This document shows positions 1 through 64,000 of a stretch of DNA of 64,000 nucleotides, one piece after another. Where the stretch lies: the NCBI GenBank assembly GCA_025765595.1, contig JAIVFH010000079.1, positions 96,980 through 160,979 on the forward strand, given 5' to 3'. The stretch comes from Obelidium mucronatum. Lineage: Eukaryota; Chytridiomycota; Chytridiomycetes; Chytridiales; Chytriomycetaceae. Each line of letters starts with the position of its first letter. Positions within the stretch are counted from its first letter, which is position 1. The notes below the pieces were generated by a model that saw only the letters and a list, made by a program, of their open reading frames with translations, was not told where the DNA came from and searched no databases. The translations under genes were made by a program, and so were the position numbers.

Positions 1-159
1 AGCCAACCTAAAAGAAAAAAAACTGTTGAATTAAGTGTTCGTGGTTTTCAGAACAATTTCAACTTTGACGATGATGACTTTGGGTTCCCTGCAGATGCGG
101 CGGGCAGCAGTGCTGCACAAGAGTTTAAGGAGGAGGATCTTGATGACTTATTGGCATAA
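1..159 (+). CDS. 3' end of an unidentified gene (partial, runs off the window)
   Basis: Frame 1 is open from the first base to a TAA at 157-159 and encodes 52 residues with no start, so this is the C-terminus of a gene beginning outside the window. A basic patch (PKRKK, like a nuclear signal) is followed by an acidic tail (NFDDDDFGF, then FKEEDLDDLLA). The composition is clearly protein-like. I do not recognise the family. It precedes the Copia-1 gag relic in the same direction and may be a host gene end or part of another element. A short intron covering part of this stretch cannot be excluded. Confidence 0.45.
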   Translation, partial: SQPKRKKTVELSVRGFQNNFNFDDDDFGFPADAAGSSAAQEFKEEDLDDLLA

Positions 160-1631
160 AAAATATATGTCTTCTCCCGCAGACTTGTTGTGTAGTCATC
201 AACCTCGCACTAATATCGTTTCAAATGTCTGCAGTATCTCGTCAAGACATGTGGTTTGTTATGAGAGGCATATTCTTACGCCGTCAGACAGCGTTATCGT
301 TCCTACAAACCAAGGATGTCAAAAGACCAAGACGCTAAGCCTGAGAACAATCGCATCCTCTTGAAACTAACTATCCAGTCTGGAAACGTTTGACGTTGAC
401 AGAGATAGGTCAGTTGAATGAAGGAACTCTGGGCGCAAAGTTTGTCCCATTCTTAAACAAGTGTGTTTGCCCAAACCCGCTGGAGGCGTTGTTGCAGCAA
501 CTCGCTATGTTACCAGACAAGACTGGGAAAACTATAGTGCCAGTCACCAAATAGACTCGTATAAGGCATTAGCAATACGTGAGAATCAGTCAATTCCTGA
601 TTATATCAAGGAGATTTGCGACGTTGAGGATAAGTGCACTTCTTTGGGTGAAACTCTTCATTTGGGATTTCACTCACAAAAGAAGGTGTGCCTGCGGTTG
701 GATCATCGATTTGCTCAGGTGGTGATGGCCCTCAAAGTCCAAGAATATCTGTCCATCAAAGAATTGGAGCAGAAAATGGTGGATTTGTGGGACAGTTACG
801 TTGAAGCCAACGAAGGTAACGCTCCAGTCGCAAAGGTCACAATCACGGGCCATGCTGACAGAAAGCAGTAAAGTATGGGCTCACGACAACAGAAGAACGC
901 AAAGAAATCACAGAAAGTGGCTTCAAAACAACAAAAGTTTCCAAAGTGCGATGACTGTTCTGGATTTCACAACCTGGAGTGGGAATGGGAATGCGGTGAT
1001 ACAGATCACTTCAGTTCTTCATGTCCTCAAAAGAAGAAACGCGTTTGAACCAACGGGAGAGGAGAAAAACCCAAGGGAACTCCCACAATTCAGTCAAACA
1101 TGGAAATGAACCTAAACATAACATGTCTGATAATTCTCAGAAACGCTTGACTGTTTATTGTTATTTCTTTGTAAATTCAGTTTTTCTGGTTGTTTGTGAT
1201 TGGGTTGTTATTGTTGTTGTTTTAAGTAAAGTTGCTTTGTTGTTTTCAATTGTATTGTTAAGAGACTTTGAAAGAAATGTCACAAGGGATCTTGGATTCT
1301 GGATGCAACAAGACGCTGATTCCTAATGCGGATTAGTTTGAATCCTTCAAGTTGGCGTCGCGAAGAAAGGCGCTTGCCTGACGGGTACAAGGCAAGGCTT
1401 TGTTCATTTTGTCATAAATGGACATAGGATTATAATTCAAGACGCAATTTATTCTGTGGATTGTATTACTACCTTATTTGCCGATGTTGATATACTTGCA
1501 AACAATCTCGATTGGAAATAGAAAGTAGACTTGAGCGGTGAGGTTTTCTTTGACAAGAAGACACGTTAAGTTTTATTCAACGCGAAATTGGCACCTTCTG
1601 GCTTGAAGATGTTGGAATTCAAGGTTGTTAA
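160..1631 (+). pseudogene. Copia-1 relic, gag and start of pol (5' piece)
   Basis: Decayed Ty1/copia polyprotein. A gag core lies at 461-871, with motifs such as SIPDYIKEI and SLGETLHLGF followed by a Leu/Arg-rich segment, as in the UBN2/Copia gag family. Near 940-1040, in another frame, a cysteine-rich piece ending SSSCPQKKKR looks like the zinc knuckle. At about 1285-1325 ILDSGCNKTLIPN is a retropepsin active site (DSG). The frame shifts several times and contains stops, so it is non-functional. It ends exactly at the hAT target duplication (gttgttaa, 1624-1631) and resumes at 19738 with the pre-integrase region, so the two pieces were one element before the hAT inserted. Confidence 0.75.
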
Positions 1632-1740
1632 TAGGGATGGGGATTGGGTATCTGATCAGGTTATAGTACCAGGTAAACCTGGTCACTTGGCAGTGCCAGG
1701 TTTGGTTCAGACCGTAACCTGACTGCCAAACCTGATAGAA
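1632..1740 (+). repeat. hAT left terminal and subterminal repeats
   Basis: The TIR-like start TAGGGATGGGG is followed by at least five CAGGT/ACCTG copies in about 100 bp. The right end (19625-19729) has the same hexamers in both orientations, including ACCTGCAGGT. Clustered short motifs of this kind bind transposase in other hAT families; binding here is inferred. Confidence 0.7.
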
Positions 1741-1750
1741 AATAAAAATG

Positions 1751-1823
1751 TGCCAAAGGGGGATTCAAACCAGTAAACTTCCACATATTAAGCAGGAGCG
1801 CTACCACTTCTCTACAAATGAGT
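1751..1823 (-). repeat. tRNA-derived sequence
   Basis: Read on the minus strand this has an A-box-like GTAGAGAAGTGGTAGCGC and a B-box-like GGTTTGAATCC at tRNA spacing. The anticodon stem pairs poorly and no acceptor stem closes, so this is a decayed tRNA or SINE head rather than a working tRNA gene. Confidence 0.4.
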
Positions 1824-1829
1824 CAAATA

Positions 1830-2837
1830 AAACTGGAGAAGAATAATAATATATTGTTTGGTACTAACATTGGGATGGAAGTCATTGAGTACCCATACCC
1901 CAATTATCCATTATTCATGAATCATAGTGATGAATTCAAAGCTGTGAACTGTGTGAGACATTGTATTTGCAGTTAAGTTAGTAACTTCTGGATAGGGGAT
2001 CACCAGATCGGCAAGATCAACAACTGCAACAGTGGAAAAATGAAAGCCAAATCCAAGGAAACAGTCAATGCTACAACTTAGCCTATTAATTTGCTAGTCT
2101 TATGGTGATAGGTCACAGCAACAGGGCTGCAGAGAGTTGAGGCATCCGTTTCCACACTCAGTGATCACAGCAGCTGCCAACGAATCATGATAATCTCTAG
2201 AGAACGGGTAGGGGGTGCACTCCCCTGGTCCCCAAACTGTCGAGATGTATCATACCTGTGCATCGCAAAAATTTGCCCCGGAAATAGGACCTAAAATCAA
2301 CACCCTGTGCGGTGAAAGAAGAATGGTACAAATAAAGGATGTATTTATGATATCCTATTTTTGGTACGAGTCAAGTATGGCGAAGGGGTGCGGAATCGAT
2401 CGCCGAACCTGAAACGCGACGGATGCCCGCTGTCGGATATACATCCGGTGGCAAAAAAGGACGTCCTTCGGAGGTCCTGTCAGTAGGGCGCCCTTTTATG
2501 ATGCAAATTGGGCAGTATCAACGGGCACCCGAAGGTTTAGAAGAAATGGTGTTCTGTTTATTTCCAAAACCAACAACGGAATGGCCGGACATCCATTCGG
2601 CACCCAAATTTGATATCTTTTTGATTCTTGAAATTGAAGTCAATTATTTTAAAAAAAGGGAATCTCAAAACAAATGAATTTCTAGGTACAAATTCGAATC
2701 GACTAACATTTTGAAAAATTAAAATGCTAATGCGGCGATAGATTCTTTATTTCTATTCATTGATTTTAAACTAAAAACCCGTTCAAAACAAAACCTTCAT
2801 TGAATCCCCCCAATCATCCCCATAAGAAACCATTCCA
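1830..2837. other. hAT internal non-coding stretch
   Basis: No convincing gene. Only short unsupported ORFs occur. The outer edge of the Plavaka set must lie here, but I could not find a matching inverted repeat. A small hairpin (GGACGTCCTTCGGAGGTCC) sits near 2459. Confidence 0.4.
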
Positions 2838-3941
2838 TTATTCTTCCACTGCAAAGTTACGCGGATCTGAACGAACTCTGCCGCTGAAACTTTGAGTAGT
2901 TGCCTGTGTAGGGCGTTGAAGGTTTAATGATGTGAAGGCTTGCTTCAGTGATTTGACAACGTTGTGGTCCTCCATCGTTTCACAATTGAAGAAGCGAACC
3001 AAACATGCATACACAAAAGCAATTTCGTCAGAAGTCAAGGCAACTGCGTTCTGGTGTTTGCAATTATCAACGAGACTGAAAAATGCTTCACTTGATTCAG
3101 TGATGTTGTCCAGCAATTCGAACTTTGCTGTGATAACCGACTGCCGCTCACAAAATACAGTGACGTGGTGTTGGGTTTTTCCAACTTGTTTTACCAAGTG
3201 GGCTTTGTGAATTCCGTATTTTTTGCATGTTTTTGTGTGAACTGCTTGGACAAGCTGTGTGCGGGCTGAACGACTTGCTTCAAGAACCTGAATCCAAACA
3301 AAAATAAATAAACGACAAAGAAAATGTATAAAAATAAATCAATCAATGCTACCTGTTTGAGGTAATAGTATTTGTACGTTTCACGAATATTCGGAACCGT
3401 AAAGTCAATTCCAACTGGCGCTTCTCCTGCTGGAAGATTGTCAAAGTAAGCCAGTGTGACAGCTGCAATTCTTTCTGGACTCATGTGAAGATCTTCACGG
3501 ACAGAAGTAACCAGCATGTGAGTCTCAAATTTTGACTGCAGACAAAATATTGAGTGAGAGTCATGAGGAAAGGAACCACCAATTAGAATTAGGCACTTAC
3601 CCCCAAGGAGGCAAACGACATTTTGTCAGGTGGAGGTGGGAGAGTTTTTTCGACGGCTGCCCTAAGGTCGATGACATCACTGGACAGTTGACGCATCCAA
3701 TCAAGTTGTTGCAGTTGAAGCTTGAACATGAGACCAAAGTTTGCTTGTGATAACTCCAGAAAAGTTGCCATAGGCATGTCATCTTGTCCATTAACTTCGT
3801 CAAATTTTCTTTTAACAGCTAAGTAATTGGTGTGAACAACGTCAGAAGTGCCAAAAATAAAAAAAAACCTGTCGCCCTAGCTTCAAAGGCATTAATAACC
3901 GCAACTTGATCAGAATCTCTAGTCATATCTGCGTCTGCCAT
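2838..3941 (-). CDS. P1, unknown protein of the Plavaka-type element
   Basis: Four exons read cleanly through three GT-AG introns: one of about 50 bases with a long T run (about 3820-3869), one near 3535-3600 and one near 3290-3350. The product is about 340 residues, beginning MADADMTRDSDQVAVIN. It is soluble and mixed-charge, with a Pro run (LPPPPDKM) and a Ser/Thr/Gln-rich tail before RSDPRNFAVEE. No catalytic motif or family was recognised. It shares a 75-bp divergent promoter region with the transposase P2, so the two are probably co-expressed. The open frames and good splice sites argue that the gene is not decayed. Confidence 0.6.
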
Positions 3942-4016
3942 TTTTAGATGATTTTGCAAAGATTTTTTTTTCTTTCGAAAAAAAACAGAAACTGTGAAAA
4001 TCCCCGACGTCAGCCC
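3942..4016. promoter_or_regulatory. Divergent promoter between P1 and P2
   Basis: Only 75 bp separate the two start codons. The stretch is A/T-rich with T and A runs and no obvious TATA box. It is inferred to drive both genes. Confidence 0.45.
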
Positions 4017-7000
4017 ATGCACAACTCAGAAAGTATTTGCAGTATCTGTGGAAAACAATCAGCAAATGCCAAGAGTTTTCTTCAACATTTAAGTTCCAAA
4101 CGCCACAAAGATGCGGCGGCGGCTGGACTATCAAACTCAAACAACAGAATTGTCACTCCATTGAAGAGACTCCACTCTGAAAACATCTCTCAATTTGAGA
4201 CCACTCAACATAGACAGCAACAGAATATTGGAAACTCTCTTGTGGGGGTGTCATTGGATTCGATGCCACTCAGACTAGCAGATAGTCGCGCGTCGATCAT
4301 GGAGGAACAAATGACAGATCATGAAACAGATAACTTTATTGCAGAAAGTGATCCAGACGCTTTTAATACGATAGTAAATGAATCGATTCCAACATTGCTG
4401 GCCAACGAGGACAGTCTCCTGTCAGAGAGTGTTGGACTTAGGACTGGTCAAATCCCTCTCATACAACACAGCACACTCCATGGCTCAAATTTCAGCTTGC
4501 TTAATCAAACTATAGAGCCAAGTGTATTTGACGCCACTGCAAACCTGAAGTATCCTCCGTACCACCCATTTGACAATCAGCCAAGTCAGGACTTTATGCT
4601 GCACCTGGTTTCTAAGTTTCCCAGTGTTTCGAATCCTGTCTGGAATGCTGTTCTTTCCTTCATCCAAAAAAATGCAATGGAATTGAAGCTTCCAACTTCT
4701 GTCGAAAGTGGAATGAACCTTTTAAACTCTGATGATAGATATATTGGGGCTGGAAAATACCAAAAGCAATCTGTTGGAAACAGCCCAGATGGTGGGAAGG
4801 AAATATTCTTTCATTACAGGAATATTCTTGATTGTGGAATGGAGCTGTTGCAGAAGTACTATCCTGATATGGCATTTACATCAGATTCAGCAATTGTCGG
4901 AAATGAAAAAATGTATGGAGAATACAACACAGGAAATTGGTGGGAAGCTCAGGTGCGTAGCTTGCCACCAGGAGCAAAGCTACTTGCATTTGAGGTTTAT
5001 TCCGACGCGACAGAGCTTGATGGTGGCCACAAAACATCTGGCCACCCAATCTATATGTCCTTGTGCAACATTCCGCGCCAACAGAGAAATAAGCCGGAGT
5101 CGAAAGTTGCAGTTGGGTTTTTGCCCAAATGGTACTCTACATCAAGTTCCGCTGAAAAGGATACTGAATCGTTCAAAAAAAAGAAACGGGACATATTTCA
5201 CAAATGCTATGAAATTTTGCTTGCTCCAATCAAGAAGTATCAGGAGAAAGGATTCAGAATGTATCTCGACGTGGAGCTACTGCATTTTGTTCCTCGTCTT
5301 TGTTGTTGTCCTGCAGATCAACAAGAGCACACAGCTTCTGCACTACTGTATGGGCCAGCTGGGAATATGCCTTGCATTGAATGCCTCATTATCTGGGGAT
5401 ACCTGCATTTTGCAGAGTTTCCGCCACTACTTGGTCCTCACGATTTGGGATACGGGATTGAAGATGAAAACCATGAAGATAATTATAATCTTATGCTGGA
5501 CTATGACTTCAAGCTGCGTCCAAGAAGAGAAGATGACATGAATCGCATTTTGAACTCCAGAAATGCCGAAAAAATCAAGAAGTATTCTTTATACTCTGGT
5601 ACCAAAAATGCATTTTCAGGATTCCTGTGAGTACAATGTATTCCCTCCCCTGTTTGTGTATTTAATCTTAATTAGAGGGTCCCCTCTCTATCAGCTGTTT
5701 CCGTCAGACTACATGCTGCATGATCTTGCTGGTCTAAACAAAACAATATTTGAATACACAATAGAAATGATCGAGCTTAAAGGCAGATACCCTCGAAAGG
5801 CAGCATTAATCAAGCGAAAGTTGGCGGAAAGGTTTCGATCCATGCCTGTGTGCTATAATTTCCGTTTACCCACAAATTCCATCACCGATTCTACGAACTT
5901 GACATCCAAGGAGAGAGACCGAATATCCAAAGTATTGCTATTTCCTTTCGTGGGCCTACTTACAGGTAAAAGCCAACTTCAGGTTACTGTTTCCAACTAT
6001 TTGTACTTAGATCAAGATTTCATTGGGTTATCCGAAGTAATTCTGCCTTTCCTGAAATTTCAAAAGGTATTGAATTTGGATTTAATCTCAGAATCCGATT
6101 TGGACCAAATCCAGGCTCTCACAAAGCAGTTTTGTGTGAACTTTGACAAATTCTATGCTCCATTAAGAAACCAGCACCAAATACCCAAACTGCATGGCAT
6201 TGTACACCATCTCTGTGATGCAATTAGAAACAGAGGGCATCCAAAGAATTGGGGATGCTCGATGTATGAACACAACCACCGATTCATCAAGGAGGATTAT
6301 AAACGGAGAGCAAACAAAAAAGCTGTTGTGGAGGGACTTACCCAATCAGTAAGAATATGCTTTGTGATTCTACATCTAAAATTTGCCTAGACAACGAGGC
6401 GTACAGTATTGGCCCGGCTAGACGACTCTGTGGATGACAAAGAATCTGAAGATTTACAGGCTATTCCAGAAACCCGGTTCTGTGGATATTTGCACCTTGT
6501 GCAAATTGAAGAAGTAAGACACAATGGAATATTTTCCTTCACAAGTGAAAGTCAAGAAGATCTGGAGAGTGAGAATGATGGCCACGACAATGGTCACAGC
6601 AGTGTTTTTGATCGCTTCCTGAAGAATATCATGGAAGACTTACCCAAAATCCTAGATCTCTTTGGAGCCATTGCTTCAAACATATCTATGATGCCAGACA
6701 AGGACTTTAAGTGGCTAAAAGTCCATAGCTCTGCAGTGAAAGCTTTTGAAAGCCGAAGAATCATGGCAAATCCAAATTACCATGGAACTTCCAGATTCAC
6801 GGATGTGAAATTAGAATCTGGAGAATATGCCCGCGTGCAAGGACTTATTTCGCTCTCCCTGCTGAAGAAAAGGGAAGGCGGAGTGTACCTACCTCGCGCC
6901 TGGGTCCAGTATTTCGTCTTTGTTGACAATCAGTCTCCCACTAAATATGACTGCAACTATGTCCAATTATCAAATAGAAAAGACTTAATCCACCTTGAAA

Positions 7001-7095
7001 AAATTGAAGAAGAAGTAATGATGATTCCAGATTTTGATTGGAATGAGAAAAACAGTAGCACCTTGCGTTTCTTTGAAAATACATTTTATTTCTGA
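4017..7095 (+). CDS. P2, Plavaka-type transposase
   Basis: About 995 residues from three exons (4017-5626, 5676-6348, 6391-7095); introns of 49 and 42 bases are GT-AG and keep the frame. The N-terminus carries a C2H2-like finger (CSICGKQ ... HLSSKRHKD). The core matches the Plavaka pattern known from fungal transposases: a 'PFDNQPSQDFML' segment, then EYNTGNWWEAQ, VYSDATELDGGHKTSGHPIY, SLCNIPRQQR and GFLPKWY. A later part has IPKLHGIVHHL and YEHNHRFIKEDYKRRANKK, as in the distal part of these proteins. No stops or frameshifts were seen. It cuts and pastes the element; the assignment rests on motif memory, not a search. Confidence 0.75.
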
Positions 7096-7138
7096 ATACC
7101 TATCACCAACCTATCACCAATAAATATTATCATTATAT

Positions 7139-8754
7139 TTACTCATTTCGAGAAAGCAAGTTGCTGTAGACAGATTGGTAGGAGCCAATCACTTCTACCC
7201 GCCGATCCTTAAACTTGTCAGTAAAAGAATCCTTGATAGTCCCTTCATGATTTACTTTCCAAGCCATCATTGGAAGAATAGTCCATGGTTTAATCTGCAA
7301 TTATTGTGAGTAGAATGATAAGACGACTCAGCAAAACTTACAGGAATATCAATGTCATAATCTGTGAAACGCAAGGAACACACACCCTTGGGAAAATTTC
7401 CTTGATACAATAGACACGATGGGATTTTTTGGCAGTCTTTTTTGTCACAGTGATCTGGCATGATGACGTTCAGTGCAAGGTACCTAAAGTAATGTCAACT
7501 ATGAACAGGAGAAAATCAAATCAAAAGAAATGACTCACCTCAATAAGTACCCTCCATTCAAGTCAAGATATTCCAAAGACTGCGGTTCATGCTTTTGGAC
7601 CAACTTTCTCACATTGGCTTTACGAGTCATACTCCCGGAGAAAAACAGAGCATTGATTCGGTCCACCAACATTGGCACACACTTGGTTGCGTTTAAATAC
7701 TTATTTGTTCCATAAAGAGTCTTCACAGAGCTCACACGGTCGGCCCGAATCTTTAATTCGGCATTTTCCTGATTGTCGTGGGCCATCATAAAACCGATAG
7801 ATAAATCAATCTTTCCAGATCTGGTGACTCGTTTTGGGTACTTATTGGAATGGGAAGAGTTCTCCTTAGGTTGCGGCAGATTTGTATTGCATTCCAGAAG
7901 TTTATCCTGTTCGCGTGCATAGTCCACTCGAAGATGTTGGGGAAACGCGTGTTTGTTCTGGAGAACAACTGCCGTCAATTCCTCATTCAAATACATCAGA
8001 ATGATAGAGTCGTTGGGACTTTTGACATCTTTTAAATCAATTGCTGATTCCCCAATGTCAACGACAGTGTACTTTTCTTTTTGCAGGTCATACACAAGAG
8101 ATTCCATATACTGATCAATAATTCGGCGCTTAAAAGAGTTTAGATTGAGTTTCAGTAGTCAAAATGTAGAAACAAAATACATACATGCTTTTTGGATTCG
8201 CTCTTGCCACTTCCGCGGTCCGATCGAACAGTTTTAGCCCACTTTCTTTCTTCAATGTAGCGCTCGACCACACTAAATGCCTTCGCCACGCGCTCTTTTC
8301 GTTCCAGTAAACCGCGTCGAGGAGAGCGCCTGGATTCAATTCTTGCGTCAATTTCAGAATAAGAGTCGACCACGCCGCCGCCAGCAGCGCGCCGCTTGTC
8401 ATGGTCGCCTGCATCGGCGCCCGCGTGCGCGTCAATTTCAGAATAAGAGTCGACGATGGCGTCAATTTCAGAATAAGCGTCGACATTGGCAGAGGTCATG
8501 TTTCCTGCACTATTCGCCTCATCTGCTAGCTCTCTTGATTCAATTTCAGAATACATTGTGTTGGTTGGCATATTCTCCGCCTGACTGTAGAATTCGGCCG
8601 CCATGTTTGACCCAGCTTGAGCAAGTTCTGGTATTTCAGCCGCATAATCAACGATTGCGTTCTGAACTTGAAGCCTCTGGTTTACTCTGTTCAGGGCTCG
8701 GACACGCGCGATTCGGGCGCGTCGGCGCTGCTCACAGAGTGGGATATCGGCCAT
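7139..8754 (-). CDS. P3, unknown protein with SYSEIDA repeats
   Basis: Four exons read through three clean introns (about 8132-8187, 7484-7538 and 7289-7340), giving roughly 490 residues. The N-terminus is Arg-rich (EQRRRARIARVRALNRVNQR). It is followed by four imperfect repeats of (D/M)xYSEI(D/E), for example DAYSEIDA and DSYSEIDA. The middle contains KRVTRSGKIDLSIGF, and the last exons contain DKKDCQKIPSC, with no recognised fold. It ends 43 bp from the transposase stop, tail to tail. It is likely an accessory factor of the same element. No similarity to known proteins was recognised. Confidence 0.6.
8341..8560 (-). repeat. Imperfect coding repeats in P3
   Basis: The string gtcaatttcagaataag recurs at about 8349, 8431 and 8461, and a variant occurs near 8539. 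They encode the SYSEID units. Near-identical DNA implies recent unit duplication or conversion. Confidence 0.65.
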
Positions 8755-9108
8755 CGCGTTCTTCAATTGACACTGCTTTGCACTTTTTAAATAAATAAAA
8801 CACAAAAAAAATAATCCAATCAATTTATAGCAGCAAATAAAAGAAAAGTTGTAGACGTGTAGTGTCGGAGAAATCGTCGGAGAAATCGCAAACAAAAACT
8901 GCCATAAAAAATAATAAGTTAATAAGGACCAGCCGCAATACAATAAAATACCAAATACTGATGTGCCCAGGCCACTACAATCAAGACCAGCAACGGCCGG
9001 GACACAGGTCCAGGTATTTGTGAATCGTGTCGCGAAAACTGCAGTGCAGCATTGCTTGCAATCGCGTCCTAAAACAAACAAAAACAAAATTAAAAGAAGC
9101 AGTCAAAA

Positions 9109-9297
9109 ATGTGTCATCAATTGTTGCCTCGTAAAGTTGCGGTCGAAACAGGCTTCAAGTTATTTAGACAGTGGACGGCGGCGCGGCTGGCGGAGCTCCT
9201 GGCGCAGATTGGCGCAAACGTCGACGACCTGGGGGCGGCCGTCGCCGCGGCGGCCGCAAGTCCGGCGTGGAATGCGCTGTCAAAATGCAGTTGTAAT
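9109..9297 (+). other. GC-rich small ORF, doubtful
   Basis: 63 codons starting MCHQLLPRK, with an Ala-rich half (AAVAAAAASPAW). The 9160-9285 part is far richer in GC than its surroundings. It could be an exon or an imported fragment. No family recognised; flanks are non-coding. Confidence 0.2.
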
Positions 9298-9468
9298 TAG
9301 AGCGACAGTAATGGCAAACACATAAAGAATACTTCCCCATCGTAAGCTGATTGATCATTTTCGAAATTTCGGAAGTTGCATGCTTTCAAGGTGACCGGCA
9401 GGGCCGGCCCAGGCAGAGTGATTGAGACAGCCTTAAACCAACAACGACAACGACGCGACATCATCAAC

Positions 9469-9557
9469 ACACATGCTGTTATCTACACTCCACACTACTG
9501 AGAAGCGCTGAGATCTCGTAAGCGCGGGAGATGTGGAGAGAGACAGTCAGCATGTGT
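9469..9557. repeat. 89-bp imperfect hairpin
   Basis: ACACATGCTG (9469-9478) pairs with CAGCATGTGT (9548-9557); inside them CTCCACA pairs with TGTGGAG. It could be a small palindromic element end or a structured RNA. Nothing else is seen in 9300-9900. Confidence 0.5.
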
Positions 9558-9879
9558 TGTCTCAGAGTAGTCGTGCTCATTGACCGTCATTGTTTTCAGG
9601 AATGTCTATTTTGCAATTCCCGCCCAAAAATGGACTTAAATACCTAAAATCAAAAAAAAAATTGTTTATTTAACTCTAAAGATAATTATTTTGAATCATT
9701 GTTTTTTGCATGGCCAACTAACTCCATTGAAGTTGACCATCCTCCATCCCCACACATCACCCATCCTGCCACAGCCATCCCGGCACGCTTTCAGGTTACT
9801 AAGTCCTTTGCATACAGTTGAATTCCCAATTTTGTTGGAGTAGCTCATTGGTTTACTTTAGATTGTGTCCGTCGTTTCA

Positions 9880-10260
9880 GTGCCAGGATTATCGATTGAA
9901 GTGTTTGGTGCTGTTGCTACCGCCATCATCATCGGTAAGTTTCTGTTAGAGTGTGTTCATTTTGTTGCATTCAATTGTTAATGACACCATTGCATTTTTA
10001 GACTCTTGATTGAATTGTTTGCTGCTGTCGATATGATCGGTAAGATTCCATTAGAGTGCCATGTGTCGCATTCAACTGTTAATGACTTACTTGTGTTTTT
10101 AGTTGACTTGTTGCTGCTTTGATGCAATCCTGAAAATGATTGTTTGTGGCACATCTGGCGGTGTTGCCTTGCCTGTACTTTTGGTTAGTTTCCACCAGAG
10201 TTTATTGCATTTATTGATGCTGCATTTTTTAGGTTATCGATAGTACAATCTCACTTGCTG
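9880..10260 (+). other. Tandem exon-intron modules in the probable hAT 5' leader
   Basis: Three successive units each carry a donor-like (G)GTAAG or GGTTAG, then TTCC/TCTGTTAGAGTG-like sequence, a CATTCAAxTGTTAATGA box and an acceptor TTTTTAG (for example 9940-10002 and 10040-10102). The units are related in sequence, as if one mini-exon plus intron had been duplicated. It lies upstream of the hAT transposase, so it may be its non-coding leader. Confidence 0.4.
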
Positions 10261-11150
10261 ATGTTTTCTCCATCTTCAAAATGATTATCAGTGACTTTCC
10301 ATTAGAATTTGTCCCTTCCGACAATTCAAGATCAAGTTTACGTCATTCGACGGAAGCTGCTACCGTTTTGCATTAAGAAATCAATGCCAGTTTCTACCAA
10401 TAATTTGATAATGGGGATAAATAAAATACCAATTGCTATGATTTAGTCGCATTGTTTGCAACCATTATTTTGTACAAAAATGGAATCCTAACAGTTTGTT
10501 TTTATGACGCCAATGGCTTGCATCAAATGGCCCTCCCAACCTGTCGACCAATTGCTTTCAGTGACTGGTACTCCAAACATTATGATAAATGTATTTCTTC
10601 TGTCTTCACTATTGTATCTTTTAAATGTATCCTTTCAAAACATTACTTTGAACTCCTCAAACACGGTCCGTAGATATTCCAATCGGGAACCCACATCTTT
10701 GCCCGCATATGGAAACATTCTTGGTTCAAAAAAGGCCAGCAATTTGGCACCCAAACAGGGCATCCTTTTGTTTCCCTTTTTTAATCTCAAAAAATTGCCG
10801 GAAAGAAACGTCATATGGTATTCAGAAAAAGGTATCAATTTTATATTAATTTATGGAACCATTCTCACTTCAATAAAACTTGCCATTTTGCATCCTAAAA
10901 CTGATGCCAGAAATACATCAAGTCATTTTAGTTAACCGTTTAGGTCAGAGCGGGTATCGAACTGGCATCCGTCACTTGGTACCTTTTATTGGTCTTTTTT
11001 CCGGGGCAATTTTTTGCGATGTGATGGTCTGTGATTCACTTGTGCAGTTATCTGTTGAAGCGGAACTGATACGGAACTGAAAAACCTAAAAATAAAAAAC
11101 ATTGGAATTTTTGATAACGTTCATTATCACATTGTGTTATCTGTTTTTAG
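10261..11150. other. hAT leader or intergenic stretch
   Basis: No supported gene. Short ORFs around 10500-10940 show no family signal. Confidence 0.3.
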
Positions 11151-11719
11151 TTATGACGCCAACTCCAACTCGGGGTCAGAACCGCAAGCTTTTTACTGGC
11201 CATGCTTCCTTCAAGGGGGAGAACTCAACAGTCTCCATCCAGCGAGTCAACACCTCAATCCAGTGCAAGAACGGTACTATGTTTCACCTTACCCAAGATC
11301 AACAACAAAAACCAGCATGGAGAACATGGATTGAAAGCTGCAGACTTTAAGGATATAACTCCGAAGCTTTCCAACAGCAGCGCTATTTGGACTTCTGGTT
11401 TCTTTCGACGAATCGAAATCAAGGAAGATATACCAGGTTTTCAGCGCAAATCAGTTTATGATGTGTGCTGTGTATTTGCAAATGGACACTCAGAAGTGCC
11501 ATGTTCATGGGCTCAAAAAACTGATGCCAATAAGTCGATAACAAACCTGAAGTACCACATGGAGAGTCAACACTCAAGCGTCCTTGAGAAGAAGCCAGAT
11601 GTGACACGGGCAATTTACGGTAACCCAAAGTCCCAGACTACAATTAATTCTAGTAATGGCGGCTTGGAAACTGGATCTTTGGTATGCAGCTGTTTGCTGG
11701 GATAAAAATGTTATACTAA

Positions 11720-12745
11720 GAGGCTGTTTCAAGTATTTTTTCTGCCATGTCTTTTTTTCGAAGAAAAGATTTGATTGGTTGGGAGAAAAAAAGAGATAAA
11801 TCATTTTCGTCATTTTTCAAAAGAGGTTCGGCACCTCTTTTGTCACCTCTTTTTCTGAAAAAGACCAACAAAAACGACCATCCATGCCTCCACTGACAGC
11901 AATCATTCTGGCATCCACAAGAATTGTTGTCACAGTGATTGCCACAAATGCAAGAGTCATTGTTGTGATTGCTTCAACACATGATGGGCAATCTTTCAGA
12001 AGCGGCTGTCAGCAAGCGATTTCAACAAGAACAAGTCAATAGCATATTACCAGGATCAATTCAAGGCAGAAACAAGGCTGTGCAAGTGGAAGTTTTGTGC
12101 GAATTGCAGAAATTGCCAAGTTGGCAGATTGAGATCAAGCCCGCCAACCTCTGGATTGGAAAAGCTATGTCAATATCAATCAATGATTGTGTTTCCTTGA
12201 ACTTGAATTATTGGGCTCATCCTAGGACACTGGATGAATCTGCAACTCACAGGATTGGAACGATGAGTCTACACCTTCAAGGAAGCCTGTGGTGAGTGAT
12301 CCAAGTACTCAATTCAATGTTTCAAAACTCTTTATTCAATTACCAACCACTGCCGCTGAGTGGGATGCCTCTCGGGAAGGTTTGAACTGATTGCAAAATC
12401 CCCAAATCTAATACTTGAAATTGATGGCTGTACTTCCAATCGAGTTTTGATTCTGAAGGAAAGAACTGCCATCATTTTCGTTCCCTTCTTCAATGCCTGC
12501 GATACGTTGCCTTGATTCCTAGGGGGGTTACCGTCTGACAGGCCCTGGACCAGCTTCAGAAGTCAAAATGTCCTGGATGCGACCGTTTGACATTTGCGAA
12601 ATAAGCGGCAATGGCTGGATGAGAACTGCAGCAGTTGCTGTGGTGGTTTTCTGTGTACATACTTGAAACACAAATTCAATAAAAGAGGTGACTCATCATT
12701 TATTTTCTTAAAAGACATTGAAATAAAAATACTTGAAACAGCCTC
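11720..12745. mobile_element. Non-autonomous PIF/Harbinger-like element in a hAT intron
   Basis: A perfect 21-bp inverted repeat (GAGGCTGTTTCAAGTATTTTT at 11720, its complement ending at 12745) is flanked by TAA (11717-11719 and 12746-12748). The 3-bp TWA target duplication and GG/GC-TGTTT-like ends fit PIF/Harbinger. There is no transposase inside; the 108-codon ORF near 12 kb shows no family. It lies wholly inside the intron between transposase exons, so it need not disrupt splicing. Confidence 0.8.
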
Positions 12746-14312
12746 TAAGCACTTTTATAGCCAAAGCTAACAACACAAGAACTGAAACAAGCCTTGGCCA
12801 AGTATGTCATCCTTGATGAAGCTCCCTTGAATGTCTGCGAAAGCGAGGGCTTTCGTCGAATGATGGCTGATTTGAGCCCCGATGTCAAACTTCCGGCACG
12901 TTCAACTTTAACTTCCTATATCAAGGAACTATACTCAAGTGGCCGTGACCAGCTCAAGCGTTTATTGGCAGAATCTGATTCAAAGGTGACAGCGAGAAAA
13001 AATTTTCTCCTTTTTTCTAACCATCGCAACACAAAGCTTTCAATCACATTGGATGTTTGGACAACCGCTGACAACAAAACAGCTTTCATGGGCATAACTG
13101 TTCATTGGATCAAGGCGTTCAAGCAGTTCTCCTGTGTTTTGGACATAGTTCCTATTTTTGGAAAACACACAGGGGCCAATCTGGCCCAGAAAGTCAAGCA
13201 GGTTGCGCGAGAACAATATCTGGAAACGGGTCTTCAGCATTACTACGGATAATGCAAGCAACAATGACACCATGATGGAGGAAATTGTTCGGTGTATTGT
13301 TGAGGATATGGAAGAACCACTAGACGATGAGCTTGAACTTCCGGAACCCAAGGAAACTGAATCGGCAGGAGAAGATACTGATAGCGAGAACAATTCAGAC
13401 AAAGAAGATGCAGATGACGGAGATGTTACTATGGATATGCACATCCGCTGCTGGGCACACATCATTGATTTGGCATCAAAAGGTATTAGATCTTAGTTGT
13501 TGCCTAAAAAAAAGCCATCAAAATCCAAAAACTAAAACCCTCTCAGGGTTTCTTTCTGCTCTGTCTGTCGACGGTTTTGCTGTGCAAAAACTGCATGCCT
13601 TTGTTGTTGCTGTTAAAGATTCACCACAGCACGTTGAAGCCTTGAAAAATACTTGCGAGAAAACCAAGACTCCATTTTTGATGGTTGTTCTTGATGTGTC
13701 AACATGGTGGTATTCCACTTTTGACATGATCGACCGAGCCTTACAGCTGAAGCCTGCTATTGCCCACATGATGGCCACAGATTCAGTTTACGAATCAATA
13801 GAGCTTTCCTCAAAGGATTGGTCCGCCTTGTTTTTCATTCATGAGTTTCTTGGACCTATCAAAAGCACTGTAAAGCTCTTGATGGGGAGTGGATATATCA
13901 CAGCTTCTGATACTATTCCTATGTATGATGAGCTCTTTTGCCATATTGGTGAGTTGTTGTAAATGTGGGTTGAATTTTGATTATTTTATTTAACTGAATG
14001 CCCTCAGACGTGAAGACACGCTTTGCAGCCACCACGTCATTTGGACAGAAACATACTGTTGAAGTCCAACAGGGGATTCTATCGGGCTTGAAAGGATTTG
14101 ATGATAAACTTCAAAAATACTGGCAAAAAGCGAGTACTTACTTGTCGATAAGCACTATTCTTCACCCATCCTATAACCTGGGCTACTTCATTGACAGAGT
14201 ACTCCAGATTATCAACAAAAATCCTGTGAAGAGAGTGTGGTCAGATTCAAAGAAGAGACGCAAAGCCAGAAAACCTATTCGAAAGGAATTCTTGACGCGT
14301 ACAAGGAATATC

Positions 14313-14576
14313 TGTTGGAATTTGGATAGTTTTTGGAAGGTTGTTGAAATTGATTGAAACTGAATTTGCGTTTCAGAATGGTTCAACACTGGGATTAAAT
14401 TTTTGGGCCTGGAATTCGTATTTAAGGAGTGGTTTTCCCCTTTGTTTTTCTTCATTGAATTCTGTGTTATTTATTTGGTTTGACACATACAAACAAATAG
14501 GTAAAATATATTAAGATTGAATTCTGTGTTATTTATTTGGTTTGACACATACAAACAAATAGAATATCCACCGACA
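14313..14576 (+). repeat. Copia-2 5' LTR with internal duplication
   Basis: 264 bp. The segment from ttgaattctgtg to caaatag occurs twice (about 14455-14500 and 14517-14562), separated by 16 bases. The 3' LTR has one copy, so the duplication arose after insertion. Confidence 0.9.
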
Positions 14577-14622
14577 CGTTATCAGCACCAAGTTCTACGA
14601 TTACGATTGCGATCCTTAGACT

Positions 14623-17600
14623 ATGGGCGACGATTTCTACAAGGCAATTCAGTCCTTTGAATCAAGAAGTGCCGATTGGCCGCATTTCTATTTAAAGTTT
14701 TCAACTGTCCTCGAAGCGAAAGATATATTGCATGTCTTGGACAAACCACCGACAGAAGCCAAGGATGAGACTGCTCTTGCGATTGCGGTGAAGCAATGGA
14801 AGCAAGACGATGCCAAGGCTAGGGCGTATTTGGTCGGCAAATTGGGTCGTGACGCTCTCAACCTCGTCGAGCACTGCAAGACTGTAGCGGATATGATTGC
14901 GGTCTTTAAAACTCAGTATGAATCGGATTCAGCGTCTTCGTCGTTGTCAAGACTGGATCGATTACTGGATGTGTCCTATAAAACTGGATCGGAGGTGTCA
15001 ACTTACCTCGGTACTATGAACGGGATATTCACTGAGATTGCTCACAATGGAGGCTTGGATATCGATAAATTGCATGCTACTCTGTTGTTGCGAGGCTTAC
15101 CTGACGATAACGATTGGCGTGGTTTCAAGACGGCCATCAGAGCGCAGGAAGAGTCGAATCTATCCAAGGAGAAGATTTCTCGCTTGGTAACCGAACATGC
15201 GAATGAATTGAGACGCAAGTCGGGTGGTGGTGTAGGTGGGACATTGAAGGGTGCCAAAGGCCAGACGGCTTTTGTGGCAGGAGATGATGAATGTTTCCGA
15301 TGTGGAAATTCAGGTCATCGTTGGAAAGATTGTAGAAGTAAGCCGAAGCCTGGTTGGAAGGATCGGTCAGCGGGTGGAAAGGGAAAGGCAATGACAGCCC
15401 AACCTGTGAAGAAGGAAAAATCGTCAAAAAGGGCGGTTAGCTTTTCATTTATGGCAAATGATAAGTTAGTATCGGATGTTGGATCTGGTTTATGGATCGA
15501 CGATCTGGGGGCGACGAAAACTTACTGTTTTGATCGTCGGGTCTTCAAATCTTATGAAGATTATGTTGGAAATGTTAAAGTGGGTAACAATGAGGAGTTA
15601 AAAATTAGCGGTGTGGGTATGGTGGAGTTTAAGTCAGTGTTGACAGATGGTTCTGTGACTACTATTACCTTGGAAAGGGTTTACCACGTACCGGACATGG
15701 CAGCAAACCTCGTTTCGACATCAAGTTTGGATGCGAAGGGTGTTACAACGGAGTCGTCAAAGGGAATTCGCCGCTTTATGTTGAATGGCGTGGAATTCAT
15801 GCATTCTGTGAAGAATCGCGACGGGCTCTGGATTCTTGCTATTGAACCTAAAAATGCTTCTTCGCACATTGGGTTAGTAGCAGCTGATCTAAAATTGTGG
15901 CATCAGCGGTTGGGGCATTTAGGTCTCGACAATATGAAACGTTTGCAAGGAATGGTAAACGGACTTACCTTGTCTAAAAAGGATTTGGACGAAGGATTGG
16001 GCTTCTGCACGGCTTGTGTGGAAGGAAAACATCAGCGACGCAGTTTTAAAGCATCAACCAATGAGCGTGCGAAGAACCCAATGGATTTAATCCATATTGA
16101 TTGGGTAATTGTCAATGTACCTGGGTTGGATGGCGAAACGTTGGCGTTGGTAATGACGGATGATTGTACTGGAATGCGGTTTTCATTTCCGGTAAATCAA
16201 CGCTCTGGTCTTCAATTGGTCAAGATTTTCAAGGCTTGGCAACCATGGGCTGAACGTCAATCGGGTCACAAGTTAAAGTGTATTCGATCTGATAATGGGA
16301 AAGAATTCAAGGAGGGCGAATTTGCGCGCTACTTGGAGAATTTGGGTGTGGAACAGCAGTTTATTGTTCCATACGAACACGAACAAAATGGAGTTGCCGA
16401 AGGTTCAATTCGGATCCTGTTCGAAAAGGCACGCACGGCGCTATTGGACACCAAGAAACTACCGTTGAAGTATTGGGGTAAAGCGTTGACGTGTATGACT
16501 TACGTGGCAAATAGGTCGCCGTATGCGGACTTGAAAGTTACACCGATTGAGGGGTTTACTGGAGTTAAACCGGATTTTGGGAAAATGCCATTGTGGGTGT
16601 TTGGAGCTGCTTGTTGGGCGAAAGTGCCAAAGGAGCTGGTTAGGGGTAAAAAGAAGTTAAACTCGCGCTCGAGAGCATGTTTATTTCTTAATTACGTGCA
16701 AGGCGGACATGCCTATGAGGTTGTGGATGTTGATTCGAAAGAGGTTTTTGTTACCACAAACCTGAAGTTTGATGAACGCGGTGATTCTTTTGAGGGAAAA
16801 TTTCCGGAAGAATTGGATGACATGTGCGATTTGTTGAGTGGAAGTGATGGAGAAGATGAAGATTATAAAGTAGCTCGTGTGGACGAGGGGGTGATGGGAG
16901 TTGGTGAAATAGATGAGGATGATGTACCTGATGAAGCAACGGATTACGCTTCTGAATATGGAACGGCGCCATCGCCAGCATCATCAACTACAACGTCAAT
17001 ATTTGGAACTCCTACCTCAGCTACGGCGTCTTCGGGTCCGTCTACACCAACTCAGTCGCGTCCACGTCGATCTATCTTGAAAAAGAACTACAATGAGGAT
17101 TCGGAAGATGAGTATGGGCATTTTGCTTACGCTATAACAGTCCCTAGAACCTATCAGGATTTACTGCGGCTGAGTCCTGAAGAACAGCGGATGTGGCGTT
17201 TATCAATGGAAAAAGAATACGATGCACTTACCGAGGATCATGACACATGGGATTTGACAGCCGATAAGCCAAGAGATAAGAAGGCATTGCCATCGACTTG
17301 GGCTTTTGCAAAGAAAGAGGGTCCGACGGTTCTACCAGAGGAAGCTCGCAAGTCTCGCTTGTGTGTGCGAGGAGATTTGCAAACATATGGGGTTGATTAC
17401 CTCGAAACGTTCGCACCGGTTGCGAAGTTGGCGGCCATTCGGGTCGTTTTTGTATTGGCGGTTGCGTGGAAAATGGAAATTCACCAATCTGATGTTAAAG
17501 GTGCGTTTGTCAATGCGGACTTGGAAGGAGAAGAAGTCTGGATGAAGCAACCACCGGGTTTTGAAAAGTTTGGGCCTAATGGGGAAACTTTGTACTGTTA

Positions 17601-18723
17601 CCTGAAGAAGGCACTGTATGGTTTGCGTCAAGCGGGAAACTGTTGGCGAAAAATGTTGAAAGCATTTATGGAAAGTATTGGATACTTAGCACTTATCGCG
17701 GAGAAGTGTATTTTTGTGAAATTTAGTACGGTTTCTGGGAAACCAATTATCATCATCGTCTGGGTCGATGATATACTGGCGTTATTCTGCAAATTGGATC
17801 GAGAGGAATTCGATCGATTCTGGAAGGCGTTTACGACCAAGTTTACGGTTAAGGACTTGGGGAGTGTAGCACGGTACGTTGGAACAACTATCAAAAGGAA
17901 TGTTGAGGAAGGGTGGTTATCGATTGATCAGACTTCGTCCGTTGTGGAGATTGTAGGAGAGTATCGATTGCTAAATGGGAAGGAGCGGAAGACTCCGTTT
18001 CCAACTGGTGTGCGACTGGAGAAGTTTGCCGAAGGAGACGTTGAGACGGAACACAACTACCGTAGTCTTGTTGGGAAACTGATGTATCCGATGGTTTGGT
18101 CGCGACCGGAGTTGAGTTTTTACCTTGGAGCTTTGGGTAAACACAACTCGAAGGCGAGTACGGCACACTGGAATGCTGGACTGGAAGTTGTTCGTTATTT
18201 GTCAGCAACTTCAAATTACGGTCTTCACTACAAAGACAATGGTCACTTGAATCTGGAAGTTTGGGTGGATTCTGATTGGGCTGGAGATTTGCAGACAGGT
18301 AAATCAGTCTGGAGCTACCAAGTGTTCTTGGGAGGCAATCTTGTAAGTTGGAAAAGCAAGCAGGACTCTATTACCTCAACATCGACAGCAATGGCGGAAA
18401 TCGCGGCAATCTTTTATGGTCTTGGTGAAGGACTCTGGCTGATGGAATTGTTGAAGGAACTTGGAATCGACATCAAATCCTTCAAAATCTACAGCGATAA
18501 TATGCCTGCAGTTAAGATTGCGAATAGTGATAAGGCATTGGAACGGATTAAGCACGAAGTGGTTCGCGTGGAATTTATTCGCGATCATGTTCGATCCGGA
18601 AGTGTTACAGTTGGTCACGTCGCGGGGATAGAGAATTGTTCGGATATTGGAACGAAGAATTTACCGTATCCACCGTTCGCGAAACACAGGGAGTTCATGG
18701 GGGTACGACCTGTTAGTGGCTAA
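14623..18723 (+). CDS. Copia-2 Gag-Pol polyprotein
   Basis: One uninterrupted 1,366-residue frame in Ty1/copia order. Gag lies at about 1-220 and the zinc knuckle CFRCGNSGHRWKDC near 225. The protease region WIDDLGATKTYC lies near 290; this is D-L-G where D-S/T-G is expected. The pre-integrase HHCC (LWHQRLGH ... CTACVEGKH) follows near 425. The integrase D,D,E lie in LIHIDW, IRSDNGKEF and QNGVAEG. RT has QSDVKGAFVNAD and VWVDDILALF, and RNase H has VDSDWAGD, TAMAEIAAI and IYSDNMPA. The start ATG follows the LTR by 46 bases. The frame is full length; the odd protease residue may disable processing. Confidence 0.93.
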   Translation: MGDDFYKAIQSFESRSADWPHFYLKFSTVLEAKDILHVLDKPPTEAKDETALAIAVKQWKQDDAKARAYLVGKLGRDALNLVEHCKTVADMIAVFKTQYESDSASSSLSRLDRLLDVSYKTGSEVSTYLGTMNGIFTEIAHNGGLDIDKLHATLLLRGLPDDNDWRGFKTAIRAQEESNLSKEKISRLVTEHANELRRKSGGGVGGTLKGAKGQTAFVAGDDECFRCGNSGHRWKDCRSKPKPGWKDRSAGGKGKAMTAQPVKKEKSSKRAVSFSFMANDKLVSDVGSGLWIDDLGATKTYCFDRRVFKSYEDYVGNVKVGNNEELKISGVGMVEFKSVLTDGSVTTITLERVYHVPDMAANLVSTSSLDAKGVTTESSKGIRRFMLNGVEFMHSVKNRDGLWILAIEPKNASSHIGLVAADLKLWHQRLGHLGLDNMKRLQGMVNGLTLSKKDLDEGLGFCTACVEGKHQRRSFKASTNERAKNPMDLIHIDWVIVNVPGLDGETLALVMTDDCTGMRFSFPVNQRSGLQLVKIFKAWQPWAERQSGHKLKCIRSDNGKEFKEGEFARYLENLGVEQQFIVPYEHEQNGVAEGSIRILFEKARTALLDTKKLPLKYWGKALTCMTYVANRSPYADLKVTPIEGFTGVKPDFGKMPLWVFGAACWAKVPKELVRGKKKLNSRSRACLFLNYVQGGHAYEVVDVDSKEVFVTTNLKFDERGDSFEGKFPEELDDMCDLLSGSDGEDEDYKVARVDEGVMGVGEIDEDDVPDEATDYASEYGTAPSPASSTTTSIFGTPTSATASSGPSTPTQSRPRRSILKKNYNEDSEDEYGHFAYAITVPRTYQDLLRLSPEEQRMWRLSMEKEYDALTEDHDTWDLTADKPRDKKALPSTWAFAKKEGPTVLPEEARKSRLCVRGDLQTYGVDYLETFAPVAKLAAIRVVFVLAVAWKMEIHQSDVKGAFVNADLEGEEVWMKQPPGFEKFGPNGETLYCYLKKALYGLRQAGNCWRKMLKAFMESIGYLALIAEKCIFVKFSTVSGKPIIIIVWVDDILALFCKLDREEFDRFWKAFTTKFTVKDLGSVARYVGTTIKRNVEEGWLSIDQTSSVVEIVGEYRLLNGKERKTPFPTGVRLEKFAEGDVETEHNYRSLVGKLMYPMVWSRPELSFYLGALGKHNSKASTAHWNAGLEVVRYLSATSNYGLHYKDNGHLNLEVWVDSDWAGDLQTGKSVWSYQVFLGGNLVSWKSKQDSITSTSTAMAEIAAIFYGLGEGLWLMELLKELGIDIKSFKIYSDNMPAVKIANSDKALERIKHEVVRVEFIRDHVRSGSVTVGHVAGIENCSDIGTKNLPYPPFAKHREFMGVRPVSG

Positions 18724-18784
18724 AGAAGTTCAGTGAAGTGTTTGGGGGTTGTTCATCGCAAGTTAAAGTACGAATTAGGGGGTG

Positions 18785-18986
18785 TGTTGGAATTTGGATA
18801 GTTTTTGGAAGGTTGTTGAAATTGGTTGAAACTGAATTTGCGTTTCAGAATGGTTCAACACTGGGATTAAATTTTTGGGCCTGGAATTCGTATTTAAGGA
18901 GTGGTTTTCCCCTTTGTTTTTCTTCATTGAATTCTGTGTTATTTATTTGGTTTGACACATACAAACAAATAGAATATCCACCGACA
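18785..18986 (+). repeat. Copia-2 3' LTR
   Basis: 202 bp, TGTTGG...CCGACA, followed by the target duplication atatc at 18987-18991. Confidence 0.92.
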
Positions 18987-19624
18987 ATATCTACAAAAAG
19001 CAGTATTTGAAGAAAACTACAGTTCAGAATGCAGAAATTCACCTACAGAATGCCAGACTTGGTAGTTTAGACAATAATTTTCAACACTACAACCTTATCT
19101 TCGGAGCGCGGAGAAGGAAATGTCTGGATGTTGAAGTTGAAGTAGGGTCAACAAATGAACTTGAACAGTTTGGAAATGATATCCACATCATTCATGGTGT
19201 CTGCTAATTCATGTTTTTGTGTGTGTTAGTTACATGAAGCTTCGCCAAGTTTATGATGTTGATCCATTGAAGTGGTGGCAAGCACACAAACAGGAATTCC
19301 CAACCTTATCAAAGATGGCCGTGGACTTTTTGGCATATCCGGCATCGTCTGTTCCTGCAGAGAGACTGTTCTCAGATGCTGGCAATATCATCTCTGAAAA
19401 GCGCAATTGGTTGACATTGGACATGTCACAGGCTTTAATCTGTACTCACAGTTGGTATGGTAGCGGTCTGCTTAACTTCAATACCTGCGAAGCGGTGCGC
19501 CTTGCCTTAACCCACTACACCAATATTGGTGGTGGTGACACATAAAACAGTTTGTGTGAGTAGATCGCAGAAATAAAATAACAATCTGACAATCCCGTCT
19601 ATCTCCCCCCCCCCCCCCCCCCCT

Positions 19625-19729
19625 CTACCTGACCTGCACCTGGGTGACCAGGTCTGACCTTTGGTTGACCAGGTAAATCCGATGACTCATACCTGCAGGT
19701 ACCGGGTTTTCACCAGGTACCCATCCCAA
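19625..19729. repeat. hAT right terminal and subterminal repeats
   Basis: Seven or more ACCTG/CAGGT motifs, ending in CCCATCCCAA, the partner of the left end. It lies just after a run of about 17 C. Confidence 0.7.
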
Positions 19730-19737
19730 GTTGTTAA

Positions 19738-20414
19738 TTGAGTTTTCGCAAACGCGGCGACGATCAAGGCTGATTTGTGTCTGATTCACCAATGATTGGG
19801 TCACCAGCACTTGACGGCAATGATTTATCCTGGTTCGGTTAATTCTGATCAGTTTAAGTTGATTTTGATTGACGACAAGCATCAATGCGATCCGTGTGTC
19901 GCTGGGAAGTTTAAGTTGGCCAAAGTTGGTTGGACTGTAATCAAGGCAACTGGCCCAGGCAAAATGTTACAGGCAAATTTGCGGACGGTTTCTATTATAA
20001 CAGTCAGGTGTGCCATTATTTTCTAATTGTCGTGGATGATTTCTCGCGTTTCTCCTTCTTAAGGTTACTTCAACACAAGTCGCATGTGTTAGCCAAACTA
20101 TTAGTAGTGATGGCTTTAATTGAACAGACTGTGAACCAAGAATTGCTTCATAGAACTCTGCAAAGTTAGAGGGATTATGGTTGAGACCATTGTGGTGAAT
20201 TATCCACACATGGATGCAGTCGCTGAGCGGACTATTGGATGCAGTCGCTGAGCGGACTATTGGTCATGTGAAGAGTGTGTCTTGCACAATTCATATTCAT
20301 ACGTTGTTCTCCAAAGAAGCGTGAACAGCTGTTGACGGACCTCAGAGAAATGGTTTGGAATGCTGTTGTTGTCATGTTTAATTTATGTTGCGTATCTAAT
20401 ACAACAACCATTCA
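19738..20414 (+). pseudogene. Copia-1 relic, pre-integrase and integrase (middle piece)
   Basis: Reading on from the hAT site gives VFANAATIKADLCLIHQ, LGHQHL, then HQCDPCVAGKFKLAKVG (the HHCC zinc module). In another frame FLIVVDDFSRFSFLRLL and HMDAVAERTIG follow, typical of the Copia integrase core. Stops and frameshifts are frequent. It ends near 20414, where a TIR element begins; the matching downstream part lies at 27425. Confidence 0.75.
20211..20260 (+). repeat. 25-bp perfect tandem duplication in the Copia-1 integrase
   Basis: tggatgcagtcgctgagcgg plus actat occurs twice back to back; 25 bases shift the reading frame. Confidence 0.9.
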
Positions 20415-20421
20415 TATTATT

Positions 20422-21116
20422 ATTATGCGTTTTATGATAAAATGGATTCCCTCGCTTTTTCCTCCGGAGCAAAAATGATACCTCCGTTGCTCCGACGAGA
20501 GTGCAGCACTTACAAACCACGCCCTCGGTGCTTCTCCATGGTATATATTAGTAATATATGTAGGTTTCAGAGAGAAAAGCCGTCTTAGATTTGTTGTTTC
20601 GACGATATTCAGGTGGAAATGGTCAAAGTAAGACAACCATCACTACAGCCATCACTAAAATTTCAAATGCAATACAACCAGCGTCTCATTAAATAAAAAA
20701 ATTCCATTTATTGGCATTAACTTGGCATTAAGTTCTTCACCAATTTCGAAAGTTGATGTAGATGCCCTCCTCCTGTTCAACTCATAATTTCCCCCAGTCG
20801 GTAGTCTCTTCGGTACTTCTTGCCAATTTCGATTTGCTGTAGATTGGTTGGTTTGCGCGCTGAAGCCAGAAGCAGCAACAGCAAGGCCATTGCTTTGTTT
20901 TCTGGTAGTCTGTCTTCATTGGCGCCTTCTTTTGACACCAGTGCATGAAGCCGACGGTTCCACAGATTGTACGGGGTGTTCTTGGGTAAAGCTCGAGGAT
21001 GGGCGGTGCATTCTGGTTGTCACAGACATTTGTCGGAAGAAGAAGTTGAGAGCAATTTCCAATTTTTGTCCCTTTTCTACCTCCGAGGGATTTCAATTTT
21101 TCATAAAACGCATAAT
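20422..21116. mobile_element. Small TIR element (about 695 bp)
   Basis: attatgcgttttatg at 20422-20436 is the exact complement of 21102-21116. The inverted similarity continues inward (AAAATGGATTCCCTC versus AAATTGAAATCCCTC). The flanking trinucleotide att on both sides may be the TSD, but the A/T context makes this uncertain. No transposase inside. Confidence 0.6.
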
Positions 21117-21120
21117 ATTA

Positions 21121-21557
21121 CAGATTCAGGAAGTTGAAGATGAAAAAGCAGAGAAGAAGGGAAAGAAAGAGAAGGATACGGAAAAGAGGGAAGTGAATGG
21201 AGCTAAAATCAGAGAGACAGCAATTCTACGGCTGAAAGACAAGAAAACCCCTCAAAAAAAGCCTTGATGAAACTGAGGAGAATACTGAGCCGCCATTGTC
21301 ATCCTCTAGTGCCCCATCATCTGCAAAGACGATGGCCTCAATGGAGTCCACTGCCAGAAGCCTGTTCGACGCCTTTCAAGAAGATAGACATGCCGACAAG
21401 GAATCTTCTGTTGAGGAGCAAAGATTGCAAGCAAGGGAGCTGGATCTACAGAGTTGTAAGCTTGAATTGGAGGAGGCTAGGTTGGAATTGGACAAACTTT
21501 GCCAGCAACAGCAAGACCAATTGATCAACAGTATCATTGCAAAGCTTATGGACAAGT
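21121..21557 (+). pseudogene. Coiled-coil protein fragment (C-terminal part)
   Basis: A Lys/Glu-rich segment (EVEDEKAEKKGKKEKDTEKRE) runs into an A7 run near 21255, where the frame shifts. It continues as SLDETEENTEPPLSSSSAPS and a Leu/Glu/Gln-rich helix (RLQARELDLQSCKLELEEA) to a stop at 21557. Such tails are common in Myb/trihelix partner proteins of PIF/Harbinger elements, and a Harbinger transposase follows, but no Myb domain is visible here. The 5' part is missing, apparently cut by the adjacent TIR element. Confidence 0.4.
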
Positions 21558-22081
21558 GAATTGTGAATTATTATTTAGTATTGGTATCTTATTATTATTA
21601 TTATAATTAACACGCATTCTCTTGTTATGTTACGAATGAGTTATTACGCGCGACTCGCACGATGGAAACCCAGGCTTGATCCCCATAGTAACATTTTACT
21701 TTAAGTTTCTATTTTTGTATTTGTCATCTTTGATTTGTGATTTTATCAACCTTTTCAGTTTCATCTTTGTGATATCATTCTTGATTTCACATATTATTGT
21801 GCCATCACTCTTGTTATCACAGTTTCAGTTTGATTTTCAGCTTTTTTTCTGTTTTGAACTTTTATCATTTGTACTTCCAGAACTTGCATAAATAGCAAGG
21901 TTTCTGCTCTGAGTTTTAGTTCAGTTTCAATACATTCTGTGTTAGTTTTACAGTTTTGTAACTCTTCAATTCTGTCTCTCATGATCTCAAGCCGTTATTG
22001 GTCAAGCCCTCGTGCCCCCTAAGCCCTCGTGCCTTCAAGAACCCTTAAGTCTTTTATTGACTATCTGGTTCTAACATGTTA
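21558..22081. other. A/T-rich non-coding stretch
   Basis: No gene seen. It includes a TTATTA run near 21587-21605 and a short tandem (aagccctcgtgcc, twice near 22003-22032). Confidence 0.4.
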
Positions 22082-22361
22082 TTAATATTCCACTGCTTCA
22101 TCTTCAGGAGGATCTTCTGGAGGAGGAGAGGAGTGGAGATAGTTGTGGACAGTTGGCGGGGTGAGGTTGAAGAACCTGGAGATCTCATTGGACCCACGGC
22201 AACACGTTAGCAGATTTGTCAACAGGGCAGCCACACAGTAATAAACTCCAACTGGCTGCAGCCACAGCTTAAGGTTTTTATGGAAGTCCACAAAAGCCCA
22301 GTTGGCAGCAATGAGACCAAACCTCCATTCTACTGTCACACAAACAGAGCTCATAAGGCTA

Positions 22362-22765
22362 AGGTGAGAACGGGGCGGGGTTGGGGTCGGGGCTGGCGTT
22401 TCCCTGCATCTTTGGGGGTCAGGGCCAGGATTTCCCCGCGCCCCGCGGGGCAACCCCCGGGGCTGTGGCTTACCTCTGGAGTTGTGTGTGTTGTGGTAAT
22501 AAAAACAGAAAAAAAATTTTCTCTTTATTTTTTTTTCTGCGCGACGAAAATTAGTGAAAAATAAATTTAAAAAACTACCAAACTGAGCCAAACTGCCGTC
22601 CGAAACCATGTAAGTGGCGAAAATTCCTCTAAATTGCCAGCTAAATTGGCTTTTAATAGATGATTTCTCTTCCCTTGGGGGTGTGCGGGGTTTGCGGGGC
22701 GGGGTTTGAGCTGACCCCTGCCCCGAACCCCGGCACATCGGGGTAGGGGTGCCCCGTTCTCACCT
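22362..22765. mobile_element. 404-bp GC-rich MITE in the Harbinger transposase
   Basis: A perfect 15-bp inverted repeat AGGTGAGAACGGGGC is flanked by TA on both sides (22360-22361, 22766-22767). Taking it out joins SSIALC to SLMSSVC in frame, the expected transposase sequence, so it is a precise insertion. TA duplication suggests Tc1/mariner-like mobilisation. The ends are G/C-runs; the centre is A/T-rich. Confidence 0.85.
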
Positions 22766-22923
22766 TACATAAGGCAATTGAACTCTTGTTTCTCTTCTGG
22801 CAATCTCGCTTCTTAAATGGAGAAGCCATCCAGTCTTTTAATCCATAAGCTGGATCTCCATAAACCACAAATTGTCTCCCATTGTGATTGAGAGCATTTG
22901 GAAACAGCTCATCCAAGCCACTC

Positions 22924-22945
22924 ATTTGTAGCAGATTTGTAGCAG
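22924..22945. repeat. 11-bp tandem duplication
   Basis: atttgtagcag occurs twice in a row. On the minus strand, dropping one copy continues DLYLLQ into MSGLDELF, so the duplication is a frame-breaking lesion. Confidence 0.85.
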
Positions 22946-23698
22946 ATATAAATCATGATGCAATCCAGGCTCTGGTCCATGCAAGTGCACTATCAATCCA
23001 TCTGGGCACGTGATGGATTGGAACTTAATAGCACGCTTGCGCTTGTGGCCATTGTAAGCTGTGGCAGATCTGACAAACAGTGCCATCTGAATTTATAATA
23101 CAATCAGAAAGTGGTGCTCCTTTTGCAGTGTAAGCGTCTGCATATTGAGTAAGAGTTTCCTCTCCTATTCTGTGTGTGTCCCAAATAAGTAAGTGTTTGA
23201 AGCCATCATACACTAAGGATAACACTTCATTAAATAATAAGCTTAGTGCATTTCTGCTGCGACCAAACTGAAGACACAGATCACCAAGCCGTGACAGGTA
23301 AGCCATGCGACGCAGTAAGATTAAAACACCCTCCAAAGCCAAGCATTTATGGCGCTCCGACGTGATGATTACATCTGGTAATCTTAATTCTACAACCAAT
23401 GCTTGGATGTGTAGTTTATTGAAGCGAAAGAGGTACATGCACGTAGCAGAGTCCAGCCTGTCAAAGTCAAAGCGAGCATCTGGAATTTGAATTGCTTTTG
23501 TGTTCATAATTGAGTGTGAGCACTGTAGAAGAAACGCTGATAGTAGGAGGATTTGTTGGCGTTTTTGCTTGCGTTTTCTGATGTTGTAGTAGTATTTATT
23601 CATTTTTGGTGATAGCAAACACAAAAATGCCACCAAAAAATATTTGTGGCCATTGACAAAAATCTCACAAACATTTATTGTATGCAAGACCTCCATAT

Positions 23699-24675
23699 TT
23701 ACTCTTCCAATAAAACACCAAAGATCTCATATTCAATTTGTGTTGTCACTTGGGAAGTCTGTCCAGCCAATCTGTAAATTAGAACGATCCCACCAGGACG
23801 GGCTGCCTTCACAGTCACCAGACTGCTGTCATGTGATACCCCAGTAATGACCACTTTTTCGGATAGGTGGTGCACTTTTTCCAACGGATCCCTCTCGACT
23901 GGGTAGGGAAAGTGGATGAAGCAAGTGAACTGTTCAGCACCGGCATTTCCAAAGTACTGGTAAACAGAAACGTTTCTTAGAGAGTCACAATCATGGGTGG
24001 GGTCCGCATCGTAGTTGGGGGCCTTCAAGCGAGGGGTGTACCGACATTCCAAGGAACAGGCATCAGGTGAGATCTGGAAAGTCAATTTCATCCCCTCCAT
24101 ATTGTAAATATAAACCATATAGTAATACTTTCCATCTTCTTGATACCAAACCAAGTCATGCAACACAATGTTTGAACCAGCACCCAGTTTGCGGTCAGGA
24201 GGTCGTAAATTGGGACCCATTTGAAAATTTTCAGACAAATTTTCTTGAAGGGCTGGTTTCTTGGTGGGCGTTGCAACAGATGAATACAAGGGTGGATTGG
24301 TCACTGCTGACTTAAGAGGCAGTTTGTCAGCTGGAGTAATAGGGTTCTTTGGCGGTCTCCCCTTCTAATCTGATTAAATCAAATTTTAATCAAAGAAAAA
24401 TGAGGACAATGTGTGATAATAAAGGGAAACCACTTACTTTCATCATCCCAAAGATTAGTAATGCATGCATTAATCTTGCTTTTCAAAGTGGAAGTTTCAA
24501 AGAGAGCCAGTTGCTGTGGATGACGACTGCGGGCATCTGAACCAGTCAATTCTGGGTCAGCTTTAACAAGATCAAGAAGTAGTGCCATGTCTTGTGGAGT
24601 CCATTCTTTTGCTTTGTACTTGGCAGCTGGCATTGCGGTCTTCCCATCAGCAGCGTATCGAGGGCCTGCTCCCAT
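23699..24675 (-). CDS. Unknown protein, probable partner of the Harbinger transposase
   Basis: The first exon starts MGAGPRYAADGK at 24675 and contains KEWTPQDMALLLDLV, a W-containing helix as in SANT/Myb-like modules. Its frame stays open to 24379, but a GTAAGT donor near 24431 suggests the exon ends there. The second part carries an AT-hook-like GRPPKNP. It continues with a Cys-containing, beta-rich region (SLECRYTPRLKAP, HFPYPVERDP) to a stop at 23699. An intron of about 60 bases is likely between them, but I could not fit its exact acceptor with an unbroken frame, so one small lesion is possible. It lies head-to-tail just upstream of the Harbinger transposase on the same strand, where Myb-like partner genes usually sit. 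Confidence 0.45.
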
Positions 24676-24699
24676 GAGAACTTGAAAGGGAAGTAGAAC

Positions 24700-26240
24700 T
24701 TGGGGATAAAATAACTTGGGGATTTTACTTTTCCTTGGTGCGAAAACTCCTGTTATTTATAGACTTTTTGAAACCTTTATTTGGTAAAAATTTAGATCAT
24801 GCATCTCCAAAAGAATGTATCACGTGCAACATGTGTGATGAGAAAATTTCATTTCAAATTACAACCCAAAGTTCAAGCCAAGAAAATTCGAACGTTCTGA
24901 TGGAGAAAAGAAGCTGCCCAAGTGTGGTTGTTTTCTTATCTAATCACAATTTCATCAACTGTTCCTTGTAAAGAAACATCTTCCAGTTTATTTTGTGGTT
25001 TGGTATGTGTATTTGGGTGACAGAACAGAAAAAAACGACCTGCAAAAATAAAGAATTGATTCATATTGTTCTTTATTTGGTATTGTTTGGTGGATTGGAG
25101 CCAAGTTCAAGTAGAATTCAAAAGATAAGTTGAGACTGTGTTTGAACCAAAAAAATTATGTTGAAGTTTTGCCAAAGACACCTGAAGTTTGGACTTAACT
25201 TTGATCCGGACTTTGAGTGTCTCTTCAAGTGTGCTTCAAGAACCTCCACACCTGTGAATTTTGGAAATTAAGAGCTCTTGGCAAGTTCAAATCAGGCCAA
25301 GCACTGAAAATTGCAAAAAAATTTTGGTTCAAAAAAGTATATAAACTGTGAAGTTTACACCTTCACGGGAGGGGTTTTTGACTTTCCCGCCTAGAATACT
25401 AAAGTTGACAGTGTTTTTATTTATTAATTGTTATTTATTAATTGTTATTTATTACTTTTATTGATTTATTTGTGATTCTCTGTTTTGGGATTGTTGTGTC
25501 GATCAATAAAGATTTGGAGTTGTTGAGAATTGAAATGACCAGCATGGCGTGACGACGTCGATGACTGTTTGGGTCGTGTCAGTGATTGCGTCTCTCACAA
25601 GCGGACTTTTTCATAAGGAGGGCTACGTCCCTCCAAGGGGATCCTATTGTGAGTTGATCAGATTCAGTGAGTGAACGCGAGTAAAACCAGTTGTGCCAAA
25701 GGGGCGAAGTAGCGCATGGGAATGATCCCAAGAAGTCGACTAGGGAGCTTTAAAGAGTCGTAGTAGATGTGCACCCAGTTGCCATTGGAGAGCCTGTTAT
25801 TGGGTATTACCAGGGCAAAGGCAACAGGTCCCATAGATTGTGCAGCCGAGCAATCAAACTAGGAGTTAGATTTAGTTTAAGGGTTGTAGGTGCGTAGGGA
25901 CTTAGAGGAGTAGGGCCACCGCACATCTCAATCTGATTGACATAAATCTGGAAAGGGTCGCGCCCAGTTGCGATCCCAACCGAGCCAAAAACACTTGCGA
26001 GTGGGGTAACGTGAGTAAAGATAGGAAGATTTCATTTTACTTGGGATTCAGTTAAGTTCTGTTATTTCTTTTATTTTATTTCTACGCTCTTTCACTTGTC
26101 TTTCTTTAGGACTATTATTATGATTATCCCTTGTGAGTACGCCATAGCTGCAAATTTCACTGATGAGTATCTGAGCCACTGGACCGCTCATCAGGCTCAA
26201 CCAACGACCCACGCATTCTGGACTATCTTTATTAAACGAT
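24700..26240. other. Non-coding stretch with a possible LTR-like segment
   Basis: No gene seen. A TATA-like tatataaac at about 25340 is followed by an aataaa signal near 25506, as in an LTR or a small promoter-terminator unit, but no direct-repeat partner was found. Confidence 0.3.
25416..25462. repeat. A/T-rich tandem repeat
   Basis: ttatttattaattg repeats about three times. Confidence 0.6.
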
Positions 26241-26259
26241 AAGGAAAGACTAGGAATGT

Positions 26260-27330
26260 GTGACAAAACCCCTCAAATACTTCTGCCCCTTCACCAAAAA
26301 CTTCAAAATCCTTGACTCCCTTTCTCCCATCCTCATGGAACATCAATTTCATGAAGGATTTTTTGAAGACCGTGTTGACTTCAATGACACTCAAGCCCCT
26401 GAAACCCCTCCTTTGGAAATCTCTCTTCTCTGGTCTTTTGTCAAGCTGGCATCTCCAATTATCTCGAAGTCTGCTGACAAGTATCTTCGGGCTTGCAGGG
26501 ATTGGTCTTGACGCTTTGCTTCTTTTTTTGGGCTTTCCGTGATGTCGGCATGTGACCTCTGGGTCATTGTCAAGCCTTTTATGGTGTCACTCAAACTCAC
26601 CAAGACACATGTCCTCTGGGGTATCTACTACCTGAAGGTGTATCTAACTGAGTTGATTGCCGCTGCCACTCTTGGGACATCAGAAACCAATTGGCGTACC
26701 AAGATTAAAGCTGTTGTAAATGTCTTTGTGGAATGTAACGAGGTTACGTAAAAAACTTATAATTTAAATTGGCAAGAAATTTTATTAATCAAACTTATTT
26801 TAGATTGAATTTGAAGATTGCTGGATCCATTGGGACATTTTGGACCCATCCATGTACGTGGATAGTGTGGATGTGCCAGTCACCAAAGCGTGCCCACTTG
26901 ATAAACAACTGTATAGTCACAAGTTTAAACGTGCTGGGTACCGCTTCCAAGTTGCAACAGCCATTGGTACATCCCATATTGTGTTTATTGGTGGAGGAAC
27001 TCCATGCAGCATCAACAATGACTTGGATCAGGTGCAGCAGACTTTGTTGAAACAATTGGAGGCGGACAAAAAAGTGGCTGCTGGGTGACGGGGAGTTGGG
27101 GATGCAGTTAGAAAACACAATTGCAACTGGGCCATTTTGGGTGCTAGTCACAAGACTGTTAATAAAATAATGAATGATTTTGGGATCTTGGTGGGAATGT
27201 TTTGGGGTCGCAGAAAAGACATTGTTACTGCTTTCTGAGCTGTTGCACAGATTACCAATGTCAAACTTCGCAGGGAGCCTCTATTCGATGCAATTTCAAG
27301 ACTTCAGTTTTAGTTTGTGTTTTCACCAAA
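26260..27330 (+). pseudogene. Decayed DDE transposase (DDE_Tnp_4-like)
   Basis: Pieces in several frames. 26539-26751 encodes VKPFMVSLKLTKTHVLWGIY and similar helical text. 26820-27088 encodes DPSMYVDSVDVPVTKA, LYSHKFKRAGYRFQVATAIG and IVFIGGGTPCSINNDLDQ, the D..D arrangement of Harbinger-like or ISL2EU-like DDE_4 enzymes. Remains of the C-terminal part continue to about 27330. No intact frame; host target unknown. The 26260-26510 frame just upstream may be its N-terminus. Confidence 0.55.
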
Positions 27331-27424
27331 AAATATATTCAATAAACATAAATTTGTTGTCCATAATAACTGAATTATGTGTGGGAAAGATATTCATCTT
27401 TTATTTTGACTGAAAAGTCCATCT

Positions 27425-28446
27425 TCCAGCCATTGCTGCTAACGATTTACATAATTTATGGCCAAACCAGCACAATGATATGGAAAGTTTGTTTTTGCGC
27501 TATTATGGCATAAAACCTGAGATAGGTCATTACCAAGTTTCTGGGTGTAAAGTTCTTCTGCCTGTCTTCAAGACGGGCAAGAAAGGAGAATTGTCAGCAG
27601 ATGTAGCTACAAAGATTTACATTGGACATCACTCTCTGTTGATTATAAGATGCATCAACGATCATGGAATGCTGAGTTTTCACAGATTCCAGATTGTATG
27701 TTTATGGAAACGGAGACCGGACATGTTGAAGACAAGAGTACTGAGTTGCAATTCCTGGGGGAAGCTCAGGAAGTCCTTACTGCAGAAGGAGAAGAGGTTT
27801 TTTTCTTGGAGTTAGATGATACGTTAGCTCAAGCAGTAAATCTGCACAAGCAAAGTTTATTAGAAGTCGCCCTGCCTGAAGAACAGGGGGAGGGAGATTC
27901 TGATAGCCTGACGCAAAGTGAGAGTCCTAGCATTATCCGTCAGTTGCGACGTAAATGTGCAAAGGATACTCAGTTGGAAAGCGCATCAAGTACTGAGGAA
28001 TTGGGTAGCAAAAGCAAAGATTCTCAGGAAGTAGATAAGTATTCTTCATCAGATTACAAGGACTCTCCCGAGAACCTAGGCTATCATGCTATGTTCTGTC
28101 AGGCAGAGGTAATCAAAGGAAGAGACCCAATTTGAGTTGGTAACTTGGTTGTTAACTCATCTTACGCCCTATCTTTGACTCTTGTATACTTCTTGAACGT
28201 GTCAAGCGAGTCCCCAAATGCTACTGAGTACACAAAGTCTGTGGGCTTGGATTGGGATGGGAAGATTCCCTTAAGACACAAAGATGTATACTTGACAGGG
28301 AACATAAAAGAATGGTTGGATGCAGAAGACGCGGAGTATGCAAATATAGCAAATCATGGTACACACAATGAAATGCTTGAGCGTGACTTGCCTCCTGGAC
28401 GTTTTTGCCAGATGTTGGTTGAATATCCTATTGGAAGTGGAGATTG
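27425..28446 (+). pseudogene. Copia-1 relic, integrase end and RT start (3' piece)
   Basis: RYYGIKPEIGHYQVSGCKVLL and KIYIGHHSLLIIR match the end of a Copia integrase (the FGC region). A long acidic linker (27650-28135) follows, then IPLRHKDVYLTGNIKEW and THNEMLERDLPPGR, the start of the Copia RT domain. It fits as the continuation of the 19738-20414 piece. The rest of RT and RNase H is absent. Confidence 0.7.
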
Positions 28447-28953
28447 AAAACGCCCAGTGCAGTCAACCAACATTCCATTATTCCAATATGTCGCCATTTT
28501 GACCCAATCAGCATATTCAATGGCTGAAAATAAAAGACATAATAAAAAAATACTGAAAGCAAAATGGAAGAAATATTAAAAGAAAGAAGAAACAAATAGT
28601 GAAAAAGATAAAGAATGATATAATGATATGAATAAAAAGTAACAATAAAGAAAGAGATAATAGGGAAATTAAGACAGTTTATTTGATTTGGGGTGGCCGA
28701 CCAACCAATGCAAGCCCAACTTGAAAACCCAAAAGCCCAACTCCGAATCCGGACATCCTAACCAAGCAAGATGAATGACACAACCCCAAAATGGACAAAC
28801 CTTTCAACAGCAATAACCTGTAAAACAACAACGGCAGTGGAAACCAGCGTGTAACCTGCAGAATAACTGCTAGCGACATTAAATTCCTAGCACAAGCAGC
28901 ATGCATCAACTTACCCCCTGACGCATTGCTCAGCTCCCAAATCAGCGCAATCC
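28447..28953. other. A/T-rich stretch with no supported gene
   Basis: A-rich non-coding DNA. The part after 28680 may be the degraded 5' region of the LINE that follows. Confidence 0.3.
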
Positions 28954-29389
28954 TTGCCCAACAAGGCATGCCCAAAAGCTGATAGCCGCATACAAATGCA
29001 ACTTCAACAGATTATCACATTGGACAAAGGCAACAGTTGCCACTCAAAAAGGGGCTGTACCAGAATCATTATGACAGAGAAATGGAATAGACACTTCACT
29101 AAATGTGAAAAGACAAATGCAAGCCTAATGTCAGTAACACCTACGTTCAACGAACGTACAATCAGAGTAATCAACACATACTGGCCATCTGACGACACCG
29201 CAGAAAACACAAAAAACACTCTATCAGCACTTAACAAATGGCAAACTGATGACAAAGGAAGCAGAAAACACATTGGCACAATCATTGCAGGAGACATGAA
29301 TGAAGCCAAAACCACCAATGACTGGAAATCTGAAAAAGTAAACGCCAGACCAGCCAAAAAACACAGCTTGAAAGCAAATAGACAACCTT
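28954..29389 (+). pseudogene. LINE endonuclease fragment, copy 1
   Basis: Encodes IIMTEKWNRHFTKCEKTNAS, INTYWPSDDTAENTKNTL and IGTIIAGDMNEA, part of an apurinic-like (EEP) endonuclease of non-LTR retrotransposons. It is nearly the same as 29757-30150 and lacks the N-terminal catalytic part. Frames break on both sides. Confidence 0.75.
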
Positions 29390-30151
29390 ATGAAGATACT
29401 AGAAACCGAAAGAACCGACTCCAAACGAACCAAGACCACCCCAAAAGGAGGAGACGCCACCCGCACCCTGTTCACCCAAGCTACCAACACCAAAAAAAAG
29501 ACAACATTGCCAACTCAACAAACAACCCCTTCTAAAACGCAAAATGAAGAAGAGTTATATGAAACAGAACTACATAATAAAATATACCAGGGAAAACCCA
29601 GGCAAATGAAAACCAAACTAGACGAAACCGTGCGAGTTGCAACCTACAACTGCAGAGGACTTAATGACACAACAATGATACAGATAATGCAACTCCTAAA
29701 AAATCATAGCATAGATATACTTCTCATCCAAGAAACCAAATGCACAGACAAACATGCGCAAAAGCTGATAGCCGCATACAAAGGCGACCTCAACGGACTA
29801 TCCTACTGGACAAACGCAACAGGTACCACGCTAAAAGCGGCAGGTACCGGAATCATTATGACAGAGAAATGGAATAGACACTTCACTAAATGTGAAAAGA
29901 CAAGCCCAAGCCTAATGGCAGTAACACTTACGTTCCGCGAAGGTACTATCAGAATAATCAACACATACTGGCCATCTGACGACACCGCAGAAAACACAAA
30001 AAACACTCTATCAGCACTTAACAAATGGCAAACTGATGACAAAGGAAGCAGAAAACACATTTGCACAATCATTGCAGGAGATATGAATGAAGCTGAAACC
30101 ACTAATGACTGGAAATCTGAAAATGTAAACACCAGACCTGTTAGAAACTGA
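29390..30151 (+). CDS. LINE ORF 5' part with EEP endonuclease, copy 2 (truncated)
   Basis: A 253-residue open frame. A basic, Thr-rich N-terminus is followed by the EEP domain start TVRVATYNCRGLNDTTMIQI, the catalytic region IDILLIQETKC (Asn and Glu), INTYWPSDDT and IIAGDMNEAE (Asp/Asn pair). It stops at 30149, before the final SDH motif and before RT, so this is a 3'-truncated copy. Related pieces lie at 28954, 31510, 40668 and probably 63262. Confidence 0.8.
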   Translation: MKILETERTDSKRTKTTPKGGDATRTLFTQATNTKKKTTLPTQQTTPSKTQNEEELYETELHNKIYQGKPRQMKTKLDETVRVATYNCRGLNDTTMIQIMQLLKNHSIDILLIQETKCTDKHAQKLIAAYKGDLNGLSYWTNATGTTLKAAGTGIIMTEKWNRHFTKCEKTSPSLMAVTLTFREGTIRIINTYWPSDDTAENTKNTLSALNKWQTDDKGSRKHICTIIAGDMNEAETTNDWKSENVNTRPVRN

Positions 30152-30189
30152 TAAGGCCTCAAGTGAGACTTAACAAATAATATGAGTTG

Positions 30190-30560
30190 CATAGCCTATT
30201 GGTAATGTTGGGGCCTAGTAATCTGGAGGCACTAGGTAGGTTTTGTCCGGTTTCATGACTCTTTGGGATTGATTCCTAACAAGACCAACCAAAAAACACA
30301 AGATGCCCTATTCGGGGTCCAAATTTGGCTCCTAATCGGACCAGATTAGGTTTTGGTCCAATTTGGAGCCTAATTGGCCACAATTAGGGGCCCTAGTAGC
30401 GCTCCTTATTGCAAATGAGCAAATTGGACCACTCCCAGAAGCATTTGTCTGCTTCTTGTAGGACTCCTAATAGCATTTTGTTCTGCCAATTGGAAACCAA
30501 ATGGCTTTAATACAACTCCTAGTAGGACTCCTATTGGGGCCCTATTAGCACTATTAAACT
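30190..30560. repeat. CTAATAGG/GGAGCC-rich palindromic repeat
   Basis: Interspersed GGCTCCTAAT, CCTAATTGG and GGGCCCTA words in both orientations, related to repeats at 44690-44840, 56584-57110 and 62690-62983. The ends of this copy are not resolved. 30560-30830 is A/T-rich with no gene. Confidence 0.5.
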
Positions 30561-30949
30561 TAAAACACCAAGTGAAATCTAAAATAAATTCATTTAAAGG
30601 GTCAACAAAATTTTACAAGATTTTTTTTATTCAACTATTAAACATAAAATATCATGAGAAATCTAAAATAAATTATTTAAAGGTTAAATAAAATTTTACA
30701 AGATTTTTTTATGCAACTATCCAAAAATCAAAGAAAAATCCAAAAAAAAGTAGGGGGGGATTGCCTCCGGTAACCCAATTTGGGTTCCAAAAGGCATTTT
30801 AAAAATTAAAAAACAACAAAAAAAAGGCCAACAACAATGTCACCACGAAAGAAGGGCAAGATGGCAGGTCCAACGAAGGATGAATTAAGGGCTCAACTGG
30901 ATGCAGCTTTGAATCAGGTTGCAGACATGACAAGCTCCACAGCATCTCA

Positions 30950-31338
30950 TCACAATGGTGTCTCAGCTGCACTGCCAACAACTACTGGCAAGAAGAACGC
31001 TAAGACGTTGGTGAAGGCAATGGACATCCAAAAGTGAGCATTTTGCCCAAGTGGGGCATTTATTGGCTCCCACCTCTCCTCGATTCGTGCAGCTATGAAC
31101 TCAAAAGAGCTTCCATGACATTGTAAGTTTTGCTTGAACCAGCGTGTGTTGTACAACGGATCCTTTCGTACTTCTTCCCATTGTGAAACCCTGGTTGAGA
31201 ATAGCTGTTCAACTGGCCCACGTTCACTGGCCAATCATAGGCACCATCAACAGTAGTGACAATCACAGTAGTAAAAGCAGCTACAGCAGCAGTTGCTACA
31301 GCAGCTAAAATGCAGAGAATCTCTGAATTGTTGAGCAT
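30950..31338 (-). pseudogene. Transposase-like N-terminal fragment
   Basis: Two overlapping frames on the minus strand give MASERGPVEQLFSTRV, WFKQNLQCHGSSFEFIAARI and a hydrophobic FTNVLAFFLPVVVG. This is the layout of the N-terminal part of DDE_Tnp_4 transposases (a recognition helix before the catalytic core). An upstream frame (MLNNSEILCILAAVATAAV) is joined by a frameshift. A plus-strand ORF (30837-31037, MSPRKKGKMAGPTKDEL) overlaps the 3' part; only one of the two is likely real. Confidence 0.35.
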
Positions 31339-31367
31339 GTTTCTTTTCCCATTTTAAGTGGTGGGAC

Positions 31368-31509
31368 TGTTGGAGGCACATGAAACTCATGTTGCAAGCT
31401 CCATGTTTGGGAATAAAGTTTAAGAATTCTCTCCAAAATCTCTCTAGTGTCCACAACGATCAGCTAACCTGTCTACAGAACCAGCACCGCTTCCAGTCCC
31501 TCTACAACA
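31368..31509 (+). repeat. Solo LTR of the Copia-3 family
   Basis: 142 bp, TGTTGG...TACAACA, almost identical to the LTRs at 33260 and 40527. The flanking pentamers (gggac, gaaat) differ, so no TSD is visible. LINE RT sequence begins right after it. Confidence 0.9.
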
Positions 31510-31865
31510 GAAATGTAGAGAACCCAGCATGACTGAAAACTTGTACAACCCTAAGGGAAAAGAAGAAGTCATGCATCAATCCCATTCCCAAGAACCAGGA
31601 ATGGGGAGCAGATATCTACTCAACAAGGCCCATCGCCCTCCTTGAAACACTATACAAACTACAAGAAATGATCAAAAAGAACAGACTTATACCAATCCTC
31701 GAAAGAACAATGTCCTCAAAGGAAGAAACTGTTCATTTCTCCCTGGCAAATCCACTGACCCAATTCTACACTGTGTCTTGACCACTGCATTGAATGACAT
31801 CAAAAGGCCTTTGACTCAGTCAGCCCAAGAGCAGTGATGAGAAGCCACCGAAGAATCAAAATTCC
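31510..31865 (+). pseudogene. LINE reverse-transcriptase fragment
   Basis: Encodes IYSTRPIALLETLYKLQEMI and NRLIPILERTMSSKEE, the conserved start of a LINE RT domain (N/RPI.L). Stops follow. Its first 70 bases resemble 41281-41345, so it is the same LINE family. It ends at the KDZ terminal repeat. Confidence 0.7.
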
Positions 31866-33024
31866 GTGTCCCCATCGCGAGCCGGACCTTGCGAGCCGCT
31901 AACGGGCCGCTTAGCAGGCCGCTCGCGACCTGTGGGCGACCTGCGTGCGAGCCGCTAACCAGTGGAAAGCCAGCCGCGTCGCAGTTAGTTCACAGGCCGC
32001 AAGCCAGTTGACAGCCAGTGGAGAGCCAGTTGAAAGCTAGTCCTTACTTTATTTCAAAAAAGGTAAGAAACAATGCGCAGAAAAGTTTTAAAACCATAAC
32101 ATATGTATTTAAAGTAATAAACAAAATCCAAAGTAACCAACAATAAACAAAAACAAAAAAAAGGATGCGCGAAGTCGAAAATAACAAAACATTGAAGAAA
32201 CAATAAATAAAAAAAAACCCTTATCAGCGCTTTGCCTTCTTGTTTGTGCTTCCTTCCTGAAGCGGCTCCCGATAATACGCCTTCTTGACATGTTGGTTGT
32301 TTGCAAAGGCCCGAACCACTGTGTACGTCTCTGGCTTGCGCTGATGGCGGCTTTGCCCAGCCTTGTAGAAGTGCAGGTGGTTGAATGCTTGGATGAAGCT
32401 GCCAGAATTGTGGTTTTCGTCAGGAACACCAGTATGGAACGACAGCTTTTTGGTCCATTCAGCGAAATGACGTTTCGCTAATTCAAAAGTAAATGTCATT
32501 CCGCTGTATGTTGCAAAGAAGCACTTGTACTTCAAGAAGATCTATAGCAAAGTCAGAAAACGCAGATAACAATCAATAAACATGCAATCACCTTTTTCAG
32601 CTCCTCATTGTACAAATGGAGCCCAACGTACACATGTCCAGACTCGTTCTTGTCAGGGAAGTTGACCAACCCAGTCTCCTGCTTGACCATTGCCGGGATC
32701 TTGTCCTTCCGTATGTTTCCTTCAGCCAACAGCTTGCAGAAGATGATTGCATACTTCATCACATCATCGACTTGTTTCTCCGTCACTCCTCCTGAACGTC
32801 CCGCTGGTTGAAACACAATTGACGACTGCGTCGAAGTTGATTCCATCGAATCACAGCGGAGCCAGAGCTTGGAAGCATTGGAGTTGAATACAATTGCGAC
32901 GACGGTGGGGTCACAACGGCAGGGCGAGCAAACACTGGTTGCAAGACTATCAATAGAAAGGCAGTTAGTACCCCTTCCCTGCTCAAACAAATCACAACAC
33001 ACTCACTGCTTCCGGCTTTGATTG
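31866..33024 (-). mobile_element. Truncated inverted copy of the KDZ element right end
   Basis: It starts with the terminal repeat GTGTCCCCATCGCGAGCCGG and runs through the last K5 exons. It closely matches the complement of 55482-57176 but lacks the 527-bp MITE at 56584-57110, showing the uninterrupted repeat. Homology stops at about 33024. Confidence 0.9.
32224..33002 (-). pseudogene. K5 C-terminal fragment
   Basis: Two exons matching the end of K5: KQVDDVMKYAIIFCKLLAEG ... LYNEELKK, then KCFFATYSGMTFTFELAKRH to a stop. The splice sites are kept. The upstream exons are missing because the copy is truncated at 33024. Differences from the full copy are few. Confidence 0.8.
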
Positions 33025-33259
33025 CAGGTTGCTTGTCAACCTGTCATGTTAAGGGGGAGTTTGAGGGGGTTGAAAGGCGATTCCTTGTAGTTCTATTTTT
33101 AGAAAATGTATTTATTTTTGTGCATTCTTGTCATTTGGAAGTTACAACCAATTGGGATTCCCAACTTTATGAAAAAAAACATGAAAACAAACAAAGTCTG
33201 GAGAATGATCAAAGCTGAAAGGATTGGAAGGGGGGTGTTCTTTGGGTACTATTTCAAAC
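33025..33259. other. Spacer, nothing recognised
   Basis: A/T-rich with a G-rich patch near 33049-33069; no gene. Confidence 0.4.
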
Positions 33260-33401
33260 TGTTGGAGGCACATGAAACTCATGTTGCAAGCTCCATGTTT
33301 GGGAATAAAGTTTAAGAATTCTCTCCAAAATCTCTCTAGTGTCCACAACGATCAGCTCACCTATCTACAGAACCAGCACCGCTTCCAGTCCCTCTACAAC
33401 A
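33260..33401 (+). repeat. Copia-3 5' LTR
   Basis: 142 bp direct repeat, partner of 40527-40667 and of the solo LTR at 31368. Confidence 0.9.
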
Positions 33402-33684
33402 GATTAAGAAGTCTTATTACTCAACATCTGTTAAATTTTCCTGTACCAATTAGTCAGGGAACCCTTAAAAAGCCGGAACGTACAAGCACTTACTGTTACA
33501 CAAGCACCTCAGCCGCTACTATCAAAGCCGCTACAGCTTCTATATCTACTACAAACAACTAAAACTACTATTTAAAACCAGTTTATTCAACTACAACAAC
33601 TTCTACTTTCTACTACTTGAAACACTTGAAACTCAACCAACCCCCAACTACTACGCCTCAAAATTTTTTCTGACTTCAACAAAA

Positions 33685-35163
33685 ATGACAACCAACAACA
33701 ACTTGAAGACTACATTTACGCTTGATCATGATAACATCAGTGATTTCCACCAGTGGGTTGACGACATTGAAGGTGTTGCAGCCCAACACAACGTTCTCCA
33801 CACCATTCGTCTCGATCCAGAATCCCATGATGATAATATCAACAACTACTTGGTCCCTCATGGTCCAAATGGTGCTATTACTGATGATCCACAGTTACTT
33901 GAACTTGCAGTCTGGGATAATCACGAAGACCCGAATGATCCATGGGTTCTTCAGCTGACCAATGTTCCAAATACTTGTCCAGGGTCTTACGCAAACAACA
34001 AGATGATGCAACGTATCATCAAGTGGAATATTTCCGCTGCCCTGTTGAATATCTGTCAGCAAAACACCAAATGTGCACGTACCTGGATTCGAAACCTCCA
34101 GACTTACTACAATGCACAAACTAGGACCGATACAAAGGAGACTATTAAAGAATGGATCACACTTCAACATCTGTTGCATGAATCAATTAGTGAATACTAC
34201 AACCGATTCTCAAATATTCTTACCAAGATGCGTGCTGATCCAACCAATGCCGCATTCTGTCCATTCGTCAATCTCACTGAAGTTATTAATCATGTCATTG
34301 ACGCACTCTACAAACAATCTTTTGGTCATCAAATTCAAAGAATCAAAAGTCTTGAAATTACAAACCTCAGTGATCTCTTGAAAGAACTCCTGGAGACTGA
34401 GAAGAACATCGGCTTCAAACCAAAGAAGACCGCTAATGACTTTGCCTTGCTCCTTGGAAGTGGACAACCCAATGGAAGCAGCAATTTCAACTCCAATGGG
34501 ACTGGGCGAGGAGGTCTCCGTGGGCGTGGTAGAGGCCGTGGTCGCGGAAGTTACAACAACGCGAGCGGTTGCCCCGGACCTTATCCAGCGCAGAACACCC
34601 AGTGGAATAGTGGAGGCGGGAATTCTAATAGGGGAGGATACGTTAATCAGGGAAGACAATTTCCTGTTAATAGTAACCAACCCACTCACCGCTTACACGC
34701 CTTAGAGTTTACAACTCAACAACCTCCAAGTCCTTGCAAAACTTGCGGGGGCAATCACTTTCACGTTCAATGCTTCAAGTCCCAGGACTATGCATTCAAC
34801 ACGCTACTTCCATTCCCTCAGGGGAAGCCGCTGTTGCCACCAAACAGGATCCGCAATGACATAGTCAAACACCCGTTGATCCAACAACTACTATCGAAAC
34901 CACACAACGCATTGTTCAATGCTCCTTTCGATAACTATCAATGGCAGCAACCCGTTCACTATCAACAGCAATCACTGATGGTTCCACAACAACAACTTCC
35001 ACCACCACCCGCTGCACAACAACAACCTACAGTCTCATTCCAGCAGCAACCTACAGTTATCAATGATCAGCAAACCATAAATACTATAAATACCCAGGCA
35101 AATAACTTATCTTCTGGGTCTGGTACTATGGTTCCTGCGGGTTTTTACCGGGGCCAGCACTAA
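33685..35163 (+). CDS. Copia-3 Gag-like protein
   Basis: A 492-residue open frame. The N-terminal part (FHQWVDDIEGVAAQHNVLH, then WITLQHLLHESISEYYNRFS) is a Copia-type gag. An RGG-rich stretch (GLRGRGRGRGRGSY) and a CX2CX3HX4C knuckle (CKTCGGNHFHVQC) suggest RNA binding. The tail is Gln/Pro-rich. The pol frame is -1 relative to gag and opens before the gag stop, around a T5 run at 35142-35146. So either a -1 frameshift or a 1-base loss separates gag and pol. Confidence 0.8.
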   Translation: MTTNNNLKTTFTLDHDNISDFHQWVDDIEGVAAQHNVLHTIRLDPESHDDNINNYLVPHGPNGAITDDPQLLELAVWDNHEDPNDPWVLQLTNVPNTCPGSYANNKMMQRIIKWNISAALLNICQQNTKCARTWIRNLQTYYNAQTRTDTKETIKEWITLQHLLHESISEYYNRFSNILTKMRADPTNAAFCPFVNLTEVINHVIDALYKQSFGHQIQRIKSLEITNLSDLLKELLETEKNIGFKPKKTANDFALLLGSGQPNGSSNFNSNGTGRGGLRGRGRGRGRGSYNNASGCPGPYPAQNTQWNSGGGNSNRGGYVNQGRQFPVNSNQPTHRLHALEFTTQQPPSPCKTCGGNHFHVQCFKSQDYAFNTLLPFPQGKPLLPPNRIRNDIVKHPLIQQLLSKPHNALFNAPFDNYQWQQPVHYQQQSLMVPQQQLPPPPAAQQQPTVSFQQQPTVINDQQTINTINTQANNLSSGSGTMVPAGFYRGQH

Positions 35164-38100
35164 GTTGGCCGAAAGATGGACTTGAAGTTGACGCGCCACC
35201 TATAACTCAAGTCATCAGTACATCAGCGTCACATCAAATGGAAGAAGATGAAAATCAAATACCTTCAATTACTACTGCTACCACTAAGAAGAAGCGACGG
35301 AAAGATAAAGCCGTTCCTGATTCTATCATTCATCAGAACATTCAACCGCAACTCCGCAAAGCCGAACGTGCCCTACAATGGAAACAATCAGCAAAATCAA
35401 CAAACACAACAACATCAAAAACCAAATTCAGCTTACCTTCGAGGATTGATCCAGCTCCCGAAGATATCCTGGATGCAAACAACTATAATCAACTCTATGA
35501 CGAAATCAAAAGGGCGTTCCGCACCGGGGGGGCCTGTGATGAGAATACGGTCTTGTCACAGCCAGACGCAGTCCCCCCTGCGAATGATAAGTCATTAGAA
35601 GAATTCATTTCACTATACAACAACACTGAAACACTTACCAGTATCAAGGAAACACCAAAACTCTTGTACCAGTTTCAGCCAACAAACACCAAGTTTGTCT
35701 TCGTCATCGATGGAGGTTGTGGAAAGACTTGCCTGAAGACCACGGATTATTTTGTCTCTTTTACTCCGTGTAGCCGAACCTCTGGTACCGCTGACGAAGA
35801 TGGAACCCCGCTTCAGATTACTGGAACTGGAAACGCAGTCATAATTCTAGAAAACGGATACGCGCTATTAATCAAGGACGCGTGCCTCACCCCAAAGATT
35901 GTAACTCACCTCATTGGGACCAATGACCTTGAAGACGCTGGACTTCATTTCCAATCTTCAAGAGGACTCCCCGGTTACATCTTCAAGTCCCATCCATCAT
36001 CAGACTTGGGACCACATCAACCACTATTCCAATGCATCAAACGAAATGGACTCCACTTTCTTCCAGTACGCAACCATCCCATTCCATCCAATCAATCGCA
36101 TCAGTTCCATTCGTTACTTTCAGCCAAACTTCAGAATATGCGTCTAAGAGAATTAAGCAAAGGACAGTTAGAAAGAGCATCGCGTCAAATGTTAAACGAC
36201 TTACTGGACTATGAGCTTTGACACCGAATCTTTGGACATGCTAGTGACGCGAGACTCAGATATATGCAACGTCATCATACATCAAGCGACTTGCATCCAA
36301 TCCAATTTCCGCCGAAGCCAATGCCATGTGATTCCTGCGAAAGTTGTAAAACAAATAAGCAACCATTCAAGTCAGATCCAAAGAAACATTTACCTGGGGA
36401 ACAACTTGGATTTGACGTCGTTGAAATCAAACCGCCACATCTTGGAAAATACCCATACGCACTTGTGATGAACGATTATGGTTCGAAAAGATCTGACGTC
36501 GCGCTACTTGAACACAAAGATGAAGCATTAGTGTGGGCTATCCGACTTCATCAAAAGACAATAACAAAATATCAACTTACCACAAAACGGATGCGAATGG
36601 ATCCAGGAGAACTAGGAAGATCTCCCGCATTCATGAAGTACTGCGAACTCAACAATATCTCATTCGAGCCAGGAATACCGGAACAGCACCAAATGGATGG
36701 AGGACCCGAACGGACAATTCAAACCTTGAGCAAGATGGCTAGGACTTTTCTATATCAATGCAAAGCACCGTTAGAATATTGGGGATACGCATTCGAACAC
36801 GCATCAGAAATCAACAATGTCTTACCAGTTATATCCCGCGATATTGATAGTCCCGAATACGCCAGCTCCGGAATTCGTCCTCGAACGTCCCACTTCCAGC
36901 CCTTTGGGTGTGCTGTCAAATACCTTCCTGTATCAACACAAATTGTTAGCAAAATGGAGCCAACACGGAAAGAGGGGATTTACCTTGGATCAAAGACTCC
37001 ATCCCAAGTCATTGTCCTCGACTTGGAAACTGCTCGCGTTCACCTTGTTCGATTCAAAGACTGTATCTTCAAGCCCACTATATATCCGTCGTGGCCGCAA
37101 CCGACATTCGCTACCTCCACACAACTTGGTCTTGAATTCACCAGAGTTACCAATCAAGACAACGTCGCTGTGGATACAAATGTTAGAACTTATCTTGACA
37201 TAATGGAAAAAGTCAAGAACAAACCTCTTGACGCTGAGACACTCCAAGCTCTGCGAACCAACCGCAAGCAACCAAAATTACATCACACTGTCCTCAAGGC
37301 GAACGCCGCGAGACTTGAAATACAAAACACAAATCATCATTTAACAAAAACGTAAGATACAACAACAATAACCCCAATCCTTCCTTACCATTCATCTTGT
37401 TTGGAACTTGCGGGGGACGCCTTGTAAGACTTAACGGGAATGGATTGAGGGGAAGCTACAATACACAAACAAAACTTAAATTAATAAGGGCCAAGCCCTG
37501 ATCCCGGGATCTCCAACACATAAACAATTTACATACCTTGACCACCTACATCAACGGTAGCCACAAACAATTGGAAGTACTCTCGAAGAGGGGGGATCAA
37601 TGGCTCAGGTGGTTAAGACCTGATGCCGATGTGCTGCAGGTTCCCGGTTCAAACCCTGGTGGAACCGAAAATGAAGTTGGTGGTAGTTCAGGAGCCCTAA
37701 TAGGAGACCTGCACTTCTGAACTACAGAGTAGAGTGGAAGGTGCCCAAGAAAAAGAGGAAGTAGACGGGAGGTCTACAAGGGGGGTTGGGGTGCAAAGTC
37801 ACTTGCTGTCCAGAATGTGAGCCGGGCCTAACTATACTGTTCTGAGAAATTGGGGAGAAGTAGTTGTTCGACAAAGTGTTAATTACAAAATACATTCACA
37901 TCGAAACCAAAAAAGAAAGGAAGTACTCTCGAAGAGAGGAAACTCTCCACATACAAATCACTACAAAAATCAAAACAACTTTCAACACACATCATTACAA
38001 AAACACATATACTCTTACCTCAATCACTCGAATCAACGACGATACACTAATCACAATACAAATAACACTTAGTAAAACTACAAAACCACTCAAAAGTGCA

Positions 38101-39924
38101 ATGAAGCGTACCTTAACAAGCCAAGGTCTTGGCACTTCGGTACGACCGCCGCCGCAGCCACCACCAACAGTACCAAAACCAGCAACGGCGCCGCGACGAA
38201 TGTCTCAGAGACTCAGCAAATCACGGACACTGCTTGCGACAACGCTGCTGTGCTCACCGACACTCGACGAAGAAGAGACACATGTTTTTGGTGAAGAATG
38301 GTCATCAGCTACAATCGAAGACAAATTACACGATGTACCACTCACCTCGACGCCAATCTCAAAGACTCCTGAATCACCAAAGACACGGAACGCAGCCATG
38401 AAAAGCAAATTCCAAGAAGAATGGCTTGCAGCCGAGAAAGCTGAACTTGACGCGCTCGTGGACAACAAGACCTACAGACTTGTCAAAGCTCCTGACGGCA
38501 TCAATATCGTCGGCAGCAAATGGGTTTACAAGGTCAAGTTGAACAGCGATGGATCTGTTGAAAGATTTAAGGCGCGTTTAGTCGCTCAGGGATATACTCA
38601 ACAATTTGGATTGGACTATACGGAGACTCACTCACCGGTTATGCGCGCAGCAACTTTCAGATGGCTCTTATCGCTCACAGCAATCAACGGGTAGGATACC
38701 CGCATGTGCGACGTGAGCACCGCGTACTTGTATGGCGATATCGACGAACCCGTGTACATGAAGCAGCCTCCCGGATACGACGATGGAACCGGCGGGGTCT
38801 ATGAACTCCTAAAAGGACTTAATGGATTAAAACAAGCGGGTCGTATTTGGTATAAGAAGTTGACGACTCACCTCAAAGAAACAGGATACACTCAGTCGAA
38901 AGCGGACCCGTGCGTCTTCTTTAAGACTGTGGATGGCAAGACGGTGTACTTGGCTATCTACGTTGACGACTTGTGTTTCTTTGGTGACCAAGCACTTATC
39001 GATGAGGGCGTGATTTCTCTAAGGAAGGAATTCAAAATGCGAGACTTAGGAAAAATTACCTACACAATCGGAATACAAGTTGAACACGTGCCCTCCGGAA
39101 TCTTCATCCACCAATCAAAATACATCAAGGAAATCTTGGAGCGATTTACGGGGCATTTTTCGCATTATCCAATTTCCACTCCCTTGCCAAGCTCATTTTC
39201 ACCAACTCCTGCATCAGACACCACCCCCTTATTCAACAACCCATCCCTATACCTCGAAGCCATCGGATGCCTCAACTACGCAGCCATCAACACTCGCCCG
39301 GACATTTCTACAGCAATCTCCTTTCTATCTATCTTCTCCAGCAAACCATCTCAGTAACATTGGGAAGACCTCATGCGTGTCTTCCGCTACATCCATGATA
39401 CACAAGACCACGGTATCTTCTACTCTAAACAAGGCAATTCAAGTCCTATCGGCTACAGCGACGCCGCGTACAACATTCATCATGAAGCAAAGTCGCAGCT
39501 TGGCTACATGGTTGTACTCGCGGATGGCGTCATCAGCTGGAAATCCACCAAGACTCCAGTCACACCACTCTCTTCTACAGAAGCCGAATACATGTCTATC
39601 AGTGAACTAGGACGCGAACTACAGTCTTTTATTCAGCGATACGATACACTCAACATACCACTCGACAAACCAATTCAAGTATTCAAAGATAACCAGTCTA
39701 CAATTCATCAATGCAACAACGACGTATTCTCACATCGATCGAAACATATCAATATACGATACCACTACATTCGCGAACTGGTCAATTTAAAACAAGTCAA
39801 GGTCACTTGGATCAAGACCGCTGACCAGCCAGCCGATTTACTCACCAAGTGCCTTGGACGCGATCAATTCAAGAAACTTCGTGCCCGATTTGGCATGATG
39901 TCTCTAACCGCAATTACAATTTAA
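35163..39924 (+). pseudogene. Copia-3 Pol (protease, integrase, RT, RNase H) with nonsense codons
   Basis: The protease region has VIDGGCGKTC (D-G-G). The integrase zinc module HRIFGHAS...CDSCESCK is preceded by TGA at 36219. Integrase catalytic residues lie in LGFDVVE, MRMDPGE and GGPERTIQ. After a SINE-bearing linker comes RT: GSKWVYKVKLNSDGS, a TAG at 38692, then MCDVSTAYLYGD and IYVDDLCFF. A TAA at 39355 precedes RNase H (YSDAAYNIH, STEAEYMSI, FKDNQSTIH). These three stops are in frame with the domains. Each could come from one C-to-T or G-to-A change (for example TGG to TGA or TAG). Confidence 0.85.
37591..37918 (+). mobile_element. SINE with tRNA-like head and LINE-like tail
   Basis: 328 bp between 18-bp direct repeats (ggaagtactctcgaagag at 37573-37590 and 37919-37936). 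The head has an A box (TGGCTCAGGTGGTTAAGAC) and a B box (GGTTCAAACCC), the internal Pol III promoter. The tail (gggaggtctacaagg ... gttcgacaaagtg ... attacaaaatac) matches the complement of 63021-63150, the 3' end of the LINE at the window edge. It was most likely copied by that LINE's reverse transcriptase. Insertion lies between the Copia-3 integrase and RT. Confidence 0.88.
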
Positions 39925-40124
39925 CAATTCACGATTCAAGATTGACTTCCGCGATACACATTGGGGCTAGTCGTGATTTGCCCCTCATAATGCTAAGTCA
40001 ATTCTATTCAATTCAATTCGATTTCGATTCTAGAATCTAGATACTTCATATTTTAAACATACAACTCATATAGAACAATTCAACTATCTATTCAAGTTCA
40101 AAAGTACACAAGAAAACCAACCAC

Positions 40125-40195
40125 TTAGCTCAATGGTCATAGCTCAAGTCTGCTACCAAGACAACCCAGGTTCAAGACCTGCTCTGCGCACTTGT
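40125..40195 (+). repeat. tRNA-like sequence in the Copia-3 3' region
   Basis: TTAGCTCAATGGTCATAGC (A-box-like) and AGGTTCAAGACCT (B-box-like) with tRNA spacing, and a GTCT/AGAC stem between. No acceptor stem closes. Probably a decayed tRNA-derived piece. Confidence 0.35.
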
Positions 40196-40526
40196 TCGAT
40201 TATTACATATCCGCCTATGAAGGTTTCACTTTATCCTTGCTTCGCCATTTTAATGGTTGAGCGAGGGACGAGTGTTTTAGTCAGTAAGAATCTGACACAG
40301 GGTGTAATAACGCAAGACTGCACAGAAAGACACAACTCTCAAGCGATTCACACGATCAAGGGGAAGGCACCATCACGTGACAATCACATGACCTTCACCG
40401 AACCCGTTTAATCACCAAGCCTTAATTAATCATTGGTAATTAATCAAGTCACATTCATGTCACATGATCCAAGTCTGATCGTTGCTCAATTCATTCTTTA
40501 TTCAATCATGTTCGCTTGAGGGGAAG

Positions 40527-40667
40527 TGTTGGGGCACATGAAACTCATGTTGCAAGCTCCATGTTTGGAAATAAAGTTTAAGAATTCTCTCCAAAATCTC
40601 TCTAGTGTCCACAACGATCAGCTCACCTGTCTACAGAACCAGCACCGCTTCCAGTCCCTCTACAACA
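40527..40667 (+). repeat. Copia-3 3' LTR
   Basis: 141 bp, directly followed by LINE sequence at 40668 with no visible TSD. Confidence 0.9.
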
Positions 40668-41770
40668 AGGACACAATGGTAGCACTCAACAGATGGCAGA
40701 TCAGAGACAAGGAAAGTAACAGCCATGTGGGTGCAATAGTGTCTGGTGACCTTAATAGGCAGAAACCACAAAAGACTGGACATCAGAAAAACCCAACAGC
40801 AGACCAACCAAAAAGAACAGCCTCATCAAATGGCTAAGGGAATCAAACTTCAAGGATGCATATAGAATTATAAACAAAGAAGAAAGAAGATATACATACT
40901 TCAAAATGGAAACTGGTAGAATAGTCCAAGCAAGCCGATTGGATGGAATCTGGCTTGAACACAACCTAGCCAGATTAACATCCCAGTGCAAATGTCTGAC
41001 GGAAATGCTAGACTATAGATACTCTGACCACACTCCCGTCCTCGCTGACATAGAAATAAAACATATACTCCAAACCTCAAACAAACCCAAGAAGGAAGCA
41101 AGAATTGTGGTGTATACAGAAAAAGCAACAGAGGAACAGTGGATCAAATTCCAACAGACCCTCGACATAGTCATAACAAAAAACAACCTTATTGCTGACC
41201 TAATGGAAATCACAAACAAATGGCAACTTAGGAAAGGGAACACAGAAAGAATCTAGGGGCACGCCAAAATAGCAGACAGCATGAAATGCAAAGAGCCATC
41301 TGAAACTGAAAACCTATATGACCCAAGTGGGAAACAAGAAGTCATGGAAACAATTGACAAAGTGGCCCAAACACACATGGACCTTATGAGCAAAATTGCA
41401 CTAAAAACACTACCAACCAGGACTTGTGGCAAAGAACCAAAGAGGTGGAGCCCTATTCAACAACCTAGAAACTTGCATCAAACAGGTCAAAAAATCGGAG
41501 GACAGTACAAAGGGAATTACCAGGCAAAACAAGAAAAGACTGCAAAAGGCGCTAGAAAAGACGGAACATGAATGGGCTAGACCACAGCCTGTCAGCCAAC
41601 AAGACAGCCCCCAAGAAGCAACGAGAAGAGAAACAATACAATGGTTAGTCGAACAACAAAACAAGGTTAGGAAGAAAATGGAAACAGCAACGGCGCAAGC
41701 CATCACTCAAATGATTGAAGGAAATGTGGCAGCAAGGAACAATAGAATGAACAAAAAAACAAAGAGATTC
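40668..41770 (+). pseudogene. LINE fragment: endonuclease end and linker
   Basis: It begins inside the EEP domain (DTMVALNRWQIRDKESN, then IVSGDLN). It continues in shifting frames through ASRLDGIWLEHNLARL and YRYSDHTPVLADIE, the terminal SDH motif of LINE endonucleases. A Lys/Gln-rich linker towards RT follows. It ends where the inverted KDZ copy starts, about 41771. Stops and frameshifts are present. Confidence 0.75.
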
Positions 41771-41777
41771 CCATCCC

Positions 41778-42752
41778 TCACCCCATCAAACCTGCAATCG
41801 CTATACCAGTTAGCAAGTCCCCTTGCAACTCTTGAAAACCACCATTGCTGCCCTTAAAGATAGTAGTGCGGTAATAAAACCAAACCATATAGTAGTGGTA
41901 CTTAACATTTGTGTTCCCCCGAAGGAACGTGTGCTTGCTGGCGCAATTGTATTTGTATATATACAGGTAGTCTTTTGGAAAGATTACGTGTGCGCCGCCC
42001 ATGATGGATGTCAAGTCCTTGGTTGTTGAGACTGTGATCACAGCATGTGGGTATCCAGAAGGAATGACAGAGAGATCGCCAGGCCTCTTTACAAAGCAGA
42101 TCTTTGCTGTGTATGTGCAGGAAGGTCCCACCTCCAAAGCCATGGCTTGAGCAAACGACAGGGGATTAAGGGTAGGGATGATGGCTGTGGGGTCGCTGGG
42201 GACAAGCACCACCCACAGCTTGAAGAGCTGCTGATTGGTGGGTAATTGAAGGAGGACGTTGATGGCTGTTCCATAGTCCTGATGGAGGGGAGAGTGGCGG
42301 TAGTGGTTGATGGGTTGACACAACATGATTGGAGCGGAAAACGCTGCATGGTGCAGCTCCCATTCCTCCAATGGATCAAAAAAACCAGAAATAAAGCTCC
42401 TTTTGTGTGGTTGATTGTTATGGTAGCAGGCTGTGGGGAAATACTCCCCTGACGTCAGGCGATCAGCAGGAATACTGGAGGATGGCAGGAATAGAATCTT
42501 GCCAGGATTGGCAAGCAGGAGGGATTCCAATCGCTTTAGATCCAGGTTGCAGTCTGGCAGGGTGTAGATGCGGCTGCAATCCAAGAGCACTTGCTCAATT
42601 AGATCAAGAGCGGCAAGGATCTCAGCAGGAGCAGCAGGACACGCTCTAATTGCAGAGATCGGGTTAATAGAAAAGGCTGATTTTGCTGTATGTTTGCTTG
42701 AGGCAGTGGCAGCGGTTGCGGCGGCTTGGCGTTGTCTTGTTGAGCGTCGCAT
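41778..42752 (-). pseudogene. K2 copy A, JmjC-like dioxygenase, 3'-truncated
   Basis: Starts MRRSTRQRQAAATAA and keeps the dioxygenase core: SPLHQDYGTAINVLLQL, FKLWVVLVPSDP and PGDLSVIPSGYPHAVITVS. It loses the C-terminal basic tail at about residue 310, where copy A ends. There is no internal stop before that. Compared with the full K2, substitutions lie mostly outside the putative iron ligands. Confidence 0.75.
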
Positions 42753-42908
42753 TCTTCAAGTCAAAGTGGTGAGGGAGAACACAACAAACCAGAGAATACT
42801 TTATTACAGCTTTGTAGCCGTTGATATGCAAGGAATAATTTGATTCAATATTTACCTAGGTATTGTTGCGTTAACTTGATTATTTATTTATTTATCTATT
42901 AATGCAAT

Positions 42909-44336
42909 AGACAAAACGCGTAACAAACGAAAACGTGTCAAAAATTCAGCATCCACCACTGCACACCAGATGCTGAAACGCCAGAAGCACATGTCTGAGC
43001 AGGGACTCAGCGGCGCTGATGTTATAGGTTGGTGGGCCAATACTTTTATTTTTGCTGTGGTTGCTGTTAAACATTTTCAGCAACAAAACCTGCAGAGCTG
43101 CGAGTGCTGGATGACAGAACCAAGGGACAGGAGTTTGTGTACAGTCTAAACACAGACGGAGTTGAGGGCTTGTTGCAGGGAGGTGAGGGGGTTTTTGGTT
43201 TTGTTGCGGTCAAGCATTGCTAACAAGGTTGAGATTGCTGTTAGAATCAAGCTGCCGCCCTATATACTCAAGGTGGCCATGCCACACATCCGCGATCTTG
43301 CCGCAATATTTCAACGCTTGCAGCCGAAGGTTATCATAATCGGTAGGTGACGCAGCACCGGACGATCACAGCCGCTAGATGTTTTATGGCTAAGAGGCAG
43401 CTTATGACTCTCAGGGGAAGGGGCGGTGGACGTCGCTCGCGCACGAGCTTACTTCCGCAGAAGCGACAAGGGTGAAGTATCGTGCACGCGCACACTTCTC
43501 TGCATGTTCGTCCCCTTTGTGCTCGTGGACTGGAGTTGCAGACAGCATCAAGGACCCACACTACCCGGCGGATGTAGCATCTGTCAAGGTGAAAGAACAT
43601 GCCGAAAAGGTAGCAAACGGGCTGGCGGTGTTTGGAAAGGAGAACATCAAGCCAGAGCTGCTGCCCCACTTTGAGGGCCTTCAGCCGCTGGTCGCTTACC
43701 TCACTGGCATTGTGGAGTCTCTGGTACATCGGGAGGCGTTTGAGATGGTGGCCAACATTGCAAAGGTATGTGTTTGTTATAGTTTAGTGCTCACCTTCTA
43801 ATTGCAAAAACGAGACCATAGGAAGTTGCAACCACCTGTGATCCCATCTTTGGGATCTTCACGTCCTTGTTTCTTGCATGCTCAAACAGCGGGGACTTCA
43901 AGCTCCAGCTGGACAGCAAAAATTCAACATTCGGGATCAGCTTCAGTGTTGTGGTGGATGAGGAAGACGCGGAACCGCCCGTGGTATGGCCAGCACTGTA
44001 CCTACCGGATTGAAACGTGGTGATCCCAGCGGTGCATGGGGAGGCGATTGTTTCCATGTTCAAGCATGAAAAACATGGGACCAGCATGTGGCATTCAGGG
44101 GAGCGACAATTTGTGGAGGTAGCGGAGTTGGCGGCGGAGGCAGATACTAGGAAGCGGAGAATCTCGCTGATTCTGGCAGATGGAATGGGAACAGCAAGTT
44201 GGGCGGTGAAGCGCAACCAGAACAGGTTTGTGGGAAGCGCTGTGGTGGAGAAGGGGGGAGTTACCTTCAACATTAATTGCGATGCCACAGATCGCAATCG
44301 GAAGATATGGGAATCGGTTTTGCAAGCACTGCGTTG
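42909..44336 (+). pseudogene. K1 copy A, unknown, start codon lost
   Basis: Same exons as K1 of the full copy: a basic first exon (AHQMLKRQKHMSEQGLSGAD), then ELRVLDDRTKGQEFVYSLNT, IKLPPYILK, GLAVFGKENIKPELLPHFEG and the final exon with FVGSAVVEKGGVTFNINCDA. The initiating ATG of the full copy (ATGGACAAAACG) reads ATAGACAAAACG here. This copy shows the K1 structure before the RhoGEF exon was captured. Confidence 0.65.
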
Positions 44337-44707
44337 AGCAATGTGTATTTATTTACTCTCCATTTATTTAATTATTTATTAATAATAAACAGCTGTTTTC
44401 GTTATTTTATACATTTTTTGTGATTTATTCTTGAGTTTTAGTGATGGTTGGGGGAAGTGGCCTGTGAACTTGCAGCTTGCGCCCCACATAAAAAGGTACA
44501 GAGCGGCCTGCTAGTGGCTTGTCAGCAGGTCGTAAGCGGCCTGTGAGTGGCTCGTGACGCGACCAGTATTGCGACTCCCGAGGTCTGGCCCGCATCCTCA
44601 ATTGTACATGACTGTTGCATTTGCAAATTTGTGGCTGAAGAATGTGCGGTCAGTAACGCTGTAAGTGTTGTTCCTAATGGAGACCAATTCTCGGTGCTCC
44701 GATTCGT

Positions 44708-44803
44708 GGCCAATTCGGCTCCTAATCAAAACGCAAATTGGACTCCGAATTGCACTCCTAATAGGGCTCCTATTTTGCGTTCTGATTAGGAGCCGAATTG
44801 GCC
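44708..44803. repeat. 96-bp palindrome
   Basis: GGCCAATTCGGCTCCTAATC at 44708 is the exact complement of 44784-44803, with more pairing inside (ACGCAAA with TTTGCGT). It belongs to the CTAATAGG/GGAGCC repeat family. Confidence 0.85.
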
Positions 44804-44885
44804 GCAATTAGGAGCACCACAAATCGGTCGCCATTAGTAGTGTTTGCCTTCTTTGCCATTTACTGACAGACTGTTCCGCTATTTA

Positions 44886-46085
44886 GATGCAAAATGTATA
44901 CTCTGCAGAATGCATACCATTCAGCATTTCCTTCTGTTTCATCTGATACTGAACAGTATTCAGGTACTCCCTCAGCTGCATCATCATCTATTTTCAAGTG
45001 GGCGTATTACTTGTACCAGATGCTCCTATTGCAAGAGTACATTCAGGATCCTATTGTTTCAGAGGCGCTTCAAGCAGCTCAAGAAGATTTTCATTATTCC
45101 TGCCTCCAACCATCTTGGAGAGAGCGGCAGACAGCTGTTTCTGCATTCCCTACATCTTGGAGAATACTCAAGCAATCAAGTGTCTGATAATGTAGAAGAT
45201 TTGTGGTTGGCAATGAAGGAATATGTGGAGTGGATGAATGCACACTTTGCAGTAAAATGAAAACATTCATGTGGAGAATATCATGTTGTTGATAGCAGTG
45301 GCCAGGAGTATAGTCCGGCTGTGATGGATGGAAAAGTGATGGGGGCAGAGTAATTGGATGCAATTTGGACATCATTGGGATCAATACAAAATTCTGGGGA
45401 AATGCATTATTTCAGGATGTGAGAATCAAAAACAAGAAGTGAGAACTCTTTTGATTACCAACCGCTGTCAAGCATGGAAGCAGAACATATGGAGACAGTG
45501 CAAAAATTCTTCTCAGACCCATCAACAACAAGTGAGAAAACTGCCAAGAAGTATGGAGGAAAGACACGAGTGTCAGTGGGGCATGTGAAGGATGATGAAA
45601 GGAATTATGAGGAGTTTGGGTTCGGTTACAGCCCATTTGACAGATTCCTGCCAGGGGTTGTCAAACATTCATGAGGCTGGATGAGTATCCTACATTAATG
45701 TTTTATGACAAATCATGTGTTTTTGTCAGGACTTTGAAAAACAAGCTGCTCCACAAGTAAGGATGTATTTGCTGTGATAGAATCTAACTTCTGTGCTTAG
45801 GATGCTATACCTAAAAATCATCTGGGTTGTTGACAGATTTCACTTCAGAAACCATAGTTGTCACAGATTCTCCATGGAGAATTGTGACGCAAGGTCTTTT
45901 GCTAGGCTATAACAAGGAAACAAGCCTTTATTCAACACATCAGCAGCAGAACAGTGTGCTGGATGGTTTGAAAATGGGACACATTTTGCGATATTTGGAC
46001 CCTCTTCAGGCAGACTTTTTTTGTTCAGCATGTTGGACATGAGAAATGGGCATCTTAGCAAATGTTCGCAGCCAGAGGGTTATTT
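44886..46085 (+). pseudogene. Second, older KDZ transposase relic
   Basis: Shifting frames align with K3 from its middle onwards: YLYQMLLLQEYIQDPI (K3 has YHMLLLQQYISKI), AMKEYVEWM, an MDGKVMG block, FDRFLPG, then VDRFHFRNHSCHRF and NTSAAEQCAGWF. The VDRFHF and NTSAAEQ motifs hold the second Asp and the Glu of the KDZ active site. Several stops and shifts. It is clearly more diverged than copies A and B, so it belongs to a related subfamily. Confidence 0.75.
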
Positions 46086-46227
46086 GAGAAATTGATAAAT
46101 TTTTATGATTAATTTTACTATAATATGATAGACAAACGATGTTTTAGTGCTCGCATCAAAGTACTACTTTGCGAGTAGTTCAAGCTTGAACAGATAAAGA
46201 GTTGAAACTCATTAATAACAAAGCTTC

Positions 46228-47001
46228 CTAATTGTATTTATTTCTTTCAACATAAAAGCAATGAAAAGCAAATTGGTGGTAGCCAGTATGAGAATCTTCC
46301 GGTACTGGCTGAAAATGGGGGTAAAAGTCATTGTACTGGTAATGTTGTGACCCTAGTTTGAAAGTGCATGTAAAATGTGAACCGGCATTTGTGGAAGCAT
46401 GAATTCGGCTGACAAGATCCCATACACGTTGGCCAAAATGCAATGTTGATGGAAAACTGAAGTGAGCAGACTGATCACTACTGATGCTGAAGAAAAGAAT
46501 GGTGGGAATTGTAGTAAACGTTTCCATCAAAACACCATCAGCAGCAGTGCAGCCGGCCATTCGGCCATGGCAGTGAGTTTCATTTGTTTTCCAAGGAAGT
46601 GTTGTTCTTAAGCCCTCAGGACTATTCAGGTGGTTAAAAATAACTTGGATATTTTCAGATCCAGCAGCTGCTTGAATGCTATCATTAAGAGGCTAGAAGA
46701 TAGTTTAACACAGGCAAATTTAATTTTCAGAATATGAGGAAACCACACTCACAAAGACACGGCAACTCTGATTCCTCTCAGACAAATGAACAGAATTGCC
46801 ACACCAACGAAGTTGCGATCGAGTTGACTGAAATAAGCGACGAAACAATGGGTCTTGGGAGCTTGTGTCATGAAATAAAAGAGTAGAAGGTGCATCTATC
46901 ATACGCTCAAGGACATCCAAAGGACTGCCAAACCCATTATCAAGATACATTTGCTGCACATCAATAACCCAATCTCTCAAAGCTTTCCTTCCGTCCTCCA
47001 A
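46228..47001 (-). pseudogene. USP-like protein fragment
   Basis: Two exon-like frames: EDGRKALRDWVIDVQQMYLD ... RCWGN-like text at 46720-47001, then 46228-46560 with TIPTILFFSISSD, FPSTLHFG, VWDLVSRIHAS, GSHFTCTFKLG and QYND. The last part resembles the C-terminal half of ubiquitin-specific proteases (LP.vL, fP..l, YdL.g...H...HYta, W..ynD) with the His in GSHF. It lies next to the KDZ relic and may be a cargo gene of that element or of the Helitron. Similarity is judged by eye only. Confidence 0.4.
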
Positions 47002-47135
47002 AATCCTCCCAATTGTTGAAACATTTGACGTCTGTCTTGCTTTAAAATGGGATAAAATATGAAACCAAATGCTTGAATTTTGGGGCTGATAATTTTCAAA
47101 CTCAGGACATGAACAGTAGACAATATAGATTACAA

Positions 47136-47188
47136 ACCAGCAATATATGGAACTATGGGAACAAATTTGGGATGTTCAGCAAAGAAAG
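47136..47188 (-). pseudogene. Helitron helicase continuation beyond the KDZ insertion
   Basis: Across the KDZ insertion the minus-strand frame from 57185 (SYSGPSFF) continues as AEHPKFVPIVPYIAG, the expected text after the GP.F segment in PIF1-like Helitron helicases. The later motifs (RxQ.PL, the IHKSQG helicase motif) are not found downstream. Confidence 0.6.
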
Positions 47189-47238
47189 CAATTGGGGATG
47201 CGGGCCGGACCTCGCGAGTCGCGATACCGGTCGCGTTG

Positions 47239-47333
47239 CGAGCCGCTCACGGGCCGCTTGCGACCTGCTGACGAGCCGCTAGCGGGCCGCTTGCGACCTG
47301 CTGACGAGCCGCTAGCGGGCCGCTTGCGACCTG
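47239..47333. repeat. Subterminal 33-bp tandem repeats of the KDZ element
   Basis: Three units of cgagccgctagcgggccgct... with tgcgacctgctga, at 47239, 47272 and 47305 (the last partial). The right end has related words (gttagcggctcgc, ggtcgcgagcggcc). Likely transposase binding sites. Confidence 0.8.
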
Positions 47334-47545
47334 TGCCACGGCCTGTTCGCAGGCCGCTCTGTACCTTTTTATGTGGGGCGCGAGCCGCAAGCCACTTGTT
47401 CACAGGCCGCTAACCCCCAACTGTCACTAAAACTCAAGAATAAGCCACAAAAAATGTATCAAATAAGGCTGTTTATTAAGGCTGTTTATTATCAATAAAT
47501 AAATAAATAAATAAATAAGTAAATAAGTAAATAAGTACACATTGC

Positions 47546-48952
47546 TCAACCCAGGGCTTGCAAAACCGATTCCCGTATCTTCCGATTGCGATCTGTGGCA
47601 TCGCGATTAATGTTGAAGGTAACTCCCCGCTTCTCCACCACAGCGCTTCCCACAAACCTGTCCTGGTTGTGCTTCACAGCCCAACTCGCTGTTCCCATTC
47701 CATCTGCCAGAATCAGCGAGATTCTCCGCTTTCTAGTATCTACCTCCGCCACCAACTCCGCTGCCTCCGCAAATCGTCTCTCCCCTGAATGCCACATCCT
47801 GGTCCCATGTTTTTCATGCTTGAACATGGAAACAATCGCCTCCCCATGAACCGCTGGGATCACCACATTTCGATCTGGTAGGTACAGCGCTGGCCATACC
47901 ACGGGCGGTTCCGCGTCTTCCTCATCCACCACAACACTGAAGTTGATCCCGAAAGTCGAATTCTTGCTGTCCAGGTGGAACTTGAAGTCCCCGTTGTTTG
48001 AGCACGCAAGAAACGAGGACGTGAAGATCCCAAAGATGGGATCACATGTGGTTGCAACTTCCTATTGGTCTCGTTTTCGCAATTAGAAGGTAAGCACTAA
48101 ACTATAACAAACACATACCTTTGTAATGTTGGCCACCATCTCGAATGCCTCCCGATGTACCAGAGACTCCACAACGCCAGTGAGGTAAGCGACCAGCGGC
48201 TGAAGGCCCTCAAAGTGGGGCAGCAGCTCTGGCTTGATGTTCTCCTTTCCAAACACCGCCAGCCCGTTTGCTACTTTTTCGGCATGTTCTTTTACCTTGA
48301 CAGACGCTACATCCGCTGGGTAGTGCGGGTCCTTGATGCCGTCTGCAACTCCAGTCCAGGAGCACAGGTTGATGACTCGCATGTTGCCGCGCGTCTTGAC
48401 CTTTGGCTGCGAGCGTCGAAAGATAGCTGCAAGATCGCGGATGTGCAGCATGGCGTCCTTGAGTATATAGGGCGGCAGTTTGATTCTAATAGCACTCCCA
48501 AGTTGTTAGCAACGCTTGGACTGCAACAACACCAAAAAAACCCTCACCTCCCTGCAACAAGCTCTTCAACTCCGTCTGTGTTTAGACCATACACAAACTC
48601 CTGTCCCTTGGTTCTGTCATAGGCGGACGATCTGTGGTGGTCAAACACTGTCCCCAAGGACGTGCTGGAGTCCGTCTCAAAGGAGGAGGAAAAGAGGCAG
48701 AACGCAATCTACGACATTATCAAAACAGAAAAGAACTATGTCGAGGAACTCAGGATTATTCAATCAGTGAGAATGTTTTTGTAAAATGTTTAACACCAAC
48801 CACAGCAAAAAAAAGAAGTTGGCCCACCAACCTATAATATCAGCGCGGCTCAATCCCTGCTCAGACATGTGCTTTTGGCGTTTCAGCATCTGGTGTGCAG
48901 CGGTGGATGCTGACTTTTTGACGAGTTTTCGTTTGTTACGCGTTTTGTCCAT
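47546..48952 (-). CDS. K1, unknown protein of the KDZ element
   Basis: Exon 1 (48832-48952) starts MDKTRNKRKLVKKSAS. Exon 2 ends at about 48548 and contains DRTKGQEFVYGLNTDGVEEL. Exon 3 (about 48115-48490) starts IKLPPYILKDAMLHIRDLAA and contains ENIKPELLPHFEGLQPLVAYL. Exon 4 (47546 to about 48062) has a beta-rich region ending RNRKIRESVLQALG. About 370 residues in all. A foreign exon (48623-48767) sits antisense between exons 1 and 2 and replaces the acceptor and first codons of exon 2 seen in copy A, so splicing there must use another site. No family recognised. It is divergent from K2. Confidence 0.6.
48621..48776 (+). other. Captured RhoGEF exon (DH domain start), antisense in K1
   Basis: Plus-strand reading between an acceptor (TCATAG) and a donor (GTGAGA at 48768) gives LWWSNTVPKDVLESVSKEEE, then KRQNAIYDIIKTEKNYVEEL and RIIQ. 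This is the hallmark start of a Dbl-homology domain (RQ..IY.l..TE..YV..L), closest in feel to fungal Rho1 GEFs of the Rom2/Rgf type. Splice sites are included, so genomic DNA, not mRNA, was captured. Copy A has about 30 unrelated bases at this place. Confidence 0.78.
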
Positions 48953-49111
48953 TGCATTAATAGATAAATAAATAAATAAATAATCAAGTTAACTCAACAA
49001 TACTAAGGTAATTTATTGAATCAAAGTATTCCTTGCATATCAACGGCTACAAAGCTGTAATAAAGTATTCTCTGCGTTGTTGTGTTCTCCCTCATTACTT
49101 TGACTTGAAGA

Positions 49112-50266
49112 ATGCGACGCTCAACAAGACAACGCCAAGCCGCCGCCGCTGCCACAGCCTCAACCAAACATACAACAGCATCAACCTCTTCTATCAACCC
49201 GATCACAGCAATTAGAGCGTGTCCTGCTGCTCCTGCTGAGATCCTTGCCGCTCTGGATCAAATTGAGCAAGTCCTGTTGGATCGCAGCCGCATCTATATC
49301 CTGTCGGACTGCAACCTGGATCTTACGCGCTTGGAATGCCTCCTTCTTGCCAATCCTGGCATGATTCTATTCCTGCCATCCTCCAATATTCCTGCAGATC
49401 GCTTGACGTCAGGGGAGTATTATCCCACAGCCTGCTACCACGACGGTCAACCACACAAAAGGAGCTTTGTCTCTGGGTTTTTTGATCCATTGGAGCAATG
49501 GGAGCTGCAGCATGCAGCGTTTTCCGCTCCAATCATGTTGTGTCAACCCATCAACCAGTACCGCCACTCCCCCCTCCATCAGGACTATGGAACAGCCATC
49601 AACGTCCTCCTTCAATTACCCACCAATCAGCAGCTATTCAAGCTGTGGGTGGTGCTTGTCCCCAGCGACCCTACAGCCATCATCCCTACCCTTAATCCCC
49701 TGTCTTTCGCTCAAGCCATGGCTTTGGAGGTGGGCCCTTCCTGCACATACACAGCAAGGATCTGCTTTGTAAAGAGGCCTGGCGATCTCTCCGTCATTCC
49801 TTCTGGCTACCCACACGCTGTGATCACAGTCTCAACAACCAGGGACGCGACATCCATCATGGGCGGCGCTCACGTCATCTTTCCAAAGGACTACCTGTAT
49901 GTGTACAAGTACAATTGTGCCAGCAAGCACACTTACCTTTGGGGGAACACCAACATCAAGTACCACTACTACATGGTTTGGTTTTATTACCGCTCTACTA
50001 TCTTTAAGGGCAACAATGGTGGTTGTCAAGAGTTAGAAGGGGACTTGCTAACTGTAGAAGAGTATAGGGATTGCAGGTTTGATGGGGTGAGGGATGTGGT
50101 GGCTGAGATGGTGTCAAGTTGGACAGTGCGGGGTGATGCCAAAAGGGAAGCTGCAGCCAAAGCAGCGAAGCAAGGTGTTTCAAAAAGGCTGAAAGCAAAA
50201 CAAGCAAATAGGGAGAAGATGGAAAGGGTGAGACATGCAAAAGTGGGAGGATCAAAGAGAAAGTGA
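49112..50266 (+). CDS. K2, JmjC-like 2-oxoglutarate/Fe(II) dioxygenase
   Basis: 384 residues, single exon. After an Ala/Thr-rich basic N-terminus comes a double-stranded beta-helix pattern. HQD (His156, Asp158) is followed by GTAINVLLQL, FKLWVVLVPSDP (Lys177 as possible 2OG contact) and GDLSVIPSGYPHAVITVS (His235), then MGGAHVIF. The HxD...H spacing of 79 residues and the 'P.G..HAVIT...GG' ending fit JmjC-type enzymes. The basic tail (KAAKQGVSKRLKAKQANREK) suggests DNA or nuclear targeting. Substrate (histone, protein or DNA base) is unknown. Copy A keeps all these residues. It lies just upstream of the transposase. Confidence 0.68.
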   Translation: MRRSTRQRQAAAAATASTKHTTASTSSINPITAIRACPAAPAEILAALDQIEQVLLDRSRIYILSDCNLDLTRLECLLLANPGMILFLPSSNIPADRLTSGEYYPTACYHDGQPHKRSFVSGFFDPLEQWELQHAAFSAPIMLCQPINQYRHSPLHQDYGTAINVLLQLPTNQQLFKLWVVLVPSDPTAIIPTLNPLSFAQAMALEVGPSCTYTARICFVKRPGDLSVIPSGYPHAVITVSTTRDATSIMGGAHVIFPKDYLYVYKYNCASKHTYLWGNTNIKYHYYMVWFYYRSTIFKGNNGGCQELEGDLLTVEEYRDCRFDGVRDVVAEMVSSWTVRGDAKREAAAKAAKQGVSKRLKAKQANREKMERVRHAKVGGSKRK

Positions 50267-50413
50267 TATCATAACTATAGAAGCACATGCAATAAAGGAA
50301 AACCCTATGACACAATTAAAGAATTCTTTATTGCCAATATACTGGACCTATAGCGTCGCGTTGATTGCAATTGTTTGGTTTGCCCCAACAGGCTGAACGC
50401 AAACTTATCAAAA

Positions 50414-52549
50414 ATGAATTGGAAAGAAGGGAGGCATTCTGGAATGTTCAGAACAACAAAAGTAAAAACAACCATCATGTCCTTTATAGATGAAGCAAGA
50501 GCTGTAGTTGTGCTGGCCAACGAGTTGCAGAAAGTCAAGCCGTTCCTGCATAGGTTCAAGACTGCAGTCAAACTATATGACAACAACAACCGCATGAGGG
50601 CGATCTGTGATCACATCTCCAAGCAGTTTTCCTTGACCAATGAAACAGTATTTACCTTGGCAGACAAAGTATTCCAGTGTCCAGGCATGGACGCGGTCAA
50701 TCACTGGAAACCTGTCCAGCCATCTGTCCTTGTGGCTCCATTCTCGCAATGCCACAGGTGCACCAAAAACTTGACTTTCAGCAGCACACAAGTAGTGGTG
50801 TTGGGGATGGAAGGCCCATACCACGCGTCGCTGTTCAAGGGCAACTGCACTAAATGCCGCATGTGGTACAATGTGGATTCTGTCGCGTACATGAGCGAAG
50901 ACAAACAGAAGCAGCTGATAGAGATGTATCCGCTTGAAACTATCATGTCAGTTGGCTTCCTCAAGATCAATGAGCAGTACTACGTCACCATACCTTTTGC
51001 GGATCTCTGGCTAAAGCACCTGCCGTCTGGCCTTCTGTTAGTCTTTCCTTGCATGGTAAATACTAAATTGATCTTTTACTCATACTTCACACATAGGGTG
51101 AAGCTGTATCATGAGCAGCGCACATATTCACTGGCCTTCCCTACCATCAAAGTGCCTGATCCAGACACCGCAGTGATCTTCAAACGTGGATTTTACGTGT
51201 ATCACATGCTACTACTACAGCAGTACATCTCCAAGATCGCTGCCAATGATGACTATGAACATATGCGGTACACTCACTTCAGACCTTCCTGGGCCCCCAA
51301 AACAACACATTTGTGGAACAACTCCCTATTTCTGGGTCCATACTTACCAAAAACAGGTGATTCTATTCATGACATCAGACCCGCGATGCGGGAATACGTC
51401 ACGTTCATGACTGATTACTTCAGCAAGAAGTGGCAGCACCGCTGCAACGGCTGCCACCAGTTTTACAACGGAAAGGAAATCTCTGGCAGTGTAATGGATG
51501 GTAAAGTCATGGGGCATCTATTGTGCTCTGTGCCTGGGTGTGTGTTGCCTATTCTTGGTGTGAACACATTGTTCTGCTCATCGCATGCCCAGCTGAGGAA
51601 TGAGTGCATCATCTCTGGCTGCAAGCGAAAAAAGACAGACACTGTTTTGCATACTTGCGGACTCAGCGCTCACAACGCGACTGTCCAGGAAATCATTGGG
51701 AAACAGTGGAACAAGGACTTTAAAGCGACGCGAAAGTCCAAGAAAACGCGAACATCTACAGTGCATATTGATACACAAGAAAAAGAGTTAGTAGCGGATC
51801 AGCGGTTCAAGTAGCAGCGGTTCCTGCCTGGAATATTTATGGCTGTGTGGAGCTGCGGCATGATCATTGGAATATCTAAGATGTACTCTTTTGAGTCTTC
51901 TACCTTTATTTCTCGCTTCTTATGCCACTGTTTTGCGCGAATGGGCGAAGTACCGACCTTTGTTTTCTACGATAGAGCCTGCCGCTTGCTCCAATCCCTA
52001 CGCGCCCGACACGTAGCAGGAAAATTCACAATATATGAAAGGTGCACTTTACTTATTTATTATTACGCGTTCTGTTCATTATATAGTGTTCTCTTCTTAT
52101 ACTTACCACCAATCTTTGTTGGAATCAGGTTCTTGTACAAGACTGTTACGTTTGTGGTTGACAGGTTCCACTTTCGGATGCACAGGGACGACTTCTGTAC
52201 AGAGCATTGCGATCCAGCAAAATTCAAGGAATTGACGTCAGGAGGGCCTGCAAATGGAAAGGGGAGGTTTAACACGTCCGCGGCAGAACACTGTGCCAAG
52301 TGGTTTGATCAAACCGCTCACCTGATTCGCTTCCACGAGCCCGTCCAAGCGGATTTCATTATGTGGTGTCTCGCAGACTTGAGAAACGCGGACATCCAGA
52401 GCGGAATTTCAAAGAAGAAAAGAGTTATTAGAAACGAAAGCGAAGACAAAATGGAGGCGGAGGAGGAACAACAAGAAAAGGATGACGAGGAGGATGATGA
52501 AGACACCAACGAAGATGATGGTGAAGGAGAGGAAGAAGAGGATGAATAA
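50414..52549 (+). CDS. K3, KDZ transposase with CxC5 and CxC6 clusters
   Basis: The start is uncertain; ATG 50414 (MNWKEGRHSG) or 50478. A CxC5-like cluster (CHRCTKN ... GNCTKCRMWY) is followed by HMLLLQQYI, then a CxC6 cluster (HRCNGCHQF, VMDGKVMGHLLCSVPGC, FCSSH, CIISGC). Next come WSCGMIIG, the first Asp in FYDRACRL, the second in VVDRFHFRMH and the Glu in NTSAAEHCAKWF. The tail is strongly acidic. An in-frame intron of 91 bases lies at about 52040-52130 (GTGCAC...AATCAG). A TAG at 51812 interrupts the frame before RFLPGIF and may be a nonsense mutation. It moves the element by DDE chemistry. Confidence 0.85.
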
Positions 52550-52619
52550 ATAACAAAACTCACCTTTACAAACTTTGTTTTTGCGCCGCTTGCGTCGACA
52601 GTGAGAAACACAGTACAGA

Positions 52620-52802
52620 GAGAATGAGAAAGCCCATTCGTCATCTGGATAGAAGTGTTTGGGGAGCGGGAGAACGAGAAAGCCCATTCATCACCACTGA
52701 ATCAAACAACAAACTGGCGCCGCAGGACAGAGAGAATGAGAAAGCCCATTCATCATCTGAGTATCTGCGAAGTAGGAGAATGAGAAAGCCCATTCATCAC
52801 TA
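52620..52802 (+). repeat. Four spaced copies of GAGAATGAGAAAGCCCATTC
   Basis: The 20-mer recurs with one or two changes at about 52620, 52669, 52733 and 52782, at 49-64 bp spacing, each followed by a tCATCA-like end. It lies between K3 and K4, so it could be a promoter or binding array. Confidence 0.8.
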
Positions 52803-52869
52803 CCAACTGCGCATTTTTGCTATTTTTTTTGTTAAGTCTCTTTTGGCGGGACAAAATTAAACAGCAATA

Positions 52870-53628
52870 ATGTCAAAGTATTTTTCAAACACTGCGCCTA
52901 TACAACAATCCAACAACCCCCCTATCGCTGCATCCATCTTTGATGGCCTCCCTGCTGAGACAGTGAGCGTGATTCTTTGATTGGGGTATGTGTGTTTCTT
53001 CTCTTTTTATTTTTTAAATATTATGTCCCCATTAACACGATTGCGAGCCAATCCTCAGGAAATCGTGGATCCAACCAAGGCACCGTGGCCGAGCCGGTGT
53101 GCCAAACCAGGATCGCGTCGACAAGCACCGAAATCGAAGCAGGGGGGGAAGGAGAGGCAGTTGGAAACTAAAGCAACAGAAGAAACCAAGGCAATCACGG
53201 TCTCGCAGGTGGTCCTGTCCAACGGAGTTAAGTCGAAAAAACCAAAGGCAACAATTCGGCTTGATCGAGCGACAGCGTCGAGGAGATCTACAGACGCGGA
53301 GCACATCAATGCTGGACCAAGCAACATCAAGCCAAAAGCGCATATACGGCTCAATCTGTCGAAAGGATTGTACAAATCAAAAGAACAGGTGAAGATGGAA
53401 CCTTTTGGTGCTGGATGGAATCATGGGGATGACAATGATGGTGGATCTCCTGGACCAACACCAAAAGTGGAGGACGACGACGATGAAGTACTGTCATATT
53501 CAAGTTCGGATGTGGGATCGGATTGGGGACCCGATCGGATGATTTTGGTTGATGGGGAACTCATGGAAGGGCTCCCAATTGTAGATGGGGAATTGTACAC
53601 GCCTGGGCGATACAGGGCAGACTTCTGA
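52870..53628 (+). CDS. K4, small charged protein of the KDZ element
   Basis: A first exon (MSKYFSNTAPIQQSNNPP... AET, to 52962) joins in frame to EIVDPTKAPWPS after an intron ending CCTCAG near 53058. About 220 residues: a basic Lys/Arg/Ser-rich half with two related segments (KPKATIRLDRA and KPKAHIRLNLS), then an acidic Gly/Asp half (KVEDDDDEVLSYSSSD) and VDGELMEGLPIVDGELY near the end. The doubled segments hint at a short internal repeat. No family recognised. Confidence 0.55.
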
Positions 53629-53755
53629 GCGTATATGTGGGTTCTTTATTCCTTCCCTACTCTCAATTTGTCTTTTCACAAATAAAGAAACTTTGGGTTG
53701 TTTTTAAAAAATAAATTAACTTTGGTGCATTTTTAAAAAATAAAGAAGATTTTCA

Positions 53756-56289
53756 ATGTCCGAACATCCATTAGCCCCAGGAAACCCCAGCACGGTCGCA
53801 GGTCTGCTGGATCGTCTCGCCAACAGTCGTGACTGCAGACACTTCATCAATGTTCCATTTTCGCTCCCCTCAGTTGCAGACGGGACGTGGATTAGCGGCT
53901 ACCAATGGATAACCAAGCCGCGCGCGGATGGCTCCGTTAACCCCAAGTCACTCAAGTACCTTTGGAAGACAATCCACGGGCACGTGTTTTACCCAAACAT
54001 CTCGAAATTGGCGCCCAACGCATGCACAGATGCAATGCGAGAGCTGGTGCCACATATAATCATGTAATGTTTGTTCATAGTTCCGCACTATCATACGCAC
54101 TATATCTAACATGTGTTTTTTAGTATGTTGAATACTAACTTTGCGCCAGTGGTGTACAACTACCACATGAAAGAAAACGATGAACAGCTAATGACTGTTG
54201 TACACCTGGACTTCCCGATTGTCTTAACAACACTGAAAAAAACGGTTGAATCTTTTCAGTTTCTTACAGACGATGACCTCGCAGTTCTGGCTGGACAAGT
54301 GGGGTTTGGTGTCCAGTTTCCTGACGAAACGGAGTTAGACCTCGACGTAGCAAGAAAACTAATGCCGCGATTCATCTACGGTAATGTTTTCTTTGCCTTC
54401 AAGTGTATATGTACTGCTAAAGCTCTGTTTTTTGTTGTTATAGATCGCAAGAATGTGAACAACATGTTCAAGGTGCGTTTTACCACACAGCTGTACCCAG
54501 AACCCAGCAAAACAAACGTGGATGGATCAAAAAACGCGGAGCGCTTGCACAGGGTCCCACTGCGGGAGTCGCGGATTGACCTGCAGGAAGCGATCCGGAA
54601 CGAAGTTCGCAGAGAGCAACGCCAACGCGAAGATGGGAGTGAGAGTGGCTTTATTCTCCACGTTTCCGATGACGAAGAAAAGGAAAGTGACGACGATGTT
54701 GTAATTGTTGGTCCAACGATTGCAGGTATGTTTCTTTATTTTTTATGTCTAAGACTAAGCGCCAAGCATCACCAACACCAGCCAAACAGCCCGTGCGCAA
54801 AACCTACAGCAAGATGCCCAGCTCTGCTAAACGTGACGAGACGGCTATGGAAAGGCGCAGAAGACGTAAGTGTCATTAAAATGTGGTTTCTTCAATTTTA
54901 ATCTATAAAAATCACACAACAGGGTCTGTAAGTCCACCAGACGAACGGGGAATCCAATCTGAAAGTGACGCAGACAATGGCGCCGATGATGACGATGTCA
55001 ATGCATCCTCAAGCGAGTCTGATAGACAGGACGCTCGCAATGATGACGAAGACTTGGATGAAGACGAAGATGACGACAAAGGATTACGATGATGGTGAGA
55101 GATATGTTTTTATTGCTTGGCTAACAACATTCAGCAGATGAAGCCGACGAAAGTCCAGCACCGGAACCGCCGAAAGCCAAAATCGGAGTCACTCTTATTG
55201 CGGACAAGTCGACAAAGCTGCTTGTTGAAATTCCGTATGTGATGGATCGGAAAGACCGCTATGTTTTAGGTAAGTGGATTCTTTCTTCCGCTGTTGTTTC
55301 CTCAAATCCTCTGAGTATTAACTCTGTTTTAGGTCCAAGTGACATCATCAAGTTCCTCTCAAGTCACGCAGCATTCCTGGCAAGGGGTATCCGCTGCGAC
55401 TACGTGGAGCTTGTTGACGAAGATGGCTTTGGACGATCGTCGTTTGTAATTCAATACACAGCTGTCTTTGGACAGATTGACATCAAAGCCGGAAGCAGTG
55501 AGTGTGTTGTGATTTGTTTGAGCAGGGAAGGGTACTAACTGCCTTTCTATTGATAGTCTCGCAACCAGTGTTTGCTCGCCCTGCCGTTGTGACCCCACTG
55601 TCGTCGCAATTGTATTCAACTCCAATGCTTCCAAGCTCTGGCTCCGGCAGCTCCCGCCGTGATTCGATGGAATCAACTTCGACGCAGTCGTCAATTGTGT
55701 TTCGCCCAGCGGGACGTTCGGGAGGAGTGAAGGAGAAGCAAGTCGATGATGTGATGAAGTATGCGATCATCTACTGCAAGCTGTTGGCTGAAGGGAACAT
55801 ACGAAAGGACAAGATCCCGGCAATGGTCAAGCAGGAGACTGGGTTGGTCAACTTTCCTGACAAGAAGGAGTCTGGACATGCGTACGTTGGGCTCCATTTG
55901 TACAATGAGGAGCTGAAAAAGGTGATTGCATGTTTATTGATTGTTATCTGCATTTTCTGACTTTGCTATAGATCTTCTTGAAGTACAAGTGCTTCTTTGC
56001 GACATACAGTGGAATGACGTTTACTTTTGAATTAGCGAAACGTCATTTCGCTGAATGGACCAAAAAGCTGTCGTTCCATACTGGTGTTCCTGACGAAAAC
56101 CACAATTCTGGCAGCTTCATCCAAGCATTCAACCATCTGCACTTCTACAAGGCAGGGCAAAGCCGCCATCAGCGCAAGCCAGAGACGTATGTGGTGCTTC
56201 GGGCCTTTGCAAACAACCAACACGTCAAGAAGGCGTATTGGCGGGAGCCGCTTCAGGAAGGAAGCGCAAGCAAGAAGGCAAAGCGCTGA
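53756..56289 (+). CDS. K5, large multi-exon unknown protein of the KDZ element
   Basis: At least seven exons joined by GT-AG introns (for example 54066-54122, about 54381-54444, 55269-55332, 55499-55556, 55921-55970). The start is MSEHPLAPGNPSTVAGLL. The middle has acidic runs (DDEEKESDDDVVIVG, DEDLDEDEDDD). The C-terminal half contains KQVDDVMKYAIIYCKLLAEG, LYNEELKK, KCFFATYSGMTFTFELAKRH and a basic end SASKKAKR. Roughly 700 residues. No catalytic motif recognised. The last two exons also survive in the copy at 31866-33024. The exon count in the acidic region (54700-55150) is uncertain. Confidence 0.6.
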
Positions 56290-56583
56290 TTGGGGGTTTT
56301 TTTATTTATTGTTTCTTCAATATTTTGTTTATTTCAACTTTGCGCATCCTTTTTTGTTTTTGTTTATTGTTGGTACTTTGGATTTTGTTTATTACTTTAA
56401 ATACATATATTATGGTTTTAAAACTTTTCTACTCATTGTTCTTACCTTTTTCAAAATAAAGTAACGACTAGCTTTCAACTGGCTCTCCACTGGCTGTCAA
56501 CTGGCTTGCGGCCTGTGAACTAGCTGCGACGCGGCTGGCTTTCCACTGGTTAGCGGCTCGCACGAAGGTCGCCCACAGGTCGC

Positions 56584-57110
56584 GCACGTACTATAGCGAG
56601 CGGCACTCCCGATTCGGACCCCGATTCGGACTCCTAGTCGGAAATCGATTCGGAGTCCGACTAGGGCCCTAATAGGGACCGACTAGGAGCAATCCCGAAT
56701 CGGGCGCGACTCGGAATGGCGGTTAGGCCAATTTGCGCTCCTATTCTCCCCCTAGCGTACTCCTAACCTGTTTCCAGTAGGAGATTTCTGCTTTTTCCCT
56801 TTATTTTGAGGGTTTTTTTTCTCCTAGTCGGACTTCCGAAGAGGACATAGCATCAAATGAGAAAAATTACCTAAACTACTGAAAAACTTTTTAAAATAAA
56901 GCTATTAGAACTCCTTTTAAGAGGTGGCGAATGCTATAAGGACAGGTCCAATTGGCGCATTTGCGATTAGGAGCGCCACTAGGAGCCCTAATAGCGCCCT
57001 ATTGGGCTCCTAATTGGTCCAGCTCCTAGTCAGGTCCGATTCGGACTCCTAGTCGGACTCCTAGTCGGGTCCGATTACCGAATCGCGCGTGCCGCTCGGA
57101 CCCCGGGCTG
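56584..57110. mobile_element. 527-bp hAT-like MITE in the KDZ right terminus
   Basis: It is flanked by the 8-mer AGGTCGCG (56576-56583, 57111-57118), present once in the uninterrupted end at 31866. Its ends share GAGCGGCAC..CGATTCGG in inverted orientation and start CA. The inside is full of CTAGTCGGA/TCCGAC and GGAGC words. The 8-bp TSD suggests mobilisation by a hAT transposase. Confidence 0.85.
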
Positions 57111-57184
57111 AGGTCGCGAGCGGCCTGCTAAGCGGCCCGTTAGCGGCTCGCGAGGTCCGGCTCGCTATGGGGACACAAAGAAAG

Positions 57185-58508
57185 ACGGTCCAGAATAGGA
57201 TGGAAAATCAACCACAATGAAATCAGGTTGAGTAGTTGGAGGCAATTCATGAGGATTGACAAAAACAAAGTCAATAACAACCCCAAGGGCCCCATTGTTC
57301 AGCCCAAATTTCTTCAAGAGGTTGGCAAGGCATTTCACTCTTGAACCAACAGATAATAGCAAGCAGTTTTCCAGATTCTGGAAAGTCTTCGCATTTTCCC
57401 TTTTGGCAATTGCGTTGGAGTTGATTGCATCAATTCTGAGGATGGGGGAATTCAAAGCAATCAAACATCTTGAGTTTTCAGCATTGACCTTAGCGTTAAC
57501 CGCATATAGTCTCTTGAGACCAGGGTGAAGAACAAACGACTCAAGGTATTCCACAGTTTGATTTCCAATAAACCGGGTTTGGAGAAATGTGTAGTCAGCA
57601 AGTGTAGATTTTCCGTCACGTAACCGAGGGAGTAGATCAATATACAGGTCTTGCTCAAGGGTTCCGTCAACCTGTTGGCGTTTTCCTTGAGTGAGAAACC
57701 AGACATTTCGTGAAAGTTCTCTGTAGACAGCAAAGCCAAGGACCCCCCAACTGCTTGATGGAGTTGATAAGTTAAAGATTGGAGTACCTGCAGTTGGTGG
57801 GATTTGGCCAAAGTCACCAACAAGCAAAACATCAATTCCGCCAAATGGCAAATCTGGCTTTCCAGTAGCTTGACGCAGACGAGAATCAATCATTCCTAGT
57901 TCGCTTTGATCAACCTGAGAGCATTCATCACAGACAATGAACTTGATGTCCTTTAACAAATTTTGGAGTTTGGTCAAGGTTGGGCCTGGCTTCAATTTGG
58001 CAAACTTTTTGGAGTTGATGGGGATATGCAGAGCACTGTTGAATGTACTCCCCCCAACAAGAAACGCTTGCAGAGCCCCTTTGGCAATAACCAGAACTTG
58101 GTTGCGAGGAAGGAGTCCTGCAATCGCTGAGATTGTGTGAGACTTTCCCGACCCAGCAGAACCAAGTATTAATCCAAGGGCTTGATCAATTTCTCCATCA
58201 AAACTTGACTTGAAGTAGTCAAAAACTTGTCTTTGCGTTTTATTCAATGTTTCAGGCTTGACGTCATTGATGGTAGATTGGCCCAGGTCAGCAAGATTAT
58301 CAGCAATAAGGTTTTGGAGAAAGATGGTAGCAGCAATTTTGGACTCTGATGTATAAGCTAAGGATGTTTGAAGATGCCAGTTCTTGTTGGCAGCAATGAT
58401 CATTTCTGAATCAACAGTGTTTTCAGTTTCTGTGGAGTATTTTGCTGTCTTTGGGTCGATTCCAAACATGGCCATCTCAGCCCGTGAAGCATTCTGAGCC
58501 TGTAACAA
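57185..58508 (-). pseudogene. Helitron PIF1-like helicase domain, cut by the KDZ element
   Basis: One frame with the start of a superfamily 1 helicase. Walker A is GSAGSGKSH, motif II CDECSQVD, motif III LLVGDFGQIPP, then FLTQGKRQQ and NNGALGVVIDFVF. It ends at SYSGPSFF, where the KDZ target duplication lies. The following text is at 47136-47188 and the last motifs are missing. It joins the Rep part upstream through an intron near 58500-58550. In Helitrons this domain unwinds DNA during rolling-circle movement. Confidence 0.85.
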
Positions 58509-58522
58509 AAAAAAAGAATAGA

Positions 58523-59164
58523 TTAAAACATAAAAACTTCAGTCAAGTCCAAGTCAACGTTTTGGCGAGACATTTCTCCTACAACAACTATAGCACTCCC
58601 AAGCTCAAGATCTTTTAGAAATGTTTGTCGAATATCATCAGAGCACATTTCGAGAAAAAAATTGTAGCGGGCAGGAGCAGTTTCAAGATTCATGAGCAAC
58701 GGAATATCTTCCGCTTTCCACGGTGAGTATCGAATCAAAAAGAACTTGCAAAAAACAGCATGATTCTTGCTGCTGGGGCTGGATCCATTGGGAGATGGTC
58801 TGAAAAGCAAAACTTCATTTGTTTTGTGGGTTCGCTTGATTAAAAATTCTTTTTTTGTGTCAAATGCTTTGGCAAAAGCAGCAAAGTTGAGAGGCGCCAA
58901 CAAATTCAAGGCGGTGATTTTCAGTTTGTGCCGATTTGCGTAAAAAGCAATAAGGTCCTTTGATTGGAATATTTCCCCATCAGTGGAGACTTTTAAAAGA
59001 CATTGATTTGGATCTGAGTTGATATTGATTGCAACAAGGTCGGTGTTGTGGTGGTTTCCGGAATCCAAAAGTCTTGACGCTTGGCCTTCCCCTATAGCAT
59101 CAGAGCTCGACCATTTAATAAACATTCCTCGGAATTTGGACTGTGGGTTATTGCTGTCATCCAT
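58523..59164 (-). pseudogene. Helitron Rep-helicase linker region
   Basis: An open frame beginning MDDSNNPQSKFRGMFIKW, with SSSDAIGEGQASRLLDSGNH; this matches the section between Rep and helicase in Helitron proteins. An intron near 59168-59227 (GTGAGT...AATAG) joins it to the Rep exon in frame (LFM-ATIANM). No inactivating change in this part. Confidence 0.7.
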
Positions 59165-59227
59165 GTTTGCAATTGTCGCCCTATTTTTACATCATCAAAG
59201 TCTTGTCTCAAAAATAATGAAATAAAC

Positions 59228-60000
59228 TCACATGAACAGTTCCCGACTGCTTTTTGCATCCTTTTCGGGCTTGGCAACATATTTGAGAAGATACTTGATG
59301 GTGGCTCGTAAATCACAGACAACTTGAAGATCCACGTTCCCCATCCAGCCATGAGCCATAGCAACATTATGGGAGTTTACTTGAGAATCATTACGACGTA
59401 GTTGAATAGTAACATTGTAATTTCCATTTGGCATCTTTTTGAAGATAAAATTTGTTTCATTACAAATAGCCCATGGCGCCCCAGCACGGCATCCTTTTGC
59501 GCCACTCTTTTTTTTGCAATAGCCATCCAAGTCACATTCATGGCGTTGACAGCAGTTTATGTGGTCCTTGTATTCATCATCACGCTTTTCTTGGTCAACA
59601 CCAGCAAAATCCATTGGGCGAGAAAGTGGGTGGGGCACTGGAGTTGCTGTTTTATTGAATGTCCAAGTTTCTGGTCTGGCTGGGTTCCAAGCCTGGATTA
59701 ACGTATTCACATATGAAACTGCACGGGTTTGTGCAAGAGCACCAGCAGCAATGTGACTTTTGATCTGCAGTAGCTCATCAGGTGATAATGCCCGTGTGAC
59801 TCCTGTGCCCATGCCATCCAAAACAGCCTGGTTCTCCCTTCCGATACAAGTCAAGGCACACAAATTAATGAGGTCCGGACTATTTTGAAGTGCGGCAACA
59901 AAGTGAAGGTGAATGATTGTTCTGGACTACCATTCATATCGACTCCAAATCCATCGAGACTCAAGAGATTCCTTGAAGAATCGCTTCATGAATGATTCAG
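59228..60000 (-). pseudogene. Helitron Rep (HUH nuclease) domain with a nonsense codon
   Basis: ESRWIWSRYEW, then TAG (plus coordinates 59927-59929), then IIHLHFVAALQNS: HLH is the HUH metal motif, and the expected text before it is EWQ.RG. So TAG probably replaced CAG. Then GMGTGVTRALSPDELLQIKS, SYVNTLIQAWNP (candidate catalytic Tyr) and the Cys/His-rich CCQRHECDLDGYCKKKSG follow, typical of the post-Rep region. The domain nicks DNA at Helitron ends. The stop inactivates this copy. Confidence 0.8.
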
Positions 60001-60064
60001 ATCTAAGAGAGGACATATATTAATAATTGATATTAAAAAACAAGTATTTTGGAATCAGAACAGC

Positions 60065-61600
60065 TTACCTTTTTGCAAACCAAAAGTCAACAATTTGCTG
60101 GAATTTTCGAGTCTTGGCGGCCCATTTTGATTGATCTGGGTCAATTGGTCCAGGAAGAATCTGCTGCAAATCTTCATTCCTTCCATCAGCAAAGGAAAGT
60201 GTTCCAAACACCGTCGGAACTGCAATTTGGGCACATGCAGCTTCTAATACAGGCGCTTGAGCTCCCCAATAGGCCTCAGAGCCCACAATATTTTCTTTGA
60301 GACCACCGAGCATTGATTCGGCATCATTTGGAGCATTTTCCAGCATCTCTTTTAATTCAGCAGGAGTTTTGCTGGCCTCTAACGGATTCTTGGAGAAGTA
60401 AACATTGGCTTGTTGGATAGCAGTGAAACGGCGGTTTCGATCCACACACCAATACTTGAAGTATATGTGGTCTGCAAACGGGTAGTACGGCAGTTTGGTG
60501 ACTGGATGGATTTCAGATAGCCACTGCAAATGCTTGAATCCGTCTCGTTCAGAAACTTTGAAGTTGCGGTTTTGAGATGTTGGGTCAGCTTGAGCCAACG
60601 GACAGTTGAATCTTCCAGGAAGTCCCAGAAACAGATCCGGAAACACCATGGCCGCCAATCCAGGAGTATCAAATTCGTTGACTGGTACCTTGGACTGAAA
60701 TTGTGGAAGGTGGTGGAGAGTCAAAATCAACCTCTTCATCCATAGGAGCTTCAACATCCACTTCAGTTTTTTGCAACAACCCATCAATAGCAGTAAGAAT
60801 AGCCGCTTCTTCCGACTTTGGTCCCAAATTATCATCTTGGAAGCATGTGACTGTTGGTCGGGGGAACGGATCTTCCAAATCTCCATCAATATCTTGACCA
60901 ACAACTCCTTCCAGCAGAGCATTCATATCAAGTCCACCAGATGTGGAGTCCGGGCCATTTACCCCACCATCGACTGTTGTTAGCCCCTTCTCTACTTCAA
61001 CTTCAGGCAATCCTTCAAGAGGTCCATCTTTGACCTCCATGGCACGCTTGCGATCCCAAACAACTCCAGCACGATGCCAACCAGGGCTGTGGTCCTTGAA
61101 GTAGTCACCAAGAAGGACAAGTCTTTTGCCGTTCACCCGAGCTTCATGAAAAGAGTCGCCACGTCCTTTGATTCGAACAGTGAGCATGTGCATCTGAGAC
61201 GCCAGTCGTGGAAGGTTTCGACAGAACCCCGAAACATCTTGTGGGAAATTGGCAATAGATCCTTTGAGTTTCGAACGACCTTGTGGATTAATCATGACAG
61301 CCATATTGGCAATCATGGGCGACAGCATTCGACGCTCAATGTATGTCGCTGTTGCAAGAGCTTCCAGAACTTCAAAGGAAACAGTCGAGAGATCTCGTAT
61401 CATGTTGTTGGCCAGACCAAAACGATGCTGGCCATCCTTTTCCTTGGTGCAGCGGTCACATTCATAGCCAGGAGGAGCACAATCGCGGTTGCTGGGTATT
61501 CGAAAGAATGCCTCCAAATCAAAGAGCCCCTTGATGCTACGGGGGATTCGTTCATGGCAGATGCTGCAGGGAACTACAATGCAATGTTAATCTGTTTGTT
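60065..61600 (-). pseudogene. Helitron N-terminal region
   Basis: 60669-61517 encodes ECDRCTKEKDGQHRFGLANN, EVLEALATATYIERRML, GSIANFPQDVSGFCRNLPRL and a long acidic linker. The reading shifts near 60700 to 60065-60690, encoding MVFPDLFLGLPGRFNCPL and KHLQWLSEIHPVTKLPYYPF before an intron at 60003-60068. These are the conserved blocks upstream of Rep in Helitron proteins (ViNFPQDV..., FPdLFp.G). The frame change near 60700 is a lesion or an unusual splice. Confidence 0.78.
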
Positions 61601-62150
61601 CAATAAGCAAAAAGAAAATACTCACTGTTTTTGAAAGCCCTCAAGTCGTTGGCAAAGTCTTGAAGGCTGTTCACAATGAATGATTGTTGTTCGAGGGGGC
61701 CATGTCGGGCAGAGTCAAAGTCCTGAAGGTAAACGGACTTTGATACTTGCTGGTTTTTTTCAAGACGGGATCGTTTGAGACTATCGGCATTCTTGGCTTT
61801 CCGTGCATTGGAACTCTCTGGAGATTCGTCCCGTCTTCGTTTAGCCACTCGTTCAGATGCGTTCTTGGTGGCTGAAGGGAACACATCAAACGTCAGGGTG
61901 GAAAATTTCGGGGCAAAACATTTACAAACCAAGTGCCACTTTTGCCTCCTTCGCAGTCTTCTTGGCTTCTGACTTCACAGCAATAGCACTTGATTTTGCT
62001 GAAGCGGATTGTTAGGTGGATAGGTGGGTGGCGCAGATGCCCATACCAGCTTCCTTAGCATCTCAATTGCTCTTCTTAACAACTTCAGCCTGTTTTCGAA
62101 GCTCCACCTTGACAGGACAGGCAGCAGAGTTGGACCAGTGGTCACCGCTA
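61600..62150 (-). pseudogene. Helitron 5' exons
   Basis: A Lys/Arg-rich segment (ERVAKRRRDESPESSNARKA) is joined through an intron (61574-61626) to PCSICHERIPRSIK, a zinc-ribbon-like start. Further upstream SASAKSSAIAVKSEAKKTAK and a Cys-containing piece (CSGDHWSNSAACP) occur with an in-frame stop. The precise 5' end and start codon are unclear. Confidence 0.45.
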
Positions 62151-62689
62151 CAAGATCAACAGACGCGGGGTGGTTTACTGGGAGGAATGACTTTAAGTTA
62201 TGGGTTTTGAAACAAAAATAAATAATGCCATAACACACACCAGTAGCATTTTTGAACAGAGTTATTCTTTTAGAACATAGATATTCTTCGGAATGTGCTT
62301 TAGTTTGTTTTATTCTGTACGTGAATATCAAAACGCCTTTAACTCTCCTTAGGTACACCCGATCGCAACTCTGAAAGGAGCATTCGACGCGCCTCCTCTG
62401 TGCCGTTCTTTTGCACCCTAGAAATCCAGGAAGGGGTGGGAATTGACGGGTGAGGAGGATTTTGAAGTTTTTCATCAAATTTCCTGGAACACATTTTTGA
62501 CAAAAGGACCCGCACACACTTTATTTATCTTACTCAAACGCACACACGGACGATCTTAAAACTTGCTTCACTCGCAATCATAAAATCCTGAAAAATTTAA
62601 TTTTGTATTTTTTCAATTTTTTTGATTTTTTCAGATGGATTGTAATTTTTGGGAATTTTTTTGAAGTGTTTTGCAGTTAGCAGTTATTT
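62151..62689. other. Stretch upstream of the Helitron gene
   Basis: No supported gene. The 180-codon minus ORF to 62517 is mostly intronic or untranslated by appearance. Confidence 0.3.
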
Positions 62690-62983
62690 TGATATGATGT
62701 TAAGTCCTAGTTAATAGTCCTAATAGGACTGAGTAGCTCCTGATAGGACAATGCTCAAATTGCAGGAAAAAGTTGTTTCCACCTAATGGAAAGTGATTAG
62801 GACTCCATTAGGAGGCGGCTAGGAGCGCCAATGGCCCAATTGGCCATTCTGACTAGAGCCCGATTCATGGAGCCCGATTTGGGGTTGCTTCTATTTGGAA
62901 CCAAATCAGGCCCTAGTCGTACTCCAACAAATAGGAGTCCAAATCAGGGTCCGAATTGCACGTGCCGCTCGCTATAGTACGTG
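62690..62983. repeat. Partial hAT-like MITE, same family as 56584-57110
   Basis: It ends GTGCCGCTCGCTATAGTACGTG at 62983, the complement of the left end of the 56584 element (CACGTACTATAGCGAGCGGCAC). The body has CCTAATAGG/GGAGCC words. The other end was not found. Confidence 0.7.
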
Positions 62984-63020
62984 GGTAAAGGTTTTTTTTT
63001 CTTTTTTAAATAACATGAGC

Positions 63021-63261
63021 TGTATTTTGTAATAAACACTTTGTCGAACTGTTAATCCCCCTCCAATTTCTCAAAACGGTTTAACAAGGCCCGGCCCCAT
63101 TTACTCTATTCCCTTGCAGACCTCCCGCCTACCAACATGACGACCCCGACTTGCAATCCCAAACTCTTCCTCCCTCCCTTCATCCTCCTCAATCCCCGCA
63201 GTTTTGACTTGGCTCTTGATTTCCTCCTAGGGGGGCGCAACTGCCCCTAAGGTACTTGATG
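63021..63261 (-). repeat. LINE 3' untranslated region and tail
   Basis: On the minus strand it follows the ORF stop at 63262 and ends gttcgacaaagtg then attacaaaatac. This tail is shared with the SINE at 37591-37918. Confidence 0.75.
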
Positions 63262-64000
63262 CTAGGTGCAGCTTGCACCTGCCCTGGGGTTCACTCCCTC
63301 TTGCACGGCTGTTGTTTCTTCGTTTTCCTCATTCTCTGGTATTTCAAGTCTTTTCCTTTCCATTTCTATTCCTTCTCTGATCCCTTCCAGGGTGATCCTT
63401 CCTTTTCTCAGGTCTCTGAAGACTCGGTCCTCATATTCTTCAAGTTCCTCTAATTTCCTTTTTAGGCTTCGTTCTTTATCTCCTTTAGTTTTGTCAATAT
63501 TTTCTTTTGACTTCTGTTCCTCATTTGTTTCTGTATCTTTTCTTGGTTCCTGGTTTTGCTTAGGTTGGTATTCAAATTCCTCATTCTTGGTGTAGGCGCT
63601 CATGTATTTGCTGGAGGTGGTTGTCCATCCAGGTTGTATTTTTTTAGTGCCTTTTCTGTCTTCAATGAGGATTTTGATTGCTTTTTTGATCCTTCCCATC
63701 CTCCCGGAGCATTCGTGGTTTCCAGTTGGGTTCATGGCCCCTTCGCATAGTTGACATATTGTCTCTTTTTTAATTTTCGTGTTTTTGGTTGTTCTTATTT
63801 CTTTGGTTTCTGTTTTGTTCCTTGGTCCTTCCTTTTTGGTTGTTTTTTCCTTCCTCTTGTTCTTGGCCTTCTCTGTGATTCCACAGGCAATTTCAAATTC
63901 AATTGTTTTCTCATTTTGGTATTTCCATATCTTCTCCTTCACTTGGTATCTCAGTTCTTTCCATGCCTGGATGATGATTCTTCTGGTACTTTCTGTTTTC
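63262..64000 (-). CDS. LINE ORF, C-terminal part (runs off the window)
   Basis: Open from the window edge (TRRIIIQAWKELRYQVKEKI, the RT tail style) to a stop at 63262. It has Lys/Glu-rich charged text and a zinc-binding CQLCEGAMNPTGNHEC (CCHC-like), as at the end of many LINE proteins. It finishes with a coiled region (RKLEELEEYEDRVFRDLRKG) and GVNPRAGASCT. The RT domain itself lies outside. Probably the same family as the LINE pieces at 29-31.9 and 40.7-41.8 kb. Confidence 0.6.
   Translation of the reverse strand, partial: KTESTRRIIIQAWKELRYQVKEKIWKYQNEKTIEFEIACGITEKAKNKRKEKTTKKEGPRNKTETKEIRTTKNTKIKKETICQLCEGAMNPTGNHECSGRMGRIKKAIKILIEDRKGTKKIQPGWTTTSSKYMSAYTKNEEFEYQPKQNQEPRKDTETNEEQKSKENIDKTKGDKERSLKRKLEELEEYEDRVFRDLRKGRITLEGIREGIEMERKRLEIPENEENEETTAVQEGVNPRAGASCT

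Follow-up and report, generated by a model that had tools for sequence, protein, structure and literature searches.

The window analysed here, a stretch of 64,000 nucleotides from the chytrid Obelidium mucronatum, contains a KDZ transposon of 9988 bp at 47189..57176, which is bounded by an 8-bp target site duplication and inverted ends. The duplication, AAAGAAAG, is found at 47181..47188 on the left and again at 57177..57184 on the right, and these boundaries, with the GC-rich ends, lie exactly where a previous sequence-only reading had put them. The 5' terminal inverted repeat (47189..47222) begins with CAATTGGGGA, as do all 11 of the 5' ends compared (window copy included), whereas the 3' repeat (57143..57176) finishes with TATGGGGACAC; the inverted arms at 47200-47222 and 57143-57165 are 91% complementary. 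GC-rich subterminal repeats, with a 33-nt unit made from 11-nt pieces (repeat family D2), occupy 47239..47337. An 8-bp target duplication together with inverted ends is the arrangement by which the KDZ superfamily (Zisupton/Dileera type) is recognised.

Five genes had been proposed inside these ends, and this content is borne out, with K1 on the minus strand, K2 to K5 on the plus strand, and introns in K1, K3 and K5 according to splice models made in this analysis. K1 (47546..48952) has four exons and encodes about 368 aa in the splice model from copy C45 (363 aa in P0013, the nr model of the gene); part of its exon 2 region has been replaced in the window copy. K2 (49112..50266) is a single open frame of 384 aa and a JMJD6-like JmjC candidate. 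The transposase gene, K3, lies at 50477..52549, followed by K4 (53023..53628), a charged low-complexity protein of 201 aa that falls in no known family, and by the multi-exon K5 (53756..56289; 692 aa in a splice model from copy C52), which has a C-terminal basic cluster. Neither K4 nor K5 had a significant match in Pfam; the strongest stray match linked part of K5 with DUF7355 (E 0.007; 16.8 bits, with the cut-off at 27). By eye, basic clusters can be seen at the start of K1 and at the end of K2 and K5, and these may serve nuclear entry. Separately, an open basic stretch starting MSKTKRQ is present at 54745-54865, inside a presumed K5 intron, and it is possible that this is an alternative first exon of K5.

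The assignment of K3 to the KDZ transposases, also made from the sequence alone, is upheld by its cysteine clusters. Its motifs FYDRACRL, VDRFHF and NTSAAEH, read by eye, are what we take to be KDZ-like. K3 matched Pfam CxC6 above the cut-off (E 2.4e-13) and CxC5 just below it (E 1.2e-5; 25.9 bits against 26.9), both of which are associated with KDZ transposases in their Pfam descriptions. The Pfam KDZ model itself (PF18758) has 16 matches in the genome, none of them at K3 places, and the downstream half of K3 matched no Pfam family at E below 0.1; this model would overlook a catalytic part that has diverged.

The window copy is not intact, carrying a stop in K3, a patch in K1, a deletion in K5 and a nested insert. 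The stop is an in-frame TAG at 51812-51814. The patch, on the plus strand at 48618..48784, replaces about 33 bp of K1 with a piece derived from a RhoGEF gene, is 98% identical to a sequence on contig C157 (L042), where an adjacent frame matches Pfam RhoGEF, and is absent from copies C45, C52, C233, C332 and C59; the replacement has the look of a repair that used foreign DNA as its template. K5 is missing about 77 bp at 55081. The insert is a 526-bp element with CA..TG ends (56585..57110), flanked by its own 8-bp duplication, AGGTCGCG, at 56577-56584 and 57111-57118, and a query made from its right half found at least 42 matches (40 scored of 192 candidates).

Copies, linkage and selection

The O. 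mucronatum assembly (Chytridiomycota; 48.3 Mb in 694 contigs) holds four further duplication-bounded copies, C45, C52, C233 and C332, of 9310-9373 bp. Counting the window copy, both ends could be matched in six copies, five of which (the window copy and these four) have perfect 8-bp duplications that differ from one another, while the sixth, C541, has no matching 8-bp duplication. Since the four further copies show the same ends and their own perfect, differing duplications, it is very unlikely that the ends and the target duplication arose by chance. Over long pieces the bounded copies agree at 93-99.8%. Two of them sit inside relatives of the element, C233 in K3 and C332 in K5, and for this reason the window copy shows what their sites were like before insertion (from 52329 on for C233 and from about 54002 downwards for C332); in each unfilled site the 8 bp are present once, with one changed base. 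The element is thus confirmed as a real mobile unit, a DNA transposon of the KDZ superfamily that is present in multiple copies in this chytrid.

When the flanks of the window copy are joined with one AAAGAAAG, a single frame continues over the join, which, reading it by eye, we take to encode a Helitron helicase. Its two parts, at 46720-47175 and 57185-58538, look by eye like a Helitron-type helicase split by the element. A search of the assembly with the joined flanks for a second copy of this Helitron-like site matched the two flanks alone.

Many copies are incomplete or lie at contig ends. Few are intact. In the ten copies inspected, the 384-aa frame of K2 is uninterrupted in seven (the exceptions being C45, C59 and C541), and a K3 frame longer than 690 aa is present in two, C52 and C541, as counted on unspliced frames. 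In C233 K3 is damaged: part of it is absent, with a K5 piece in that position.

To what extent do the genes travel together? All five duplication-bounded copies hold K1, K2, K4 and K5 in the same order between the same ends. For the linkage count the stronger matches were taken, namely the best 41 of 112 for K2, 50 of 150 for K1, 36 of 41 for K3 and 29 of 86 for K5. Among these K2 matches, whose surroundings are known for fetched loci only, K1 lies upstream in the correct relative orientation in 33, K3 is present in 19, K1 and K3 together in 17, and K1, K3 and K5 in seven. Seen from the transposase, K2 lies upstream in 19 of the best 36 of 41 K3 matches, and the other 17 have none of the K2 matches listed within 5 kb upstream.

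The sequence-only reading had pointed to two truncated relatives, and truncated relatives are present in the window. A stretch at 41781-44331 contains a truncated sister of K2 (41808..42752), which has a 325-aa open frame, and a truncated K1-like piece (43822..44331), and a truncated K5-like piece lies at 32227..32541. No homologues were found outside Obelidium, all matches of K2 (12 of 12), K1 (16 of 16) and K5 (3 of 3) being to this genus, in a search that requires shared five-residue words and that therefore does not establish their absence elsewhere.

That reading had also asked whether other KDZ copies in the genome lack K1, K2, K4 and K5, and here the answer is divided: the five bounded copies hold them, but the loci of a second KDZ family do not. 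This second family, present on contigs C28 and C22 (L039, L040), has a K3 relative that is 29-60% alike in matched pieces, and no match to K1, K2, K4 or K5 was obtained at E 0.01 in 8.5 kb at each locus, a stretch that covers about 3 kb either side of K3; the ends of the family were not found, and a distant K5 could therefore escape. As the cargo is present in the bounded copies and not at these two loci, it appears to belong to the present family rather than to KDZ elements of this genome in general. In another respect the second family resembles the nested 526-bp insert, the repeats of which are similar by eye to its inner repeats, and because of this likeness the insert may be a non-autonomous relative of the second family.

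The purifying selection that acts on K1, K2, K3 and parts of K5 between diverged copies is seen in dN/dS values computed copy by copy against the window copy, comparisons that are not independent of one another. For K2 the ratio is 0.23-0.27 against four diverged copies (C128, C242, C18 and the second C72 copy), which differ by 40-46 amino-acid and 46-52 silent changes, and 0.52-0.67 in closely related copies with few changes. The last exon of K1 gives 0-0.51 (12 copies) and its third exon 0.06-0.42 (14 matches), the four most diverged matches of the latter having values of 0.07-0.11 (p 2.7e-7 to 2.9e-6 against equal rates). The first exon of K3 ranges from 0 to 0.40 in the eight matches, of nine, for which the ratio is defined, including 0.08-0.23 in C120, C128, C18 and C242, and the next K3 exon gives 0.15-0.31 in C52, C18, C128 and C72. 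Within K5, diverged copies show 0.28-0.30 for exon 2 and 0.15-0.16 for the exon at 55595-55930; exon 1, at 0.47-0.56, is not significant. The single diverged copy of K4 gives 0.49 and carries a stop.

One may also consider that the five genes do not form a single unit, a host gene or a different element having become enclosed between the ends in an ancestral copy and been carried passively since. Foreign DNA is indeed present in the copies, as the RhoGEF patch and the nested element show, and almost half of the stronger K3 matches have no nearby upstream K2. However, the constant order and ends of the bounded copies and the low dN/dS of K1, K2 and K3 speak against such passive carriage, which we regard as highly improbable.

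Sequence affinities of K2

K2 had been read as a JmjC-type dioxygenase, and this stands in part: its residues, their order and the comparison with a host protein agree with it, but neither Pfam nor PDB sequences gave a significant match and the AlphaFold models were unusable. The host protein, L032, is JMJD6-like and matches Pfam JmjC (E 3.4e-19). The K2 residues H156-x-D158, N164, K177 and H235 are arranged as in L032, giving the HxD/E...H pair and the 2-oxoglutarate lysine in the canonical order of JmjC proteins; their roles in binding iron and 2-oxoglutarate are predicted after those in JMJD6.

In a Smith-Waterman comparison K2 and L032 scored 58, a value reached by none of 1000 shuffles (mean 30.3, sd 4.6). 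With looser gaps both motifs fall in one alignment scoring 82, against a mean of 44.7, sd of 8.5 and maximum of 81 in 2000 shuffles, and the order along this single stretch is H-x-D, GT, N, LL, K-x-W, P, then RPG, P, G, H, VI. Taken by itself, the HxD half stands out less, with a score of 16 that 18 of 2000 shuffles reach (mean -5.2, sd 7.6). At either gap setting the truncated sister and K2 rank first and second against L032 among the 413 window ORFs of at least 60 aa. A ten-position pattern matched 23 of 749 ORFs of at least 100 aa, namely 22 K2 copies and L032, and none of 50,000 shuffles; having been written with K2 and L032 both in view, it shows specificity, not discovery. Of the eight Pfam JmjC matches in the genome (the others being L033, L035 and L036), five were compared with K2, and the four other than L032 (L031, L034, L037 and L038) scored like shuffles; L034 and L037 share one frame, in which the HxD half is present and the distal histidine absent.

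The predicted catalytic residues are strongly kept among the copies. H156, D158, N164 and K177 are unchanged in 15 of 15 aligned K2 pieces, at an overall identity of 92%, and H235 in 15 of 16, the exception being one old fragment; P0004, an nr gene model of K2, has Y in place of H156.

Searches of Pfam, PHROGs, NCBIfam and PDB sequences yielded no significant match for K2. The stray matches, none of them to an oxygenase, were to DUF982 (E 0.68), phrog_1978 (E 0.15) and O-succinylbenzoate synthase (E 0.15); a 114-aa core of K2 matched two cupin families weakly (E 0.16 each) and no others, and two other pieces of K2 matched nothing in the library search. The alternative named by the sequence-only reading, that K2 would align with a non-dioxygenase family, likewise found no significant match. 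AlphaFold produced no usable model of either the whole protein (mean pLDDT 33.9) or the core (31.7), from alignments that contained close relatives only, several of them with wrong gene models. Since K2 matches neither Pfam JmjC nor Cupin_8, we file it as JmjC-like and not as a member of the family.

These observations could also be accounted for by a cupin-fold protein with a JmjC look, acting as a structural or a DNA- or protein-binding partner of the transposase and lacking oxygenase activity. Binding factors are common among transposon accessory proteins, and K2, with cupin matches that are no more than weak, falls in no curated family. Nonetheless, the conservation of the predicted metal and 2-oxoglutarate residues in the aligned pieces and the purifying selection on K2 speak against such a partner, and we consider it fairly unlikely. 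Judging from its sequence, the most likely reading of K2 is a JMJD6-like 2OG/Fe(II) oxygenase with a JmjC fold: that it adopts the JmjC fold is very probable, and that it is an active oxygenase is predicted with somewhat less assurance.

Relation to other transposons and possible role

Kojima (2025; PMC12730594) reports in its main text TET/JBP genes in many fungal transposons, including the KDZ types Dileera, Kyakuja and Zisupton, and states an 8-bp duplication for Zisupton and Dileera; that main text contains neither the word "JmjC" nor the word "chytrid". The present element is like the TET-carrying KDZ transposons of that paper, as far as they are described in it, in having a KDZ-type transposase and an oxygenase-like gene of the 2OG/Fe(II) sort inside its ends, and an 8-bp duplication. 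It differs in that the candidate oxygenase is JmjC/JMJD6-like and not TET/JBP, in that the host is a chytrid, and in the three further genes K1, K4 and K5. If K2 acts on silencing marks, the element would work as those transposons do; going by K2, however, it would not be a TET-carrying transposon. With Zisupton it shares the inverted ends and the 8-bp duplication, as cited in PMC12730594. The HarbingerS and MuDR transposons with SET methyltransferases treated in the same paper are similar in that a DNA transposon carries a gene for a chromatin-modifying enzyme, but there the enzyme is a writer, whereas K2 is a putative eraser, and the transposase is of another superfamily. As for L032, the likeness to K2 extends to HxD, GT, N, K.W, P, PG, P and H in the same order, with five predicted catalytic positions aligned, although overall identity is low and K2, unlike L032, has no significant Pfam match.

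A limited literature search revealed no paper linking JmjC with fungal KDZ transposons, and none on transposition in O. mucronatum; given its limits, we do not claim that JmjC-carrying transposons are unreported. The original Zisupton report is not known to describe a JmjC-like gene.

Taken together, we think it likely that this is a KDZ transposon with a stable four-gene cargo, in which K2 is a JmjC-like oxygenase with a counter-silencing role. K3 would excise the element at its inverted ends and insert it with duplication of 8 bp, of which the ends and the duplication are observed. JmjC-type oxygenases can alter chromatin marks, and K2 may help the element to escape silencing; its most likely role, by analogy with what is thought of TET/JBP in other fungal transposons, would be to oxidise a mark on chromatin, RNA or protein, leaving the element expressed or accessible. 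We infer that K2 fills the place of TET/JBP. K1, K4 and K5, for which no family was found, probably act in DNA binding, in transposition or as additional factors against silencing.

That mobile DNA can bring its own eraser of silencing marks is already known from the fungal transposons that carry TET/JBP genes, as set out in the main text of PMC12730594. Should K2 be an active JmjC enzyme, a second oxygenase family would have come to occupy the same slot in another fungal phylum, Chytridiomycota, which raises the question of which mark a transposon must remove in a chytrid. K1 and K5, moreover, are selected proteins of no known family in an element with closely alike bounded copies.

K1 as a second dioxygenase candidate

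The last exon of K1 contains H-x-D-x-x-N, a further H 56 residues on, and R-x-S. The order HxDxxN...H...RxS is seen in many 2OG oxygenases, and HxDxxN also occurs in TET enzymes. One may therefore ask whether it is K1 that provides the element with a TET/JBP-like enzyme, K2 being a second oxygenase or something else. Among the 124 window ORFs of at least 100 aa the pattern is found in K1 alone, all of its residues are retained in L029, a K1 relative at 25-28%, and in aligned K1 pieces D is unchanged in 18 of 18 and the distal H in 17 of 17. On the other hand, the same pattern appears in 64 of 20,000 shuffles of K1; the first H is changed in two of 18 pieces, N in one of 18 and R in one of 16; Q stands in place of the first H in the truncated K1 copy of the window; and in L030, a relative of about 50% identity, the H is replaced by Y and the R by P. 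K1, like K2, had no significant match in Pfam, PHROGs, NCBIfam or PDB sequences, and the PF20515 profile matched nothing in the genome, nor anything in the search controls. We find this assignment of the TET/JBP role to K1 doubtful, and retain K1 as a weak second dioxygenase candidate, a lead only.

A slightly more doubtful extension would be a KDZ transposon with two unrelated 2OG/Fe(II) oxygenases, the JmjC/JMJD6-like K2 and a TET/JBP-like K1. If this were true, the element would attack marks on DNA along with those on protein or RNA, and so escape silencing in the chytrid.

The distant K1 relative L029 (1537-2034) is matched on contigs C15, C441 and C81, with an alpha-kinase-like frame nearby on C15, and is possibly the cargo of another repeat.
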